Shown one piece after another: positions 1 through 64,000 of a stretch of 64,000 bases of DNA. Position 1 is the stretch's first letter. Every line of letters starts with the position of its first letter. The translations under genes and the position numbers were made by a program. The notes under the pieces were generated by a model. The model searched no databases. It was not told the origin of the DNA and was given only the letters and a program-made list of their open reading frames with translations. The stretch comes from Sphingomonadales bacterium (GTDB lineage Bacteria > Pseudomonadota > Alphaproteobacteria > Sphingomonadales > Sphingomonadaceae): the NCBI GenBank assembly GCA_027491235.1, contig JAIXWO010000026.1, positions 1 to 64,000 of the forward strand, read 5' to 3'.

Positions 1-2
1 AC

Positions 3-572
3 ACCGGCGAAGAGATGCGCTTCTACCCCGGCTCGCCGCATGTCCTCGCGCAGCTTCTCCGACCGCAGGACGTCTTGATCCTCAATGAAAAGCACCCCGA
101 GGACGCGAAGGCGCTGCGCCGCGCGATGCGCGGCACACAGGCTGCCGTGCATGAACGCGACGCGTACGAGCTATGGCTGGCGATGCTCCCAACCCGAACG
201 CCGCGCGGCGTGGTGGTGGTCGATCCGCCCTATGAGCAGACGGATGAACGCGCCCATATTTCAGCCACCCTCGCCGCTGCGCACCGCAAATGGGCGCATG
301 GCGTAACGGTCATATGGTATCCGCTGAAAGACCGCGTCCCGCATGAGCGGTGGAAGCGGCAGTTAAGCGGGCTCGGCATCCCGAAACTCCTGACGGTGGA
401 GCACTGGCTGTACGATGCCGATCAGCCCAGCATCTATAACGGCGCAGGCCTTTTTATCGTCAACCCGCCCTACGCCTTCACGCAATCGCTGCCTCCCCTG
501 CTGGAAGCGCTGCGGGCTGCGCTGGCGCCAGATGGTCATAGAGGCGAGATCACGACGGAATGGTTGGCCTAA
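3..572 (+). CDS. rlmJ: 23S rRNA (adenine2030-N6)-methyltransferase RlmJ, 3' part
   Basis: The 5' end lies outside the window; the open frame runs from base 3 and gives the last 189 residues or so of a family usually near 280. RlmJ is an S-adenosylmethionine-dependent enzyme that methylates A2030 of 23S rRNA. Visible family signatures are RFYPGSP, the catalytic motif DPPYE and a later WYPL, plus the NPP motif near the C-terminus. The N-terminal SAM-binding part is not visible. The sequence matches the E. coli YhiR/RlmJ layout as I know it. It stands alone, with a 140-base gap before the convergent DUF3237 gene. Confidence 0.9.
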   Translation, partial: TGEEMRFYPGSPHVLAQLLRPQDVLILNEKHPEDAKALRRAMRGTQAAVHERDAYELWLAMLPTRTPRGVVVVDPPYEQTDERAHISATLAAAHRKWAHGVTVIWYPLKDRVPHERWKRQLSGLGIPKLLTVEHWLYDADQPSIYNGAGLFIVNPPYAFTQSLPPLLEALRAALAPDGHRGEITTEWLA

Positions 573-712
573 GCTCTGCCCATCGGAACCAAGTTGCGGC
601 AATCTGACAGCATCTCCAGGCTTCGCCCCAGAGTGTGCCATTGATACAGCTGCACCTCAAAAATGCCTGTCCCAAGACGAAGAGAGAAGCCGTCCTCCGT
701 AGGGCCATCCAA

Positions 713-1207
713 TCAACTGAACATCGAATGTCCGATTTCATAGAATTCATAAACCGGGCCATTCAATGTCTGCTGCCCTGTGCCAACGCATATGCAGTCA
801 TTCAGCCATTCTAAACGATCACTGCCGCTTTCCAGCCGCGCGGTCACTGCCAACGCATATTCATGGGGCTGCAGCAATGCACCGCGGCCAAAACGCTCCA
901 TTGCTTCCGCTGGCGCAAGGAACCGCCCTTGATAGGTCATGTAGATCGGCTCACCTTCGTCGGTTTGAAGCACCAGCCGCACATCGATCATCATCACCCC
1001 GTCGGGCCGGTTCACCACCCAATCCGCTCCCGGTAAGACTGTGCCACGGAGACGGTCGCCATTGAACGTACCGCCCAGAACAGGAGCGATTCTCCTGCGG
1101 CCTGTTGGTGTTTTGCCGATGTTGGTCATGCCCGCGAAATCGACATTCAACTCAAGAGTGAAGAGGTGGCGATAGTCCAGCTTCGGCGGGGGCGGGTTTC
1201 CAATCAT
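713..1207 (-). CDS. DUF3237 family protein
   Basis: This is a 164-residue protein of the DUF3237 family, small beta-barrel-like proteins of unknown biochemical role. The family look comes from the LELNVDFAG segment near the N-terminus, the GGTFNGDRLRGTV motif, GADWVVNRPDG, and the Y-x-G-R-F segment. I prefer the ATG at 1207 over one 12 codons upstream, because homologues begin close to the conserved region. It is divergent from the Rieske oxygenase gene with only 50 bases between starts, so they may share a control region and act on related substrates. The latter is inference. Confidence 0.8.
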   Translation of the reverse strand: MIGNPPPPKLDYRHLFTLELNVDFAGMTNIGKTPTGRRRIAPVLGGTFNGDRLRGTVLPGADWVVNRPDGVMMIDVRLVLQTDEGEPIYMTYQGRFLAPAEAMERFGRGALLQPHEYALAVTARLESGSDRLEWLNDCICVGTGQQTLNGPVYEFYEIGHSMFS

Positions 1208-1257
1208 AGACAATGACCTATCAGCCGGTCCATGATGGCGCAAAAGGAGAGTTGTAG

Positions 1258-2619
1258 ATGGATATCATTGCACGGCGTCCGCGACCTTCTGTGCAGGACG
1301 TTTTGGCCGAGGACACTAATCCCGCGCCGGCGATCATGCGCGAAGAATCTCCTGCCGCTGGTCTCAGCGACGAGGATGTGTCGGCCGAACGCTATTTCGA
1401 TAAGTGTTGGCACGACCGCGAGGTAGAGCAGGTGTGGCGCAAGTGCTGGCAGATGGCTTGCCGTGTCGAGCACATTCCCAACGTTGGTGATCACGTGGTT
1501 TATGAGATCGTTCATGATTCCCTGATCGTCATACGCACCGCGCCGGACGAGATCCGGGCCTATGTGAATTCATGCCTCCATCGCGGCACTTTGCTGCGGA
1601 CCGAAGGCGGTTGCGTGAAGCAGTTGCGATGCCCCTTTCACGGCTGGACCTGGAAATTGGACGGCACCCTCTCTGTCCTGCCGGGACAATGGGATTTCCC
1701 GCATGTCGACAAGACAAAGATGAACCTCCCTGAAGCCAAGGTCGGGCTTTGGGGCGGTTTCGTCTTCGTCAACTTCGATCAGGAATGTGAACCCCTCGAA
1801 AGCTATCTGGAGAACCTCCCCGAACACTTCGCTGCATTCAACCTGGAAGATCGGTATGTTGCAGCGCATGTCGCAAAGATCATGCCGTGCAACTGGAAGT
1901 TGGCGATGGAGGCCTTTGTCGAGGCTTATCATGTGAGCATCGCCCACCCCCAGGTGATGAGCTATTATGGCGACAGCAACACGCAATATGATGTCTGGCC
2001 CGGCGTGCGGCATGTGAGCCGGATGCTCAGCGTCCAAGGCGTGCCATCCCCTTCCATGAAAGGCGTTTCTCCCGAACGAACAATCGAGGAGATGCGGCGC
2101 GACGTGCCGTTTTTCGCGGGCAAGCCAATCACTGTGGAAGAGGGTGAAACCGCTCGAAAAAAACTGGCCGAACGCGCGCGTGAGAAGATTTCACGCAGCA
2201 TTGGCCGCGATATGTCGGACCTGTCCGATACGGAGTCGCTCGACCTGATCGAATATATGTTGTTTCCGAATATGGTGCCGTGGGGCGGGCAGGCCTTGCC
2301 CATCACTTACCGCTTCCGCCCCAATGGCGATGACCCCGAGAGCTCGATTATGGAGATCATGTTCCTGTTTTCGAAGGCTGCCGATGGATCCCACCCGCCA
2401 CCAGCAACGATGACGCTTCTTGGCCCTCATCAGAATTGGAGTGATGCGCCGGAGCTCGGCTCTGCAGCGATGGTTGCTGATCAGGATACAGACAATCTGA
2501 TGCGTATTCAGAAAGGTCTACGAGCCTCAAAAAAGCCCGGTGTAACGCTTGCCCGCTACCAGGAGAGCCGCATCCGCCATTATCATGATACGCTTGATAC
2601 CTATATGGCCGAAAAATGA
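1258..2619 (+). CDS. Rieske [2Fe-2S] aromatic ring-hydroxylating oxygenase, alpha subunit
   Basis: This is a 453-residue oxygenase large subunit. Residues about 60-160 form the Rieske domain, with the C-x-H pair in SCLHRG and the C-x2-H pair in CPFHGW binding the [2Fe-2S] cluster. The C-terminal catalytic domain has the mononuclear iron motif EAYHVSIAHP (H-x4-H) around residue 223. Such enzymes insert O2 into aromatic rings or demethylate aryl ethers, using electrons from a separate reductase. No small subunit, ferredoxin or reductase gene is adjacent, so the partner must be elsewhere. An AAGGAGA ribosome site at 1241-1247 supports the start. Its stop overlaps the start of the next gene. The substrate cannot be told from sequence. 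Confidence 0.92.
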   Translation: MDIIARRPRPSVQDVLAEDTNPAPAIMREESPAAGLSDEDVSAERYFDKCWHDREVEQVWRKCWQMACRVEHIPNVGDHVVYEIVHDSLIVIRTAPDEIRAYVNSCLHRGTLLRTEGGCVKQLRCPFHGWTWKLDGTLSVLPGQWDFPHVDKTKMNLPEAKVGLWGGFVFVNFDQECEPLESYLENLPEHFAAFNLEDRYVAAHVAKIMPCNWKLAMEAFVEAYHVSIAHPQVMSYYGDSNTQYDVWPGVRHVSRMLSVQGVPSPSMKGVSPERTIEEMRRDVPFFAGKPITVEEGETARKKLAERAREKISRSIGRDMSDLSDTESLDLIEYMLFPNMVPWGGQALPITYRFRPNGDDPESSIMEIMFLFSKAADGSHPPPATMTLLGPHQNWSDAPELGSAAMVADQDTDNLMRIQKGLRASKKPGVTLARYQESRIRHYHDTLDTYMAEK

Positions 2620-3008
2620 GGCGAACTGCCACGCGCCTTCTCCTCGCCGGTTTTTATTTCATCGCAGGCATCCTGCACCTGATCGACCCTGAGCCCTTCC
2701 TGAAGATCATGCCGGCATGGGTGCCGGACGCACCACTTGTCATCGCTTTAACCGGTGTTGCGGAGATTGCCGGAGCAATGGGCCTTGCCCAGCCTTGGTG
2801 GCCCCGATTGCGCGTCGCTGCAGGCTGGTCACTTGCCGCTTATGCGCTGTGCGTGTGGCCCGCGAACGTCAACCACCTGCTCATGGATATGGCCCGCCCC
2901 GATCACGGTCTTGGATGGGCTTATCACGGCCCACGGATGCTCGCACAGCCTGTGCTGATCTGGGCCGCTTTGTGGTCAAGCCATGCGCTTGGCCGATTGA
3001 ACCGTTGA
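2616..3008 (+). CDS. DoxX-like small integral membrane protein
   Basis: This 130-residue protein has about four hydrophobic segments and the DoxX-like pattern: an FYFIAGILH segment after the first helix start, then a P-x-W-V-P loop, and a GVAEIAGA helix. Family members are membrane proteins of poorly defined function, some linked to thiosulfate or redox metabolism. The ATG overlaps the stop of the oxygenase gene by 4 bases (ATGA), so the two are almost certainly co-transcribed and translationally coupled. A role for it in the same pathway as the oxygenase is inference. Confidence 0.8.
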   Translation: MRRTATRLLLAGFYFIAGILHLIDPEPFLKIMPAWVPDAPLVIALTGVAEIAGAMGLAQPWWPRLRVAAGWSLAAYALCVWPANVNHLLMDMARPDHGLGWAYHGPRMLAQPVLIWAALWSSHALGRLNR

Positions 3009-3056
3009 CGTCACACGGCCCCTTTTTAAGCGCGCCTGGGAGTTGTGCGCGCCCGA

Positions 3057-3395
3057 TCAGCGCTTCTTCTTGGCTATTGTTGCCGTAAAATCCGGGTCCT
3101 TGTTCGCCACCCAATCAACAAATTTACGCACCGTCGGATTGGCGAGCAGCCCGTCTACGTCCATCCCATGGCGCTGCAGTTCGGAATTGGTGAAGTTAGT
3201 GATCAGCGTTTGCTGACAAATGGGGTGCATCGGAACAACATCACGCCCGCCGCGGCTCTTTGGCACCGGATGATGCCAGATGATGTTCTTTGCAGTTGGA
3301 CGCCCACATAGCCAGCAGAGCACCTCGGGCTCCGGAACGCCTTCTTCCCGATCAAGGTCGCCATAGGGATCGCGTTTGGAATGTTTACGGGCCAT
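3057..3395 (-). CDS. Small HNH-type zinc-finger nuclease-like protein
   Basis: This 112-residue protein starts MARKHSKRDPYG. It carries a CWLCGRP zinc knuckle, then WHHPVPKSRGGRD, which is the first half of an HNH/beta-beta-alpha-metal fold, and then HPICQQT, where a cysteine replaces the usual second zinc CxxC arrangement. Small single-domain HNH proteins like this are common in sphingomonads, and their biological target is unknown. An in-frame ATG 28 codons upstream exists, but the intervening residues look non-conserved, so the start at 3395 is preferred. It is convergent with the DoxX-like gene. Nuclease activity is inferred only from the motif. Confidence 0.75.
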   Translation of the reverse strand: MARKHSKRDPYGDLDREEGVPEPEVLCWLCGRPTAKNIIWHHPVPKSRGGRDVVPMHPICQQTLITNFTNSELQRHGMDVDGLLANPTVRKFVDWVANKDPDFTATIAKKKR

Positions 3396-3529
3396 TGGGT
3401 CTGCCTGACTTGTCTGAATTGACGATAGCCGCCTCATAACGCGCGCAGTTGGCATTGCTACCCAGGAGTGTCCCGGCAACGCCGTTCCCTAAGCCATCGG
3501 TCGATTCACTCTATCCCTTCAATTCGCTA

Positions 3530-3546
3530 TTGCGAATAGTTTGCAA
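3530..3546 (+). promoter_or_regulatory. Candidate Fur box upstream of the TonB receptor
   Basis: The 17-mer TTGCGAATAGTTTGCAA is a near-perfect palindrome (halves TTGCGAAT and GTTTGCAA around one base). A second overlapping inverted repeat, ATTCGC-tatt-GCGAAT, lies at 3522-3537. It sits 48 bases before a siderophore receptor start. Overlapping palindromes of this type fit alphaproteobacterial Fur operators. Iron control of the receptor is inference. Confidence 0.6.
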
Positions 3547-3593
3547 TATCGATATCGGCCACTGCGACGCCAGAGACTCGATCAGGGACGACC

Positions 3594-5675
3594 ATGAAAT
3601 ATCTTCTGCTCATCACGATAGCATTGGCCGGGGCGCCTCTGCCTGTTTTTGCAGCGGAAGCAGAGGAAATTGATGCCCCCACAATCATCGTGACAGGCTA
3701 TTCCGAAGGGTATGTCGCCACCAATTCTGTGACCGCCACCAAGACGGATACGCCGCTCATTGATGTGCCGCAGACGATTTCGGTGGTGACGCGCCAGCAG
3801 TTGGATGATCAGGCCCAGCACAGCATGGCGGATGTCCTGCGCTATGTGCCGGGCACGACTGTGGGGCAGGGCGAGGGCAACCGGGACCAGATTACCATTC
3901 GCGGCCAGAATTCCACCGCAGACTTCTTCGTAGATGGCGTGCGCGACGACGTTCAGTATTACCGCAACCTCTACAATATCGAACGCGTTGAGGTGCTGAA
4001 GGGCCCTTACGCCTTGATCTTCGGACGCGGCGGTGGCGGCGGGATTATCAACCGCGTACAAAAGGCGCCGAGTGCCGATAAGCTTTTCGCCTCGGTCAAT
4101 GGCAGCCTCAACACCTTCGGCAACTGGGATGTCGCGGCGGACATTAATGCACCACTGTCCGAGACCGCGGCGCTGCGCGTCAACGCCTTCTATGAAAATC
4201 TGGAGAACCACCGCGATGCCTTTGGCGGGGAGCGGTACGCCATCAATCCCTATATCGCGGCGGACCTTGGTGGCGGATGGCGGGCAGGCCTGTCCTATGA
4301 ATATGTGAAGGATGACCGCGTCACAGATCGCGGCATCCCGTCGCTCGCATGCGCGCAACCCTGCACGCCCGGCCCCTTGCCGGACCACCGTGATACATTC
4401 TTCGGGGTTCCCGGGCTCAACCATACTGGGTTGGAAGCGCATCTCCTAAAGGCGCGTCTGGATGGCGACCTTACCGACACGCTAAAATGGTCGACGACCT
4501 TGCTCTACGGTCACTATGACAAGCTCTACACCAACGTTTATGCCAATGGCCCGGCGACATCGCTCACCGGAACAGTGGCGCTTGCGGGCTATACCGACCC
4601 CACCAAACGGGAAAACCTGATCGCCCAGACCAATTTGGTTTGGGACATGGCAGTAGGCGGCGTTGAGAATAAGGTGCTGCTCGGTCTGGAATATGGTGAG
4701 CAACACTCCACCAACCAACGCAGCAATGCTGTGCTCTCGTCCTCGTCGCTCAATCTTGGCACGATCGCCTATCCGACAGCAACCTTCCCGACCGTGAACC
4801 GGGACAGCACGTCAAACGTGACGTTCTTTTCCGCCTATACGCAGAACCAGATCAGCATCGGCCAGCATGTCGATATTGTCGTCGGGTTGCGCTTTGACCG
4901 GTTTGATATTGCCGGCACGGACTTCGCCCCCAACCCCGACCGGCCATTTGCACGCGTGGATGAGAAAGTCAGCCCGCGCCTCGGCCTTATCTTGAAGCCG
5001 CAGGAAAATGTGTCGATCTACGGCAGCTACAGCCAATCCTTCCTGCCGCGTTCGGGGGACCAGTTCTTGGCCCTGTCAGCCGTGCAGGAAAATCTTGCGC
5101 CGGAAAAGTTCACCAATGTTGAGCTTGGCGCAAAGTGGGATGTCCGCCCCGGATTGTCGACAACATTGGCACTGTTTCAGTTGGACCGCACCAATGCGAC
5201 AACGCCCAATCCGGCCGACCCGTTGACCACCATCAACATTGGCGAGACACGCACCAAAGGCGTCGAGTTCGGCGTGACCGGCCGGATCGCCCGTCATTGG
5301 CAGATCAGCGGAGGCTACACCTTCCAGGACGCAAAGCTGCGGGGCAATGATTTTGTCCGCCTGTCGCAAGTGCCGAAACACCAGTTTGCCGTTTGGAACC
5401 GCGTTGACGTGACCTCACAAATCGGGGCTGGCGTGGGCGTCATCCGGCAGTCGGCCCAGTTTGCCGCAATTCGGACGACCGCGGCCACGACGCGTCTTCC
5501 AGGCTATACCCGCGTGGATGGAGCTTTGTTCTTCAATGTATCAGACCGCATCCAGGTTCAGCTCAACGTTGAGAACTTGTTCAACGCCACCTATTTTGCG
5601 GACGCGCATAACAACAATAACATCACCCCGGGCGCACCGCGTAATGCCCGGCTTTCCGCGCGGCTGAAATTTTAG
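3594..5675 (+). CDS. TonB-dependent siderophore receptor
   Basis: This 693-residue outer-membrane transporter has a cleavable signal peptide ending near PVFAA (residues 1-21), a TonB box-like TIIVTG right after it, a plug domain (about 45-155, with DVPQTISVV and VDGVRDD, then the RVEVLKGP and GRGGGGGIINR motifs) and a 22-strand barrel ending in aromatic-terminated LSARLKF. The plug motifs match the Fiu/FhuA-type siderophore receptor family, which imports ferric siderophores using TonB-ExbBD energy. A Fur-box-like palindrome lies upstream. No siderophore synthesis genes or ABC importer are next to it. The actual ligand is unknown. It is convergent with the FixL-like kinase, 21 bases apart. Confidence 0.92.
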   Translation: MKYLLLITIALAGAPLPVFAAEAEEIDAPTIIVTGYSEGYVATNSVTATKTDTPLIDVPQTISVVTRQQLDDQAQHSMADVLRYVPGTTVGQGEGNRDQITIRGQNSTADFFVDGVRDDVQYYRNLYNIERVEVLKGPYALIFGRGGGGGIINRVQKAPSADKLFASVNGSLNTFGNWDVAADINAPLSETAALRVNAFYENLENHRDAFGGERYAINPYIAADLGGGWRAGLSYEYVKDDRVTDRGIPSLACAQPCTPGPLPDHRDTFFGVPGLNHTGLEAHLLKARLDGDLTDTLKWSTTLLYGHYDKLYTNVYANGPATSLTGTVALAGYTDPTKRENLIAQTNLVWDMAVGGVENKVLLGLEYGEQHSTNQRSNAVLSSSSLNLGTIAYPTATFPTVNRDSTSNVTFFSAYTQNQISIGQHVDIVVGLRFDRFDIAGTDFAPNPDRPFARVDEKVSPRLGLILKPQENVSIYGSYSQSFLPRSGDQFLALSAVQENLAPEKFTNVELGAKWDVRPGLSTTLALFQLDRTNATTPNPADPLTTINIGETRTKGVEFGVTGRIARHWQISGGYTFQDAKLRGNDFVRLSQVPKHQFAVWNRVDVTSQIGAGVGVIRQSAQFAAIRTTAATTRLPGYTRVDGALFFNVSDRIQVQLNVENLFNATYFADAHNNNNITPGAPRNARLSARLKF

Positions 5676-5696
5676 GAGGGGAACGGCGTCGCCAGC

Positions 5697-7193
5697 TTAA
5701 GGCGTCGCCGGATCTGGCCCCCGAACGGTGAATCTGAAAATGGTGCCGCCATCGGGATTTGGTTCGGTCCAGATGTGCCCACCATGCGCTTCAACAATGC
5801 TGCGTGTGATCGACAGGCCCACGCCCATGCCTGTTTTCTTTGATGTGACGAAGGGTTGGAATAGCTGACTGGCCACGTCTGGCGTTAGCCCAGTGCCGTT
5901 GTCCGTGACAGAGCATAAGATCATTCCACTTTGCGTTGGCGCTGTTTCAATCAGGAGCCTTGGCGTTTGACGCTCTCCTGTCGCTTCGACTGCATTGCGG
6001 ATGAGGTTGATGAGAACTTGCTGTATCTGCACCTTGTCTACAATGGCGATCGGGCAGACGGGAGACAGCTTGGTTTTGAGCCGCACCTTTCGCGTGCGGG
6101 AGCCGACAAGAGCGATGGTTGTAGCTTCATCGACCAGCTCGGCCAGATTTTCCGGCCGCATTTCGGACTCGCCTCTCGACAGGAAGCTGCGCAGCTTTCG
6201 GATGGTTTCTCCGGCGCGAATGGCTTCTTTTCCAGCATTCTCGAGAACCTCGTCCAAAAGGGCCGGGTCACTGCCTTTTGCGGCCAGTTTCTTTGCTCCC
6301 GCGATGTAGTTGGCGATGGCTGATAATGGCTGGTTAATCTCATGGGCCAGCGCAGAAGCCAGCTGGCCGAGCGCTGACAGGCGGGAGACGTGAAAGAGTT
6401 CGTTCTGCAGCTCGTGCATTCGCGCTTCGGCCTTCTGTCGCTCCGTCAAATCGCGGATGAAACCGACGAAATGATGTTCGCCGGCAAATTCGAGCTCGCC
6501 GACGCTGACTTCGATGGGGAAAGTACTGCCGTCTTTGTGCAGGCCCGACAAAAGTCTGGGGCGTCCGAGAACGGACGACGCACGTGTGTCGATCTGGCGC
6601 TTGACGAAGTCCGGATGCTGCTCCCTATAGGGGGAAGGCATCAACATCGATATATTCTGGCCAACGACTTCTTCCACATCCCACCCAAATTGCTGCTGTG
6701 CGCCAGGGCTGAAACGGACAATGATGCCTTCATGGTCCACCATCACGAGGGAGTCTGGCACAGTATCAACAATTGCCCGTAGATCGGCCTCACGCCTTTG
6801 TATTTCCAAATTGACTTTGGCGGCGTTGATCAGGGCTTGACGGAACAAGTGGCCGCCGACGGACATCAGGATGCCCGTGCCAGCAAAGGCTATATTCTTC
6901 CAAATGAGCCGCGCTTCATAGCCAGAGATGGCATAATCGGTCGTCGCATCAACCATAACGGCCAGAGTGGTCAGGACGACCCCTGGAACAAGCCCACCAA
7001 GGCCGGCCGCCAATACGATAGCCGGCAAAAGGAAGACATTGGATTCATGGCGCCCGGACTCAAGATCAAAAATCAAGCCGATGCCGGCACCGAGGGCGAG
7101 CACCAGAACGGACAGTAGAATCGACTCGCCCGCCTTCCAAGGATTGGCAATGCCTCTTTCGGCCAGATTCTGAACACCTCTCAACAGCTTCAT
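5697..7193 (-). CDS. fixL: FixL-like heme-PAS sensor histidine kinase
   Basis: This 498-residue kinase begins with about four membrane helices (residues 24-120). A PAS domain follows (about 133-250), then HisKA with phospho-acceptor H284 in ALAHEINQP, then HATPase_c with DNGTGL and GMGVGLSI. The PAS domain aligns well with rhizobial FixL. H193 sits where the heme-ligating H200 of Bradyrhizobium FixL sits, and R199 and R213 match R206 and R220, while S207 replaces H214. These are the heme and oxygen-sensing residues, so it probably binds heme and senses O2 (inference). It lacks a neighbouring fixJ, and phyR lies just upstream in the same direction, separated by 228 bases. Confidence 0.85.
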   Translation of the reverse strand: MKLLRGVQNLAERGIANPWKAGESILLSVLVLALGAGIGLIFDLESGRHESNVFLLPAIVLAAGLGGLVPGVVLTTLAVMVDATTDYAISGYEARLIWKNIAFAGTGILMSVGGHLFRQALINAAKVNLEIQRREADLRAIVDTVPDSLVMVDHEGIIVRFSPGAQQQFGWDVEEVVGQNISMLMPSPYREQHPDFVKRQIDTRASSVLGRPRLLSGLHKDGSTFPIEVSVGELEFAGEHHFVGFIRDLTERQKAEARMHELQNELFHVSRLSALGQLASALAHEINQPLSAIANYIAGAKKLAAKGSDPALLDEVLENAGKEAIRAGETIRKLRSFLSRGESEMRPENLAELVDEATTIALVGSRTRKVRLKTKLSPVCPIAIVDKVQIQQVLINLIRNAVEATGERQTPRLLIETAPTQSGMILCSVTDNGTGLTPDVASQLFQPFVTSKKTGMGVGLSITRSIVEAHGGHIWTEPNPDGGTIFRFTVRGPDPATP

Positions 7194-7421
7194 GTTGTCT
7201 GCCCCGCCGGGCTGGATATAGCCGAATTGGTTATAACCTATTTTATTGTTTTAGGATTTGGCAACAGAAAGTTATCTGCGGTCAAAGGTTCTCAGACCGA
7301 GAGAAAAAAACGCAATTCGGAGGCCGGGAGCCGAGCCTAGGTGACGTGACGCGCGTCGGCACCAGAGATGTAAATGCCATTTTGAAATATATTAGCTCTG
7401 CCGCCAGTCAGCCTGACACGA

Positions 7422-8204
7422 TCAGGCCGCGGCATGATCGCGCGCCATGGCCCTAGACTCTCGGTGGAAGAGAAGAGCTTGCGCGATGGTGGCTGTCAGA
7501 ACCGCTGCGTCGAAAGGCTTGGTGATAAGGTAGGTCGGCTCCGGCCGCTCCCCAGTCAGCAACCGTTCTGGAAAGGCCGTCACGAAAATGACCGGCACGT
7601 CGATGCTTCCCAGAATATCCTTTACGGCATCGATTCCGCTCGATCCGTCGGCCAGACAGATGTCGGCCAGAACCAGCTCCGGTTTGCTCTCCCGCGCCAT
7701 CTTAACGGCTTCGTGATGGGTGCGCGATACGCCGATGACCTTGTGGCCGATCTCACGCAGAATCGATTTGATGTGGAGCGCGATGATCGCCTCATCTTCA
7801 ATGACCATCACGTCCGAGCACAGTTCATCGGCGAGATGCGTCCGTGCCTCTTCAACGTCATCACGCACCTCGTCGGCCGAGATGGCGAGAATACCGGCCG
7901 CTTCATTGACCGAGAAGCCCTCGACGGCGGTCAGCAGCAGCGCCTGGCGCGATCGGGGTGTAAGGTGAGCAATAGGCCCGGAGGACTTCAACGCAGAAAT
8001 CGTTTCCGACCGCCACAGATGGTGGAAGATGCGATAGAGTTCGAGTCGAGGCGGCCGCGTCACATCGAATTCACGGGGGGATACAAGGAGAGCCTCCAGC
8101 GTTTCCCGAACGGCCGCATCTCCCTGATCGGAAGCCCCGGTAACCGTGCGCGCGTAACGTCTCAGATATGGCAGCTCAGCTGCGACAGATCTCATGAATG
8201 GCAT
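7422..8204 (-). CDS. phyR: General stress response regulator PhyR
   Basis: This 260-residue protein has the unusual PhyR order: a sigma-like domain (about 1-125), then a receiver domain. The receiver has acidic residues in VIEDEA, phospho-acceptor D181 in LVLADICLADG, and K229 in TKPF. The segment VIFVTAFPERLLTGERP is the FATGUY-type region typical of PhyR receivers. When phosphorylated, PhyR's sigma-like domain binds the anti-sigma factor NepR and frees EcfG (family knowledge). It is divergent from nepR-ecfG, the standard arrangement. A sigma-EcfG-like promoter (GGAAC-N16-AGTT) reads into it from 8254. The start at 8204 gives full family length; a second ATG three codons in is possible. Confidence 0.95.
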   Translation of the reverse strand: MPFMRSVAAELPYLRRYARTVTGASDQGDAAVRETLEALLVSPREFDVTRPPRLELYRIFHHLWRSETISALKSSGPIAHLTPRSRQALLLTAVEGFSVNEAAGILAISADEVRDDVEEARTHLADELCSDVMVIEDEAIIALHIKSILREIGHKVIGVSRTHHEAVKMARESKPELVLADICLADGSSGIDAVKDILGSIDVPVIFVTAFPERLLTGERPEPTYLITKPFDAAVLTATIAQALLFHRESRAMARDHAAA

Positions 8205-8229
8205 ATGCCCTCCCGCTTCCTTCGATCCA

Positions 8230-8254
8230 AACTGCTCACTTTTGAAAATGTTCC
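8230..8254 (-). promoter_or_regulatory. Candidate sigma-EcfG promoter of phyR
   Basis: On the minus strand GGAAC (8254-8250), a 16-base spacer, and AGTT (8233-8230) match the sigma-EcfG consensus GGAAC-N16/17-CGTT with one mismatch in the -10 element. It is 26 bases from the phyR start and back-to-back with the nepR promoter. Confidence 0.6.
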
Positions 8255-8262
8255 ATCAGCTT

Positions 8263-8287
8263 GGAACATACGCGCCCGAGATCCGTT
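8263..8287 (+). promoter_or_regulatory. Sigma-EcfG promoter of nepR-ecfG
   Basis: GGAAC at 8263-8267, 16 bases, then CGTT at 8284-8287: an exact match to the consensus known for EcfG-type sigma factors. It lies upstream of nepR, so the sigma factor and its anti-sigma factor would be autoregulated, as is usual for this module. Confidence 0.8.
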
Positions 8288-8404
8288 TGTGCCTCCGACG
8301 AAGCAGGCAGATCCCGCGACCGGGGGTGCGTCAGCGTGACAAGTTTGATCAAGACGGACATCGTGAGCAAGACCGCATCCATGTATCTGCAGGAGTCCAT
8401 CTCG

Positions 8405-8596
8405 ATGCCGGAGGAGACCATGCCCGAAAGGGACCTAAAGTCAGTCAAGGAGGCGGTGATCGCTGTCGATGATCCTATTGGTAAGGCGTTGCGCCGACTC
8501 CACGATGAAGTGGTGGCTGAACCTATCCCCGAGGAATTCTTGCGTCTTTTGGGGGAAATCGAACGCAAGCTGAATGGAGCGGTGGCGTCGGAATGA
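8405..8596 (+). CDS. nepR: Anti-sigma factor NepR
   Basis: This 63-residue protein contains the NepR core PIGKALRRLHDEVV followed by IPEEFLRLL, two amphipathic helices that wrap EcfG or, after stress, phosphorylated PhyR. I chose the ATG at 8405 because CAGGAG lies 9 bases upstream and the length fits the family. Other in-frame ATGs at 8381 and 8420 are possible. Its stop overlaps the ecfG start (ATGA), so the anti-sigma factor and sigma factor are translationally coupled. Transcription likely begins at the sigma-EcfG promoter at 8263-8287. Confidence 0.9.
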   Translation: MPEETMPERDLKSVKEAVIAVDDPIGKALRRLHDEVVAEPIPEEFLRLLGEIERKLNGAVASE

Positions 8597-9168
8597 ATGA
8601 TCCGGCACCAAAAACTGTCCCGCTGGATGACAAGGATTTTCGGGATCAGCTGGTTGCAATTATTCCGTCGCTTCGCGCGTTTGCCCGCGGTCTGTGTGGA
8701 ACGCGGGATATGGCGGACGACATGGTGCAGGATGCCATGACCCGCGCTTGGGCAGCGCGGCAGAGTTATGCTGCAGGGTCAAACTTCCGCGCGTGGATGT
8801 TCATGATCCTGCGCAATCATTACTATACAACGCTGCGCAAAAATGCGCGGATGGTGTCTTGGGATCCTGAAGTGGCAGAGCGTGTGCTCGTTGCTGGCCC
8901 GACGCAACAGGATGGCCTCAATGTCCAGGACGTTCAGAAGGCGCTCCTGAAACTGCCTGCCGAACAGCGTGAAGTTCTCCTCCTCATTGGCGCAAATGGT
9001 GTCTCCTATGAGGAGGCGGCCGACATTATGGGATGCGCGATTGGCACCATCAAGAGCCGACTGGCGCGCGGCAGAGTTGCACTGACGGCGCTTATTGACG
9101 GCCCTGCATACAAGGATGAGCCCTCTAAAAAGCGGCCAAGGTCCTCCGCGATCAGTCCGACGGGGTGA
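8593..9168 (+). CDS. ecfG: ECF sigma factor EcfG (general stress response)
   Basis: This 191-residue sigma factor has a region 2 (about 22-90, with ADDMVQDAMTRAW and FRAWMFMILRN) and a region 4 (about 115-165, with LPAEQREVLLL, then YEEAADIMGC and GTIKSRLARGR). The layout is that of EcfG/ECF15-type sigma factors, which direct the alphaproteobacterial general stress regulon and are held by NepR. It is coupled to nepR upstream, and its stop overlaps the GTG start of the kinase gene downstream. A 20-residue basic tail (KKRPRSS) follows region 4. Confidence 0.94.
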   Translation: MNDPAPKTVPLDDKDFRDQLVAIIPSLRAFARGLCGTRDMADDMVQDAMTRAWAARQSYAAGSNFRAWMFMILRNHYYTTLRKNARMVSWDPEVAERVLVAGPTQQDGLNVQDVQKALLKLPAEQREVLLLIGANGVSYEEAADIMGCAIGTIKSRLARGRVALTALIDGPAYKDEPSKKRPRSSAISPTG

Positions 9169-10577
9169 CGCGCCGGGCGCCCTATCTGCGCAAACGGCCA
9201 ACGCTTGCGGTGATATTGTGGCTTAGTGTCGGGACAGCTCTTTTGCCCATTGCTCTGTTCAGCCTCTATCAGTCGAAAACAGCTTGGGAGTTGTTCGATC
9301 ATTTGAGGAGCGAGCGGCTTGTCGCCGCAGCCTCCACGACGGCACTTGAATGGCGCCGCGTCCTGCCGGTCCCGCCCTTGGTCGACCGGTCCGACACAAG
9401 ACCGCAGGGCGGCTCTACTCCGTCAATAGAGTTAGCCCTAATGGAGCGTTCTCTGATCGCTCATCGCCTCTCGCCTGAGGCGGTGGTCGGATTGGCTGAC
9501 CCATCTGGCAAAATCCTCACAAATGCCGGCCGTTCAGATTTGGGCGGTATTGACCCGCAAGCATCCTTCGGCCGCGCCGCGCTGAAGCGGGGGCGGGGCG
9601 GGGCGGAATGGATTTACGCATCGGCCCCGCTGACTGAGGGCCAATTATATGTCTTCTATGCCGAACCCTTGGACAGGACGTTCGGCCTGATGGGTCCGCC
9701 CTTTCGATCTGGTCCCTTCATCGCCTTGGGGGTCCTCCTCCTGACATGTGGTGTGCTTTGGCTCTCGCTTGATCGTTTCGTTCTCCGTTGGCTGCGACAC
9801 GGAGGGCGGCGTGTGCGACAATTGGCAGAAGGCAATTACAGCGAGGATCGCGGCTTGTTTAGGGCGGCACCTCTCGAGTTGCGGCGCCTTGGCAGCAATT
9901 TGGATGACGTGGCCCGCTCGGTTGACCGGCGCGACCAGGCTTTGCGTCGCGCGCTTGCAGCCAAGGATGCCATGGCGCGTGAGGTTAACCACCGGGTGAA
10001 GAACAACCTGCAAATGATCACCAGCATTGTCAGCCTGCAGGCATCTCGACTGTCAGACCCGGAGGCACGCCGCCTCATGATGCAGACAGGGCTGCGGGTG
10101 GGCGCTTTGGCGCTGGTGCAGCGCCTGATCTACGAGGTTGATGAGAGTGAACAGGGCGTTGTGAATACCGGCCGCTTGTTTTCGGAACTGTGCGATCAGG
10201 TCCAAGCCAATTTCCAGCCCTCCAAAGTCCAGCTTTCCTGCCGGTCCAATCTGGGCGTGATCTCTGGTGATCATGCGGTTTCAACAGCGCTGATCGTCAT
10301 TGAGGCGGTGACAAATGCCTTGCGCCACGGCTTTCCCGGCGATCAAGGCGGGACGATCAACGTTCTGTTGGAGGCCGCAGGGGAAGACGGGCTTTTGACG
10401 ATTTGCGATGACGGCATTGGCGCAAGCGATGAGGATGATCCGCCGGGTATGGGGCTTGAACTGATCCGCGCCCTTACGTTGCAATTGGAGGGGCATTTGA
10501 CCCTTTCCCAAACGACAGGTGGTGGACGGACTGTTTCCGTTCGCTTTCCCTGTCAGGAGGCGGTGGCTTTAAGTTGA
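9165..10577 (+). CDS. PhyK-type sensor histidine kinase (HisKA_2/HWE-like)
   Basis: This 470-residue kinase has a helix at 14-34, a periplasmic sensing region (about 35-180), a second helix (184-204), a HAMP-like linker, and a HisKA_2 box with H276 in EVNHRVKNNLQM. A short HATPase_c domain (N in EAVTNALRHGF, DDGIGA, GMGLELI) completes it. HisKA_2/HWE kinases encoded next to phyR-ecfG usually phosphorylate PhyR. The GTG start overlaps the ecfG stop by 4 bases, placing it in the same operon. It is convergent with the receiver gene, whose stop overlaps this stop by 9 bases. The signal it senses is unknown. Confidence 0.88.
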   Translation: MTRRAPYLRKRPTLAVILWLSVGTALLPIALFSLYQSKTAWELFDHLRSERLVAAASTTALEWRRVLPVPPLVDRSDTRPQGGSTPSIELALMERSLIAHRLSPEAVVGLADPSGKILTNAGRSDLGGIDPQASFGRAALKRGRGGAEWIYASAPLTEGQLYVFYAEPLDRTFGLMGPPFRSGPFIALGVLLLTCGVLWLSLDRFVLRWLRHGGRRVRQLAEGNYSEDRGLFRAAPLELRRLGSNLDDVARSVDRRDQALRRALAAKDAMAREVNHRVKNNLQMITSIVSLQASRLSDPEARRLMMQTGLRVGALALVQRLIYEVDESEQGVVNTGRLFSELCDQVQANFQPSKVQLSCRSNLGVISGDHAVSTALIVIEAVTNALRHGFPGDQGGTINVLLEAAGEDGLLTICDDGIGASDEDDPPGMGLELIRALTLQLEGHLTLSQTTGGGRTVSVRFPCQEAVALS

Positions 10578-10928
10578 GGTCATGGACTCGATTTCCTCCC
10601 GGAGCTCCGCCTCAGTGAAGGGCTTTGTCAGCTTTCGCCAGTCAGGATCCAGATCATCCTCAAGCTGTTGGTGGCCAGTCATAATGAGCACCAGAAGGCC
10701 CGGCCGCTGCTGCGCTATTCGGTGAGCCAGGTCCACACCGGTCATGCCGGGCATGCTGTAGTCCGTAATGAGAAGATCGACGGCAAGGTCCTTGTGGAGC
10801 ATGTGTAAGGCTCGCATCGGGTCCTGCGCGGCCATCGCTCGATAGCCCAAATCCTGCAGCATGGAGACGATGCCCAGCCTGAGCAGTGGATCGTCATCTA
10901 CCACCAGAATGTCGATGTTATGCGGCAT
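10569..10928 (-). CDS. Single-domain response regulator
   Basis: This 119-residue protein is a receiver domain only. It has the acidic pair in VVDDDP, phospho-acceptor D56 in LLITDYSMPG, T/S at MTGH and K102 in LTKPF. No output domain follows. Single-domain receivers feed general stress phosphorelays in sphingomonads (SdrG is the studied example), but this protein lacks the FATGUY signature and has LIMTGHQQLE at that place. It could serve as a phosphate sink or relay for the neighbouring kinase. The start at 10928 removes 40 unconserved upstream residues. It follows the small membrane protein gene on the same strand, with a 56-base gap. Confidence 0.88.
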   Translation of the reverse strand: MPHNIDILVVDDDPLLRLGIVSMLQDLGYRAMAAQDPMRALHMLHKDLAVDLLITDYSMPGMTGVDLAHRIAQQRPGLLVLIMTGHQQLEDDLDPDWRKLTKPFTEAELREEIESMTST

Positions 10929-10984
10929 AGCGGGCCCTGATTGCCGTTCCAGTATCGTCTTGGCCCCGCGACACGTAGCTCCGC

Positions 10985-12081
<1,097 letters not shown>

Positions 12082-12111
12082 GACATGGTTCCCCTTGTTT
12101 CTTTCAGGGAG

Positions 12112-12136
12112 AACGCAGGAGCGGGCAGAACGTTCC
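12112..12136 (-). promoter_or_regulatory. Sigma-EcfG promoter of the Crp/Fnr gene
   Basis: On the minus strand GGAAC (12136-12132), 16 bases, then CGTT (12115-12112), an exact consensus match 31 bases before the GTG start. It places this regulator in the general stress regulon. Confidence 0.72.
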
Positions 12137-12182
12137 CGCAACCGGCATCCGCAACAGCAACCCTGACTTTTGCGCCGTCGCC

Positions 12183-12207
12183 GGAACAAGTGCGGGCGGC
12201 TGTCGTT
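12183..12207 (+). promoter_or_regulatory. Second, outward sigma-EcfG promoter (plus strand)
   Basis: GGAAC at 12183-12187, 16 bases, CGTT at 12204-12207: an exact consensus match on the plus strand, pointing away from the Crp/Fnr gene. The next gene start (yqgE) is 230 bases downstream, with a strong hairpin in between. Confidence 0.55.
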
Positions 12208-12213
12208 TCTATC

Positions 12214-12377
12214 TTGTCAGATTGTCGACTGCCTCGCTCCCCCCCCCCCCGTGGCCCGGCAGTTGGTTAAGCGGTCTGACACACGCCCGGGTGCCTGTTG
12301 CCCGGATTTGGAGTGGGCAGGGTTGGTCCTGCCAACCCCTCAGGCCCGCCATCCGCCCCCGGATGGCGGGCCATTTT
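12214..12377 (+). ncRNA. Candidate stress-induced small RNA
   Basis: This stretch of about 160 bases begins just after the plus-strand sigma-EcfG promoter and ends at a 13-bp hairpin followed by ATTTT. It holds a run of 12 C (12239-12250) and a smaller hairpin (GGGTTGG-tcctg-CCAACCC, about 12320-12338). No convincing coding frame fits between promoter and hairpin. It may instead be a long yqgE leader. The ends are estimates. Confidence 0.35.
12343..12376 (+). terminator. Strong hairpin with short T run
   Basis: GGCCCGCCATCCG pairs perfectly with CGGATGGCGGGCC (13 bp, CCCC loop), followed by ATTTT. The T run is short, so it is either a weak intrinsic terminator for transcripts from 12183-12207 or a structural leader element of yqgE. 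Confidence 0.55.
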
Positions 12378-12437
12378 GTGCCGGTAGTCCCCACAGGTCC
12401 GTTTCCCAGTCGCCTCTGTTTGGGTTAGACAGCACAA

Positions 12438-12998
12438 ATGACTGATGCACGATTCCTGACCGGCCGCCTTCTTCTGGCCATGCCCGGTATCGGCGACCCG
12501 CGCTTTGACCATGCCGTCATTGCCATGTGTGCGCATGATGAGCAGGGCGCGATCGGCCTTGGCATCGGCCATGTGCTGGAAGGCATTCGTCTGCACAAAT
12601 TGTTGACGCAGTTGGACATCGAACCCGGTTCGGTGATCGATGCGCCTGTCGATTACGGTGGCCCGGTGGAGCCGTCACGCGGGTTTGTCCTGCACAGCTT
12701 GGACTGGGGTGGCGAGGGGACGGTGCAAGCCTCCAACCGTTTTGCTCTGACGGGCACGATGGATGTGCTGAAAGCAATTGCCGGGGGGCGTGGCCCTTCA
12801 AGCTGGCTCGTCGCGCTTGGCTATGCCGGATGGGCGGCAGGGCAGTTGGACGAAGAAATGCTTCGCCATGGCTGGCATGTTGTCGACGGCGACGATGATC
12901 TTGTCTTCGACGTGTCGGCAGAGGAGCGTTGGACGCGTGCCTTCCATGGGGATGGCATTGATCCGCGGTTGCTTTCCCCCGCCAGCGGCAACGCCTGA
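12438..12998 (+). CDS. yqgE: YqgE/AlgH family protein (UPF0301)
   Basis: This 186-residue protein shows the UPF0301 family features: an FLTGRLLLAMPGIGDPRFDHAV N-terminus (shown in part at residues 5-26), C-A-H-D-E-x-G-A-I-G-L, the GGPVEPSRGFVLH segment and the LGYAGWAAGQLDEE motif. Length is normal for the family. AlgH/YqgE proteins are cytosolic and widely conserved. AlgH was linked to alginate regulation in Pseudomonas, but the biochemical role is not settled. It stands alone between the stress island and ahcY. The start follows directly after a leader of about 60 bases beyond the hairpin. Confidence 0.92.
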   Translation: MTDARFLTGRLLLAMPGIGDPRFDHAVIAMCAHDEQGAIGLGIGHVLEGIRLHKLLTQLDIEPGSVIDAPVDYGGPVEPSRGFVLHSLDWGGEGTVQASNRFALTGTMDVLKAIAGGRGPSSWLVALGYAGWAAGQLDEEMLRHGWHVVDGDDDLVFDVSAEERWTRAFHGDGIDPRLLSPASGNA

Positions 12999-13160
12999 GG
13001 CCAACCGATATAAGGCGTAAGCATGCTGGAGCATCGCGCGCCATTTCGGATACATTCAATCCGTTCGTCGCAAAGCCGCGGCGTTAACCAGTTTCGTTAA
13101 CAGCCTTACAGCACGGTTCTGGGACCTTCCTCTCGTCATTGATGCGAAGGGAACAGCGAG

Positions 13161-13649
13161 ATGAAGGTGGGGAAATCAAGTTTTTTGGGGATGGCGGTTG
13201 TTGCCGCTTTACTGGCAACGCCGGTTCAGGCGGCGTGCTGGAGCAAAGAAGCGGTGGCTGCGGCCAAGATCCGCGAGTTTGAGACAATGTTGATGGTCTC
13301 AGCCTTGCGGTGCCGGAATGGCGGGCGCGATTTTCTGGCGCGCTACAACCAGTTTGTCCGCGAAGGGCGCCCCGTGCTGACCAAGGTCAACGATACGCTC
13401 AGGGCACAATTCACAGCAGAGCTGGGCGCCGGTCGCGGCCTCAACGCCTATGATGGCTTTGTGACCTCTATCGCCAACCGCTATGGTGCCGGCATCACCG
13501 ATCTGAGCTGTGGCGATCTGAGCGACATTACCAACGCCGCGGTTGCGGGCAGCCGCAGCGCCGCGCAGCTGGAACAACTTGCCGACGCGGCGGACATTCA
13601 TCCCCCCGTCGGACGGCAGTGCCCCGCGACGTTCGCGGCGGTGCGCTAA
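13161..13649 (+). CDS. Conserved secreted protein of unknown function
   Basis: This 162-residue protein has a clear signal peptide (residues 1-25, ending PVQAA). The mature part is helical with four cysteines (in ACWS, LRCRN, LSCGD, RQCPA), which could form two disulfides in the periplasm. I recognise no enzymatic motif. It sits 182 bases upstream of ahcY, but a hairpin and a likely operator separate them, so it is probably a separate unit. No function is proposed. Confidence 0.75.
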   Translation: MKVGKSSFLGMAVVAALLATPVQAACWSKEAVAAAKIREFETMLMVSALRCRNGGRDFLARYNQFVREGRPVLTKVNDTLRAQFTAELGAGRGLNAYDGFVTSIANRYGAGITDLSCGDLSDITNAAVAGSRSAAQLEQLADAADIHPPVGRQCPATFAAVR

Positions 13650-13676
13650 GCGGAGAACAGGCTTTGGCAAATTGGC

Positions 13677-13702
13677 GGCGCGCGATCATCCGGTCGCGCG
13701 CC
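13677..13702 (+). terminator. GC-rich hairpin after the secreted protein gene
   Basis: GGCGCGCGA pairs with TCGCGCGCC around an 8-base loop, 28 bases after the stop. There is no good T run, so it may be a weak or factor-assisted terminator. Confidence 0.4.
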
Positions 13703-13744
13703 GGTTTGCCTAGGTGCCTTTTGATGGGCGCGGCTTTATGGTTG

Positions 13745-13764
13745 ATATAAAGAAATCTTTATAT
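13745..13764 (+). promoter_or_regulatory. Candidate SahR-type operator upstream of ahcY
   Basis: ATATAAAGA-aa-TCTTTATAT is a perfect 9-bp inverted repeat, and it is strikingly AT-rich for this region. It lies 68 bases before the ahcY start. ArsR-family SahR repressors control ahcY and methionine-cycle genes in many Proteobacteria through similar AT-rich palindromes, so this is the likely regulator (inference). No sahR gene is in the window. Confidence 0.55.
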
Positions 13765-13831
13765 TCCGATTGCGTTTCACTTTTTCTGGCGCTAGGGGCG
13801 GGCGAATTCCAATAATTGCCGGAGATTCCCC

Positions 13832-15223
13832 GTGGCCCATGACTATGTCGTTGCTGATCTGAGCCTTGCCGATTTCGGTCGCAAGGAAATCGCGATCGCT
13901 GAAACCGAAATGCCGGGCCTGATGGCTCTGCGTGCCGAATATGGCGCGTCGAAGCCGCTCAAGGGCGCACGCATCACCGGCTCGCTCCACATGACGATCC
14001 AGACCGCGGTTCTCATTGAAACGCTCGTTGATCTGGGCGCTGAAGTCCGTTGGGCCACCTGCAACATTTACTCTACGCAGGATCACGCTGCTGCCGCCAT
14101 CGCCGCCGCCGGTATCCCTGTTTTCGCCATCAAGGGTGAAAGCCTCGCTGATTATTGGGACTATGTCGGTCGCATCTTCGATTGGGGTGATGGCCAGACT
14201 GCCAACATGATCCTCGACGACGGTGGCGACGCCACGATGTTCGCGCTTTGGGGCGCCCGTCTCGAAGCCGGGGACACGCTGGGTGAGCCGGGCAATGAGG
14301 AAGAAGTCGAATTCCAGCGCGCGCTGAAGGCCTATATCAAGGACAAGCCGGGCTACCTCACCATGTCGGTCGCGCACATCAAGGGCGTGTCGGAAGAAAC
14401 GACCACGGGCGTCCACCGCCTCTATCAGATCGCCAAGGACGGCAAGCTGCCTTTCCCGGCAATCAACGTGAATGACAGCGTCACCAAGTCCAAGTTCGAC
14501 AACCTCTATGGTTGCAAGGAATCGCTGGTTGACGCCATCCGCCGCGCCACCGATGTCATGCTCGCCGGTAAGGTTGCCTGCGTTGCCGGCTTCGGCGATG
14601 TCGGCAAGGGCTCGGCCGCCTCGCTGCGTCAGGGCGGCGCCCGCGTCATGGTCACCGAAGTCGATCCCATCTGCGCGCTTCAGGCCGCGATGGAAGGCTA
14701 TGAAGTCGTGACGATGGAAGAAGCGGTGACCCGCGCGGACATCTTTGTGACGGCAACCGGCAATGAAGACGTCATCACAGCTGATCACATGCGGGCGATG
14801 CGCCCCATGTCGATCGTCTGCAACATCGGCCACTTTGACAGTGAAATCCAGATTTCCGCGCTCTCCAACTATAAGTGGGACGAGATCAAGCCGGGCACGG
14901 ACCTCGTCGAGTTTCCCGATGGCAAGCAGATCCTCATCCTCGCCAAGGGCCGTCTGGTGAACCTGGGCTGCGCGACGGGCCACCCGTCGTTCGTCATGTC
15001 CTCCTCCTTCACCAACCAGGTGCTGGCGCAGATCGAACTGTTCACCAACCCCGGCCAGTATGAAAACAAGGTCTATGTTTTGCCCAAGCACCTCGACGAA
15101 AAGGTGGCAGCCCTCCACCTCGAAAAGCTGGGCGTGAAGCTGACCAAGCTGACGCCAAAGCAGGCCGCTTATATCGGCGTTGGCGGCGAAGGCCCGTTCA
15201 AGCCGGATCATTATCGCTACTAA
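13832..15223 (+). CDS. ahcY: Adenosylhomocysteinase
   Basis: This 463-residue enzyme hydrolyses S-adenosylhomocysteine to adenosine and homocysteine with bound NAD+, clearing the product of methyltransferases. Visible signatures are [11 protein letters not shown] near the N-terminus, E-T-T-T-G-V-H-R-L, the [13 protein letters not shown] segment with the catalytic Lys and Asp, the NAD-binding [10 protein letters not shown] and the C-terminal KPDHYRY. The length with a 40-residue bacterial insert fits the family. The start is GTG with GGAG 8 bases upstream. An AT-rich palindrome upstream suggests SahR control, and an intrinsic terminator follows. Confidence 0.97.
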
Positions 15224-15250
15224 GTGGTTTAGACCATAGGCAGAAAATTG

Positions 15251-15282
15251 GGGTCGGGTGGCAACACCCGGCCTCTTTTTTT
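15251..15282 (+). terminator. Intrinsic terminator of ahcY
   Basis: GGTCGGGTG-gcaa-CACCCGGCC forms a stem with one G-U pair, followed by TCTTTTTTT. It begins 28 bases after the ahcY stop. Confidence 0.85.
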
Positions 15283-15492
15283 GCCCGCCAAACGTGCGGA
15301 AGTGGAGGAAGTTGAAGGCGTCGGCGCCCTGAAAATGGTGGTTTGTAGGAAAGGGGGAGTGGCGGGAGTGCAGCGGCGGCGGTCAGTCGCGGGCATGGGA
15401 AGATGCTGGCATATTTTGGGGTCTGTAGGAAAGCGAAAAATGATGGCGGAGGGAGAGGCGGAGAGGGCACAGAGACTCCCACACCCACCATG

Positions 15493-15590
15493 CGTCATCC
15501 TGAACTTGTTTCAGGATAACAGCTCAGTGACCGCAAATCGGACGTTTACGAGACTCCACCCTGTTATGCTGAAACAAGTTCAGCATGACG
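15493..15590. repeat. REPIN-like inverted repeat pair
   Basis: CGTCATCCTGAACTTGTTTC (15493-15512, continuing AGGAT) and the inverted copy ATGCTGAAACAAGTTCAGCA (15566-15585, continuing TGACG) face each other over about 98 bases. Each half is itself a small hairpin (ATCCTGAA/TTCAGGAT and ATGCTGAA/TTCAGCAT), with paired base changes that keep the stem. The 600-base gap between ahcY and the lipoprotein gene holds this, a single copy at 15680, the ahcY terminator and no gene I can support. Confidence 0.75.
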
Positions 15591-15679
15591 AAGTGGGGGA
15601 CGCTTGAAGTAGGGAGACACCCTTCGCGGTCTTCTTTCCTTCGCGGCCTTCGAGTGAACCGAGAAAGCTTAGTACGAAT

Positions 15680-15706
15680 GGATGCTGAACCAAGTTCAGC
15701 ATGACG
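15680..15706 (-). repeat. Single REP-like element
   Basis: GGATGCTGAACCAAGTTCAG (15680-15699) continuing CATGACG is a single copy of the same family, in the orientation of the right half of the neighbouring pair. Confidence 0.7.
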
Positions 15707-15820
15707 GGGGGGAGGCCCCCCCCAACCCCGTGACCGCCATCACAGCGCTTTGTTTAGACTTTGGCTTTATCTTGGAACCCGCCGCTCAGGGGTGCGGCGT
15801 GTGGGGAGCGTTGGGGACAG

Positions 15821-16573
15821 ATGACGGGATATCGGATGGCGCGGCGGGGTGTGCTTGGGCTGATGGTTGGCGGTGCGACCGCGCTGCTTTCGGGATGTGA
15901 GCTTATCTGGCCGTCAGACCGGTTGCGGCAGAAGATTACGGTGGAGGTGGAAACGCCCAATGGCCTGCGCACCGGCAGCACGGTTGTCGAAACCGAAGTG
16001 CGCGAGGGCAAAAGCTGGGGCGATGCATCGGGCACGACGTTCACCTTGAAAGGTGAAGCGGCGGCGGTCGATTTAGGCAGCGGGCGGACCTTGTTTGCGC
16101 TGCTGCGCGGCGCCGAAGGCACGCAAGGCGATGCGGCAGGCTATCAAACGCGGCTGCTGTTTGAAGCGCTGCGTGACGTCGGACCCTCTGGTCCGGCATG
16201 GGATGTGTCCCAGATGGACCTGATGCAGGTGCGCGCAGCCGCTCAGGATGCGGGCGTGAAACTGGATTTACCGCAGCGCCTTTATCCGCTGCTCGTCACC
16301 TTTGCCGATCCGGCCGATCCCACATCGGTGCAGCGCGTCGACCCCGCAAACCTTGCCGCCAGCTTCGGGCCGGGCGTCACCCTCAAACGCATCACCGTCG
16401 CCGTCACCAACGACCCCGTGACCACGGGGATTGAGAAACGGTTGGGGTGGTTGGGCACGCAGCGGGGTGCGTTGCTAAATATTCCTGTGTCTGACTATCC
16501 GCCTCCTGGCACACCTTTGCCATTTGCCGCGAGCATTACTGAAGGCGCATTCTCGCAGGGAGGGCGGAAATGA
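15821..16573 (+). CDS. Predicted lipoprotein of unknown function
   Basis: This 250-residue protein has a short basic N-terminus with two arginines (MARRGVLG), a hydrophobic stretch and a lipobox ALLSGC, so it is probably lipid-anchored in the inner or outer membrane. The mature part has no motif I recognise. The start at 15821 is chosen over a longer upstream frame because the signal sequence should begin close to the ATG. Its stop overlaps the start of the next, truncated gene (ATGA), so both once formed an operon. Confidence 0.75.
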   Translation: MTGYRMARRGVLGLMVGGATALLSGCELIWPSDRLRQKITVEVETPNGLRTGSTVVETEVREGKSWGDASGTTFTLKGEAAAVDLGSGRTLFALLRGAEGTQGDAAGYQTRLLFEALRDVGPSGPAWDVSQMDLMQVRAAAQDAGVKLDLPQRLYPLLVTFADPADPTSVQRVDPANLAASFGPGVTLKRITVAVTNDPVTTGIEKRLGWLGTQRGALLNIPVSDYPPPGTPLPFAASITEGAFSQGGRK

Positions 16574-16806
16574 CCCGCAATCTGTTCCTCGCAATCTTAT
16601 CAATGGACTCTTATAATCGAGGGTACGGCGAGGGTGTTGATGGCCTGAACTTTCAAGCCAACATCACAAAGCTGGGAAATGCCACGCTACTGACCGACAG
16701 CGTTCTAAAGATCGGTACAGAAGCCCTAGCCGCCGGTTTTTACGCCATTGCCTATGACATGACGGGCGTTGCGGGCTTTGTCTCGGGGGAGAGGGTGACG
16801 GCCTGA
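16570..16806 (+). pseudogene. Truncated gene, N-terminal fragment (lipase-like family suspected)
   Basis: Only 78 residues remain: MTRNLFLAILSMDSYNRGYG, then a region ending AAGFYAIAYD followed by a few residues and a stop. The start resembles the N-terminus of larger bacterial Mbeg1/class-3-lipase-like proteins, in which the conserved segment continues into a catalytic domain; that resemblance is from memory and uncertain. Here the frame ends 25 bases before a REPIN-like repeat, suggesting that the 3' part was deleted or replaced. It is coupled to the lipoprotein gene. It could alternatively be a genuine short protein. Confidence 0.45.
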
Positions 16807-16831
16807 CGACGCGGGCCAACGCCTCACCACG

Positions 16832-16939
16832 CGTCATCCTGAACTTGGTTCAGGATCCATTGGCATCAAGGATCACGGATTAGGCACCACATCTGTGGAG
16901 GCCTGAGTTCATGGATGCTGAAACAAGTTCAGCATGACG
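16832..16939. repeat. REPIN-like inverted repeat pair, 108 bases
   Basis: CGTCATCCTGAACTTGGTTC (16832-16851, continuing AGGATCCAT) and its inverted partner ATGGATGCTGAAACAAGTTC (16911-16930, continuing AGCATGACG) bound the element. The outer 29 bases match in inverted orientation except for about three positions. The rest of the gap up to divL (to 17132) holds no gene that I can see. Confidence 0.78.
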
Positions 16940-17132
16940 GGTGTGGGGATGGCGGCGCAGACTCCCGAAGCGGCCCCGGCCCTTCGACGCGCTCGGGAGA
17001 GCCCTGCGCCGGGCGACGGTGCGCCACCCCATCCCCATCATAATTCCCACCACCCGCCATCCGACTGTTCCAATCCGGCGCGGTCCTTCGTAAGAGGTTG
17101 TGCATGGTGCCGGGCGTCTTTGCAGTTCTGAT

Positions 17133-19493
17133 ATGGTGACGTTGTCCACATCGGCCACGGTGCTGTTGGGCATGGTGATGGCGCTGTGGCTGGCGGGCGG
17201 TGGCTGGGCGCTGGCGACGGGGTTGAAGCTGCGCCGTCGCGCGGTGTTCAGTGCGGATCAGGCAAGCCGGTTGGCGACGCTGCTGGAGTCTGCGCCGGCC
17301 ATCCCGCTGATCGTGCGGAATGATGGCCGGGTGGAGGCGCAGGAGCGGCTCGTCACTTGGCTCGGGCTGCAGCGCCTGCCCAATTTTCTGTCAGACCTGT
17401 CATTGGGCGATCTCGGCCTGACGCCGGAGGATATGCAGGCGCTGTCCAAAGATGTGGCGACAGTGCAGCGCACGGCGCGGCCCTTCAATCGCACCATCGT
17501 CCCGCGGGGTGGCAACCGCACGTTGATGATCCGCGGCCTGCCTGCGGGCGGGCGGCTGGCCGGGCAGAATGCGGTGACGCTCTGGTTCTTTGACATGACG
17601 GAGAGCCAGGCCGAAATCACCCGACTTTCCGAAGAGGCCGAAGGCGTGGAGCGGGCCTTCACCACGATGACCGGCCTGTTGGAAGCCGCGCCCTTCCCTA
17701 TGTGGCATCGTGGCCCTGATTTGCGCCTTGCCATGGTCAACACGGCCTATGTCCGCGCGGTGGAGGCGGAGAGTGCCGCGGACGTGATTGAGCGGGGACT
17801 TGAGCTCATCGATGCGGATGGCGGACCGACACCGATGGCGGCGGCCGCTGCGGCCCGGTCCAAGGGCGAGCCGACCGCCCGCGTTGTGCCCGCGACGATC
17901 AATGGGGAGCGCCGCGCGCTGCGCATCGTCGATGTGCCTTTGGGGGACACCGGCATTGCGGGATATGCGATTGACGTGGAAGAGGTGGAGCGCGCGCGGC
18001 AGGCGTTCCGCCGCTTTGCCGAAACACAGCGTGATACGCTGGATCGTCTGTCCGCCGCAGTCGCTCAGTTCGCCGATGATCGCGGGCTCGTATTCTGCAA
18101 CCAGCCGTTCCAGAAGATGTTTGGCCTGAAGCCGGAATGGGTGGCCGAACGCCCTGATTTTGACCGGCTGTTGGACCGGATGCGCGAGGCCAACCGCCTG
18201 CCCGAAACGCGGGACTTTCCGGCGTGGAAGGCCGAACGGCGTCAGTGGTTCAACTCGGTCAGCGGTGCGGTGGAAGAAAACTGGATTCTCCCCGGCGGCC
18301 AGCATTTCCGGCTTGTGGGCCAGCCTTTGCCCGATGGCGGCTTGCTCCTCATCTTGGAAGACCGGACGGAACAGGCGCAGTTGGCGAGTGCGCGCGATAC
18401 GCTGTTGCGCGTCCGCACCGCCACGCTCGACAATTTGTTTGAGGCCATCGGCGTCTTTGAATCGAACGGGCGCCTGAGCACCTGGAACAACCGTTTCCGC
18501 GAAGTTTGGGAAGTGGAAGAGTCCTTCCTTGCCGGTCATCCGCGCGTCGATGCACTGGCGGAACTGGTCGCGCCGCGTCTGGACAATCCCGAACGCGCGA
18601 GCCTGATCCGGGAGCTGGTGCGCTCCGCTACGGTGGACCGCAAGCAGCGCGGCGGGCGTGTGGCCCTTAAGAACGGGCGCTACTTTGAGTTCGCAACGGT
18701 CCCGCTGCCCGATGGCAATGCGCTGTTCACCATGCTCGACATCACCGACAGCCGCCAAGTGGAAAATGTGCTGCGGGAACGGGCAGCAGCGCTGGAGGAA
18801 TCAGACCGGATCAAGTCGGCCTTCGTCGCCAATATGAGCTATGAGTTGCGCACGCCGCTGACCTCCATTCAGGGCTTTGCGGAAATGCTGCAATCCGGCC
18901 TCGCGGGTGAGCTCGCCCCGCAGGCGGTCGACTATCTGGCGGCTATCCTTGATTCCACCGCGCGGCTGGGCACGCTGATCGACAATGTGCTGGACCTGAC
19001 GCAGAGCGATGCGGGCGCGCTGCCGATTGAGCGCAAGCGGATTGATCTGGCGGCCTTGTTACGGGAGGCCGCCGACGCCCGTGCGGCGGGCGCGCAGGAA
19101 AAGGCGATTGATCTTGTGGTGGAAGTTGATGCCTCCGTCGGCACGATCAAGGGGGACCGCAAACGCGTTTTGCAGGCGGTTGACCAGCTGCTGCTGAACG
19201 CCATCACCTATACCGAAACGGGCGGGCGCGTGTTGCTGCACGGCAGCGGGACGACCGAATTGGCGACCCTCGTCGTCTCTGACAATGGCCCCGGCATGGA
19301 TGATGCCGAACAGGCCCGCGCGCTGGACCGGTTCAGCCGCGTCGGGGCGGGCATTGGCCGTGAGGGCGATGGCTCGCTTGGTATCGGCCTGCCGCTCGCG
19401 CGCCAATTTGTCGAAGGCCATGGCGGCACGCTGAGCCTCTTATCTCAAGTGGGCGAAGGCACTGTCGTCACGATCGAATTGCCGCGCGGGTGA
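17133..19493 (+). CDS. divL: DivL-type PAS sensor kinase with Tyr in the H-box
   Basis: This 786-residue protein has one N-terminal membrane helix (about 8-28), several PAS-like domains (about 45-540), a HisKA-like dimerisation domain and a HATPase_c domain (NAITYTETGG, DNGPGM, GSLGIGLPLA). The H-box reads ANMSYELRTPL: the phospho-acceptor histidine is replaced by tyrosine Y570. This substitution is the hallmark of DivL, which in Caulobacter binds DivK and tunes the CckA-CtrA cell-cycle pathway. The domain order and following tsaE-amgK-murU genes support that identity. Its stop overlaps the GTG start of tsaE. Confidence 0.88.
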   Translation: MVTLSTSATVLLGMVMALWLAGGGWALATGLKLRRRAVFSADQASRLATLLESAPAIPLIVRNDGRVEAQERLVTWLGLQRLPNFLSDLSLGDLGLTPEDMQALSKDVATVQRTARPFNRTIVPRGGNRTLMIRGLPAGGRLAGQNAVTLWFFDMTESQAEITRLSEEAEGVERAFTTMTGLLEAAPFPMWHRGPDLRLAMVNTAYVRAVEAESAADVIERGLELIDADGGPTPMAAAAAARSKGEPTARVVPATINGERRALRIVDVPLGDTGIAGYAIDVEEVERARQAFRRFAETQRDTLDRLSAAVAQFADDRGLVFCNQPFQKMFGLKPEWVAERPDFDRLLDRMREANRLPETRDFPAWKAERRQWFNSVSGAVEENWILPGGQHFRLVGQPLPDGGLLLILEDRTEQAQLASARDTLLRVRTATLDNLFEAIGVFESNGRLSTWNNRFREVWEVEESFLAGHPRVDALAELVAPRLDNPERASLIRELVRSATVDRKQRGGRVALKNGRYFEFATVPLPDGNALFTMLDITDSRQVENVLRERAAALEESDRIKSAFVANMSYELRTPLTSIQGFAEMLQSGLAGELAPQAVDYLAAILDSTARLGTLIDNVLDLTQSDAGALPIERKRIDLAALLREAADARAAGAQEKAIDLVVEVDASVGTIKGDRKRVLQAVDQLLLNAITYTETGGRVLLHGSGTTELATLVVSDNGPGMDDAEQARALDRFSRVGAGIGREGDGSLGIGLPLARQFVEGHGGTLSLLSQVGEGTVVTIELPRG

Positions 19494-19945
19494 CGACTTA
19501 TGCGCTCGACTTGGCGGATGCCGCTGCGACCGATGCTGCCGGGCGCGCGCTTGCGCCTTTGCTCCAGCCGGGCGATGTCATCGCGCTTTCGGGGGATCTT
19601 GGGGCGGGAAAGACGAGCCTTGCCCGCGGGTTGCTCGCCGCCCTCGGCCTTACGGAAGAAGCGCCCAGCCCAAGCTATGCCATTGTCATTCCTTATGATC
19701 CGCCGCAGGTGCGCCTGCCGGTCTGGCATGTTGATCTCTACCGGTTGGATGATCCCGAAGAGGCCATGGAGTTGGGGCTGGATGACGCGCTGCTGGATGG
19801 CGTGCTGCTGATCGAATGGCCGGAGCGGCTCGGCTGGTTGTGGCCGGATGCGCTGCGCCTCCACATCAACGTGCCGGCGGATGGCCCGCGCCGCTTGACA
19901 GCGACGGTGGCGCCGTCTTGGAAGGACCGATGGCCATTTCCATGA
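19490..19945 (+). CDS. tsaE: tRNA threonylcarbamoyladenosine biosynthesis ATPase TsaE
   Basis: This 151-residue P-loop protein has Walker A GDLGAGKTS (about residues 35-43), SPSYAIV, and the W-H-V-D-L-Y-R-L Walker B region, then IEWPERLG. TsaE works with TsaB and TsaD to make the t6A37 modification of ANN-decoding tRNAs. Length is normal. The GTG start overlaps the divL stop by 4 bases, and the amgK start lies inside its 3' end by 16 bases, so the run is tightly coupled. Confidence 0.93.
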   Translation: MTTYALDLADAAATDAAGRALAPLLQPGDVIALSGDLGAGKTSLARGLLAALGLTEEAPSPSYAIVIPYDPPQVRLPVWHVDLYRLDDPEEAMELGLDDALLDGVLLIEWPERLGWLWPDALRLHINVPADGPRRLTATVAPSWKDRWPFP

Positions 19946-20928
19946 CACCACCGGCAGGGGCCGGGGACTTTCTGGCACGCGCAGGCTGGGGCGGGGCGCA
20001 GGTCCTGCCACTGGCGGGCGATGCTTCCTTCCGGCGCTATTTCCGCGTTGTCGATGGCGCGCGTCAGGCCGTACTGATGGACGCGCCGCCGCCGCATGAG
20101 GACCCACGGCCCTTCATCCATGTGGCGGAGTATCTGACCGGCATTGGTCTTTCGGCACCCGCCATCCTCGCCCGCGATCTTGATCAGGGCCTTCTGCTGA
20201 TTGAGGATTTCGGATCCGTCCGGATGCGCGAAACCGTGGATGCGGACATCCGTCTGGAGCCGTCCGTTTATGCAGGCGTGGTCGATGTTCTCATTGAACT
20301 GCACCGCCACGCGCCGCCACCGGGGTTGAAGACGCACGGGCTGGACCAATGGCTGGAGGAAGTCTGCCTCTTCCCCGATTGGTATTGCCCCGCTGTCGGG
20401 CTGGATGTGGACCGGGATGCCTTCCTTGCCGCTTGGCGCGAGGTGCTGGCCCCGGTCGATGCGCAGGGACAGAGCGTGACGGAGCTGCGCGACTATCACG
20501 CCGAAAACATCATGCTGCTGGGCGACCGCGCAGGTGTTGACCGCTTTGGTCTGCTCGACTTTCAGGATGCACTCGTCGGCCATCCGGCCTATGATCTCGT
20601 CTCCATGCTGGAAGATGCGCGGCGCGATGTGACACCGGCGGTCGAGGCCGAACAGCTCGCGCGGTATATGGCTGAGACCGGGCAGGGCGCGGACTTTGAA
20701 GCGGCCTATTGGGCACTCGGCGCACAGCGCAACACGCGTATCTTGGGCGTCTTCGTCCGCCTGTGGAAGCGGGACGGCAAGCCGCATTATACCGAATTCC
20801 AGCCGCGCATGTGGGGCCTTGTCGAACGCAATCTGGCACGGCCGGAACTGGCGCCGGTACGGGCGTGGTTCGACGCTTATGTGCCGCCTGAAAAGCGCGG
20901 CGCTTATTGGGAGAATTTCAGGCCGTGA
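19930..20928 (+). CDS. amgK: Aminoglycoside phosphotransferase-family cell-wall sugar kinase (AmgK)
   Basis: This 332-residue kinase has the APH fold: GDASFRRYFRV (nucleotide loop), the L-R-D-Y-H-A-E-N-I-M catalytic segment and LLDFQDA (metal-binding DFG equivalent). In Pseudomonas, AmgK phosphorylates N-acetylmuramic acid and GlcNAc at the anomeric position in the peptidoglycan recycling route that bypasses de novo UDP-MurNAc synthesis. The next gene, the MurU-type uridylyltransferase, is its pathway partner, which supports this over other phosphotransferase roles. I chose ATG at 19930, as upstream in-frame sequence lies in tsaE. Confidence 0.88.
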   Translation: MAISMTPPAGAGDFLARAGWGGAQVLPLAGDASFRRYFRVVDGARQAVLMDAPPPHEDPRPFIHVAEYLTGIGLSAPAILARDLDQGLLLIEDFGSVRMRETVDADIRLEPSVYAGVVDVLIELHRHAPPPGLKTHGLDQWLEEVCLFPDWYCPAVGLDVDRDAFLAAWREVLAPVDAQGQSVTELRDYHAENIMLLGDRAGVDRFGLLDFQDALVGHPAYDLVSMLEDARRDVTPAVEAEQLARYMAETGQGADFEAAYWALGAQRNTRILGVFVRLWKRDGKPHYTEFQPRMWGLVERNLARPELAPVRAWFDAYVPPEKRGAYWENFRP

Positions 20929-21686
20929 GTGTTGCCCGCAAGCCCTTATCGGTCCAGCCGCAGGACGGCGCCGATCCGCCGCGCACAGCGATGGTGATGG
21001 CGGCCGGGCTCGGCAAGCGGATGCGTCCGCTCACCGCCACACGGCCCAAGCCCTTGGTGGAGGTCGCGGGTCGCACCTTGCTCGATCACTGCATTGACCG
21101 GTTGAAAGAAGGCGGCGTCGCAAAGGCAGTCGTCAACGTCCATTATCTCGCCGATGCGGTTGAGGCGCATATGCGCACGCGGGTGTCGGGCATTGATATC
21201 GCCGTGTCGGACGAGCGTCGCCAGCTGATGGAGACCGGCGGCGGACTGATGCAGGCGAAGGACCTGATCGACGCCGATCCGTTCCTCTGCGTCAACAGCG
21301 ACAATCTTTGGGTGGATGGCCCCGTCAATGCACTGCGCTTGCTCGCCGGACGGTGGAATGCGGACGAGATGGATGCGCTCTTGCTGCTCGTGCCGCTGGC
21401 GCGCGCGAACAATCACAATGGCAAGGGCGATTTCCATATGGACGCCTGGGGGCGGCTCTCCCGCCGCAAGGTGAGCCGGGTTGCGCCCTTTGTGTTCACC
21501 GGCATCCAGATGCTGTCCAAGTCGGTTTTGACCGACGCGCCCGAAGGCCCGTTTTCCACCAACCTGTTCTGGAACAGGGCGATAGAGGCGGGCCGTTGCT
21601 TCGGCGTGGTGCATCAGGGCATGTGGTTTGATGTCGGCACGCCGCAGGCCATTCCAGTGACGGAGGCGATGCTCGCCGATGGCTGA
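20925..21686 (+). CDS. murU: N-acetylmuramate alpha-1-phosphate uridylyltransferase (MurU)
   Basis: This 253-residue nucleotidyltransferase has the signature MVMAAGLGKRMRPLTATRPK followed by the acceptor-side VEVAGRTLLDH, and an N-S-D-N segment for metal binding. MurU converts MurNAc-1-phosphate to UDP-MurNAc after AmgK. The GTG at 20925 overlaps the amgK stop (GTGA). An ATG at 20907 inside amgK is less likely. The addB start overlaps its 3' end by 8 bases. Confidence 0.88.
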   Translation: MSVARKPLSVQPQDGADPPRTAMVMAAGLGKRMRPLTATRPKPLVEVAGRTLLDHCIDRLKEGGVAKAVVNVHYLADAVEAHMRTRVSGIDIAVSDERRQLMETGGGLMQAKDLIDADPFLCVNSDNLWVDGPVNALRLLAGRWNADEMDALLLLVPLARANNHNGKGDFHMDAWGRLSRRKVSRVAPFVFTGIQMLSKSVLTDAPEGPFSTNLFWNRAIEAGRCFGVVHQGMWFDVGTPQAIPVTEAMLADG

Positions 21687-24597
21687 CCGCCGCGAGCCTG
21701 CCGTCTACACCATCCCGCCCCACCGGGCCTTTGCCGACGCGCTCGTCACGGGCCTGCTTTCACTTCATGGCGCTGACCGGATGGCGCTGGCGCGGGGCAT
21801 CATCCTCGTGCCGAACAACCGTGCGGGCCAGGCGATCAGCGATGCCTTTGTCCGGCGGGCCGAAGGCGGTTTGCTCATGCCGCGGCTCGTGCCCATCGGA
21901 GATCCCGAACTCGATGACCGCACGGGCCCCGCGCTCGATCCGCTGGCGGAAGAGCCGCTGCCGCCCGCCATTGATCCGCTGCGCCGCCAGCTCATCTTCG
22001 CGCGCCTGTTGCAGGACCAGCGCGCGATGGACGCGGCAGAGGCAATGCGCTTGGCGGGGGAGTTGGGCCGCGTGCAGGACCAGTTGCTCGTCGAGGAGAA
22101 ATCGCTCCACGATCTCGTCACCCTCAAGCTCGAAGATGGCCTGTCGGAACATTGGGACACGGCGCTCGACCTGCTGAAGCTGGTGCTGAGCCAATGGCCC
22201 GATGAACTGGCGAAGCGCGGCGTCATTGATCTGGCGGACCGGCGCAACCGCTTGCTCCACCGCGTTGAAGAACGCTGGGGGCGGGAGCCACCGCCCGGTT
22301 TTGTGGTGGCGGCTGGCGTCAGCACCGGTGCCCCTGCCGTGGCCCGCCTGCTCCGACGCGTGGCGCGGCTGGCGAACGGCAAGGTCGTCCTCGCCGGGCT
22401 CGACCAGCATATGCCCGAGGCTGAATGGGATGCGGTTGCCGGGAAGGATGAGGCGCCACCCATTGAGACGCACCCGCAATTCCATCTGGCGCAGATGCTG
22501 GAGCGCATGGGCGTCGCCCGCGCTGAGGTAAAGTTGTGGCGTTATGGCAGCGATGCCGATGCGCCGCCCGCCCGCTCCCGCGCCATCTCCAATGCGCTGG
22601 CACCTGCCCGCTTCACCGATAAATGGGTTGATCTGCCCGCCGCCGACCGTCGCCTGTCCGGCGTGAAGGCGATTGAGGTGCCGACGCCTGCCGATGAGGC
22701 GCAGGCGATTGCACTCGCCATCCGTGAGGCGCTGGACCGCCCCGGCACCGTCGCGCTGATGACGCCGGACCGCGCGCTCGCCCGCCGTGTCTCGGCGCAT
22801 CTCAAACGCTGGAAGATCAACGCCGATGACTCCGCCGGTGTGCCGCTATCGACCACCCCGCCGGGGATGCTGCTGCTGACATTGGCGACAGCGGCAGCGG
22901 ACGACTTTGCGCCGGTCCCGCTGCTGGCGCTCCTCAAGCATCCGCTGGTGACGGGCGGGATGGAGCGGCTCGACTGGTTGGATGGCGCGCGGCGGCTGGA
23001 CCGGGCCTTGCGCGGCCCGCGCCCCGGCAAGGGGCTGCACGGTGTCACAGCCCTGCTGGAAACGCCGGACAAATATGAAGGCGATGTCCGCAACGCCGCC
23101 CTTCCCTGGTGGCGGGATGTCGTGCCGCTGCTGGAGCCGGTGCAGGCCGTGTTCCGCGCCAGCCCCACGTTCCCGACGCTGCTGGAAACGCTGCGCACTG
23201 CCCTCCAGACGCTGGGCGGCGATGCAATCTGGTCGGGTGAAGCAGGCCGCGCGCTGGCCGATCTGTTCGCCGATCTTCAGGCGCATGCAGGCGATGGCCC
23301 CACGGCAGTCGACCCGGCGACTTTGCCCCGTCTGCTGCGCCAGCTATGCGACGCGACGACCAGCCGCCCGGCACGCGGCGGGCATCCGCGTGTCTTCATC
23401 TGGGGTCTCCTCGAAGCCAAGCTTCAGTCAGCGGAGACGATGATCCTCGGCGGGCTGAACGAAGGCATCTGGCCCGCTTTGCCATCGCCCGACCCTTGGC
23501 TTGCCCCTGCCGTGCGCCGGTCGCTGGGGCTACCCAGTCTGGAGCGCCGCATCGGCCTGTCCGCGCATGATCTGGCGGGGGCCTTGGGCGCCCCAAATGT
23601 CCTGCTGACCCGCGCGCAACGCGACACAAGCGGGCCGACCAATGCCTCGCGCTTCTGGCTGCGGCTGGAGACGATGGCGGGTCATCTGGCCGAGCCCGAT
23701 CTGCGCGTTGATCTCCTCGCCCGCGCGCTCGATGGGCATGAGGGGCAACCCGACCGCGCCAAGCGTCCGGCGGTAGAAGTGCCGCTCGCGGACCGCCCGC
23801 GCAGGATTTCGGTCACCGATGTCGATCGCCTCGCGGCTGACCCCTATTCCTTCTACGCCAAGGCGATCCTGAAGCTGAAATCGCTCGACAATGTCGATGA
23901 AGAGCCGGGGCCATCCTGGAAAGGGTCCGTCATCCACAAGGTGCTGGAGGATTGGGCGCGGGTAGATGGCTATGCTGCGGGCGCACTCGTGCAGCGGATG
24001 CGCCATGCGTTGGATGGGGATGCGGTGAATGCCGTGACCCGCACGCTTTGGCTGCCGAGGCTGGTGGCGACGGCGCAGTGGATTGAGGATCGCGTCGAGA
24101 AGAACCGGGCCGAAGGGCGGGATCCCTTCGCCGCTGAAGTCGATGGCCGCGTCGAGATTGCCGGCGTTACCGTGACGGGCCGTGTCGACCGGATTGACCG
24201 GACCCCCGGCGGGGTCGCGATCATCGATTACAAGACTGGCAAGGCGCCGAGTGGGAAGCAGGTCAAAGCCGGGCTTGCGGTCCAGTTGGGGTTGTTGGGC
24301 CACATGGCGGAGCAGGGCAGTTTCAAAGATATCGACGCGCTGCCTGCCGAAGCCTTTGAATATTGGACCTTCCAAAAGGACAAGGATGATTTCGGCAAGA
24401 TGGAAACGCCGACGGGCAGCGGCGATAACAAAATCGCGGCCGAGGCGTTTGTCGACACGATTGTTGAGGCGTTCAAGGCTCATGCTGCCCGCTGGTTGAC
24501 GGGCGAGGAACCCTTTGAGGCCAAGCTCCACCCTGACCTTGCCTATGGCGAATTTGATCAGTTGATGCGGCTTGAAGAATGGCAGGGGCGCAACTGA
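21679..24597 (+). CDS. addB: Double-strand break repair protein AddB
   Basis: This 972-residue subunit of the AddAB helicase-nuclease has a degenerate helicase N-terminus (VPNNRAGQAI in place of a full P-loop), GGLNEGIWP in the middle, and a C-terminal PD-(D/E)XK nuclease domain with GSVIHKVLEDW, GRVDRIDR and IIDYKTGKAPSG. The family processes DNA ends for RecA loading. Alphaproteobacterial AddB often lacks the four-cysteine iron-sulfur cluster seen in Firmicutes, and I see no such cluster here. Its stop overlaps the addA start (TGATG). Confidence 0.93.
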   Translation: MADRREPAVYTIPPHRAFADALVTGLLSLHGADRMALARGIILVPNNRAGQAISDAFVRRAEGGLLMPRLVPIGDPELDDRTGPALDPLAEEPLPPAIDPLRRQLIFARLLQDQRAMDAAEAMRLAGELGRVQDQLLVEEKSLHDLVTLKLEDGLSEHWDTALDLLKLVLSQWPDELAKRGVIDLADRRNRLLHRVEERWGREPPPGFVVAAGVSTGAPAVARLLRRVARLANGKVVLAGLDQHMPEAEWDAVAGKDEAPPIETHPQFHLAQMLERMGVARAEVKLWRYGSDADAPPARSRAISNALAPARFTDKWVDLPAADRRLSGVKAIEVPTPADEAQAIALAIREALDRPGTVALMTPDRALARRVSAHLKRWKINADDSAGVPLSTTPPGMLLLTLATAAADDFAPVPLLALLKHPLVTGGMERLDWLDGARRLDRALRGPRPGKGLHGVTALLETPDKYEGDVRNAALPWWRDVVPLLEPVQAVFRASPTFPTLLETLRTALQTLGGDAIWSGEAGRALADLFADLQAHAGDGPTAVDPATLPRLLRQLCDATTSRPARGGHPRVFIWGLLEAKLQSAETMILGGLNEGIWPALPSPDPWLAPAVRRSLGLPSLERRIGLSAHDLAGALGAPNVLLTRAQRDTSGPTNASRFWLRLETMAGHLAEPDLRVDLLARALDGHEGQPDRAKRPAVEVPLADRPRRISVTDVDRLAADPYSFYAKAILKLKSLDNVDEEPGPSWKGSVIHKVLEDWARVDGYAAGALVQRMRHALDGDAVNAVTRTLWLPRLVATAQWIEDRVEKNRAEGRDPFAAEVDGRVEIAGVTVTGRVDRIDRTPGGVAIIDYKTGKAPSGKQVKAGLAVQLGLLGHMAEQGSFKDIDALPAEAFEYWTFQKDKDDFGKMETPTGSGDNKIAAEAFVDTIVEAFKAHAARWLTGEEPFEAKLHPDLAYGEFDQLMRLEEWQGRN

Positions 24598-27500
24598 TGC
24601 CGAAGCCCAAGGACTTCAAATACCTTCCGCAATTGCTAGGCAGTCAGGCACAGGCCTCGCGTCCGGATGGGCAGGTCTGGCTCTCGGCCTCGGCCGGGGC
24701 GGGCAAGACGCAGGTGTTGACGGCGCGGGTGCTGCGTCTGCTGCTCAATGATGCGAACCCGGAATCGATCCTTTGTCTGACGTTCACCAAGGCCGGTGCC
24801 GCCGAAATGGCGGACCGTATTCATGAACGCTTGGGCGCTTGGGTGACCTTGCCAGAGGCGGCCCTGACGAAGGAACTCTTCGCGCTCGGTGAGCCGCACA
24901 TGGACAACCGGCAGGCGGACGCCCGCCAGCTCTTCGCCAAGGTGCTCGACGCGCGCGGCGGCGGCCTGCGCATTCAGACGATCCACAGCTTTGCTCAGAC
25001 AGTGCTCGCTGCCTTCCCCGCCGAAGCTGGGCTGACCGTGGGTTTCCGACCGGTTGAGGGGCGTGAGGAGATGCAGCTGAAGCGGCAGGCGCTCAGCACT
25101 TTGGTGGCAACGGCAGAGAAAGAAGGGCGGCTGGGCACGATTGACCGGCTGCAGCTGCTCGCCCGCCAGATTGGCGAAGATGCGACCCGCAAACTGCTCG
25201 ACCGCTGCGCGCAGGCGCCGGAGGCGATGGAGGCGCTGGGGAGTGGTGATTTCCTGTCGATGGCGCGCCGACTTTTGTCAGGTGGCATTGATGACATTCA
25301 GGGCTGGCTTGAGGCGGCTTGTTCTGATGACATTTGCGATACGATCCAGCTGACATTTGTCCGGGATGCCAATGTGGCCTGGATGACCAAGGCGGGTACG
25401 CCAAGGGCCGATGGCGTCAAGTCGAGTGGTATCATTACCGACTGGTTGAAGGCAGGTGCGCTCGGGCGTGTCGAAACGCTGGCAACCCTCCGCTTGGCTT
25501 GGCGAACCAGCACAGGCGGTTACCGTGCGGCTATGCCGGACGACGCCGGATACCGCCCTGCCGTCGAGGCGCTCGATGCTTGGCTCCTCAAACTTCTGGA
25601 TATGAAACAGGCCTTGAAGGTCGCCCCGGCCATCGCCGCCGCCCTTGAACTCGGGCAGGAGTATGCCCGCGTCTATGGCGATGCGAAGCGCGCGGCGGGC
25701 GTCGTCGATTTCAACGACATGATCCGTGCCACGCTCAAGCTGCTCAAAAAGCCGGACATTGGAGACTGGATCCGTTTCAAGCTTGATCAGTCGATTGACC
25801 ATATCCTTGTCGATGAAGCGCAGGACACCAATTCGGACCAGTGGGATATCGTCAAGGCGCTGACCGAAGAGTTCTTTGCAGGCGAAGGCGCCAAACCGGA
25901 CAAGGTTCGGACGGTCTTTGCGGTGGGGGATTTCAAGCAGGCGATCTTCAGCTTTCAGGGCACGAACCCTGAGGAATTCGGCAAAGCGGGCGCACATTTT
26001 CGGGACTCGGTTGAGGCCATCGGGCTGGACTTTGAAACGCCTGCCATTGACCAATCCTTCCGCTCCAGCCAGCCGATCCTTGATGTCGTCGATAAGGTGA
26101 TGGCCGAAGTGGGTGAGGCGGCGCTGGGCTTGCCGGAGCCGCTGCGGGCGCACCTTGCCCATGAAAAGGCGTGTGAGCATTCCGGCTTTGTCCAGCTTAT
26201 GCCGCCTTTCACGTCAACGCCGGAAGATCCCGAAGCCGACGAGAGCGACGGCGGAGATGAAGAAGGCTGGATGGCGCCTGCCGAACTCAGATGGGCCTCT
26301 GCTCTGGCCAAGCAGGTCAAGCATTGGACCAGCGGCGGCATCTTCCTCGACAAGGAAGGGCGCAACGCTGAGCCCGGCGATGTGATGATCCTCTTGCGCA
26401 GTCGGAGCGAGCTGGCGCGTCTGATCGTCTCGCGGCTGTATGAGGAAAAGGTACCTGTCGCGGGCGTAGACCGCCTGCGCCTCGACGCGCCGATTGCCGT
26501 GCAGGATCTGATGGCGTGCATCCGCTTTGTCCTCCAGCCGGAGGATGATCTGTCGCTGGCGGCGCTGCTCGTCTCGCCGCTCATCGGCTGGTCGCAGGAA
26601 GAACTGTTTGCCCGCGCGCATGGCCGCAAGGTCGGCTTGTGGCAGCATCTGCGCGCCACGCAGCCGGAGGACGCGCTGTTTGTCCTGCGCGAACTGCTCG
26701 CGATGGCCGACCGCACGACGCCTTATGATTTTCTCGAAGCTATTCTCTCCGGCCCCATTGGTGGGCGCGGCAAGATGCTTGCCCGACTGGGGGAGGAGGC
26801 CCGCGACCCGATTGAGGAGCTGCTGAACGCGACGCTCCAGTTTGAGGGCACCAACACGCCGTCGCTCCAGCTCTTCCTCGACTGGTTCTGCCGGGGGGAA
26901 GTGGACATCAAGCGCGATGCCTCCAAGCGCGTCAACGCGGTGCGGGTGATGACGGTGCATGGCTCCAAGGGCTTGCAGGCCCCCATTGTCGTGCTGGCTG
27001 ATGCGACCGCCGACCCCTCCAAAAAGCCCAAATCGGGTCTCGATTGGGTGGCGGATGATGATCTGACGACCCTGCCCTTGTTTCGACCGAAAAAGGATGA
27101 GCTGTTTGGCTCGCTTGCCGCGTCTGCCAAGGCGCAGGACGAGCGCGAGGATCAGGAGCATTGGCGGCTGCTCTACGTCGCGATGACGCGCGCGGAAGAG
27201 CATCTTTATGTCGGCGGCGCGCTGAAGCCGAGCCAGCAGGAAAAGGGCCCCAGCGAGAAGAGTTGGCACCATAAAGTCGCCGCCGGGATGCTCCGGCTGG
27301 ACGAAACAGCGCACGGTGAAGACGGCACGCTGACGCTATTCCGCAAGGGAAAGCGCAGCAAGGACAGCGGCAAGGATGATGATTCCGAACGCTGGGCAGA
27401 CCCCATCCCCGATTGGGCGACGCGTCCCGCACCCGAAGAAGCGCGCCCGCCGCGTCCGCTTGCACCCTCTGCGCTGGGCGTTGAGGATGCCGCGTCCAGC

Positions 27501-28022
27501 CCGCCGCCGGACCCCGCCCTGCGCGCGGCCGCAGAGCGTGGCCGTATTCTTCATGCCTTGTTTGAACGCCTCCCTGCGGTTCGCGCCGAGGATCGCGCGG
27601 CTGCGGCCCGCCGCTGGCTGTCGACGCAACAGGTGGACGACGCCGAGGCGCTGATCACATCCGCGTTGGCCGTAATCGAGCATCCCGATCTCGCGCCGGT
27701 CTTTGCGCAGGATGCTCTTGCCGAAGCGCCGCTGGCCGGTGTGGTGGAGGGGCAGGTGATCGCTGGCACGGTCGACCGGCTGATCGTCACCGACACGCAG
27801 GTGACGGTTGTGGATTACAAGACGGGTCGGCGTGTGCCGGGCGATGAAGCTGCTGTCCCGACCTATCACAAGGCGCAAATGGCGGCCTATGCGGCGGTTC
27901 TGGAAGGCATTTTCTCCGGCCGGGCGGTGCAGGCAGCGTTGCTCTACACCTCAGGGCCAAAGCTCATCACGCTGTCGCAGGAGACGCTCGCGGCGTGGAG
28001 GCCGGGCCATATCGCCCCATAG
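24597..28022 (+). CDS. addA: Double-strand break repair helicase AddA
   Basis: This 1141-residue UvrD-type helicase has Walker A SASAGAGKT (about residues 32-40), the LTFTKAGAAEMADRI motif Ia, the D-E-A-Q-D-T-N motif II, VGDFKQAIFSFQG (motif III), VMTVHGSKGLQAPIV (motif V region), LLYVAMTRAEEHLYVGG (motif VI), and a C-terminal nuclease with VEGQVIAGTVDRL and VVDYKTGRR. With AddB it resects double-strand breaks. ATG at 24597 overlaps the addB stop; an upstream in-frame ATG lies in addB. It is followed after 77 bases by trxA. Confidence 0.95.
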   Translation: MPKPKDFKYLPQLLGSQAQASRPDGQVWLSASAGAGKTQVLTARVLRLLLNDANPESILCLTFTKAGAAEMADRIHERLGAWVTLPEAALTKELFALGEPHMDNRQADARQLFAKVLDARGGGLRIQTIHSFAQTVLAAFPAEAGLTVGFRPVEGREEMQLKRQALSTLVATAEKEGRLGTIDRLQLLARQIGEDATRKLLDRCAQAPEAMEALGSGDFLSMARRLLSGGIDDIQGWLEAACSDDICDTIQLTFVRDANVAWMTKAGTPRADGVKSSGIITDWLKAGALGRVETLATLRLAWRTSTGGYRAAMPDDAGYRPAVEALDAWLLKLLDMKQALKVAPAIAAALELGQEYARVYGDAKRAAGVVDFNDMIRATLKLLKKPDIGDWIRFKLDQSIDHILVDEAQDTNSDQWDIVKALTEEFFAGEGAKPDKVRTVFAVGDFKQAIFSFQGTNPEEFGKAGAHFRDSVEAIGLDFETPAIDQSFRSSQPILDVVDKVMAEVGEAALGLPEPLRAHLAHEKACEHSGFVQLMPPFTSTPEDPEADESDGGDEEGWMAPAELRWASALAKQVKHWTSGGIFLDKEGRNAEPGDVMILLRSRSELARLIVSRLYEEKVPVAGVDRLRLDAPIAVQDLMACIRFVLQPEDDLSLAALLVSPLIGWSQEELFARAHGRKVGLWQHLRATQPEDALFVLRELLAMADRTTPYDFLEAILSGPIGGRGKMLARLGEEARDPIEELLNATLQFEGTNTPSLQLFLDWFCRGEVDIKRDASKRVNAVRVMTVHGSKGLQAPIVVLADATADPSKKPKSGLDWVADDDLTTLPLFRPKKDELFGSLAASAKAQDEREDQEHWRLLYVAMTRAEEHLYVGGALKPSQQEKGPSEKSWHHKVAAGMLRLDETAHGEDGTLTLFRKGKRSKDSGKDDDSERWADPIPDWATRPAPEEARPPRPLAPSALGVEDAASSPPPDPALRAAAERGRILHALFERLPAVRAEDRAAAARRWLSTQQVDDAEALITSALAVIEHPDLAPVFAQDALAEAPLAGVVEGQVIAGTVDRLIVTDTQVTVVDYKTGRRVPGDEAAVPTYHKAQMAAYAAVLEGIFSGRAVQAALLYTSGPKLITLSQETLAAWRPGHIAP

Positions 28023-28099
28023 ATTTTCTTCGCAGCCGCGCCGTTGAGATTGACAGACGCACTGCCTAGATTAGGCCCCGAACAAAGGAGTTGATTTCC

Positions 28100-28420
28100 A
28101 TGGCCACCAAGTCCATCACCGATGCAAGCTTTGCCGACGACGTCCTCACCGCGGACGGCCCCGTCCTCGTCGATTTCTGGGCGGAATGGTGCGGCCCGTG
28201 CAAGATGATCGGCCCGAGCCTTGAGGAGATATCTGACGAGCTCGCCGGTAAGGTGACGATCGCCAAGATCAACATCGACGAAAATCCCGACGCGCCCGGC
28301 AAATACGGCGTGCGCGGCATCCCGACGATGATCCTCTTCAAGAACGGCGCGCCTGCTGCGACCAAGGTCGGCGCCGCGCCAAAGTCTGCGCTCAAGGGCT
28401 GGATTGAGTCGGAAATCTAA
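28100..28420 (+). CDS. trxA: Thioredoxin
   Basis: This 106-residue thioredoxin has the WCGPCKM active site (around residue 30), the [17 protein letters not shown] region with the cis-proline and a C-terminal amphipathic helix. It reduces protein disulfides in the cytoplasm using thioredoxin reductase. AAGGAG at 28085-28090 lies 9 bases before the ATG, which excludes the upstream TTG. It is the last gene of the run and has its own terminator. Confidence 0.96.
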
Positions 28421-28448
28421 GCCGGATTGACGGACACGCGAAGTAAAC

Positions 28449-28474
28449 GGCGGGGCTGCGGCTCCGCCCTTTTT
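28449..28474 (+). terminator. Intrinsic terminator of trxA
   Basis: GGCGGGGC-tgcg-GCTCCGCC (one G-U pair) is followed by CTTTTT, just 28 bases after trxA and directly before the convergent argJ stop. Confidence 0.85.
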
Positions 28475-28478
28475 CGTT

Positions 28479-29705
28479 TCAGCTCCGGTAGTCGGCGTTG
28501 ATGCTGATGTACCCGTGCGTCAGGTCACACGTCCACACCGTCGCGCGGCCTTGGCCCAGCCCGATATCGACGCCGATGGTGATGTCATGGCCCTTCAGGT
28601 GCGCGGCGACCGGTGCTTCGTCATAGCCTTCAACCGGCAGGCCCTTTTCAGCGACTTGGGTGGTGCCGAAGCGGATGGTGAGCAGATCGCGCTCGGCGGG
28701 TTCGCCGGCCTTGCCGACGGCCATGACAACGCGGCCCCAATTGGCGTCTTCGCCTGCGATCGCGGTTTTCACGAGCGGGGAGTTGGCGATGCTGAGCGCG
28801 ATGCGGTGCGCGCTCTCGTCGGAGGCAGCACCTTCAACTGTGATCTCGATGAACTTGGTCGCCCCTTCGCCATCGCGCACGACAAGGTGGGAGAGTTGGC
28901 GGCACAGATCAGTGAGTGCGGCGTGGAACGCATCGGCCCCTGTGGCGTCCATCGATGTGACAGGCGCATTGCCCGCCTTGCCCGTCGCAAAGGCGAGGAC
29001 GGTGTCGGATGTCGAGGTGTCGCTATCGACGGTGATGCAGGAAAAGGTCGCCTTATTCGCGGCAGACAGCATCTGCTGCAGCACCGCGGCGTCAATCGCG
29101 GCATCGGTGAAGATATAGCCGAGCATCGTCGCCATGTCGGGCGCGATCATGCCGGAGCCTTTGATGACACCGACGAGCGTGACGGTGGTGTCTCCGATGA
29201 CGGCCTTGGTCATCGCGCCTTTGGGGAAGGTGTCCGTGGTGGAAATGGCGGCGGCCACATCGGCCCAGCTACAGGGCGCTGCCGTGAACGCCGCGTCAAG
29301 GCCCGCTTCGGCCTTGTCGATGGGCAGAGGCACGCCAATCACGCCCGTTGCAGAGGCGAAGACGTCTGACGGCGCACAGCCGAGATGCGCGGCAGCCTTG
29401 GCGGTGACGGCTTCCACAGCCGCGCGGCCCTTATGCCCGGTAAAGGCATTGGCATTGCCCGCACTGACGACCAACCCGCGTGCGACCCCGGCGGCGAGAT
29501 GCGCGCGGCACCATTCCACCTCAGGCGAGGGGCATTTGCTCTGCGTCGTCACGCCCGCAACAGTCGTGCCCGCATCGAAGGAGATGAAGGTCAGGTCACA
29601 CCGGTCCCACACTTTATACTGCGCCCGCGCCACACGCGGCGTCACACCGGCAATCTGTGGCATATCCGGAAAGGGCGAGGCGAGGGGGGAGATGGCGGTG
29701 CTCAT
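28479..29705 (-). CDS. argJ: Bifunctional glutamate N-acetyltransferase/ornithine acetyltransferase
   Basis: This 408-residue enzyme recycles the acetyl group from acetylornithine to glutamate in arginine synthesis. It is made as a precursor that cleaves itself at the A-T-M-L-G site (in IAPDMATMLGYIF), where the threonine becomes the nucleophile of the beta chain. Other family signatures are NANAFTG, ATGVIG and KGSGMIAP. The C-terminus GYISINADYRS is typical. ATG at 29705 with AGGAG 7 bases upstream is preferred to one 9 codons earlier. It is divergent from the small exported protein gene. Confidence 0.95.
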   Translation of the reverse strand: MSTAISPLASPFPDMPQIAGVTPRVARAQYKVWDRCDLTFISFDAGTTVAGVTTQSKCPSPEVEWCRAHLAAGVARGLVVSAGNANAFTGHKGRAAVEAVTAKAAAHLGCAPSDVFASATGVIGVPLPIDKAEAGLDAAFTAAPCSWADVAAAISTTDTFPKGAMTKAVIGDTTVTLVGVIKGSGMIAPDMATMLGYIFTDAAIDAAVLQQMLSAANKATFSCITVDSDTSTSDTVLAFATGKAGNAPVTSMDATGADAFHAALTDLCRQLSHLVVRDGEGATKFIEITVEGAASDESAHRIALSIANSPLVKTAIAGEDANWGRVVMAVGKAGEPAERDLLTIRFGTTQVAEKGLPVEGYDEAPVAAHLKGHDITIGVDIGLGQGRATVWTCDLTHGYISINADYRS

Positions 29706-29820
29706 GGCGATGCTCCTAGTCGCTCCGTTCATAGTTTTGAAGTGCCTGCTGGTCTATTCACCTGCTCAACGGGTGGACGGCGGCGCTCTCGCTCCCTATA
29801 TCGCCCCTTGGACTGAATTG

Positions 29821-30084
29821 ATGCGGCTGTTTCTGTACCTCTTGGCCCTGGTGGTCGGCTTTTCCCCTGCGCAAGCGGGTGGCCTTGCTATGGCAGAGCC
29901 GGTGGCCGTTTCCAGCGCCTCGCAAACCGCCTCCTCCTCGGCGCAATCTGAAACAGGTTCTGCCCATGCAGCGATGCTTCCGGTCCAGATGGTCCGGCCG
30001 CAGCCTGTATCAATGCCGACGGCGGCCCAGCTGCCTGTCATTTCCTCTGTTTCCAGCGAACTGACGGACCGGCCGCTCGAATAG
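29821..30084 (+). CDS. Small exported protein upstream of secA (possible secretion monitor)
   Basis: This 87-residue protein has a signal peptide (MRLFLYLLALVVGFSPAQA) and a low-complexity Ser/Ala/Pro-rich mature part ending SELTDRPLE. It lies 83 bases upstream of secA in the same direction, the position of SecM in E. coli. A perfect 7-bp hairpin (GGCAGCG-tat-CGCTGCC, 30091-30107) begins 7 bases after its stop. A SecM-like regulatory role is inference from position and signal peptide only. I see no known arrest motif (no RAGP, no RAPP), and it may simply be a small periplasmic protein. No other gene is supportable in this gap. Confidence 0.5.
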   Translation: MRLFLYLLALVVGFSPAQAGGLAMAEPVAVSSASQTASSSAQSETGSAHAAMLPVQMVRPQPVSMPTAAQLPVISSVSSELTDRPLE

Positions 30085-30167
30085 CGACTGGGCAGCGTAT
30101 CGCTGCCTGCCCCCGTCCGCATTTCTGCGCGCCTGAAGTGTGCGCCCAATAATTCAAGGATTTCCAT

Positions 30168-32906
30168 ATGTTCGGCAAGATCGCCAAAGCCGTGTTCGGC
30201 TCTTCCAATGACCGTTATGTCCGTTCGCTCCAGAAGATCGTCGACAAGGTCAACGGCTTTGAAGCCACAATGTCGGCGATGACCGACGCGGAATTGAAGA
30301 ACCAGACCGTCCTGTTCCGGGAACGTCTGGAAGCAGGCCAGAGCATGGAAGACATCCTGCCGGAAGCCTTTGCGACCGTCCGGGAAGCCGCAACCCGCAC
30401 GCTTGGCCAGCGTCATTATGATGTGCAGCTGATTGGCGGCATCACCCTCCATCGCGGCGAAATTGCCGAAATGCGCACGGGTGAGGGCAAGACGCTGGTC
30501 GCGACCGCCGCGACCTATCTGAACGCGCTGCCCGGCAAGGGCGTCCACGTTATTACCGTCAACGATTATCTCGCCCGCCGCGATGCGGACTGGATGGGTC
30601 AGGTGTACCGTTTCCTCGGGCTGTCGGTGGGCGTCATCGTCCCCAACCTGTCGGATCAGGAACGCCGCGACGCTTATGCAGCCGACATCACCTACGGCAC
30701 GAACAATGAATTCGGCTTCGACTATCTGCGCGACAATATGAAGTATGAGCGTGAGCAGATGGTGCAGCGTCCCTTCAACTACGCCATCGTCGATGAAGTC
30801 GACTCCATCCTGATCGACGAAGCGCGCACGCCGCTCATCATTTCCGGCCCGACCGATGACAAGTCGGAACTCTATATGCAGGTCGACAAGATCGTGAAGC
30901 AGGTGGAGGAAGGCGATTATGAGAAGGACGAAAAGCAGCGCTCCATCGTCCTGACCGAAGACGGCACAGAAAAGGTCGAGCGCCTTCTGGAAAATGCCGG
31001 CTTGCTCGAAGGCGCGAACCTGTATGATTATGAAAACACGCAGGTCGTCCACCACCTGAACCAGGCGCTGCGCGCGAACGTGATGTTCAAGCGCGACACC
31101 GACTACATCGTGAAGGACGGCAAGGTCGTCATCATTGACGAATTTACCGGCCGCATGATGGACGGACGCCGCTGGTCAGACGGGCTGCATCAGGCCGTGG
31201 AGGCCAAGGAAGGCGTGAACATCGAGCCGGAGAACCAGACGCTCGCCTCCATCACCTTCCAGAATTATTTCCGCATGTACCCCAAGCTTGGCGGCATGAC
31301 GGGGACAGCGGCGACTGAGGCGCAGGAATTCTTCGACATCTATAAAATGAATGTCGTCACCATCCCAACGAATGTGCCTGTGCAGCGCATCGATGATGAG
31401 GATGAGTTCTATAAGAACACGCTGGATAAGTTTGGTGCCATCGCCAAGCTCATCAAGGAGCGCGCGGAAGCGGGCCAACCGGTTCTGGTCGGCACCGTCT
31501 CCATCGAAAAGTCTGAATTGCTGAGCGAATTCCTCAACAAGGAAGGCGTTGATCACAGCGTCCTCAACGCGCGTTACCATGAACAGGAAGCGCACATCAT
31601 CGCGCAGGCCGGTCGCTTGGGCGCCGTGACGATCGCCACCAACATGGCCGGTCGCGGGACCGACATTCAGTTGGGCGGCAACCTTGAGTTCCGCACCAAT
31701 GATGAACTGTCCGCGATGGAAGCCGGGGCGCAGAAGGACAAGGAAATCGAGCGCATCCGCGGCGAGATCGACGTCGAGCGCCAGCGCGTTCTGGACGCCG
31801 GCGGTCTATTCGTCATCGGCACGGAACGGCATGAAAGCCGCCGTATTGATAACCAGCTGCGTGGCCGCTCCGGTCGTCAGGGCGATCCGGGGCGCACAAA
31901 GTTCTACCTGTGCCTTGATGACGATCTTCTGCGCATCTTTGGCCCGGACACGTTGTTCTCCAAAATGATGAACAACAATCTGGCGGACGGTGAAGCCATT
32001 GGCTCGCGCTGGCTGTCCAAGGCGATTGAGACCGCGCAGAAGAAGGTCGAAGCCCGCAACTACGACATCCGCAAACAGGTCGTCGAATATGATGACGTGA
32101 TGAATGACCAGCGCAAGGTCATCTATGAACAGCGCGGCGACATCATGGACGCCGAAGCCGTGGACGATGTCACCGTCGACATGCGTTATGAGACGATCAA
32201 CGAAATCGTCGGCGATGCCTGCCCGCCCAACAGCTACCCCGAACAATGGAATGTGGAGGGCCTCAAGACCCGCATTCATGAAATCTTCGGGCTTGAACTG
32301 CCGGTAGAAGACTGGGCGAAGGAAGCCGAGATTGAGCCGGAAATGATCGAGGACCGGGTCCGCGAAGCAGCCGACGCAATGATGGCGGCCAAGCAGGCCG
32401 AGCTGGAGCTCGACATGTGGCGTCAGGTGGAAAAGAGCGTGCTGCTCCAGTCGCTCGACCATCGCTGGAAGGAACATCTGTCGACGCTCGACGCGCTGCG
32501 TGCCGTCATCCACCTGCGCGCCTATGCGCAGAAGACGCCGATCAACGAGTATAAGCGTGAAGCCTTTGCTCTGTTTGAACGGATGCTCGTGCTGATCCGC
32601 GAAGACGTGACCAAGATCCTGTCGCACGCCCAGTTCCAGTTTGAAGCGCCGCCGGAACTGCCCAAGATGCCGGACTTCCTGACGACGCATATCGATCCGT
32701 TGACAGGTGAAGATGACAGCGCAGACTTTGACGCCGCCTCGATGGGCCTTGTTTCCACGCGCCTGCCGCCGCTGCAGATCATCCAGCCTGATCCGGAAGA
32801 GATGATGGGTGAAGACCCCGCAAGCTGGGAAGGCGTTGTCAGCCGCAATGCGCCATGCCCCTGTGGCTCCGGCGATAAATATAAGCACTGCCACGGCGCG
32901 CTTTAG
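30168..32906 (+). CDS. secA: Preprotein translocase ATPase SecA
   Basis: This 912-residue motor drives proteins through SecYEG. Signatures in order are [12 protein letters not shown] (Walker A, about 102-113), [15 protein letters not shown] (Walker B region), the preprotein-binding [13 protein letters not shown] segment, [13 protein letters not shown] and [12 protein letters not shown] (second motor domain), and a C-terminal zinc motif [14 protein letters not shown] for SecB and lipid contacts. Length is normal. AAGGA lies 8 bases before the ATG. Confidence 0.98.
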
Positions 32907-32932
32907 TTTTTGGGTGGGGCAGGATCGCCTGA

Positions 32933-33685
32933 ATGACCTGGCTGACTCCTGCCTTCTTCGTCACCGCGCTGCTCTATGCCAGCGTCGGCTTTGGCGGGGG
33001 ATCAACCTATAACGCGCTGCTGGCGCTGGCGGGGGTGGATTACCGCCTCCTCCCGGCGGTGGCGCTGACGTGCAATATTCTCGTCGTCATCGGCGGCACC
33101 TGGCGGTTCCACAAGGCGGGACTGCTGCCCTGGAAACGCGCGCTGCCTTTGGTGGTCATCTCTGCGCCGTTCGCGTGGATGGGCGGGCTGACACCGATCA
33201 AGGAGACGCTGTTTCTGTCATTGTTGGCGGGGAGTTTGTTCGTCGCGGGCGCGGCACTGCTGTTGCAGAAGGACCGTGCCGATGAGGAGACCGTTCCCGA
33301 CCGCAAGGCCACCATTGCCGATCTGCTGACCGGCGCGGGCGTGGGGTATCTGGCGGGGCTGGTGGGCATTGGCGGCGGCATTTTCTTGGCGCCCTATCTC
33401 CACATCACCCGCTGGGCGGGGGCTAAACAGATTGCGGCAACCGCGAGCCTGTTCATCCTCGTCAATTCCATCGCGGGCCTTGGCGGGCAATTGCTGAAAC
33501 TCGGCAGCACCGGCGCGCTGCCGGATGTCGCGGCGTATTGGCCACTCGCGCTGGCTGTTATCGTCGGCGGGCAGATCGGGAGCTTTGCCGGCACGAAAGT
33601 GCTCAGTCCCACTCTCGTCAAGCGGGCGACGGGGGTGTTGATCCTCTACGTGGCGGGGCAGCTGGTTTGGAAGTTGGTGGGGTAG
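32933..33685 (+). CDS. TauE/SafE (TSUP) family membrane permease
   Basis: This 250-residue protein has about eight hydrophobic helices in two repeats, each with a TSUP-type start (GFGGGSTYNALLAL near residue 15 and GLVGIGGGIFLAPYL near 145). The family exports sulfite or organosulfonates or moves other anions. The sulfur-assimilation operon lies just downstream on the opposite strand, which makes sulfite or sulfate a reasonable guess, but the substrate is not shown by the sequence. It starts 26 bases after secA. Confidence 0.85.
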   Translation: MTWLTPAFFVTALLYASVGFGGGSTYNALLALAGVDYRLLPAVALTCNILVVIGGTWRFHKAGLLPWKRALPLVVISAPFAWMGGLTPIKETLFLSLLAGSLFVAGAALLLQKDRADEETVPDRKATIADLLTGAGVGYLAGLVGIGGGIFLAPYLHITRWAGAKQIAATASLFILVNSIAGLGGQLLKLGSTGALPDVAAYWPLALAVIVGGQIGSFAGTKVLSPTLVKRATGVLILYVAGQLVWKLVG

Positions 33686-33694
33686 TGCATCAAT

Positions 33695-33725
33695 CGTCAT
33701 CCTGAACTTGGTTCAGGATCCATCA
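33695..33725 (+). repeat. Single REP-like element
   Basis: CGTCATCCTGAACTTGGTTC (33695-33714) continuing AGGATCCATCA is a single left-half copy of the family seen at 16832. It lies between the convergent TSUP and cysH genes. Confidence 0.75.
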
Positions 33726-33765
33726 GCAACACTATTCACGAACGACGAGGAAGGGACTCCCAACC

Positions 33766-34542
33766 TTAAAACGCCGGGTCGTTCGCCCCGCTGTCATCAA
33801 GCGGTGTCACTTCTGTATGAATACCGCATTCGACCTTGTCCCAACCGCGCCAGCGGCCGGCGCGGGGGTCTTCGCCCGGCTTTACGATGCTGGTGCATGG
33901 CGCGCAGCCGATGGAGAGATAGCCCTGCGCCTCCAGCGGGTGGCGGGGGAGGTTGTGTTCGGCGAAGTACGCTTCGATCCGTGCCTTGTCCCAATCGGCG
34001 AGCGGATTGAACTTCAGGCGGCCTTCCTCAATCTCGAAGCGCGGCAATGCGGCGCGGGTGGAGGACTGGAACGCCTTGCGGCCGGAAATCTGCGCGTCGA
34101 AACCGGCGAGCGCCTCTTTCAGCGGGATGACCTTGCGGATCTCGCAGCAGCCATCGGGATCGTAAGACCAGCGCAGGCCGGTTTCGTCCTTCGCTTTGAT
34201 GGCGTCGGCATCGGGCGTCAGGCTGCGGACGTCCGTGAGGCCGAGCAGCGCCGTTACTTCGTCGCGATAGGCCAGCGTTTCCGGGAAGTGCTTGCCTGTT
34301 TCCAGAAAGAGCACCGGCAGCGCGGGATCGATGCGGGAGATAAGATGCAGCAGCACGACCGCTTCCGCCCCGAAGGAGGAGACAGCGGCCACTTCGCCCA
34401 GCATGTTTTCCTGGAGCACAGTTTCGAGCACCTCGACCGTATCACGCCCGCGGAACATGTTGTTGAGGCGGATGGCATCCGACTCTGTGTACCGCGGTTG
34501 CGTGTCGATACGGTCGACCACCCGATCCTGTGCTTCAGCCAT
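33766..34542 (-). CDS. cysH: Adenylylsulfate (APS) reductase, CysH family
   Basis: This 258-residue reductase turns activated sulfate into sulfite. It has SSFGAEAVVLLH (nucleotide-binding), the paired cysteines of GCCEIRKV, the second pair in GCAPCT, and the catalytic ECGIH near the C-terminus. The two cysteine pairs bind a [4Fe-4S] cluster, which marks the bacterial APS-type rather than the PAPS-type enzyme. The start at 34542 overlaps the DUF934 stop by 8 bases. It is the last gene of the cobA-DUF2849-cysI-DUF934-cysH operon. Confidence 0.94.
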   Translation of the reverse strand: MAEAQDRVVDRIDTQPRYTESDAIRLNNMFRGRDTVEVLETVLQENMLGEVAAVSSFGAEAVVLLHLISRIDPALPVLFLETGKHFPETLAYRDEVTALLGLTDVRSLTPDADAIKAKDETGLRWSYDPDGCCEIRKVIPLKEALAGFDAQISGRKAFQSSTRAALPRFEIEEGRLKFNPLADWDKARIEAYFAEHNLPRHPLEAQGYLSIGCAPCTSIVKPGEDPRAGRWRGWDKVECGIHTEVTPLDDSGANDPAF

Positions 34543-34957
34543 GACGCAGCTTCCACACCGGCACAGCGGCGTCGGCGGCGCGCTGATAGACATTGTCATA
34601 CCGCGCCAGCGTCGTCTTCACGACAGCTTCGTCGAGCGGCTTGTCCGGCACAAAGCTGTCAAAGCCGCAGCGGCGCATTTCACGGATCTGATCGACAAGG
34701 ACATCGCCCTGCGCGCGCAGTTCGCCCGCATAGCCCGCTTCCCGCAAAATGCGCGCAGCGGAATAGCCACGCCCGTCGCGGAACTTAGGGAAGGCAACTT
34801 CGACGAGCGCGATACGGTCCAGATGCGGGATCAGCAGGCGAGCGTCTTCGCCCGGCTCCAGCCGCACGGCCGTCGCATTTGACTGGTCGAGAAAGGCGCT
34901 GAGAGCGACGGCGGGCTGGTCCAGCGCCGCATCATCGCGAAACCGCAGATTACCCAT
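34535..34957 (-). CDS. DUF934 family protein (sulfite reduction-associated)
   Basis: This 140-residue protein matches DUF934 with GYSAARILRE, the GDVLVDQIREMRRCGFDSF segment and a short W-containing C-terminus. Members are almost always encoded between cysI and cysH, and are thought to serve sulfite reduction, perhaps as an electron-transfer or assembly partner. The exact role is unknown. Overlaps of 8 bases on both sides show strict co-translation. Confidence 0.9.
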   Translation of the reverse strand: MGNLRFRDDAALDQPAVALSAFLDQSNATAVRLEPGEDARLLIPHLDRIALVEVAFPKFRDGRGYSAARILREAGYAGELRAQGDVLVDQIREMRRCGFDSFVPDKPLDEAVVKTTLARYDNVYQRAADAAVPVWKLRHG

Positions 34958-36581
34958 AGATCGCCTCCTTGAACGGGTCGAACCCGACGCGGCGATAGGT
35001 GTCGAGGAAACGCTCGTCGCCTTCGCGCAGTTGAATAAATTTGTCGGTCACGCGCTCAACGGCATCAACGATGCCGTCTTCATCAAAGCCGGGGCCCGTG
35101 ATCTTGCCGATGCTGGTATCTTCAGCACCCGATCCGCCGAGCGAGAGCTGGTAGTTCTCCGTGCCCTTCTTATCGACGCCGAGGATGCCGATGTGCCCGG
35201 CATGGTGGTGGCCGCACGCATTGATGCAGCCCGAGATTTTGAGCTTAAGTTCGCCCAGATCGCGCTGGCGGACCGGATCGGCAAAGCGCTTGGCAATCTT
35301 CTGTGCGACCGGGATCGAACGGGCATTGGCGAGGCTGCAATAATCGAGACCGGGGCAGGCGATGATGTCGCTGATGAGGTCCAGATTGGCAGCGGCCAGA
35401 TCCGCTTCGACGAGCTTCTGCCAGACGGCATAGAGATCACGCTTGGCGACATGCGGCAGGACGATGTTCTGCGCATGCGTCACGCGCAGCTCGTCAAAGC
35501 TATAGTCCTTGGCAATATCGGCCATCACGTCGATCTGTGCTGAGGACGCATCGCCCGGAATATCGCCTGTCTTCTTCAGGCTGATGTTGACGATGGCATA
35601 GCCCGGCTGCTTGTGCGCCTTCACATTCTGGTCCAGCCAGACGGCGAAGTCGGGGTCGTTGCGGTCGACGCTATCGGCGATACCGGCTTCGAAGGCAGGC
35701 GGGGCGAAGAAGGCGGCGATCCGCTCCAGCTCGGCCGCCGGCGGGTCAATGCCGAGCGACTTCACATGGGCAAATTCCTGCTCGACTTCGGCGGCGTATT
35801 TTTCGGCACCGAGCTCGTGGATCAGGATCTTGATGCGCGCCTTGTAGATGTTGTCGCGGCGGCCATAGCGATTGTAGACGCGCAGGCAGGCTTCCGAATA
35901 GCTGAGGAAATCCTCGATCGGCACGAAGTCCTTGATGAGTGGTGCGACCATCGGCGTGCGGCCCATGCCACCGCCGACGTAGAAGGCAGCGCCCAGCTTC
36001 CCGTCGCGCTCCACCAGCTGGATGCCGATGTCATGCAGGCGCATCGCGGCGCGGTCTTCATCGGCTGCAATGACCGCGATCTTGAACTTGCGCGGCAAAT
36101 AGCTGAATTCCGGATGGAAGGTCGACCATTGGCGCAGCAACTCTGCCCAGGGGCGCGGATCGGTGATCTCGTCCGCGGCGGCACCGGCGTACTGGTCGGA
36201 CGAGATATTGCGGATGCAATTGCCCGACGTCTGGATGGCGTGCATCTCGACCGTCGCGAGGTCGGCCAGAATGTCGCCTGCATCTTCCAGCTTGATCCAG
36301 TTATACTGGATGTTCTGACGCGTGGTGAAGTGGCCGTAATCGCGGTCATATTTGCGCGCGATGTGCGCGAGCATCCGCATCTGGCGGCTGTCGAGCGTGC
36401 CATAGGGGATGGCGACGCGCAGCATATAGGCGTGAAGCTGAAGATAGAGCCCGTTCATCAGCCGCAGCGGCTTGAACTGGTCTTCGGTCATCTCTCCGGC
36501 CATGCGGCGGCGCACCTGATCGCGGAATTCGTCGACGCGCGCGTCAACGATCGCCTGGTCATATTGGTCGTACTTGTACAT
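34950..36581 (-). CDS. cysI: Sulfite reductase hemoprotein (CysI-type)
   Basis: This 543-residue enzyme reduces sulfite to sulfide by six electrons at a coupled siroheme-[4Fe-4S] centre. The cluster cysteines lie in CPGLDYC and GCINACGHHHAGH. Two ferredoxin-like/siroheme half-domains occur (ARKYDRDYGHFTTRQNIQYN region near the N-terminus, shown here by its key FTTRQNIQ). The length without a CysJ-type flavoprotein subunit nearby suggests a ferredoxin- or other donor-dependent enzyme. The start shares one base with the DUF2849 stop. Confidence 0.94.
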   Translation of the reverse strand: MYKYDQYDQAIVDARVDEFRDQVRRRMAGEMTEDQFKPLRLMNGLYLQLHAYMLRVAIPYGTLDSRQMRMLAHIARKYDRDYGHFTTRQNIQYNWIKLEDAGDILADLATVEMHAIQTSGNCIRNISSDQYAGAAADEITDPRPWAELLRQWSTFHPEFSYLPRKFKIAVIAADEDRAAMRLHDIGIQLVERDGKLGAAFYVGGGMGRTPMVAPLIKDFVPIEDFLSYSEACLRVYNRYGRRDNIYKARIKILIHELGAEKYAAEVEQEFAHVKSLGIDPPAAELERIAAFFAPPAFEAGIADSVDRNDPDFAVWLDQNVKAHKQPGYAIVNISLKKTGDIPGDASSAQIDVMADIAKDYSFDELRVTHAQNIVLPHVAKRDLYAVWQKLVEADLAAANLDLISDIIACPGLDYCSLANARSIPVAQKIAKRFADPVRQRDLGELKLKISGCINACGHHHAGHIGILGVDKKGTENYQLSLGGSGAEDTSIGKITGPGFDEDGIVDAVERVTDKFIQLREGDERFLDTYRRVGFDPFKEAIYG

Positions 36582-36877
36582 CAGATCACCCAGTTGCCAG
36601 CCGCCGGATCAGCGGGTTTCAGTGTCAGGTCCAAACGGACGGTCGGGCCGAGCGCGCGGACACGGTCCTTGATATGTGCGGGGCGGGGCCCCTGCGGCGT
36701 GGACACAGCATCGATGATGTAAGGCGCGTTCACGCGGCGCGCGGCTTCTTCGGTCGCCAGAATGCTGTCACCCTGATCCCCGACATCCGCTGCCTCTTCG
36801 ACATGAAGCGACCAGCCGCTCCCTGTCCACCATGTGACCGCGCCCGAAGCGAGGTCATTTCCCGTCAGCAATTTCAT
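36581..36877 (-). CDS. DUF2849 family protein
   Basis: This 98-residue protein of the DUF2849 family is typically encoded between cobA/cysG and cysI in Alphaproteobacteria. Visible features are LLTGNDLASGAV, the W-T-G-x-G-W segment and Y-I-I-D-A-V. Its biochemical role is unknown; context suggests helping sulfite reductase maturation or activity. It overlaps cobA by 4 bases and abuts cysI. Confidence 0.88.
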   Translation of the reverse strand: MKLLTGNDLASGAVTWWTGSGWSLHVEEAADVGDQGDSILATEEAARRVNAPYIIDAVSTPQGPRPAHIKDRVRALGPTVRLDLTLKPADPAAGNWVI

Positions 36878-37671
36878 AGAGTTTTTTCCGCCTGTTTTGC
36901 GAGCGCACGAAGCCGGTCTTCGGCATCCGAACGCAGAACCACATCGCCGACCACAATCAGGGCCGGGCTCTTCACTCCGTCACGGGCGATCATGTCGCCC
37001 AGATCGGTCAATATCGTGCGGATGGCGCGTGCGCCCTGCCGCGTGCCGCGTTCCAGCACCGCGACCGGCATATCAGGCGACACGCCGTCGGCGATCAGCT
37101 TTTCGGCAATCTCGTTTGCCGTGGCCACGCCCATGTAAATCACCAGCGTCCGGCCCTTGCCCGCAAGGCCTGACCAGTCTTGTTCGGACAGGCCTTTGCA
37201 CTGGCCCGCCACAAAGCTGACGGCGCTAGAGGCATCGCGGTGGGTGAGGGGGAGCATCGCCTGCGCGGCACAGCCGACGGCGGACGAAATGCCGGGGATC
37301 ACCTCAACATCGACACCATCGGCGCGGCATTCTTCGGCTTCTTCGCCGCCACGCCCGAAGATGAACGGGTCACCGCATTTCAGGCGGATCACAAGATGTC
37401 CGGCCCGCGCTTCAGCGACGAGGAGTGCGTTGATCTGGTCTTGCGGCACCGTGTGGCGGCTGCGCTGTTTGGCAACGGAGATGTAACGCGCCTTGGGGTT
37501 GCCGAGCGCCAAGATGGCGTCGTCGACGAGCCCATCATGGACGATCACGTCCGCTGCCGCGAGCGCGCGGGCGGCTTTGATCGTCAACAGGTCAGGATCG
37601 CCCGGCCCCGCGCCGACAAGTATGACTCGTCCAGAATTCATGGATGGCAGATGGGCCGGATGCTGCGCCAT
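36874..37671 (-). CDS. cobA: Uroporphyrinogen-III C-methyltransferase
   Basis: This 265-residue enzyme makes precorrin-2 by adding two methyl groups to uroporphyrinogen III, supplying siroheme for the sulfite reductase in the same operon. Signatures are VILVGAGPGDPDLLT, the R-L-K-C-G-D-P-F-I-F-G-R-G-G-E-E segment and V-I-P-G-I-S-S-A. There is no fused oxidase/ferrochelatase domain, so siroheme completion needs another gene. No clear ribosome site separates the ATG at 37671 from one ten codons later (37641). Confidence 0.93.
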   Translation of the reverse strand: MAQHPAHLPSMNSGRVILVGAGPGDPDLLTIKAARALAAADVIVHDGLVDDAILALGNPKARYISVAKQRSRHTVPQDQINALLVAEARAGHLVIRLKCGDPFIFGRGGEEAEECRADGVDVEVIPGISSAVGCAAQAMLPLTHRDASSAVSFVAGQCKGLSEQDWSGLAGKGRTLVIYMGVATANEIAEKLIADGVSPDMPVAVLERGTRQGARAIRTILTDLGDMIARDGVKSPALIVVGDVVLRSDAEDRLRALAKQAEKTL

Positions 37672-37694
37672 CGCAAAGCAGAGAATATTGCCTG

Positions 37695-39128
37695 CTATTT
37701 AGCGAAACTTGGCGAGATGTCCTTCAGGCCGATGCCAATGGAGGCGCGGGCCTGTTCTTCTTCTGTCGAAACCACGGGATAGGCGCAGTAATCCGCCGCA
37801 TAATAAGCGCTTGGGCGGTGGTTACCTGAAAGGCCAACGCCGCCAAAGGGCGCCGATGAAGGTGCACCGTTGGTCGGGCGGTTCCAGTTGATCACGCCGG
37901 CGCGGACGTTCGCCCAGAAGCGGTCATATTGCTGCGGTGTGCCGCCGATGAGGGATGCGGACAGGCCATAGCGTGTGGCATTGGCTTCCTCGATCGCGGC
38001 GTCGAAATCAGGCACGCGCACCATCTGCAGAATGGGGCCGAACAGTTCAACGTCAGGCCGCTCGCTCGCGTCCGTCATGTCGATCAGCGCCGGGGTCAGG
38101 AACGGGCGGCCTTCAATGGGGCGCAGCAATTGGATGATCGGCACACCGCCCTTCATCATCAGTGTCAGGAAACTTTCCTGAAGGTTGTCTGCCACCTCAT
38201 TGTCGATCACCGGCCCCATGAAGGGGGCGGGATCAGAAAAGGGTTCGCCCACAATCAAGCGGCTGGTGAGCTTGCTGATTTCGTCGACCAGCGGCTTATG
38301 CATGCCATCGCGCACAATCAGGCGGGAAGCGGCGGTGCAGCGTTGCCCTGCGCTCAGATAGGCGGACTGGACGACCAGTATCGCGGCGGTTGCAACATCG
38401 GGCGTGTCCCACACGACGATGGGGTTGTTGCCGCCCATTTCCAGCGCGAGCATCTTGCCCGGCTGGTCTGCAAACTGGCGGTTCAGCGCAATGCCGGTGC
38501 GGGCGGAGCCAGTGAACAATATGCCTTCGACATCAGGATGCGACACCAGCGCTTTGCCGTGATCGATGCCACCGATGACCAGCCGGAGCACGCCTGTCGG
38601 CACGCCCGCGGCGTGGAACAGATCGACCAGCATCTTGCCGGTTGCGGGCGTTTTCTCGGACGGTTTGAAAACGACAGCATTGCCCGCGAGCAGTGCCGGG
38701 ACAATGTGCCCGTTCGGCAGATGCGCGGGGAAGTTATACGGCCCAAGGACGGCCATAACGCCATGTGGCTTGTGGCGGATGGCCGTGCGCGCGCCAAGAT
38801 TACCCTCCAACCGGCGCTGCGGCGTGCGTTCCGCATAAGCGCGGATCGAAATTTCAACCTTGTTGATGACCGATTCGACTTCGGTGCGGGCTTCCCAAAG
38901 GGGCTTGCCGGTTTCGCGCGAGATGCAGTCTGCAAGGGCATCGGACTTTTGCCGAACAACATTCACAAAGCGGCGCAGCGTTTCTACGCGGACGGTCAGT
39001 GGGCGGGCGCTCCACTCCGGTCCGGCATCCCGCGCCAGAGCGACTTCTGCCTCTACATCGCTCACAGGGCCGCGCCAAAAGGCTGCACCCGTTGCAGGCT
39101 CGATGGAAATGATCTCAGTCTCAGGCAT
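37695..39128 (-). CDS. astD: Succinylglutamate-semialdehyde dehydrogenase (AstD-like)
   Basis: This 477-residue aldehyde dehydrogenase has GPYNFPAHLPNGHIVPAL (about 150-167), the FTGSARTG cofactor loop, EMGGNNP with the general base Glu, and the nucleophilic Cys in SAGQRCTAASR. It oxidises succinylglutamate semialdehyde in the arginine succinyltransferase route. No astA, astB, astC or astE is in the window, so substrate assignment rests on sequence resemblance. The start at 39128 fits family length; an upstream TTG at 39170 is possible. It precedes cobA by 23 bases. Confidence 0.85.
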   Translation of the reverse strand: MPETEIISIEPATGAAFWRGPVSDVEAEVALARDAGPEWSARPLTVRVETLRRFVNVVRQKSDALADCISRETGKPLWEARTEVESVINKVEISIRAYAERTPQRRLEGNLGARTAIRHKPHGVMAVLGPYNFPAHLPNGHIVPALLAGNAVVFKPSEKTPATGKMLVDLFHAAGVPTGVLRLVIGGIDHGKALVSHPDVEGILFTGSARTGIALNRQFADQPGKMLALEMGGNNPIVVWDTPDVATAAILVVQSAYLSAGQRCTAASRLIVRDGMHKPLVDEISKLTSRLIVGEPFSDPAPFMGPVIDNEVADNLQESFLTLMMKGGVPIIQLLRPIEGRPFLTPALIDMTDASERPDVELFGPILQMVRVPDFDAAIEEANATRYGLSASLIGGTPQQYDRFWANVRAGVINWNRPTNGAPSSAPFGGVGLSGNHRPSAYYAADYCAYPVVSTEEEQARASIGIGLKDISPSFAK

Positions 39129-39222
39129 GCTGGGCTCGATACATTCGTTGAGAAGGTCGATATCGGACAATGGTGAACGTCTCTTTACTGCAGGGATGGC
39201 TGAAAAGCAGCCTTTTCCTCAT

Positions 39223-40620
39223 TTACGACATCGCTTCGCCCAACTGTCGGATTTGCCGAACTTTATTTTCTAGGAACGTCCAATCATCGGCCTCGGCGAT
39301 TGGCGCCCATATGGCTTCGACTTCCGCGATATGCATCGAACAGGGCCCGACGCCCTGCCAATAGGGGTGGTCAAAGCTGCGGGACGGCACATAGCCCTGC
39401 AAGGCGCGGGTCAGCGGTTCAAAATACTCATTGCTGTAGAGACTGGCGTCTGCGCGCTCCCTTAGTTGCCCGCCAGCCCAGTCAAAATAAAAGCGGTCAA
39501 TCTCCACCTTGCTGGTGAATAGCGCCGTCTCCAGGGCGGTGACGACGGCGATGTCGTCGCGCTCGCTCCGCGGGGTGACGCCCAATCGCCGCAAGACGCG
39601 TTCGACAATCGCCTTGCGATAGGCAGGGGCATAGCCTTCAATGGCCTCCACCAGCGCATCCCGGTCCGCAATGGCCAGCAGCGCATTGGCGAGTTGGACG
39701 GCGTCCCAATGGATCGCTTCAGCCTGACGGCCAAAGGCATAGAGCCCCTGTTCGTCAAAATAGGCGGCGGTGAAGTTGGGGTCGAAGGTCGGTGTCCAGC
39801 GCCAGGGGCCATAGTCAAAGCTTTCGCCCGAGACGTTGATGTTGTCGCTGTTGAGGACGCCGTGGACAAAGCCCGCCGCCATGAAGCTGGCCGCCATCTG
39901 CGCGGTTCGCGCGATCACCAGCCGGACCAAGCGGACGGGGGCGTTGGCGTCGTCGCCCTGCTCTTCGCCGTAATAATGGCGCAGCGCATAGGCCGTCAGG
40001 CGGCGGAGGTTGTCCTCTTCCCCCAAAGTCGCCAGCCGTTGGAAGCTGCCGATGCGGATATGGCCGTGGGACAGGCGGATCAGCACAGCGGAACGCGTCG
40101 GGCTGGGTTCATCGCCGCGGTGGAGCGCTTCGCCTGTCTCGATGACGGAGAAGGTTCGGCTTGTTTCGACGCCCAAGGCCTCCAGCAGTTCTGTCGCCAG
40201 AATTTCGCGGACCGCGCCTTTCAGTGTCAGCCTTCCATCGCCCGACCGGCTATGGGGTGTCTGGCCAGACCCCTTGGTGCCAAGGTCCATCAGGCGGCCC
40301 GCCCTGTCGTGCATTTGCGCGAACAAAAAGCCGCGCCCGTCCCCGATATTGGGGTTGTACACGCGGAATTGATGGCCGTGATAGCGCAGGGCCAGCGGCT
40401 CGGGCAGACTGCCGGGAAGCGGCTCAAACCGCCCGAAATGGCGCACCCAATCGGCATCGTTCAACGTATCGAGCCCCACAGTTGCGGCGGCCCGATCATT
40501 GCGGAAGCGCAAAATGGTTTCGGGGAAATCGGCGGCCCGCACAGGATCTGCAAGAAAGTCAGCGACTTCGTCTATGGTGCGGGCGGGATGGAAAAGCGGT
40601 GCTTGCGGGATGGAAGACAT
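39223..40620 (-). CDS. selO: Protein adenylyltransferase SelO (YdiU/UPF0061)
   Basis: This 465-residue pseudokinase-fold enzyme transfers AMP to protein hydroxyls. Family landmarks are RYHGHQFRVYNP, the D-L-G-T-K-G-S-G-Q-T-P segment, SGDGRLTLKGAVRE, then GFVHGVLNSDNINVSGESFDYGP, whose DN and D-Y-G residues bind metal. SelO is linked to redox homeostasis in E. coli. The selenocysteine near the C-terminus of eukaryotic SelO has no counterpart here. It is divergent from the hydrolase gene by 8 bases. Confidence 0.93.
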   Translation of the reverse strand: MSSIPQAPLFHPARTIDEVADFLADPVRAADFPETILRFRNDRAAATVGLDTLNDADWVRHFGRFEPLPGSLPEPLALRYHGHQFRVYNPNIGDGRGFLFAQMHDRAGRLMDLGTKGSGQTPHSRSGDGRLTLKGAVREILATELLEALGVETSRTFSVIETGEALHRGDEPSPTRSAVLIRLSHGHIRIGSFQRLATLGEEDNLRRLTAYALRHYYGEEQGDDANAPVRLVRLVIARTAQMAASFMAAGFVHGVLNSDNINVSGESFDYGPWRWTPTFDPNFTAAYFDEQGLYAFGRQAEAIHWDAVQLANALLAIADRDALVEAIEGYAPAYRKAIVERVLRRLGVTPRSERDDIAVVTALETALFTSKVEIDRFYFDWAGGQLRERADASLYSNEYFEPLTRALQGYVPSRSFDHPYWQGVGPCSMHIAEVEAIWAPIAEADDWTFLENKVRQIRQLGEAMS

Positions 40621-40628
40621 ACCGCGAT

Positions 40629-41504
40629 ATGGAGGGGATGGGTGGCCAAGCGCAATACTCGGACGGTTATTGGACGTCGAAAGACGGCCTGACGCTGCAT
40701 TACCGCGATTATGCGGGCAGTAAGAGCCGCCCGCCGATCATCTGTATTCCGGGTCTCACGCGGAATGCGCGGGACTTTGAACATGTGGCCAAGCGGCTGG
40801 CAGGCGACTGGCGCGTGATCTGTGTCGAACTGCGCGGGCGCGGGGAAAGCGCCTATGCCAAGGACCCGATGACCTATGTTCCCGCCACCTATGTGGAGGA
40901 CATGGAGCTTCTGCTGGCTGAACTGAAGATCAAGAAGTTCGTTTCGATCAGCACCTCGCTCGGCGGACTGGTGACGATGCTGCTGGCGGCCGCCAAGCCG
41001 GGCCGCGTCGTCGGCGCGTTGCTCAATGACATCGGGCCGGTGCTCGACCCGCGCGGTCTTGCCCGCATCCGGTCCAGCGTCGGACGCAGCCATAATTGGC
41101 CGACATGGATTCACGCTGCGCGCGATCTGGGGGAGCAGCAGCGTGTGGTCTACCCGTCTTACACGCTGGAAGACTGGCTGGCCTATGCCAAGCGGGTCTG
41201 CCGCCTGACCAAACAGGGGCGGGTCGTCTTTGATCATGATCTGCGCATTGCGGAGCCGCTAAAGGCTGACCCTGGCCTCGCCGTGGACCTTTGGCCCTTT
41301 TATGAAGCGTTGGGCGAGGCCCCCATTGCCATCTTGCGCGGCGGATTGTCTGATCTGTTGAGTGAAGCGACCGCCAAAGACATGGCGCGTCGCCTGCCCA
41401 ACGCAAAGCTGACGACCGTGAGCGGCGTCGGCCATGCGCCTGCCCTCAATGAACCTGCGGCGACGCGGGCGATCGGGGCGCTTCTGAAAGCTGTCATGAC
41501 GTGA
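40629..41504 (+). CDS. Alpha/beta hydrolase
   Basis: This 291-residue alpha/beta-hydrolase has the oxyanion-loop P-I-I-C-I-P-G-L-T-R segment near residue 35, the nucleophile elbow STSLGGLVT (S in a S-x-S-x-G-G context), the acidic residue region GGLSDLLS and the final GVGHAP histidine. Substrate is unknown. Two in-frame ATGs exist (40629 and 40638), and GGAGGGG lies between them, too near to decide. It overlaps the glycosyltransferase start (GTGA). Confidence 0.82.
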   Translation: MEGMGGQAQYSDGYWTSKDGLTLHYRDYAGSKSRPPIICIPGLTRNARDFEHVAKRLAGDWRVICVELRGRGESAYAKDPMTYVPATYVEDMELLLAELKIKKFVSISTSLGGLVTMLLAAAKPGRVVGALLNDIGPVLDPRGLARIRSSVGRSHNWPTWIHAARDLGEQQRVVYPSYTLEDWLAYAKRVCRLTKQGRVVFDHDLRIAEPLKADPGLAVDLWPFYEALGEAPIAILRGGLSDLLSEATAKDMARRLPNAKLTTVSGVGHAPALNEPAATRAIGALLKAVMT

Positions 41505-42631
41505 CCCGCCGCATCCTGCATTGCCATTCCACCTTTTCTCTGGGTGGGAAGGAAGCGCGGGCGGTGCGGTTGATGAACGCCTTTGGTGACGCCGCTGAAC
41601 ACACCATCCTGTCCGCTGTGCCAGACCAGATGGGCGCCCGTGACGCGATTGACCCGGCGATCGCCGTCCACTTCCCAACCGACGCCCCCTCGCTCCAGGG
41701 TAAGCCGGGGCCGGGCCGCTACCGGACGCTGGCAGACTATATGCGCGGGTTCGATCTGGTGTTGAGCTATAATTGGGGATCCATGGATGTCGTCGGCGCG
41801 CGGCGGATGTTCCCCGCGGGATGCCCGCCGCTGATCCACCATGAAGACGGCTTTAACGCCGACGAAGCGGACCGGCTCAACTGGAAGCGCAATCTGTTCC
41901 GGCGGATGATGTTGCCCGCAGCAGAAGCGCTGGTGGTGCCGAGCGAGCGGCTGGAGGAGATTGCGCGCACCATCTGGCATCAGCCGAAGGATCGGCTCCA
42001 CCGTATTCCCAATGGCATTGATACGGCCCGCTATGCCGTCCCGCCCGAGGCCGGGGCCATCCCGGGCCTCACGAGACAAGACGGCGATGTCATCATCGGA
42101 ACGCTTGCGGGACTGCGGGCGGTGAAGAACCTGCCCCGCCTTGTACGGGCCGTGGCGGCGCTGCCGACGCACGTGAAGCTGGTGATCGTGGGTGAGGGGC
42201 CAGAGCGCGCGACCATCGTGGCAGAGGCAACTGGGCTTGGCATGGCGGATCGCCTGCTGATGCCGGGCTTCCTTGCCGAACCGCATCGCTATGTCGGCCA
42301 TTTCGACATTTTCGCATTGTCGTCGGACAGTGAACAATTCCCGATCTCGCTGGTGGAGGCGATGGCGGCTGGTCTGCCCGCCGTTGCGACGGATGTGGGC
42401 GACGTGAAGGCGATGGTCGCTTATGAAAACCGCGATCTCATTGTGCCGGCGAACGAAGAAGCGTCTTTTGTAGCGGCGCTTGATCTTCTGTCATGGGATG
42501 CAACCATGCGGCGTCAGCTTGGTTCTGCCAATGCGCAAAAAGCGCGTGCGGACTTTGACGAAACGGCGATGATCTCGCATTATGCGGCGCTCTATGGTCT
42601 GCCCGATCCGACCACCGGCGTTGCCGCATAA
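41501..42631 (+). CDS. Glycosyltransferase family 4 (GT-B fold)
   Basis: This 376-residue protein has the GT4 pattern: an N-terminal HSTFSLGGKEARAVRL acceptor region, IPNGIDTARY, GLRAVKNLPRLV, IVGEGPERA and the C-terminal donor-binding E-Q-F-P-I-S-L-V-E-A-M-A-A-G-L-P motif. Such enzymes use nucleotide sugars to build polysaccharides or glycolipids. No other polysaccharide genes are nearby, so the product is unknown. GTG start overlaps the hydrolase stop by 4 bases. Confidence 0.88.
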   Translation: MTRRILHCHSTFSLGGKEARAVRLMNAFGDAAEHTILSAVPDQMGARDAIDPAIAVHFPTDAPSLQGKPGPGRYRTLADYMRGFDLVLSYNWGSMDVVGARRMFPAGCPPLIHHEDGFNADEADRLNWKRNLFRRMMLPAAEALVVPSERLEEIARTIWHQPKDRLHRIPNGIDTARYAVPPEAGAIPGLTRQDGDVIIGTLAGLRAVKNLPRLVRAVAALPTHVKLVIVGEGPERATIVAEATGLGMADRLLMPGFLAEPHRYVGHFDIFALSSDSEQFPISLVEAMAAGLPAVATDVGDVKAMVAYENRDLIVPANEEASFVAALDLLSWDATMRRQLGSANAQKARADFDETAMISHYAALYGLPDPTTGVAA

Positions 42632-42740
42632 CGTCGATTCATTTTGACCCTAATTTCGTTCGGACGAGCGAACAAAATCCGCGCATTTTGAATTCAACTG
42701 CGTATAGGGGTCGCACAAAAGGGATGCTGACAGGGGCGCT

Positions 42741-44144
42741 ATGTTTAAGGGATTGAAGCCGATCGTTTATCACGGACGCGAAGTCTGGCCGCTGGTTGAA
42801 GGCGGCAAGGGCGTTTCTGCGACCAACCATGCCAGTTCCGGCGCTTGGGCAGCGGCCGGCGGCATTGGCACTGTCTCTGCGGTCAACGCGGACAGCTATG
42901 ATCCGACCGGCAAGATCGCGCCTCAAGTGTACGACGGCAAGACGCGTCGGGAACGGCATGAAGAGCTGATCCAGTTCGGCATTGAAGGCGCCGTTGCACA
43001 GGTGAAGCTGGCGCATGAGATCTCGTCGGGCAAGGGCGCCATCAACATCAACGTCCTTTGGGAAATGGGCGGCGCGCAGCCGATTTTGCGCGGCGTTCTG
43101 GAACAGACCAAGGGCCTGATCCACGGCGTCACCTGTGGCGCGGGCATGCCGTACAAGCTGTCTGAAATTGCCGCTGAATTTGGTGTTTCCTACCTTCCGA
43201 TCGTCAGCTCCGGCCGCGCCTTCCGCGCGTTGTGGAAGCGGGCATATTCTAAGGTTCCAGAGCTTTTGGGCGCGGTCGTCTATGAAGATCCCTGGCTGGC
43301 GGGTGGCCATAACGGCCTGTCCAACGCCGAAGATCCGTTGAAGCCCGAAGATCCTTATCCCCGCGTGAAAGCGCTGCGCGATGTGATGCGTGAAGCGGGC
43401 ATTCCCGACACTACGCCGATCGTTATGGCCGGTGGCGTCTGGTATCTGCGCGACTGGAATGACTGGATCGACAATCCCGAACTCGGCCAGATTGCCTTCC
43501 AGTTCGGCACACGGCCCCTGCTGACGCAGGAAAGCCCGATCCCTTCAGGCTGGAAAGACCGGTTGATGACGCTGGAGGAAGGCGATGTCCTTCTCCACAA
43601 ATTCTCGCCGACGGGCTTTTATTCGAGCGCGGTGAAGACGCCGTTTCTGCTCAACCTTCAGGCCCGTAGCGACCGCCAGATCGCTTATGGCCGCGAACAG
43701 ACGGAAACGCTGACGCACGAACTCGACGTCGGTGTGAAGGGCAAGAATTACTGGGTGTCGCTCGCCGATCTGAAGCGCGCGCGCGAATGGTTTGGCGCAG
43801 GCTTTGCCTTCGCGCTCAAGACACCGGCCGATACGCTCGTCTTCGTGACCGATGCGGAGCGCAAGGTGATCCAGAAGGATCAGGCCGACTGCATGGGCTG
43901 CCTGTCGCATTGCGGTTTCTCGTCATGGAAAGACCATGATGACTACACCACCGGCTATCTGGCGGACCCGCGCAGCTTCTGCATCCAAAAGACGCTGCAG
44001 GACATCGCCCATGGCGGCGATGTGGACCAGAACCTCATGTTTGCGGGGCACAACGCCTACAACTTCAAGCGCGACCCGTTCTATTCGAACGGCTTCGTGC
44101 CGACGGTAAAGCAGCTCGTTGACCGTATCCTGACCGGCGATTGA
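42741..44144 (+). CDS. Nitronate monooxygenase-like NAD(P)H-dependent flavin oxidoreductase
   Basis: This 467-residue protein belongs to the FMN-dependent nitronate monooxygenase/2-nitropropane dioxygenase superfamily. It has NHASSGAWAAAGGIGTVSA (flavin-binding start), GVTCGAGMP, P-I-V-S-S-G-R-A and M-A-G-G-V. The C-terminal extension has three cysteines in DCMGCLSHCGFS, possibly a metal or cluster site, which is not typical of small members. Substrate is unknown. It is convergent with the ammonium transporter gene, with a REPIN between. Confidence 0.82.
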   Translation: MFKGLKPIVYHGREVWPLVEGGKGVSATNHASSGAWAAAGGIGTVSAVNADSYDPTGKIAPQVYDGKTRRERHEELIQFGIEGAVAQVKLAHEISSGKGAININVLWEMGGAQPILRGVLEQTKGLIHGVTCGAGMPYKLSEIAAEFGVSYLPIVSSGRAFRALWKRAYSKVPELLGAVVYEDPWLAGGHNGLSNAEDPLKPEDPYPRVKALRDVMREAGIPDTTPIVMAGGVWYLRDWNDWIDNPELGQIAFQFGTRPLLTQESPIPSGWKDRLMTLEEGDVLLHKFSPTGFYSSAVKTPFLLNLQARSDRQIAYGREQTETLTHELDVGVKGKNYWVSLADLKRAREWFGAGFAFALKTPADTLVFVTDAERKVIQKDQADCMGCLSHCGFSSWKDHDDYTTGYLADPRSFCIQKTLQDIAHGGDVDQNLMFAGHNAYNFKRDPFYSNGFVPTVKQLVDRILTGD

Positions 44145-44185
44145 TCGGTTGGGCGTGCTGTATCTGACCGATACCGCCTAACAAT

Positions 44186-44293
44186 CCCGTTTGTGCTGAG
44201 CTTGTCGAAGCACGGTTCTTGCTTTGCTGCAAAGCAGGAAGGGCGGCCCTTCGACAGGCTCAGGGCGAACGGTCTTGGTTCAGCACAAACGGG
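44186..44293. repeat. REPIN-like element, 108 bases, second family
   Basis: CCCGTTTGTGCTGA (44186-44199) is perfectly repeated inverted as TCAGCACAAACGGG (44280-44293). Inside lie GAGCTTGTCGAAG and CTTCGACAGGCTC, again inverted with one mismatch, and a central TGCTTTG-ctg-CAAAGCA hairpin. The whole element folds on itself. The inner CCTTCGACAGGCTCAGG is a common repeat in sphingomonads. It probably stops transcription from both sides as well. Confidence 0.8.
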
Positions 44294-44310
44294 AGGGCTG
44301 TTGAGCCTCC

Positions 44311-45606
44311 CTAGTCCAGTTCCCACCCGCGTTCGCCGTGGCTGTGGAGGTCGAGGCCGTCATGTTCGGCTTCTTCATCCACGCGCATCGGGATCACGAA
44401 GGACACCATCCAGGCTGCGATCAGCGTCATGATGGCGGTCCATGCCGCCACAGTGACCACGCCGACCAATTGGGCGACCAACTGCGTCGAGACATTCGCG
44501 CCATCGGCAAAGCCGCCGCCGCCGAACATTTCTGAAAACAGGATGGGCATGAAGAGCGAGCCGAGGATGCCGCCGACACCGTGAACGGCAAAGACGTCGA
44601 GCGAGTCGTCGATCTTCCAATTGTGCTTCACAACCTGCACGAGGAAGAAGCAGACTGAGCCACCGAGCAGGCCGAGCAGGATGGCCCCCATTGGGCCAAT
44701 ATAGCCTGCCGCAGGTGTGACTGTGGCAAGCCCCGCCACCGCACCTGTGACGATGCCGATAGAGGTCGCCTTGCCGATGCGGATGCGCTCAATGAGTGAC
44801 CAGACCAAAGCGGCCGTGCACGCGGCGAGGTGCGTGTTGAAGATGGCGGTGGAGGCATCGTCATTTGCGGCCAAGGCAGAGCCACCGTTAAAGCCGAACC
44901 AGCCCACCCAGAGCAGGCCTGCGCCGACCATGGTCAAGGCCGGGCTGTGCGGAGCCAACAGCGTCTTGCTGAAGCCGCGGCGCGGCCCGAGCAGCTTGGC
45001 CACGATCAACGCGGCCACGCCGGCTGTTGTGTGGACAACAATGCCGCCCGCAAAATCGAGCGTGCCGACATCTGTAGCCAGCCAGCCGCCACCCCAGATC
45101 CAGCGGGCAACGGGCAGATAAACGAGGATTGTCCAAAGCGTGGAGAAGGCCACGACCCAGCCGAAGCGCACGCGCTCGACAAAGGCGCCAATAACCAAGG
45201 CGGGCGTGATGATCGCAAAGGTCATCTGGAAGAGCGCGAAGGTTGATTCCGGCAAGGTCGTCCCTGCGCGCAGATCGGCAAGGTTGGCCAGCATCGCATT
45301 GCCAAAGCCGCCGAGCCAGGGCGTCCCCTCACCAAAGACGAGGCTGTAGCCAAAAACGGCCCAGAGCAGCGAGACGGTGCAGAGGATGACAAAGCTGTGC
45401 ATGATGACCGACAGCACGTTCTTGGCTCGGACAAGGCCGCCATAGAACAGGCCAAGGCCGGGAATCGTCATCATCAAAACGAGGGCAGAGGCCGTCAGGA
45501 TCCACGCGGTGTCCCCGCTGTCGGATACAATTTCAGGCTGCGCATAGGCAGTCGCCGGAAATGCGAGCGCACCTGCAACAAGCGCCGCTAAACGACCCAA
45601 CTTCAT
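44311..45606 (-). CDS. amtB: Ammonium transporter
   Basis: This 431-residue membrane protein has a signal peptide (ending AYAQ) and 11 helices. Signatures are GDTAWILTASALVLMMTIPG near the N-terminus, FYGGLVRAKN, the pore histidines in VVHTTAGVAAL and VHGVGGI, and G-L-L-W-V-G-W-F-G-F-N-G-G. It conducts ammonia across the inner membrane. No glnK gene is adjacent, which is unusual for amtB. ATG at 45606 with AAGGGG upstream is preferred over an ATG 24 codons earlier. Confidence 0.95.
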   Translation of the reverse strand: MKLGRLAALVAGALAFPATAYAQPEIVSDSGDTAWILTASALVLMMTIPGLGLFYGGLVRAKNVLSVIMHSFVILCTVSLLWAVFGYSLVFGEGTPWLGGFGNAMLANLADLRAGTTLPESTFALFQMTFAIITPALVIGAFVERVRFGWVVAFSTLWTILVYLPVARWIWGGGWLATDVGTLDFAGGIVVHTTAGVAALIVAKLLGPRRGFSKTLLAPHSPALTMVGAGLLWVGWFGFNGGSALAANDDASTAIFNTHLAACTAALVWSLIERIRIGKATSIGIVTGAVAGLATVTPAAGYIGPMGAILLGLLGGSVCFFLVQVVKHNWKIDDSLDVFAVHGVGGILGSLFMPILFSEMFGGGGFADGANVSTQLVAQLVGVVTVAAWTAIMTLIAAWMVSFVIPMRVDEEAEHDGLDLHSHGERGWELD

Positions 45607-45759
45607 GCCTTTTCCCCTTGGACCCTTATTATTCGCGCGTTTGCTAAATGCAGATGCGCCGTCCTGCAAGTCCGACATGGGCTAAAATGGTCCCTTGACG
45701 GACGACCCGAAAGGCCATCACCCTCGCGCGTATACACGAGAGAAGGTTTCTGGCCGGTT

Positions 45760-48309
45760 ATGAAGCTTGTAGTTGTTGAGTCGCCTGCAAAGGCAAAGAC
45801 CATCGAAAAGTACCTCGGCCCCGGCCATCGGGTGCTGGCGAGTTTCGGCCATGTCCGCGACTTGCCGGCCAAGGACGGCTCGGTAAACCCGGATGACGGC
45901 TTTGCCATGACGTGGGAGCCTTATGCCGATAAGTCGAAGCAGCTGAAGGCAATCGCGGATGAGGCGAAAACGGCCGACACCCTCATTCTCGCGACTGACC
46001 CTGATCGCGAAGGCGAGGCAATCTCCTGGCATGTGCAAGAAGTGCTCGCCAAGAAGAAGCTGTTGCCGGCTCATGTGGAGCGGGTCACGTTCAACGCCAT
46101 TACCAAGACAGCTGTGCTGGAGGCGATGGCACACCCCCGCGGCCTCGACCATGATCTGATCGACGCCTATCGCGCTCGGCGCGCGCTTGATTATCTGGTG
46201 GGCTTCACGCTCTCCCCCGTTTTGTGGCGCAAGTTGCCGGGCGCAAAGTCCGCCGGTCGCGTCCAATCCGTGGCGCTGCGTTTGATCGTCGATCGTGAAC
46301 GTGAAATTGAGCTGTTCAAGGCGCAGGAATATTGGTCGGTGCTCGCCAATATGGAACAGGACGGCGTTCCCTTTGTCGCGCGGCTTGTGCGCCATAAGGG
46401 TGAAAAGATTGACCGGCTGACCATAGGAAATGCGGGCGATGCCGCCGCTGCCAAAAAGGCCGTTGAAGACGGTCGTTTTTCCGTGGCGAGCGTCGAGACC
46501 AAGCCGCTCACCCGCAACCCTCCGCCGCCGTTCACGACATCGACCCTTCAGCAGGAAGCTGCGCGCAAGCTAGGCTTTTCCGCCACGCATACGATGCGGC
46601 TGGCGCAGGCGCTCTACGAAGATGGTGCCATCACCTATATGCGAACCGATGGCGTCCAGATGGATGGGTCTGCCATCAGCGCGGCCCGCAACGCCATCGC
46701 CAACCGATATGATGCCGGATATGTGCCGGATAAGCCCCGGCAATATCAGACCAAGGCCAAGAACGCACAGGAAGCGCATGAAGCGATCCGCCCGACCGAG
46801 TTCACTAAGGACCGTGCCGGAAGCGGCGATCATGCCCGACTTTATGATCTGATCTTCAAGCGGGCCTTGGCCAGCCAAATGGCGTCTGCCCGATTGGAGC
46901 GCACGACCGTTGAGATGCAGGACGGGACTGGTCAGACGGGCTTGCGGGCAACGGGCCAAGTTGTCCTCTTCCCCGGCTTCCTCGCGCTCTACGAAGAAAG
47001 CGTCGACGACAGTGACGGCGATGACGATGCCCGCCGCCTGCCGCGGATGAGCGAAGGCGACGCACCGGCCAAGAAGTCCGTTGAATCCGAACAGCACTTC
47101 ACCCAGCCGCCGCCGCGCTATTCCGAAGCGAGCCTTGTCAAAAAGATGGAAGAGCTCGGCATCGGGCGGCCATCGACCTATGCCTCGGTGCTTCAGGTGC
47201 TCAAGGACCGTGACTATGTGACGGTGGACCGCAACCGCTTTACGCCCAATGAAAGCGGGCGTCTGGTGATCGCCTTCCTCGAACGCTTCTTCGAACGCTA
47301 TGTGGCCTACGACTATACAGCGGGCCTTGAAGATCAGCTCGACGATGTGTCGGGTGGTCGCGCCCAGTGGCAGGCCGTGCTCGAAGCCTTTTGGCGCGAC
47401 TTTAAGCCCAAGACCGTCGAGGTCATGGAGCAGAAGCCGTCCGAAGTGACGGAGGCCCTTGATAAGTTTCTCGCACCCTTCCTCTTCCCCGAAAAGGAAG
47501 ATGGCAGCGATCCGCGCCAGTGCCCCGCCTGCGAAGCCGGGAAGCTTGCGCTGCGCGGCGGCCGCTTCGGCGCCTTTGTCGCCTGTTCCAACTATCCGGA
47601 GTGCAAGTTCACCCGCAAATTCGGCCAGCCGGGCAGTGAGGGCGATGCCGGGTCAAATGGTCCCGAAGTGTTGGGCCAGCATCCAGAGACGGGTCAGGAC
47701 ATCAGCCGCAAGTCGGGTCGCTTTGGCCCTTATGTGGAAATGGGCGAGGGCAAGGAGGCCAAGCGCGCCTCCATCCCCAAGGATATTCCGGGCGAAGAGT
47801 TTGGGCTGGAGTGGGCGGTGAAGCTGCTCGATCTGCCGCGCACCATTGGCGACCATCCGGAAACAGGCAAGCCGATCACCGCCAGCATCGGGCGCTATGG
47901 CCCTTATCTGGCGCATGACGGCAAGTACGGGCGGCTTCAGTCGACCCGCGATGTCTTTGAGACGGGCATGAACGCCGCCGTCGTGAAGCTGGCTGAGGCT
48001 GCAGCAGGCGGCGGACGCGCCCGTGGGGCCACGCGGGAGCCGCTCAAGGTGCTCGGCGCCCATCCACGCACGGAATTGGAGCTGAAGGTCATGGAGGGCC
48101 GCTACGGCGCTTATGTGACCGACGGCACGACCAACGCGACGCTGCCCAAGACCGTGACGCCCGAAGCGCTGACGCTGGAGGAAGCCGCCCAGCTGATCGA
48201 CGAACGCGCCGCCAAGGCGCCGGCCAAGGGCAAGAAGAAGGCGCCTGCGAAGAAGAAGGCACCGGCCAAGAAGAAGGCAGCACCGAAGAAGAAGGCCGCT
48301 GCCGAATAG
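45760..48309 (+). CDS. topA: DNA topoisomerase I
   Basis: This 849-residue type IA topoisomerase relaxes negative supercoils. The Toprim domain begins with VVESPAKAKT and has D-P-D-R-E-G-E-A. The catalytic tyrosine lies in GAITYMRTDG. One zinc finger follows (CPACEAGK, then CSNYPECKF), then three C-terminal repeat units (GQHPETGQ, GDHPETGK, GAHPRTEL) and a Lys/Ala-rich tail (KKKAPAKKK) that probably binds DNA. Length and order fit alphaproteobacterial TopA. Confidence 0.97.
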   Translation: MKLVVVESPAKAKTIEKYLGPGHRVLASFGHVRDLPAKDGSVNPDDGFAMTWEPYADKSKQLKAIADEAKTADTLILATDPDREGEAISWHVQEVLAKKKLLPAHVERVTFNAITKTAVLEAMAHPRGLDHDLIDAYRARRALDYLVGFTLSPVLWRKLPGAKSAGRVQSVALRLIVDREREIELFKAQEYWSVLANMEQDGVPFVARLVRHKGEKIDRLTIGNAGDAAAAKKAVEDGRFSVASVETKPLTRNPPPPFTTSTLQQEAARKLGFSATHTMRLAQALYEDGAITYMRTDGVQMDGSAISAARNAIANRYDAGYVPDKPRQYQTKAKNAQEAHEAIRPTEFTKDRAGSGDHARLYDLIFKRALASQMASARLERTTVEMQDGTGQTGLRATGQVVLFPGFLALYEESVDDSDGDDDARRLPRMSEGDAPAKKSVESEQHFTQPPPRYSEASLVKKMEELGIGRPSTYASVLQVLKDRDYVTVDRNRFTPNESGRLVIAFLERFFERYVAYDYTAGLEDQLDDVSGGRAQWQAVLEAFWRDFKPKTVEVMEQKPSEVTEALDKFLAPFLFPEKEDGSDPRQCPACEAGKLALRGGRFGAFVACSNYPECKFTRKFGQPGSEGDAGSNGPEVLGQHPETGQDISRKSGRFGPYVEMGEGKEAKRASIPKDIPGEEFGLEWAVKLLDLPRTIGDHPETGKPITASIGRYGPYLAHDGKYGRLQSTRDVFETGMNAAVVKLAEAAAGGGRARGATREPLKVLGAHPRTELELKVMEGRYGAYVTDGTTNATLPKTVTPEALTLEEAAQLIDERAAKAPAKGKKKAPAKKKAPAKKKAAPKKKAAAE

Positions 48310-48314
48310 GCTCT

Positions 48315-48614
48315 ATGGACCGCGCCACCATCTCTCTCGACGCTGAAGTCTGGCTGTGGACGTCCAAGGGCGCGTCCTGGCATTTTCTGACGGTAGAGGG
48401 AGAGGCGGCAGCGGAGGTGCGTTACGCGTCGCTTGGGCTCACGCGCGGCTTTGGGTCGGTGTCGGTGGAGGTGACGATTGGCGGCACCCGCTGGCGCACG
48501 TCGCTTTTCCCCAGCAAGGCGTCGGGCGGATTTATCCTTCCGCTGAAGGCTGCCGTGCGCAAGGCAGAGGGATTCGCGGTGGGGGACAGGGTGGCGGTGA
48601 CGATCACGATCTGA
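48315..48614 (+). CDS. DUF1905 domain protein
   Basis: This 99-residue protein is a single DUF1905-type beta-barrel domain (W-x-W-x-S-K-G-A-S-W-H-F-L near the N-terminus, then G-G-T-R-W-R-T-S-L-F-P and Y/I-L-P-L-K-A-A-V-R-K). Its function is unknown. It starts 5 bases after topA and probably shares its transcript. Downstream to 49062 (about 450 bases) there is no gene; that region holds the nrdA control signals listed separately. Confidence 0.85.
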   Translation: MDRATISLDAEVWLWTSKGASWHFLTVEGEAAAEVRYASLGLTRGFGSVSVEVTIGGTRWRTSLFPSKASGGFILPLKAAVRKAEGFAVGDRVAVTITI

Positions 48615-48848
48615 ATTGGCGTCGCCGGAACGCATTTCCGTAGCGGTTATGAACGCCGCCGCATTGGCGCAGATGGCAGCGCAAAAAATTTAAAAAATCT
48701 TTTCGTCCAGCTTGCAATTTGGAAAGCCAAGGCAAGTCCGCGCGTCGCTGCATCGCAACGTCGAAATGATGCCATGAAGCGAGTCACATCTGCGACGAGT
48801 TGAGTCCCTAAACTGTCAAATACCCTCTTGCGTCTCAGCGTGGATGAG

Positions 48849-48895
48849 GCACTATGGATAGTGGCTGAGCCGGGGGGCAACCCAAGTAGTAGTGG
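48849..48895 (+). promoter_or_regulatory. Tandem NrdR-box-like pair upstream of nrdA
   Basis: GCACTATGGATAGTGG (48849-48864) contains a perfect CACTAT/ATAGTG inverted repeat, close to the NrdR box consensus ACACTATATATAGTGT. A weaker match ACCCAAGTAGTAGTGG (48880-48895) begins exactly 31 bases later, the usual NrdR box pair spacing. NrdR represses ribonucleotide reductase genes; no nrdR gene is in the window. Confidence 0.5.
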
Positions 48896-48925
48896 TTGGA
48901 GACGCGCAGAGCGATTTGCGGCACC

Positions 48926-48985
48926 GGGCATTTTGTGCCCTGTGGATATCGGGGGCAGTCTGAAATTTCGGCGGTGCAAACCGCC
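48926..48985 (+). other. Hairpins in the nrdA leader
   Basis: GGGCA-ttttg-TGCCC (48926-48940) and GGCGGT-gcaa-ACCGCC (48970-48985, with a GNRA-type loop) lie between the NrdR-like boxes and the nrdA start. They may form a structured 5' leader. No known riboswitch was recognised. Confidence 0.35.
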
Positions 48986-49062
48986 AAACATGGTATGAGC
49001 AGGGTTTCGACCCGAGTCGAACAAGAGTAGAACATCGCGGTTGCGATATGTTGGGGGCAAGA

Positions 49063-50973
49063 ATGGATTTTCGGGATACGCAGGCAGAAGCAAGCGGAGA
49101 TAATGTGGCAACGATCGTGGAAACACCGGCTGCTCCCAAGGCGAAAAGCAAGGGCGTAAAAGACACGCGCACGGTGGATGAAGCCTATCCGCTGGAGATC
49201 GACCGTAGCCGCGACGCGTTGCTGACCGACTTCGGTAAAGAAACGCTGCGTGACCGTTATCTGCTGCCGGGCGAAAGCTATCAGGATCTGTTCGTCCGCG
49301 TGGCATCTGCCTATGCGGATGATCAGGCGCATGCCCAGCGCATCTATGATTACATCTCCAAGCTGTGGTTCATGCCTGCCACGCCCGTCCTCTCCAACGG
49401 CGGCACCGGTCGCGGCCTGCCCATTTCCTGCTATCTGAACTCGGTCGATGACAGCCTTGAAGGCATCGTCAACACCTGGAACGAAAACGTCTGGCTCGCC
49501 TCACGCGGCGGCGGCATTGGCACCTATTGGGGCAGCGTGCGCGGCATTGGGGAGCCTGTTGGCCTCAACGGCAAGACGAGCGGCATCATTCCGTTTGTCC
49601 GCGTGATGGATTCGCTGACGCTGGCGATCTCGCAAGGCTCGCTGCGCCGTGGTTCGGCCGCAGTCTATCTCGACATTGACCACCCCGAAATCGAGGAATT
49701 CCTCGAAATCCGGAAGCCCTCGGGCGATTTCAACCGCAAGGCGCTCAACCTGCACCACGGCGTGCTGTTGACCGACGCCTTTATGGAAGCGGTGCGCGAA
49801 GGCGCGGAATGGAACCTCAAATCCCCGAAGACCGGCGAAGTCCGTGCCACGGTGGATGCGCGCAGCCTGTTCCAGAAGCTCGTTGAAACCCGTCTCGCCA
49901 CCGGTGAGCCGTACATCGTGTTCAGCGATACAGTGAACAAGGCGATGCCGAAGCATCACCGCGAACTGGGCTTCAAGGTCTCGACCTCGAACCTCTGTTC
50001 GGAAATCACGCTGCCCACGGGTCGCGATCACCTTGGCAATGACCGCACGGCTGTCTGCTGCCTCTCCTCGCTCAACATGGAAACATGGGATGAGTGGAAT
50101 GGCGACAAGCAGTTTGTGGAAGACGTTATGCGCTTCCTCGACAATGTGCTGACCGACTATATTGACCGTGCGCCGCCGGAAATGGCCCGCGCCAAATATT
50201 CGGCAACGCGTGAACGTTCGGTCGGTCTGGGGGTCATGGGCTTCCACAGCTTCCTGCAGGCGCGCAACATTCCGTTTGAAGGCGCGATGGCCAAGAGCTG
50301 GAACCTGCGCGTGTTCAAGCACATCGCGGCCAAGGTTAACGAAGCCTCGATGCTGCTCGCAACAGAGCGCGGCGCCTGCCCGGATGCCGAAGAACGCGGC
50401 GTGATGGAGCGCTTCAGCTGCAAGACCGCGATTGCGCCGACGGCGTCGATCTCGATCATCTGCGGCGGCACCAGCGCCTGCATTGAGCCTATTCCGGCCA
50501 ACATCTACACGCATAAGACGCTCAGCGGCTCCTTCTCGATCCGTAACCCGCATCTTGAAAAGCTGCTCATCGAAAAGTCGAAGAACAGCGACAATGTGTG
50601 GAATTCGATCCTTGAGCAGGGCGGTTCCGTCCAGCACCTCGACTTCCTGAGCCAGGATGAAAAGGACACGTTCAAGACGAGCTTTGAGATTGACCAGCGC
50701 TGGCTGATCGAGCTCGCGGCAGACCGGACGCCCTATATTGATCAGGCGACCTCGCTGAACCTCTTCATCCCTGCCGACGTGGAAAAGTGGGATCTCCTCA
50801 TGCTCCACTTCCGCGCGTGGGAACTGGGCGTGAAGTCGCTTTACTACCTCCGGTCAAAGTCGATCCAGCGCGCAGGCTTTGCCGGCGGCGTTGAGGCGGA
50901 CAACACGGCAGAAGCGCCCAAATATGAACTCGCCGCATCGACCGACTATGACGAGTGCTTAGCCTGCCAATAA
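49063..50973 (+). CDS. nrdA: Ribonucleoside-diphosphate reductase, alpha subunit (class I)
   Basis: This 636-residue catalytic subunit reduces ribonucleotides to deoxyribonucleotides. It has MPATPVLSNGG, the SCYLNS cysteine, NLCSEITLP with the thiyl-radical cysteine and neighbouring catalytic residues, GLGVMGFHSFLQ, and the redox cysteines at the end (DECLACQ). It lacks an N-terminal ATP-cone, so dATP feedback at that site should be absent. ATG at 49063 with GGGGG about 6 bases upstream is preferred to the ATG at 49048. It is followed by nrdB after 46 bases. Confidence 0.96.
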   Translation: MDFRDTQAEASGDNVATIVETPAAPKAKSKGVKDTRTVDEAYPLEIDRSRDALLTDFGKETLRDRYLLPGESYQDLFVRVASAYADDQAHAQRIYDYISKLWFMPATPVLSNGGTGRGLPISCYLNSVDDSLEGIVNTWNENVWLASRGGGIGTYWGSVRGIGEPVGLNGKTSGIIPFVRVMDSLTLAISQGSLRRGSAAVYLDIDHPEIEEFLEIRKPSGDFNRKALNLHHGVLLTDAFMEAVREGAEWNLKSPKTGEVRATVDARSLFQKLVETRLATGEPYIVFSDTVNKAMPKHHRELGFKVSTSNLCSEITLPTGRDHLGNDRTAVCCLSSLNMETWDEWNGDKQFVEDVMRFLDNVLTDYIDRAPPEMARAKYSATRERSVGLGVMGFHSFLQARNIPFEGAMAKSWNLRVFKHIAAKVNEASMLLATERGACPDAEERGVMERFSCKTAIAPTASISIICGGTSACIEPIPANIYTHKTLSGSFSIRNPHLEKLLIEKSKNSDNVWNSILEQGGSVQHLDFLSQDEKDTFKTSFEIDQRWLIELAADRTPYIDQATSLNLFIPADVEKWDLLMLHFRAWELGVKSLYYLRSKSIQRAGFAGGVEADNTAEAPKYELAASTDYDECLACQ

Positions 50974-51019
50974 GCGGCCTCCCACTCGAACCACACAGAA
51001 TTAAACTAGGAAGACAATC

Positions 51020-52075
51020 ATGTCCCTTCTCGTAGCCCGCAATCAGTACAAGCCCTTCCAGTACCCCTGGGCCTATGAATTCTGGAAGCGCCAGCAGCAG
51101 ATCCACTGGCTGCCGGAAGAAGTGCCGTTGGGCGAAGATTGCCGCGATTGGGCGCAGAAGCTGTCCGACCACGAACGCAATTTGCTGACGCAGATTTTCC
51201 GCTTCTTCACACAGGCCGATGTTGAGGTGCAGAATTGCTACCACGAACATTATGGTCGCGTGTTCAAGCCGACCGAAATCAAGATGATGCTCACCGCCTT
51301 TTCCAACATGGAAACGGTGCACATCGCGGCCTACTCGCATTTGCTCGACACCATCGGCATGCCCGAGAGCGAGTACGGCATGTTCCTTCAGTATAAGGAA
51401 ATGAAGGACAAGCATGATTATCTGAACACCTTTGGTGTCGATAATGATGAAGACATTGCCCGCACGCTCGCCATGTTCGGCGGCTTCACCGAAGGGCTGC
51501 AGCTGTTCGCGTCGTTCGCGATGCTGATGAACTTCCCGCGCTTCAACAAGATGAAGGGCATGGGGCAGATCGTCACATGGTCGATCCGCGATGAAAGCCT
51601 GCACTGCGAAGGCATCACCAAGCTGTTCCACGCCTTCACCAAGGAGCGTGACTGCCTGACCAAAGCCGTCAAGGACGACATTCTGGATTGCTGCCAGAAG
51701 ACCGTCCGTCTGGAAGATGCGTTCATCGATCTCGCTTTTGAACAGGGCCCTGTCCCCGGCATGACGCCCAAGGAAATCAAGCGCTACATCCGCTACATCG
51801 CGGACTGGCGTCTGGGTCAGCTTGGCTTCTCACCGATGTACATGATCGAAGAGCACCCGCTCCCCTGGCTCGCGCCGCTCCTCAACGGGGTGGAACACGC
51901 CAACTTCTTCGAAACCCGCGCCACCGAATACGCAAAAGCCGCCACCCGCGGTGAATGGAATCAGGTGTGGGATAACTTCGACCGCCGCAAAGGCGCCAAG
52001 GCCGCCAATGACGTGCCGGAAGTTGTTGTGGTAGAGAAGGATATGTTTGAAGCGGCGGGGGTTGCTGCGGAGTAG
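51020..52075 (+). CDS. nrdB: Ribonucleoside-diphosphate reductase, beta subunit (R2)
   Basis: This 351-residue radical subunit carries a diiron site and a tyrosyl radical. The E-x2-H-x3-Y segment METVHIAAYSHLL provides ligands and the radical Tyr, and the RDESLHCEG segment supplies the second E-x2-H. The C-terminal acidic tail (VVVEKDMFEAAG) docks on NrdA. AGGAAG lies before the ATG. An apparently lower-GC two-gene insert follows directly. Confidence 0.96.
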   Translation: MSLLVARNQYKPFQYPWAYEFWKRQQQIHWLPEEVPLGEDCRDWAQKLSDHERNLLTQIFRFFTQADVEVQNCYHEHYGRVFKPTEIKMMLTAFSNMETVHIAAYSHLLDTIGMPESEYGMFLQYKEMKDKHDYLNTFGVDNDEDIARTLAMFGGFTEGLQLFASFAMLMNFPRFNKMKGMGQIVTWSIRDESLHCEGITKLFHAFTKERDCLTKAVKDDILDCCQKTVRLEDAFIDLAFEQGPVPGMTPKEIKRYIRYIADWRLGQLGFSPMYMIEEHPLPWLAPLLNGVEHANFFETRATEYAKAATRGEWNQVWDNFDRRKGAKAANDVPEVVVVEKDMFEAAGVAAE

Positions 52076-52079
52076 GCTT

Positions 52080-52949
52080 TTGGAGGCGCCTGAACCACAT
52101 CCATATGAACACGTAGATGCGGCCATCAGATATGAGTGGATGCGTCAGGATTGTGCAGCGCTTTCAAGCGCCCGGCAAGCTCGTGAGGATGGTTTGGTTC
52201 AAACGATTACGCAGTTCTCATCTGCGGCATTGTTGGCGGTTCCCGGATTTTTTTTAAGCGGCGATCGAAAAGTCCCCTCAGTGTCCGAGGGATTTTTCGT
52301 CTACCTAGGTATTTTTCTCTTTCTATTTGCACTGACTTCGGCGCTACTTGAGCAGATTTTTTCGGCAAAAGCATATGGAAAACAAGAAGAAATAACGAAG
52401 TCTTTATACCAACTGGAAAGTCGCGAAGCTGGAGACAAAAAATCAGTTGATTTGGTGAATAGGACACGATTATTCTCTCTATGTAGTTTTGGTTCTGCTG
52501 TAGTTTCTACAGTGATTGGTTTGTCGTTGTTGATGGAGAGCGAATTTGGCAAATCCAGCGCCCCCGCCACCACCACCCCCACCACCCCCCCCCGCAGCGG
52601 CGCAGCGATAGAGGCATTCAAAAGTCTGCGCCGTCACCAGTTCCTCCTCCGCCTAAAAAGTGAGAGCTGGGAATCCCAAATGTATGATGTAACGAACGGT
52701 GATCGTGCCGAGTCAGCGTTATCTGCGCTGATTGACTTCATCGACGGTTCAAAGGTCGACACTGCGCGTGATGCAATCGCCGACTTGATTTGCAATCTCA
52801 TACACTTGGCTCGCGGCCGAGGCCTTGATCACAACTTGCTTGTACTTCAGGCATCACGCATGGCGGAGGAAGAGGCGCGCGAAGACGACAACGGTCCTAT
52901 GGATGACGTCCAGGAGCGTTTTCGTGAGATATTGCCGGAAGACAGCTAA
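52080..52949 (+). CDS. Membrane protein of unknown function with C9 tract
   Basis: This frame of about 289 residues has two to three membrane helices (around FSSAALLAVPGFFL, GFFVYLGIFLFLFALT and SAVVSTVIGLSLLM) and a soluble C-terminal half without known motifs (FKSLRRHQFLLRLK, then acidic DDVQERFRE). A run of nine C (52585-52593) sits at the domain junction. Starts are uncertain: TTG at 52080 has GGAG 8 bases upstream, and TTG at 52047 overlaps nrdB and also has a ribosome site. Base composition looks lower in GC than the neighbours. It is followed by an HNH nuclease gene 39 bases later. Function is unknown. Confidence 0.6.
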   Translation: MEAPEPHPYEHVDAAIRYEWMRQDCAALSSARQAREDGLVQTITQFSSAALLAVPGFFLSGDRKVPSVSEGFFVYLGIFLFLFALTSALLEQIFSAKAYGKQEEITKSLYQLESREAGDKKSVDLVNRTRLFSLCSFGSAVVSTVIGLSLLMESEFGKSSAPATTTPTTPPRSGAAIEAFKSLRRHQFLLRLKSESWESQMYDVTNGDRAESALSALIDFIDGSKVDTARDAIADLICNLIHLARGRGLDHNLLVLQASRMAEEEAREDDNGPMDDVQERFREILPEDS

Positions 52950-52988
52950 GGCTTCACCTGACCGGTATTTCCAGTTACGTCTCCAACG

Positions 52989-53888
52989 GTGACAAAGGGC
53001 GTCTTCATCTATCAGGCTGGGTCCCAATATGAGGACGACCCGACTGTTCACTATCAGTTCCCGTCGCGTCTGTATCTTTCCAGAGCATCTCAATTTGTGG
53101 ACGACTGGGTTGTTTATCTTGAATCCCGCCGAGGCGGTAAGCGAGGCTATTTCGCTGCGGCGAAGGTCCAATCCGTTGTTCCTGATCCAACGGCTGCCGG
53201 AATGCACTTGGCTTTGATGGAGCCGGGCAGCTTCATTGAATTCGATAATCATGTTCCGTTTAGCGATCAGGACGGCCCCGCAGAACGCGGGCTTCTGAAT
53301 GAGCGCGGCGAAGTTTCCGGCAGGAAACAATCAGCTGTGCGTCCGCTTGCAGAAGCTGATTTTGCAAGGATCGTTTCTCGCGGACTGGCAGATGAAACTG
53401 GTATTTTGCCTCGCTTAGGCGACATGGCACCTGCTGGTGTTGTAAGAGAAGATAAAAGCCCATTCGCATTTGAAATTGAACGAGATCGGGTGTCTGTCCT
53501 CACCTCTCGACCTATTCGTGATCGAGCATTTCGGAGAAATGTCTTGGCTGCTTACGACAGCCGCTGTGCGCTCTCTCGGCTAAAGCTCATCAATGGCGGT
53601 GGTCGAGCTGAGGTCGAAGCCGCCCACATAAGACCTGTCGAACATGGCGGGCCGGACGCAGTGGCAAACGGTTTGGCCTTATCTGGCACAGCGCATTGGA
53701 TGTTCGATAGGGGGCTCATCACCCTAGAGGACGATTTGCAAATAAAAGTATCGCGACACGTGAACGACGTCGACAGCGTTTGGCACTTTATTCATCCCAG
53801 TCGGCGCTCCGCCGAGCCGATACACCAAGCCTACCGCCCGCATCCCCACTTCCTGCGTTGGCATCGAGAGAACGTGTTTAAGGTTTAA
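52989..53888 (+). CDS. HNH endonuclease with PUA/EVE-like N-terminal domain (suspected)
   Basis: This 299-residue protein has a C-terminal HNH_2-like domain: YDSRCALSRLKLINGGG, then EAAHIRPVEHGGPD (histidine pair), and GLALSGTAHWMFDRGLIT with the final H. The N-terminal part (GVFIYQAGSQYED, WVVYLESRRGGKRGYFAAAKV) resembles PUA/EVE-type modified-base-binding domains found fused to HNH nucleases in Type IV-like restriction. That domain reading is my inference. GTG start. The composition looks AT-rich, unlike neighbours. A defence role against modified DNA is plausible but not shown. Confidence 0.72.
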   Translation: MTKGVFIYQAGSQYEDDPTVHYQFPSRLYLSRASQFVDDWVVYLESRRGGKRGYFAAAKVQSVVPDPTAAGMHLALMEPGSFIEFDNHVPFSDQDGPAERGLLNERGEVSGRKQSAVRPLAEADFARIVSRGLADETGILPRLGDMAPAGVVREDKSPFAFEIERDRVSVLTSRPIRDRAFRRNVLAAYDSRCALSRLKLINGGGRAEVEAAHIRPVEHGGPDAVANGLALSGTAHWMFDRGLITLEDDLQIKVSRHVNDVDSVWHFIHPSRRSAEPIHQAYRPHPHFLRWHRENVFKV

Positions 53889-53987
53889 CAAGAAGGCCTT
53901 CCAGCATTGATGCCAAAAGTGCCTATTGCCCCATGCGGCGAGCAGGGTCTCCCTGCCCGCCGTTTGGCTCCGAATTTTCGAATTCTC

Positions 53988-54731
53988 CTACTTCCCAGCC
54001 GGCACCCCCGGCTGCACTTTCTTCGCCACATATTCCACGAAATCCTTGGAATAGGCGTCGCGCAGTTCGGCCTTGGCCGCGTCCACCATCTCAGGCGTTT
54101 TGGGCGGGAAGTTTTCCAGCGGATTCTTGACCTGGCCGGTTGCGGTCTTGGTCGCCTTGGGCGTGTCGCCGAATTCGCGGTAGATCCAGCCGGTGAACAG
54201 GTTTGATCCGTACATCATCGCCTTGTGGTAGAAGATGTGCGTGGTGACGAGTTCAGCATAGCAGGGGTGTTTTGAGTCGGTCAGGCGCTCTCCCGCCTTG
54301 ATCTTGGCGTTCATCGCCTTGACCTTGGCCTTCAGCTCCGGATTGGTTTTCAAGTCTTCATTGAACGGCGTCGGCGCCTCTACGATGATCTTGTAATCCT
54401 GCAGCCGGAGCGTCTTCTGAATGCCGAGCTTGTTGAGCTCCTCCATCTGAACGTCCGGCCCCAGATAGTCGCGCATCAAGTCCTTTGTCGTTTTCACCCG
54501 GCCGTCATGCGCGGCCATGTCTGCCACAGCACCGACAATGCCAAAGCCCGAAAGCAGCCCCATCTGGATACCGATATAGTTTTCCGTCGGCCACACGTGC
54601 AGTTCGCACTTGGCGGTGTCTTCTGTCAGCGTTGAAGCGACAGGGGCCGGTGCTGTTGTGTCCTGCGCGAGAACGCATGTGCTCGAAAGCAGGGCGGCAG
54701 ATGCTGCCGCTACTTTGAATTTCTTCGTCAT
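53988..54731 (-). CDS. Secreted protein of unknown function
   Basis: This 247-residue protein has a signal peptide (residues 1-22, ending CVLAQ) and a largely helical mature part with two cysteines (KCELHVW and HPCYAEL). A glycine-rich hydrophobic stretch (GLLSGFGIVGAVADMAA) follows the first cysteine and might embed in a membrane. I recognise no enzymatic motif. It stands alone on the minus strand. Confidence 0.75.
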   Translation of the reverse strand: MTKKFKVAAASAALLSSTCVLAQDTTAPAPVASTLTEDTAKCELHVWPTENYIGIQMGLLSGFGIVGAVADMAAHDGRVKTTKDLMRDYLGPDVQMEELNKLGIQKTLRLQDYKIIVEAPTPFNEDLKTNPELKAKVKAMNAKIKAGERLTDSKHPCYAELVTTHIFYHKAMMYGSNLFTGWIYREFGDTPKATKTATGQVKNPLENFPPKTPEMVDAAKAELRDAYSKDFVEYVAKKVQPGVPAGK

Positions 54732-54830
54732 ATTGCGCGCCCCTCAAATCTCTTCTCACCAGAGGCACCATTTATCCCGAGATATCGCGCTTTTCAACAA
54801 TCGGCGCGGATGGGATATTCCCCTGGCCCC

Positions 54831-54869
54831 CAAAAAATGACCCCACCGGTCGATTGGCCGGTGGGGTCA
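54831..54869 (-). terminator. Strong intrinsic terminator (minus strand)
   Basis: Read on the minus strand, TGACCCCACCGG pairs perfectly with CCGGTGGGGTCA (12 bp) and is followed by TTTTTTG. No minus-strand protein gene ends here; it most likely terminates the structured RNA upstream. Confidence 0.85.
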
Positions 54870-54910
54870 GATTTGGCAGGCGTGATGGGGGTGGCTGAAA
54901 GCCGGTCATC

Positions 54911-55083
54911 GCGCCCAGTGGATCAGCGCGCGGGGGCAAATGCACGCCAATCCGTTCTTCGGTCATATGGGTACCCTTGCGACCCGCAGGCACCCGATTT
55001 GATAACGGTGGACGCCCCAACTTATTCCCGTTGGAGGCAGACGAATTTCGTTGGCACTATGTCTTGCCCCCGCCGCTGGGCGC
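54911..55083 (-). ncRNA. ssrS: Structured RNA, probable 6S RNA
   Basis: About 173 bases on the minus strand fold into a long rod: outer GCGCCCAG/CTGGGCGC, a perfect 10-bp closing stem GCGGGGGCAA (55073-55064) with TTGCCCCCGC (54939-54930), then GTGCCAA/TTGGCGT, an open region containing CCAACGGGAATAAGTTGG, and an apical hairpin GGGTGCC-TGCG-ggt-CGCA-a-GGGTACCC. This closing stem, bubble and apical arm is the 6S RNA plan, and segments such as TTCGTC and CGGGAATAAG recall alphaproteobacterial 6S sequences from memory. 6S RNA binds sigma-70 RNA polymerase in stationary phase. The name is tentative; a structured RNA here is much surer. Confidence 0.55.
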
Positions 55084-55121
55084 TGCCACGAAGGCGGCGC
55101 ACAAAATAGGAGAGACAAACC

Positions 55122-55409
55122 ATGGGTGCCATGATCATTTTTATTCGCGAACGCATTCGTGATGCGGGCGAAATGGAAGTTTACGGGCAGAAGGCCGGGC
55201 CGACGCTGGCTGGTCATCCCGGAACGCCGCGGGCCTTTTACGGGCCATGCGAAACGCTGGAAGGCGCGCCTGTTGACGGTGTTGTCGTCATTGAATTTCC
55301 CGACATGGCCGCCGCGCGTGCCTGGTATGACAGCCCAGCCTATGTCGAAGCGCGCCAGCACCGGCATCTCGGGTCCGACTATCGCGTCGTCATCACCGAA
55401 ACGCTCTGA
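55122..55409 (+). CDS. DUF1330 family protein
   Basis: This 95-residue protein has the DUF1330 (dimeric alpha/beta barrel) pattern: FIRERIRDAGEM, then VVVIEFPDMAAARAWYDSPAY and a final Y-R-V-V-I. Function is unknown. GGAGAG lies 8 bases upstream of the ATG. It is divergent from the structured RNA. Confidence 0.88.
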   Translation: MGAMIIFIRERIRDAGEMEVYGQKAGPTLAGHPGTPRAFYGPCETLEGAPVDGVVVIEFPDMAAARAWYDSPAYVEARQHRHLGSDYRVVITETL

Positions 55410-55482
55410 GCCTTCTGGCCGGGCCTATTGGGCGGCAGAGGTGTAGGGGATTTGTTAACCCTGCCCCGTCATTCTGTCGCCC

Positions 55483-55710
55483 ATGTTCGGACCCCGCATC
55501 ACAACCGTTTTTGCCAGCCGCTGGCGTGCTTTGTGGTTTGCGGGCTCGATACTGCTGTTCGCCTTTCTGTCCGTTCCCGAGGCTGAAGCACCCGCAGACG
55601 GCAATAATGCCACTGCGACAGCAGATCGGGGGGCAGACGGTTTGACAGCGAAAGAGCGCGAACGCGCGCAAAAGGCCATCGCAGCATTTGAGCGCGCAGG
55701 CAGCCGTTAA
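55483..55710 (+). CDS. Small membrane-anchored protein, hypothetical
   Basis: This 75-residue frame has a basic start, one hydrophobic segment (LWFAGSILLFAFLSV) and an Ala/Glu-rich tail. Composition suits a real small protein, but I see no motif and no strong ribosome site. Function is unknown. Confidence 0.5.
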   Translation: MFGPRITTVFASRWRALWFAGSILLFAFLSVPEAEAPADGNNATATADRGADGLTAKERERAQKAIAAFERAGSR

Positions 55711-55741
55711 GGACAGCGCTGAGCGTTACTCTGGCAAGCGC

Positions 55742-57265
55742 CTAAGTGAGGTCGCGGATGCGCTTGGCAATGATCTGGAAATCACTGTCCAACTGATCGG
55801 CGATGGATTGGGTTTCCATCGCGGCCAGCGCTACGATTTGCGGCATCGACAGGCTGAGCGAGAGGTTTCCCGCGAAACGGCCATCGGGTAGCTTGAGGTG
55901 CTTCACCGGAGGGCCCAGTCGCACTGGCCTTGATCCACGGAGCTTGGCGCTGATGAGCTGCAAATGGAGGCCGCGCGCCGCCAGATGGTCTTCTGTCAGC
56001 CGCCGACGGCTTGTGTCCATCATCAGCGCAGTTTGAACTTCAAGCGGGCGGGCTTGGTCGTCATGTGTATATCTTGAATGCTCGACCGAAACGGACCCAA
56101 AGGCCAGTTCCCGCATCAATCGCTTCGCCGCGGCGTCGAACTGATGCACAACCCGCCGAAGGTCGCCGGGGGCGACTGTCGCGTAAAGCTCAAGCTCATA
56201 GATGGCCGCGCTCAGCCGCGTCAGTAAGCCAAGATTAGCGAGATCGGGCAAACCTTCCGCGCCGGGCCAGGAGGCGGGCCATTCATGCCTTGAAAAGACG
56301 GTGTCAAATCCGGCTGGAAGCGGGATGAGCCCGTTTCGTGCCGCCGCCGGGACAAGAGCAAAGGCGCTGGACGGTGGCCCGCCCATGAATTTTGAGCCCG
56401 ACAGGAGAACGGTCGCCCCGCGGGAGAGATAGGCCGCAATATTGTCTCTGCTGATCCGACCCTGTGTCGCATCGACAATAAGGGTCATCGCCGGGCCAAC
56501 CCGCCTACGCAACGCATCAAGATGGGAGGTTGATGGGGCCACAAGCCCGGTGAGGCTGCCGTGCACGACGCGGACCATCGGTTGTTTGCCTTCCCGCAGG
56601 GCGAGATCCACAGCGGAGGCGATGGACAGCATGATGTCTTCAGAGGGAATGGGATCGCCTGCCAGATCGCGCAAGGGCAGAGATGTGAGCTGGAGACGCG
56701 CGGTAAGTCCGGTATCGACGGGCGCCCCTGACGTCACCTGCTGGCCAATTGGGGTTAGATCAACGGTATGCAGGCCTATCGCTGCCTGAGCGCAGCCGGG
56801 GTCGGTCTCCTCCAAGCCGAGGACAATATTGGCCAAACCTGCGGGATTGTCGCGGTTGCCAAGGGCAAGGGTGACATACTCCAACTCAACGGGGGACGCG
56901 GCGAACACGATATCGACCGAATGCGGCAGGCTATAGCTCTCACGGATGCGGAGCCGTAGCTTTTCCAGTTGCGTTCCATAGTCCCGGCCCGCGATGTCAT
57001 AGGGCGCGTCGAACTCCGCAAGGAGCCGCTGGACTGACGCGAAGGCCCCCGCGGAAATACTGTTTGCAAAGGAAGATGCGTAGGACGGGTCCGAGATTGG
57101 CGTCGCAGACACATGAAACGCATTCAGGCCGGACTCTTCATCGATCTTGAGCGACGTGCTGCCACCCTGCGTTAGAAAATGCGTCGCTGCATAAACAAGG
57201 GAAGACCCTTCAGACAGGAAGGGCAGTGCCGCTGAAAAGGTGTTTGGACTGGCCATAGACATCAT
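55742..57265 (-). CDS. PLP-dependent fold-type I enzyme of unknown function
   Basis: This 507-residue protein resembles class V aminotransferase-like enzymes: IVDATQGRISRDN has the Asp that pairs with the pyridoxal nitrogen, and LLSGSKFMGGPPSSAF has the Schiff-base lysine (S-G-S-K). N-terminal and C-terminal parts are unlike any family I can name, and the substrate is unknown. It lies beside a toxin-antitoxin pair, with no metabolic neighbours. Three ATGs near the start (57265-57256) cannot be separated. Confidence 0.7.
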   Translation of the reverse strand: MMSMASPNTFSAALPFLSEGSSLVYAATHFLTQGGSTSLKIDEESGLNAFHVSATPISDPSYASSFANSISAGAFASVQRLLAEFDAPYDIAGRDYGTQLEKLRLRIRESYSLPHSVDIVFAASPVELEYVTLALGNRDNPAGLANIVLGLEETDPGCAQAAIGLHTVDLTPIGQQVTSGAPVDTGLTARLQLTSLPLRDLAGDPIPSEDIMLSIASAVDLALREGKQPMVRVVHGSLTGLVAPSTSHLDALRRRVGPAMTLIVDATQGRISRDNIAAYLSRGATVLLSGSKFMGGPPSSAFALVPAAARNGLIPLPAGFDTVFSRHEWPASWPGAEGLPDLANLGLLTRLSAAIYELELYATVAPGDLRRVVHQFDAAAKRLMRELAFGSVSVEHSRYTHDDQARPLEVQTALMMDTSRRRLTEDHLAARGLHLQLISAKLRGSRPVRLGPPVKHLKLPDGRFAGNLSLSLSMPQIVALAAMETQSIADQLDSDFQIIAKRIRDLT

Positions 57266-57373
57266 GTCTAGGAACAGATGGTGACATTTTCAGGTCACTT
57301 ATGTGACGATTTCCGTACATTCCCAGCCGTCGATGCTGTGACGATTGGGATGCTCATTTTGGACGGGCGGGCC

Positions 57374-57649
57374 TTAGTTGGGCCACTCCCGATGGACATC
57401 GACAATGGCAAGGACGGTGACGTCTTCGCCCAGTCGATCATAGATCAGCTTATATTTGGGGTGCACGACCAGTTCGCGCGTCTCGAGCCGGGCGCCGAGG
57501 GTTGAGCCAGCGCCAAGCTCTGCAAGCGTATCAACCCCCTCTTCAAACAGCATATCAAGGGCGTCCGCCGCAAAGATACTGTCCTTTGCGGTAAACGCAA
57601 AAATGGCAATGCGATCCGCTTCGGCAGAGACGGTCCAACGGACGTTCAT
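57374..57649 (-). CDS. ParE/RelE-family toxin
   Basis: This 91-residue protein has the RelE/ParE fold pattern (VRWTVSAEADRIAIFAF, TLAELGAGSTLGARL, the R-E-L-V-V-H-P-K-Y-K-L-I-Y-D segment and V-D-V-H-R-E-W-P). ParE toxins act on gyrase and RelE toxins cut mRNA; the sequence does not decide which. Its start overlaps the antitoxin stop by 4 bases. Confidence 0.85.
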   Translation of the reverse strand: MNVRWTVSAEADRIAIFAFTAKDSIFAADALDMLFEEGVDTLAELGAGSTLGARLETRELVVHPKYKLIYDRLGEDVTVLAIVDVHREWPN

Positions 57650-57924
57650 ATCGCGGCGGCCCGTGCGGCAGCGCGATATCGGGCGAAGCGGGCTTTCATG
57701 TCATTATGATCATAGATCCGGCCAGCCGCCACATCGGCGCGCGCGCGCCGTAACTTGGCGGGAAGCCAGCCTGCGGCGACAGCGACTGCATCCTGTTCGG
57801 CGATGAACTGGCGCATTGCAGCCCGCAGAATTTGGGCCGCCGGACGGTCAGCCGCCTTTGCGGACTCCACAAACGCCCGCTTGAGATCGTCATCAACGCG
57901 GAAGGTGAAGGTGGCATCACTCAT
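57646..57924 (-). CDS. Antitoxin (ribbon-helix-helix type)
   Basis: This 92-residue protein starts with an RHH-type DNA-binding segment (FTFRVDDDLKRAFVESAK, then QILRAAMRQF) and has a charged C-terminal tail (DHNDMKARFARYRAAA) likely to bind the toxin. It is upstream of the toxin and probably represses their common promoter. The following 176 bases up to the TPR gene are AT-rich and should hold divergent promoters. Confidence 0.85.
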   Translation of the reverse strand: MSDATFTFRVDDDLKRAFVESAKAADRPAAQILRAAMRQFIAEQDAVAVAAGWLPAKLRRARADVAAGRIYDHNDMKARFARYRAAARAAAI

Positions 57925-58100
57925 GGGATGTAAGGCCTATAGAGTTTCATTGAACATACTTTGTAACACATATATCCAAGACAATGAAGATTTATCGGCA
58001 TTTTTTTGTCATAATCGATGAATAGCGGCTGAGAATGTTGCATTCTGTCGAAATTGGGTCAGCTTCGTGACATTAAAGAACAAACGAAGTGGAGAATGTC

Positions 58101-58466
58101 ATGTCGGTCTATCGTTTCCTGCTGCCCTTGGTCGCTGTATCTGGATCTGCCATGGCGGCTCAGCCCGCAGCATCCGTGTCCAGTGAGGCTTTGGCCAATG
58201 GCCAATATCGTCAGGCGGTTGCCGAGCTCCGTCAGGGAAGTCTCGATCAGGTCAATGATCCGGCACGTCTGATCAACCTTGGCACAGCCTATGCGCGCCT
58301 TGGTGACTTTGCGAATGCGTCTGATGCGTTCCGCCGCGCCATGTATAGCGATGTCCGCTATGATCTTGAGCTGGCCGACGGCAGCGTCGTCGATTCCCGT
58401 CATGCTGCCCGCCTTGCGCTGGCCAAGCTTGCAAAGGACTCCCGCAAGCAGACAGCCTCCCGCTAA
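58101..58466 (+). CDS. Secreted TPR-repeat protein
   Basis: This 121-residue protein has a signal peptide (ending AMAAQ) and one to two TPR-like units (ALANGQYRQAVAELRQGS, then LINLGTAYARLGDFANASDAFRRAM). It is probably periplasmic and may act in protein interaction. GGAGA lies 5 bases before the ATG at 58101. It is convergent with the type II secretion operon. Confidence 0.78.
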   Translation: MSVYRFLLPLVAVSGSAMAAQPAASVSSEALANGQYRQAVAELRQGSLDQVNDPARLINLGTAYARLGDFANASDAFRRAMYSDVRYDLELADGSVVDSRHAARLALAKLAKDSRKQTASR

Positions 58467-58494
58467 TCGGGTTGGCCGCGCATCGGCGGCAACC

Positions 58495-59214
58495 TTAGCC
58501 GGGGATCACGCCCGTCAATTTATACCCGACGGGTGTCTCGACAAATCCAATCGCCTTCAGCGCACCCTTATCAAGGGTGTCGCTGGGGCGCAGGATCATG
58601 ATGAAGCGCTGCGGGCCCTTATCCGGGAAGTCTAGGGCGAGGGTGCCCTTGGCCTCAGGATCGCTCAGCCGGAACGACATCTGGCCGTTCGAACACACAG
58701 CCGCCCCCGACATTTGTGGCCCGACCGCGCGGGTCAAGAGGCCGTCGGCGAGATACACGGTCATCTGGCCGCTCGCTTCGGTGCAGCGGCCATTCCGATA
58801 GCGCAGGCTCAGGCCGGCGAGCTGGGCTGTCTCCACGCCAGCAGCGCGCATGTCGCGCCCCAGCACGAGCCGCGCATCCACATTGCGGATGCCTTGGCCA
58901 GATAGCCCTGCATAGCCTTCGCCAGACATTCCCTCGCCCGAAAGCGCGGAGACCCGGAAGCGGGCCGTGCCGGTCAAGAGATCAAGGGGGGCAACCCGCA
59001 CCTGAAGATCGCCTAAGCGCGCGCCTTTGAACGAGGCGTCCAGCATCCGGCCGTTCCAAGCGGTGCCATCAACGGTCCGCGCGGTAAGGCCGGTCCCGCC
59101 AAGCCCCGCCACTGAGGCAAGGACGGCCAAAGGGAGAAGCCAAAGCGCAAATCCGCAGAACGTAACAACGCCGAAAGCGGTCCATGCGTGCCGGGGAGAG
59201 ATGTGGGACATCAT
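58495..59214 (-). CDS. gspN: Type II secretion system protein GspN
   Basis: This 239-residue protein has one N-terminal helix (about 13-36) and a periplasmic beta-rich domain with DGTAWNGRM and P-L-D-L-L-T-G-T-A. GspN is an accessory inner-membrane component of some T2SS. It is the last gene of the operon and overlaps gspM by 4 bases (ATGA). Confidence 0.86.
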   Translation of the reverse strand: MMSHISPRHAWTAFGVVTFCGFALWLLPLAVLASVAGLGGTGLTARTVDGTAWNGRMLDASFKGARLGDLQVRVAPLDLLTGTARFRVSALSGEGMSGEGYAGLSGQGIRNVDARLVLGRDMRAAGVETAQLAGLSLRYRNGRCTEASGQMTVYLADGLLTRAVGPQMSGAAVCSNGQMSFRLSDPEAKGTLALDFPDKGPQRFIMILRPSDTLDKGALKAIGFVETPVGYKLTGVIPG

Positions 59215-59687
59215 GCGCCGCGTGCCCGCAAAACAGCGTCGAACGTGACGGTACCGTCCCCATTTGCGCGGATGCTGGCGGTCTGTGCAATCACGCCCTG
59301 CCGTTCAAGCCCGCCGAGCCAGGCAAATAACGCCCGCGCCTTCGCCGCGCTGATGACCACCTGATATCGGCCGGGCTGGCCTTGTTCGTTCTTGGCGAGC
59401 GTGAAGCCAGCCTCAATCGCCGATTGGCTGACGACCGCCCCGACATCCAGCCCACTGCTGGCAGGCGCTGCGCCAATACGCTTTGCCTCAGCGACCATGG
59501 CCTGTGTGCGGGACAACCGATCAAGCGCTTCAGCCTGCACCGTTCGGGAGGTATCGAGATAGGCGTTTACCGGCCGCCAGATCAGCAGCCAGGCCACCAT
59601 ACCGGCAACAAGGGCGGCAAGGGCCAGCAAAAGGATGTGTTCGCGTGGCGTCCGGCCAAGCCACCAGTCCCGCAGGTCATCCATCAT
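59211..59687 (-). CDS. gspM: Type II secretion system protein GspM
   Basis: This 158-residue protein has a cytoplasmic start (WWLGRTPREH), one helix (about 17-36) and a periplasmic ferredoxin-like domain (VVSQSAIEAGFTLAK, FAWLGGLERQGV). It binds GspL and links the ATPase to the pseudopilus. It overlaps both neighbours by 4 bases. Confidence 0.9.
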   Translation of the reverse strand: MMDDLRDWWLGRTPREHILLLALAALVAGMVAWLLIWRPVNAYLDTSRTVQAEALDRLSRTQAMVAEAKRIGAAPASSGLDVGAVVSQSAIEAGFTLAKNEQGQPGRYQVVISAAKARALFAWLGGLERQGVIAQTASIRANGDGTVTFDAVLRARGA

Positions 59688-60742
59688 TTCACCCTCACTT
59701 CAAATGCGGTGCGGCGGGCGCCGTTGGTCACGCTGGTCGGGCCGCGGTTGACCTCTAGTCCAGCCGCACGGATCCGGTCCGCCATCGCCAGCAAGTCTGC
59801 TTCATTCGGTGCCTGTACCGTCGCCTTGGCAACGCCCTGTGCATCGAAGGTGAGCGCGGCGAGTGAACTGCCCTTGGTCGATTTCACCGCATCCAATAGC
59901 GCCGCCGCCGTCGGGCTGAACCCAAGGCCGGGTCCGCGCAGTGCCGTCAGTCGCCGTTCCAGCGCGGCTTGAGGCTCCAACTCTTCGCTTGCGACGACCG
60001 TGCGAGCAAGGTCATCGGCGGTCTGGTTTATCTGTGCGGCTGACCATTGAAGGCGCACGGCGAGCATCAAAGGCGTGAGAACGGTCGCCAGCAGGATCAG
60101 GCCAACGAGTACGCCGCAAATCTGCGCAAAGCGGCGCGTTGAGCCCCAGCTGCGGGCGGGCGCAAAGGCCCCCTGCCGCAAATCAACCTCGGCGGCCATC
60201 ACCGCACGGGCCAGCTGGAGGACCTCATCTTCCTCGGACAGCTGCTCAACATGCTGGTTGGCAATCAGTACCTCGTCATAGGCGGGGTCCGACAGGAAGG
60301 CGAGGTCGCCGCTCCGCAGCACCGTTTCTTCGGCCACGACCATGCGGACAAAGCCCTGTTCCACAGCCGCCGGAACAAGCTGTGCCGGGATGATCGGTGC
60401 AGGCGCGAGGCCCGCCTCTGTCAGTTCTTCCAGCCAGGCGGCGAAGCGGTGGCGGTCGACAATGGCGATATGGGCACCGGCTGCAAAATGCAGGTCCTCA
60501 GGCGCGGCAAGGACACTGTCTGCGGCCATGCGCTGGCCAATGGCGACCGCCTGCGCGCGCGGCAGCCCGGCACCAAGGTCCATGAAGAGCGTCGTTTCAG
60601 CCGCCGGATAAATGGCCGCGACCGATTCATTCTCGCCGCGTTCAGGCAAGCCGGTGCCGGATTGGACCGGTGCGCCGTCCGCAAAGCGCCACCAGCGCGT
60701 CTGTTCTCCGGGCAGGAGAACCAGTCCCGTATACTCTGTCAC
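59684..60742 (-). CDS. gspL: Type II secretion system protein GspL
   Basis: This 352-residue protein has an actin-like cytoplasmic domain (residues 1-200), one membrane helix (about 210-232) and a C-terminal periplasmic ferredoxin-like domain. GspL recruits the GspE ATPase to the inner membrane. It overlaps gspK and gspM by 4 bases each. Confidence 0.9.
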   Translation of the reverse strand: MTEYTGLVLLPGEQTRWWRFADGAPVQSGTGLPERGENESVAAIYPAAETTLFMDLGAGLPRAQAVAIGQRMAADSVLAAPEDLHFAAGAHIAIVDRHRFAAWLEELTEAGLAPAPIIPAQLVPAAVEQGFVRMVVAEETVLRSGDLAFLSDPAYDEVLIANQHVEQLSEEDEVLQLARAVMAAEVDLRQGAFAPARSWGSTRRFAQICGVLVGLILLATVLTPLMLAVRLQWSAAQINQTADDLARTVVASEELEPQAALERRLTALRGPGLGFSPTAAALLDAVKSTKGSSLAALTFDAQGVAKATVQAPNEADLLAMADRIRAAGLEVNRGPTSVTNGARRTAFEVRVK

Positions 60743-61725
60743 GAACTTCCCCCAAAACTTCGCCGGACGGTTTTGATGACCTGCATCCGGCCATCCAGCA
60801 AGCTGGACTGACGAAATTGGATGCCGCCCAGTTCGATCGCAATAGCCAAATCGAACCAGGTCGTCCGCAATTGTGGCTGACCGAGCACTTCTGCGGCGGG
60901 AGTGACCCCGCCGAGTGCCGGTAGCTTCCAGAAATCAACCATGCTGGAATAGCCATCGGCTGGCCGCTCCGCGATGAGCTTGCGCGCCGAGGCATCAGGC
61001 AATTGGCCGGGCAACAGCATCATCAGCAAGGGAAACTGTTTTTCAGTCAGTGTGTTGACGTTGAGTGGTGACAATTCCGCATCCGGAAGGGCGCAGACCC
61101 AAGGGCGTAAGACTGTGAAGGCCTCAGGCGAAACACCCGCGACGGCCCGCAACTCACTCGCATCGGCCATCAGCGTATTGCCGGTGCGATACCCGTCATA
61201 ACTCTCATCTTCCGCGCCACCGGGCAGCGGCTGGGTATCGGAATCGATCCAGTCGGTCGCGGCCAGCGAAATCCGGCGCGCCGTCGGTCTGGCGATGCCA
61301 ATGGCGACCATCAGGCCTTCAAACTGGACAATTGCGGCAGGCCGCGCCGTATAGCCGCCTTCTCCGCCGCCGATGACAAGCGAGTTCAAGTTGAAGCAGT
61401 TTCCGGCATCGCGCAGCGTCACCGTGGCGGTGCCGCCATCGATGGGAAAGGGCATGGGTTTACCCATCCAGCCGCCGGCCAAGGTTGTGCGTCCGGGGGA
61501 GGCTTGCGCGATGCTGGCAATGCGGGAGGCCGCGACCAGTTCGCCTGCCTGCGCATAAGCGCGGGACTGGTCCATCGCCGACATGTTGCCGGCAAGGCGC
61601 GTGGCAATCGTCAGCTTGTCCAGTGCCGACATGGCGAGGACGGATATGACGGCGACCAGCAACAGCACGGTCAGGAGGGCGGCGCCTTCCTCTTTGCCCC
61701 ATTCTTGCTTGCCTTGGCCGATCAT
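60739..61725 (-). CDS. gspK: Type II secretion system minor pseudopilin GspK
   Basis: This 328-residue protein has the prepilin-like start KEEGAALLTVLLLVAVISVL and a large insert domain (CFNLNSLV, W-I-D-S-D). GspK caps the pseudopilus tip with GspI and GspJ. The Glu+5 typical of other pseudopilins is absent, as is normal for GspK. Confidence 0.92.
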   Translation of the reverse strand: MIGQGKQEWGKEEGAALLTVLLLVAVISVLAMSALDKLTIATRLAGNMSAMDQSRAYAQAGELVAASRIASIAQASPGRTTLAGGWMGKPMPFPIDGGTATVTLRDAGNCFNLNSLVIGGGEGGYTARPAAIVQFEGLMVAIGIARPTARRISLAATDWIDSDTQPLPGGAEDESYDGYRTGNTLMADASELRAVAGVSPEAFTVLRPWVCALPDAELSPLNVNTLTEKQFPLLMMLLPGQLPDASARKLIAERPADGYSSMVDFWKLPALGGVTPAAEVLGQPQLRTTWFDLAIAIELGGIQFRQSSLLDGRMQVIKTVRRSFGGSS

Positions 61726-62318
61726 GCGCCTGCCCCAACCAGAAAGACGCGGCGCACAGCTACCCCGTCACGCTGGACGAGCGTGAGCTCGGCGGCAACG
61801 GGAAGGGCGGTCGGATCTTCATTGGTCGCGCCGTCGCCCCATTGGCCCTTCGCGTCGCGCAGCCGGACGGTGGCTGAAGCGACGTCCTGCGCCAGCGTCA
61901 TTTCCGTTTCCGACCCGGCGCCATCCAGCATAGGACGGGCCGCCCGCACCAGACGGTTGCCCTCCATGCGCAGGTCCACGCGCTGGAGTTCGGCCCTTGA
62001 GGCGTCGGTCGTGTTCGACCAGCCGGCCCGCACATAAGAGAGCAAGCGCCCATCGCCGGGCCCAGCAAAGGCGGGTTCCAACCGACCATTGGCATCGCGC
62101 GTCGGACGCGCGACGGCCTGTTGCAGATCCGCCTGTAGCAACGCCGAGATGCGCCGTTCTCCCGCCACCTTGCCCAGCGCCGTGCCGACGGAAGCCTGTG
62201 TTGAGACTGCCGCCCCCAACATGCTTGTGCCCGCGGCCGCCAATAGGCCGAAGATCGCCAGTGCGACGACCAGCTCAACAAGGGTGAAGCCCTGCGTCTC
62301 GGGCGTGGCAGCGGTCAT
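61722..62318 (-). CDS. gspJ: Type II secretion system minor pseudopilin GspJ
   Basis: This 198-residue pseudopilin has the prepilin peptidase site TQG|FTLVELVVALAIFG (residues about 9-23). It is part of the tip complex. Overlaps gspI and gspK by 4 bases. Confidence 0.92.
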   Translation of the reverse strand: MTAATPETQGFTLVELVVALAIFGLLAAAGTSMLGAAVSTQASVGTALGKVAGERRISALLQADLQQAVARPTRDANGRLEPAFAGPGDGRLLSYVRAGWSNTTDASRAELQRVDLRMEGNRLVRAARPMLDGAGSETEMTLAQDVASATVRLRDAKGQWGDGATNEDPTALPVAAELTLVQRDGVAVRRVFLVGAGA

Positions 62319-62677
62319 TTCGATTTCCGCACGACCGTCAGGGCACCTGCAAAGCGGCGTTGGGGGTCGGTGATCGTGATATCAACGCGCAATAGGGCGG
62401 GGTCCGCCGTACGGCTCGTTGTGCGCGCCCAGATCCAGCTGCGGCCGCCATTTTCGGTGGTGCCAACCGCACGGCCCACTGATGGCGCTATGGGATCGGT
62501 GATTGTTTCGGCGGCAATGTTCTGCGCCACAATCTGCCCAAAGGTCCGCGTGGCGACATCTGCTGACGTGCGCACCGTCGCTGCGTTCAGCCGGATCAGG
62601 GCGAGCGCGGCGAGACTGAAGATGGCCAGCGCCACCATCATTTCAATGAGGGTAAAGCCGGACTCACGATCCGACAT
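62315..62677 (-). CDS. gspI: Type II secretion system minor pseudopilin GspI
   Basis: This 120-residue pseudopilin has ESG|FTLIEMMVALAIFSL. ATG at 62677 is chosen because the prepilin leader must be short; a longer frame to 62824 overlaps gspH and is unlikely. It overlaps gspH by 14 bases. Confidence 0.92.
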   Translation of the reverse strand: MSDRESGFTLIEMMVALAIFSLAALALIRLNAATVRTSADVATRTFGQIVAQNIAAETITDPIAPSVGRAVGTTENGGRSWIWARTTSRTADPALLRVDITITDPQRRFAGALTVVRKSK

Positions 62678-63137
62678 GAACCGCGCCTTCGGCATCAATC
62701 GACACGCCAATGGCGGTGTCATTATGCAACAGGGGCACCTTAGCCGGCTCGCTCGGCAGGCCGGTGGGATCAAACACGATCCGTAAGTCGCCATTGGCCG
62801 CCGAAGTGGCCCGCGTTTTTTCATCCCAGCGGACGGGCGCGAACGGCTTTTCGGTCATCGCCATCCACCGGCCATCCAACCGCCGTTCAAACCGGTAGCT
62901 CTGTGGGCCAATGGCGACAGCCATATCGCGGCCTTCGATGATTGCGGCATCCCGCAAGGCGGAGGTCCGCGCCGCAAAGGCTTCCGCTTCGTTCCGCACC
63001 GAACCTGCCGGGTCGCGCATGTTGAGCGCGACTGCCGTTGTGGCGACGCCCAATATGGCCACCACGACCATCAGTTCCACCAGGGTAAATCCCTGCTGGT
63101 CCTCCGGTGTTTCATGGGGTGCCGATCTGCGGATCAT
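62664..63137 (-). CDS. gspH: Type II secretion system pseudopilin GspH
   Basis: This 157-residue pseudopilin has QQG|FTLVELMVVVAILGV and a small beta-rich domain (YRFERRLDGRWM). It is 17 bases downstream of gspG on this strand. Confidence 0.92.
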   Translation of the reverse strand: MIRRSAPHETPEDQQGFTLVELMVVVAILGVATTAVALNMRDPAGSVRNEAEAFAARTSALRDAAIIEGRDMAVAIGPQSYRFERRLDGRWMAMTEKPFAPVRWDEKTRATSAANGDLRIVFDPTGLPSEPAKVPLLHNDTAIGVSIDAEGAVHVGS

Positions 63138-63154
63138 GTGCGAAGACTGGTCCG

Positions 63155-63598
63155 TTACTGCCAGCTGCCGATGTCAGCCGCGTCGCCCTCGCCGCCTTCA
63201 GCGCCGTCAGCCCCGAATGAATAGATATCGAAGGCGCCATGCTGGCCGGGCAGGCGGTATTGGTAGTCCTTACCCCAAGGGTCCTTAGGGAGCTTTCGGA
63301 TATAGCCGCCTGTGCCCCCCGGCGCCGTACTCGTGCCGCCGAGCAGGGCGTTGAGGCCTTCGGCTCCGTCCGGATAGCGTAAGGTGTTCAGGCGGTACAT
63401 TTCGACGGCTTGGCTCAGCGTTGCGATATCGGCCTTGGCCTTGCTCTGCATCGCCTTGTCCTGGCTCGGCAAGACGTTGATCATGACGACGGTTGCCAGA
63501 AGGCCAAGGATAACAATAACGACCAGCAACTCGACGAGGCTGAAGCCGTCTTCATTGTCCTGATCCGTTTCTGCAGCGGGGAGGGGTTTGTGTTTCAT
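63155..63598 (-). CDS. gspG: Type II secretion system major pseudopilin GspG
   Basis: This 147-residue major pseudopilin has EDG|FSLVELLVVIVILGLLA, then Y-R-L-N-T-L-R-Y-P and L-P-K-D-P-W-G-K-D-Y-Q-Y, the calcium-site region near the C-terminus, as in GspG. It forms the bulk of the pseudopilus shaft. Confidence 0.95.
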   Translation of the reverse strand: MKHKPLPAAETDQDNEDGFSLVELLVVIVILGLLATVVMINVLPSQDKAMQSKAKADIATLSQAVEMYRLNTLRYPDGAEGLNALLGGTSTAPGGTGGYIRKLPKDPWGKDYQYRLPGQHGAFDIYSFGADGAEGGEGDAADIGSWQ

Positions 63599-63607
63599 GT
63601 CAGCCTT

Positions 63608-64000
63608 TCAAGCAGCAGCAAGCGTTTCGATCTGAAGGATGGGAAGCAGGATCGCGAGCACGATCAGCGCCACGACGCAGCCCATGATCACGATGATAGC
63701 AGGTTCGAGGAGCGAGAGCGCGGTCGCTGTGAAGCGATCAAATTCGCGCTCCAGATAGTCAGCAGACCGTTCCAGCATCTGATCCAGCTGGCCTGAGCTT
63801 TCGCCAGACGCCGTGAGATAGACCAGAAGCGGCGGAAAGACGCCTGCGCGCTTTAGTGCGGCTGACAGGCTGCCGCCGCTGCGCACAGACTCCGCAATGT
63901 CCTGCGTTGCAACACGCAGCGCGCGGTTATTGACGGTCTGGCCGGTCAATAGGAGGCCCTCGAGAAGGGGGAGGCGGCTGGCGACCATCGTTGCCAAGGT
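63608..64000 (-). CDS. gspF: Type II secretion system inner membrane protein GspF, 3' part
   Basis: Only the C-terminal 130 residues or so are in the window; the 5' part lies beyond base 64000. Signatures are RLPLLEGLLLTG, P-P-L-L-V-Y-L-T-A-S-G-E-S-S-G-Q-L and the closing helix VIVIMGCVVALIVLAILLPI. GspF is the polytopic platform of the T2SS. gspC, D and E are not visible. Confidence 0.93.
   Translation of the reverse strand, partial: TLATMVASRLPLLEGLLLTGQTVNNRALRVATQDIAESVRSGGSLSAALKRAGVFPPLLVYLTASGESSGQLDQMLERSADYLEREFDRFTATALSLLEPAIIVIMGCVVALIVLAILLPILQIETLAAA

Follow-up and report, generated by a model that had tools for sequence, protein, structure and literature searches.

A predicted small RNA, probably under an ECF26-type sigma factor, at a sphingomonad locus once read as 6S RNA

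The locus and its conservation

The locus lies in the window (the whole 64,000-nucleotide stretch of Sphingomonadales DNA that was analysed), between a plus-strand DUF1330 gene (55122-55409) and a minus-strand gene for a 247-aa secreted protein (53988-54731). Its most likely product is a hitherto undescribed small regulatory RNA (sRNA) of ~165 nt, read from the minus strand (54834-54998), the start of which was inferred from the position of a promoter and the end from that of a terminator. The promoter is of the ECF type and reads GGAATAAG-N13-CGTT (55028-55004, minus strand): the -35 element, GGAATAAG (55021-55028), matches the ECF26 motif GGAATA, and the -10 element (55001-55007) comprises CGTT (55004-55007) and a downstream ATC. 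The terminator hairpin (54838-54869) has a perfect 12-bp stem (54869-54858 with 54849-54838) followed by a T run on the minus strand, as had been pointed out in a preliminary description of this DNA.

A DNA search of 98 relatives of the source genome (G000) recovered two orthologues of the locus, both within the same genus, one in the uncultured Sphingomonadales MAG bin-3719 (G009, 96% complete; 90% identity over 289 bases) and one in Chakrabartia godavariana PRB40 (G008). Both adjoin the same divergent DUF1330 gene, with identities of 93% and 88%, respectively. The conserved block spans GGAATAAG to the terminator T run, and the -35 element and CGTT are identical in the three genomes. The promoter box columns are invariant at 12 of 12 positions, compared with 5 of 13 spacer columns (Fisher p 0.0016). 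The source genome and the MAG differ at 6 of 165 transcript positions versus 14 of 90 in the upstream spacer (p 0.0012). The locus has the general features of a trans-acting sRNA gene: it has its own promoter and an intrinsic terminator, and its body is conserved whereas no reading frame is, with the caveat that the five changes after the ATG of one candidate frame between the source genome and the MAG all fall at third codon positions.

A covariance model of the RNA, run against 298 genomes of the family, gave convincing matches in these three genomes alone, with none in other members of the genus, and rerunning it at higher sensitivity on 22 relatives revealed no convincing further RNA. Weaker matches (G160, G003, G011, G014 and others) were read individually; they lack the promoter and the first hairpin and correspond either to coding sequence or to the terminators of other genes. 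With filters off, the intergenic region of a further relative with the same neighbouring genes (G012) contained no convincing homologue, and a search of plasmids for the locus returned no match. As the RNA was detected in just three of the genomes searched, it may be restricted to one lineage, newly gained, often lost, or elsewhere too diverged to be seen.

Predicted structure and the 6S assignment

Fold prediction for the source sequence gave three hairpins and the intrinsic terminator, and RNAalifold recovered the same architecture from the three sequences together. Hairpin 1 (54969-54995, minus strand; GGGUGCC-UGCGGGUCGCAAGGGUACCC) is nearly invariant, with 100% of cells paired and a single pair changed, from G-C to A-U. 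Hairpin 2 (54920-54953, minus strand) has a 12-bp stem in the source genome; across the three genomes, 94% of its cells are paired and one pair has changed on both sides. Its C-rich apical loop, AUUUGCCCCC, is the proposed target-pairing site, and GCCCCCGC is kept in all three genomes. The apical GGCUUUnAGCC of hairpin 3 (54877-54915, minus strand) is conserved, and its basal stem is rearranged in C. godavariana, where the tip alone is kept. The terminator stem is kept in all three genomes with two compensated pairs. The preliminary description had proposed a check for covariation in relatives. Across the three genomes, both partners have changed in six base pairs of the predicted RNA; shuffled controls averaged 2.0 such pairs and sliding the pairing gave 0 or 1, although with three sequences the sample is small.

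The longer rod that had been described over this region fared less well. Its perfect 10-bp closing stem exists on the minus strand (55073-55064 with 54939-54930; GCGGGGGCAA and TTGCCCCCGC). However, the outer arm (55064-55073) is substituted in the MAG and has no counterpart in C. godavariana; it also lies upstream of the likely promoter and was judged to be outside the RNA. The 3' arm of the same stem is the C-rich loop of the shorter hairpin. Against dinucleotide shuffles, the 265-nt minus-strand stretch 54831-55095 shows excess fold stability (z about -3.9), but its 96 nt at 55000-55095 show none (z -0.58), and the rod was therefore rejected as a unit. The predicted RNA itself (54834-54998) has a z of -4.5, which falls to -2.1 when the terminator is removed (-1.8 in the MAG and 0.0 in C. 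godavariana), so the excess stability derives mostly from the terminator. Because little or no excess is left without it, the case for an sRNA rests mainly on the promoter, the terminator and sequence conservation. A fold is predicted for the plus strand too (z -2.8), as expected of a complementary strand; a plus-strand leader of the DUF1330 gene was considered and discarded, since the conserved promoter and T run indicate the minus strand.

The preliminary description had proposed that the minus strand encodes a structured RNA that has its own terminator and is not explained by a protein gene, and had named it 6S RNA in an unusual place. The structural part is borne out by the conserved promoter, body and terminator; the name is not. 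The locus resembles 6S RNA (RF00013) in size class and in its long, GC-rich fold with a terminator. However, the Rfam 6S covariance model, run around the locus, gave no match at E<=10, and a genuine 6S RNA was found elsewhere in the same genome with RF00013 (40.5 bits; G000:C22:253324-253480, L001 1501-1657). The neighbourhood of zapA and the folate cyclo-ligase gene is the usual position of 6S RNA in many bacteria, and the 6S gene of this genome, like that of relatives, occupies that classical site, in the order zapA, 6S, 5-formyl-THF cyclo-ligase; from reading their sequences, we take the flanking ORFs to be ZapA-like and 5-formyl-THF cyclo-ligase-like. The locus described here is not at that position. 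It is thus almost certainly not a 6S gene, and rejecting the call corrects a name that would mislead annotation. A 6S match was obtained in 13 of 13 genomes of the genus (32-61 bits), with only that of G002 (61.3 bits) above the Rfam cut-off of 46.4. Standard annotation would consequently miss the 6S RNA of this genus, which falls below the gathering cut-off in 12 of the 13 genomes. At gathering thresholds, Rfam 15 gave no match anywhere in the window. SNORA77 (30.1 bits, cut-off 42) and BjrC80 (21.2 bits, cut-off 80) matched the locus below threshold, leaning on the terminator hairpin, and were dismissed.

An ECF26-like sigma factor and its probable promoters

A sigma factor gene that could account for the promoter lies ~257 kb from the sRNA on the same contig (G000:C17:311810-312298), beside a gene for an anti-sigma-like protein and, in divergent orientation, a gene for an S8 protease. 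The ECF26 -35 consensus is GGAATA, and a serine protease is divergent from the ECF26 gene (PMC6180224). As its GGAATA boxes and divergent serine protease match these published features, the sigma factor was named ECF26-like, an assignment that also takes the neighbouring anti-sigma-like gene into account. C. godavariana has the same full arrangement, with a sigma factor of 81% identity, and GGAATA-type boxes were also found upstream of related sigma genes in four other genomes (G014, G015, G060 and G072).

A genome-wide pattern search for GGAATA-N15-CGTT returned seven sites in the source genome, although about three per genome would be expected by chance alone. Four of the seven cluster within 2.5 kb at the sigma locus, as two divergent pairs (G000:C17:311666/311739 and 314060/314120), upstream of the ECF sigma gene, the S8 protease gene, a gene for a repeat peptide and one for a 319-aa protein that looks secreted or outer-membrane-like. 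C. godavariana has six GGAATA-N15/16-CGTTNT sites, every one of them at either the sigma locus or the locus of the sRNA and a small peptide. The sRNA promoter fits the ECF26 -35 consensus and, with its GGAATA and a -10 containing GT, has the same boxes as the promoters found in this genome before the sigma gene, two envelope genes and the S8 protease gene.

The locus of the sigma factor, anti-sigma-like protein and S8 protease (L090 4142-8466; G000:C17:310141-314465) also contains an RGADD-repeat peptide, with GGAATA-N15-CGTT promoters throughout. Small secreted peptides (GEGHWSIGNGVQCRVILGVVVCSK in C. godavariana) with an ECF26-type promoter were seen in three genomes (L005 1716-1966 in C. 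godavariana, L127 and L129). At the sRNA locus of C. godavariana, a second ECF26-type site marks such a peptide, and similar peptides occur in the MAG and in G015.

Alternative readings and proposed function

Taken together, sequence and gene context suggest that the locus is probably a stand-alone minus-strand sRNA gene driven by an ECF26-type sigma factor, with the RNA acting in trans as part of a response to envelope or periplasmic stress. The closest competing reading keeps the same sRNA but places it under EcfG, the general-stress sigma factor, as a functional counterpart of Caulobacter GsrN. A complete general stress response (GSR) locus does lie in the window (7422-10577), with phyR on the minus strand (7422-8204) and nepR (up to 8596), ecfG (8593-9168) and a HisKA_2/HWE kinase gene (9165-10577) on the plus strand. 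Its nepR gene has a consensus promoter, GGAACATACGCGCCCGAGATCCGTT (8263-8287; GGAAC-N16-CGTT), with the same spacing as the sRNA promoter, and GsrN likewise has a C-rich loop (PMC5869019). Moreover, and this is the weak point of the ECF26 reading, neither the ECF26 gene nor the S8 protease gene was found in the MAG (96% complete), which despite this keeps two ECF26-type promoters, that of the sRNA among them, and an EcfG-like gene. However, the sRNA promoter has GGAAT in all three orthologues rather than the GGAAC-N16-CGTT of the GsrN type, and AAC is almost invariant in the EcfG -35 box of Sphingopyxis (76 of 79 promoters; PMC7083833). The A that follows GGAAT and the CGTTAT end of the promoter fit the ECF26 set instead, and the locus is 46 kb from ecfG. 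The discovery of the GGAATA set at the ECF26-like locus demoted the EcfG reading, and control by EcfG now appears unlikely.

Two further readings concern the transcript rather than its sigma factor. It could be a short mRNA for a ~45-residue peptide from ATGACCGA (MTEERIGVHLPPRADPLGAMTGF... in the source genome; ATG at 54966, minus strand), in which hairpin 1 hides the ribosome site, or it could be a dual-function RNA. The AAGGG and ATG are conserved in all three genomes, the frame is open to the terminator in all three, and all five substitutions after the ATG between the source genome and the MAG are at third positions (p 0.004 by position alone), so this is a serious rival. Those five substitutions are nevertheless also compatible with the RNA structure. 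In addition, a net 4-base shift in hairpin 2 breaks the frame in C. godavariana, restoring it only near the end, such that its peptide shares little with the others beyond MT[DE], and the frame in the window has no stop before the terminator; on balance, a coding role is improbable. A cis-acting leader or attenuator of the gene at 53988-54731 would be consistent with that gene lying on the same strand about 100 nt downstream, with the terminator between. Yet each genome has something different after the terminator: the window continues with the 247-aa gene, the MAG with a convergent PEP-CTERM-like gene and C. godavariana with a small secreted peptide gene that has its own promoter. G012, for its part, has the gene neighbours without the RNA. 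A leader function is thus very improbable. Past the sRNA terminator, at about 54795-54822 on the minus strand, a second, weaker GGAAT-N17-TGTT-like site was noted upstream of the 247-aa secreted protein gene.

For the preferred reading, a trans-acting sRNA under an ECF26-type sigma factor, we infer expression, sigma dependence, mode of action and targets as follows. A sigma factor of the ECF26 kind would start transcription from GGAATAAG-N13-CGTT, yielding a ~165-nt RNA that would end at its own intrinsic terminator. The exposed C-rich loop AUUUGCCCCC would probably pair in trans with G-rich translation-start regions, and the single-stranded AUGACCGA linker may do so too. In this way, the RNA could extend a stress response of the envelope or periplasm to the post-transcriptional level. 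Loop pairing is the most likely mechanism by analogy with GsrN and with RpoE-dependent sRNAs. GsrN, a sigma-EcfG-dependent sRNA of Caulobacter, pairs through a C-rich loop with a G-rich leader (PMC5869019). Its likeness to the RNA predicted here lies in an alphaproteobacterial origin, an ECF-type promoter and a C-rich loop. It differs in its -35 element (GGAAC, compared with GGAAT here), and the present RNA does not adjoin the GSR locus. RybB, MicA and MicL of Escherichia coli are RpoE-dependent sRNAs (PMC8103513), and the present RNA would work like them, by giving an ECF response to envelope stress an RNA component.

The ECF26 regulons of Sinorhizobium meliloti, those of RpoE1, RpoE4 and RpoE6 (PMC6180224, PMC3511301), resemble the system described here in the -35 GGAATA, a CGTT-like -10, a divergent serine protease and an adjacent anti-sigma gene. 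They differ in that no sRNA with an ECF26-type promoter has been reported there; the one correlated sRNA, SMa_sRNA_10, has a promoter without an ECF26 match (PMC6180224). Nor did the papers searched yield an sRNA with an ECF26-type promoter. While ECF-controlled sRNAs are a known kind, an ECF26-type regulator may be new for them. We tentatively suggest that this could be the first sRNA transcribed directly by an ECF26-type sigma factor, forming, in a poorly understood ECF group, a post-transcriptional arm like that of RpoE with RybB and MicA, and possibly also encoding a short peptide. If confirmed, the RNA would offer a handle on the role of the ECF26-like sigma factor in sphingomonads.

Elsewhere in the window, a ParE-like toxin gene was observed on the minus strand (57374-57924), with an overlapping small upstream ORF that is likely its antitoxin.
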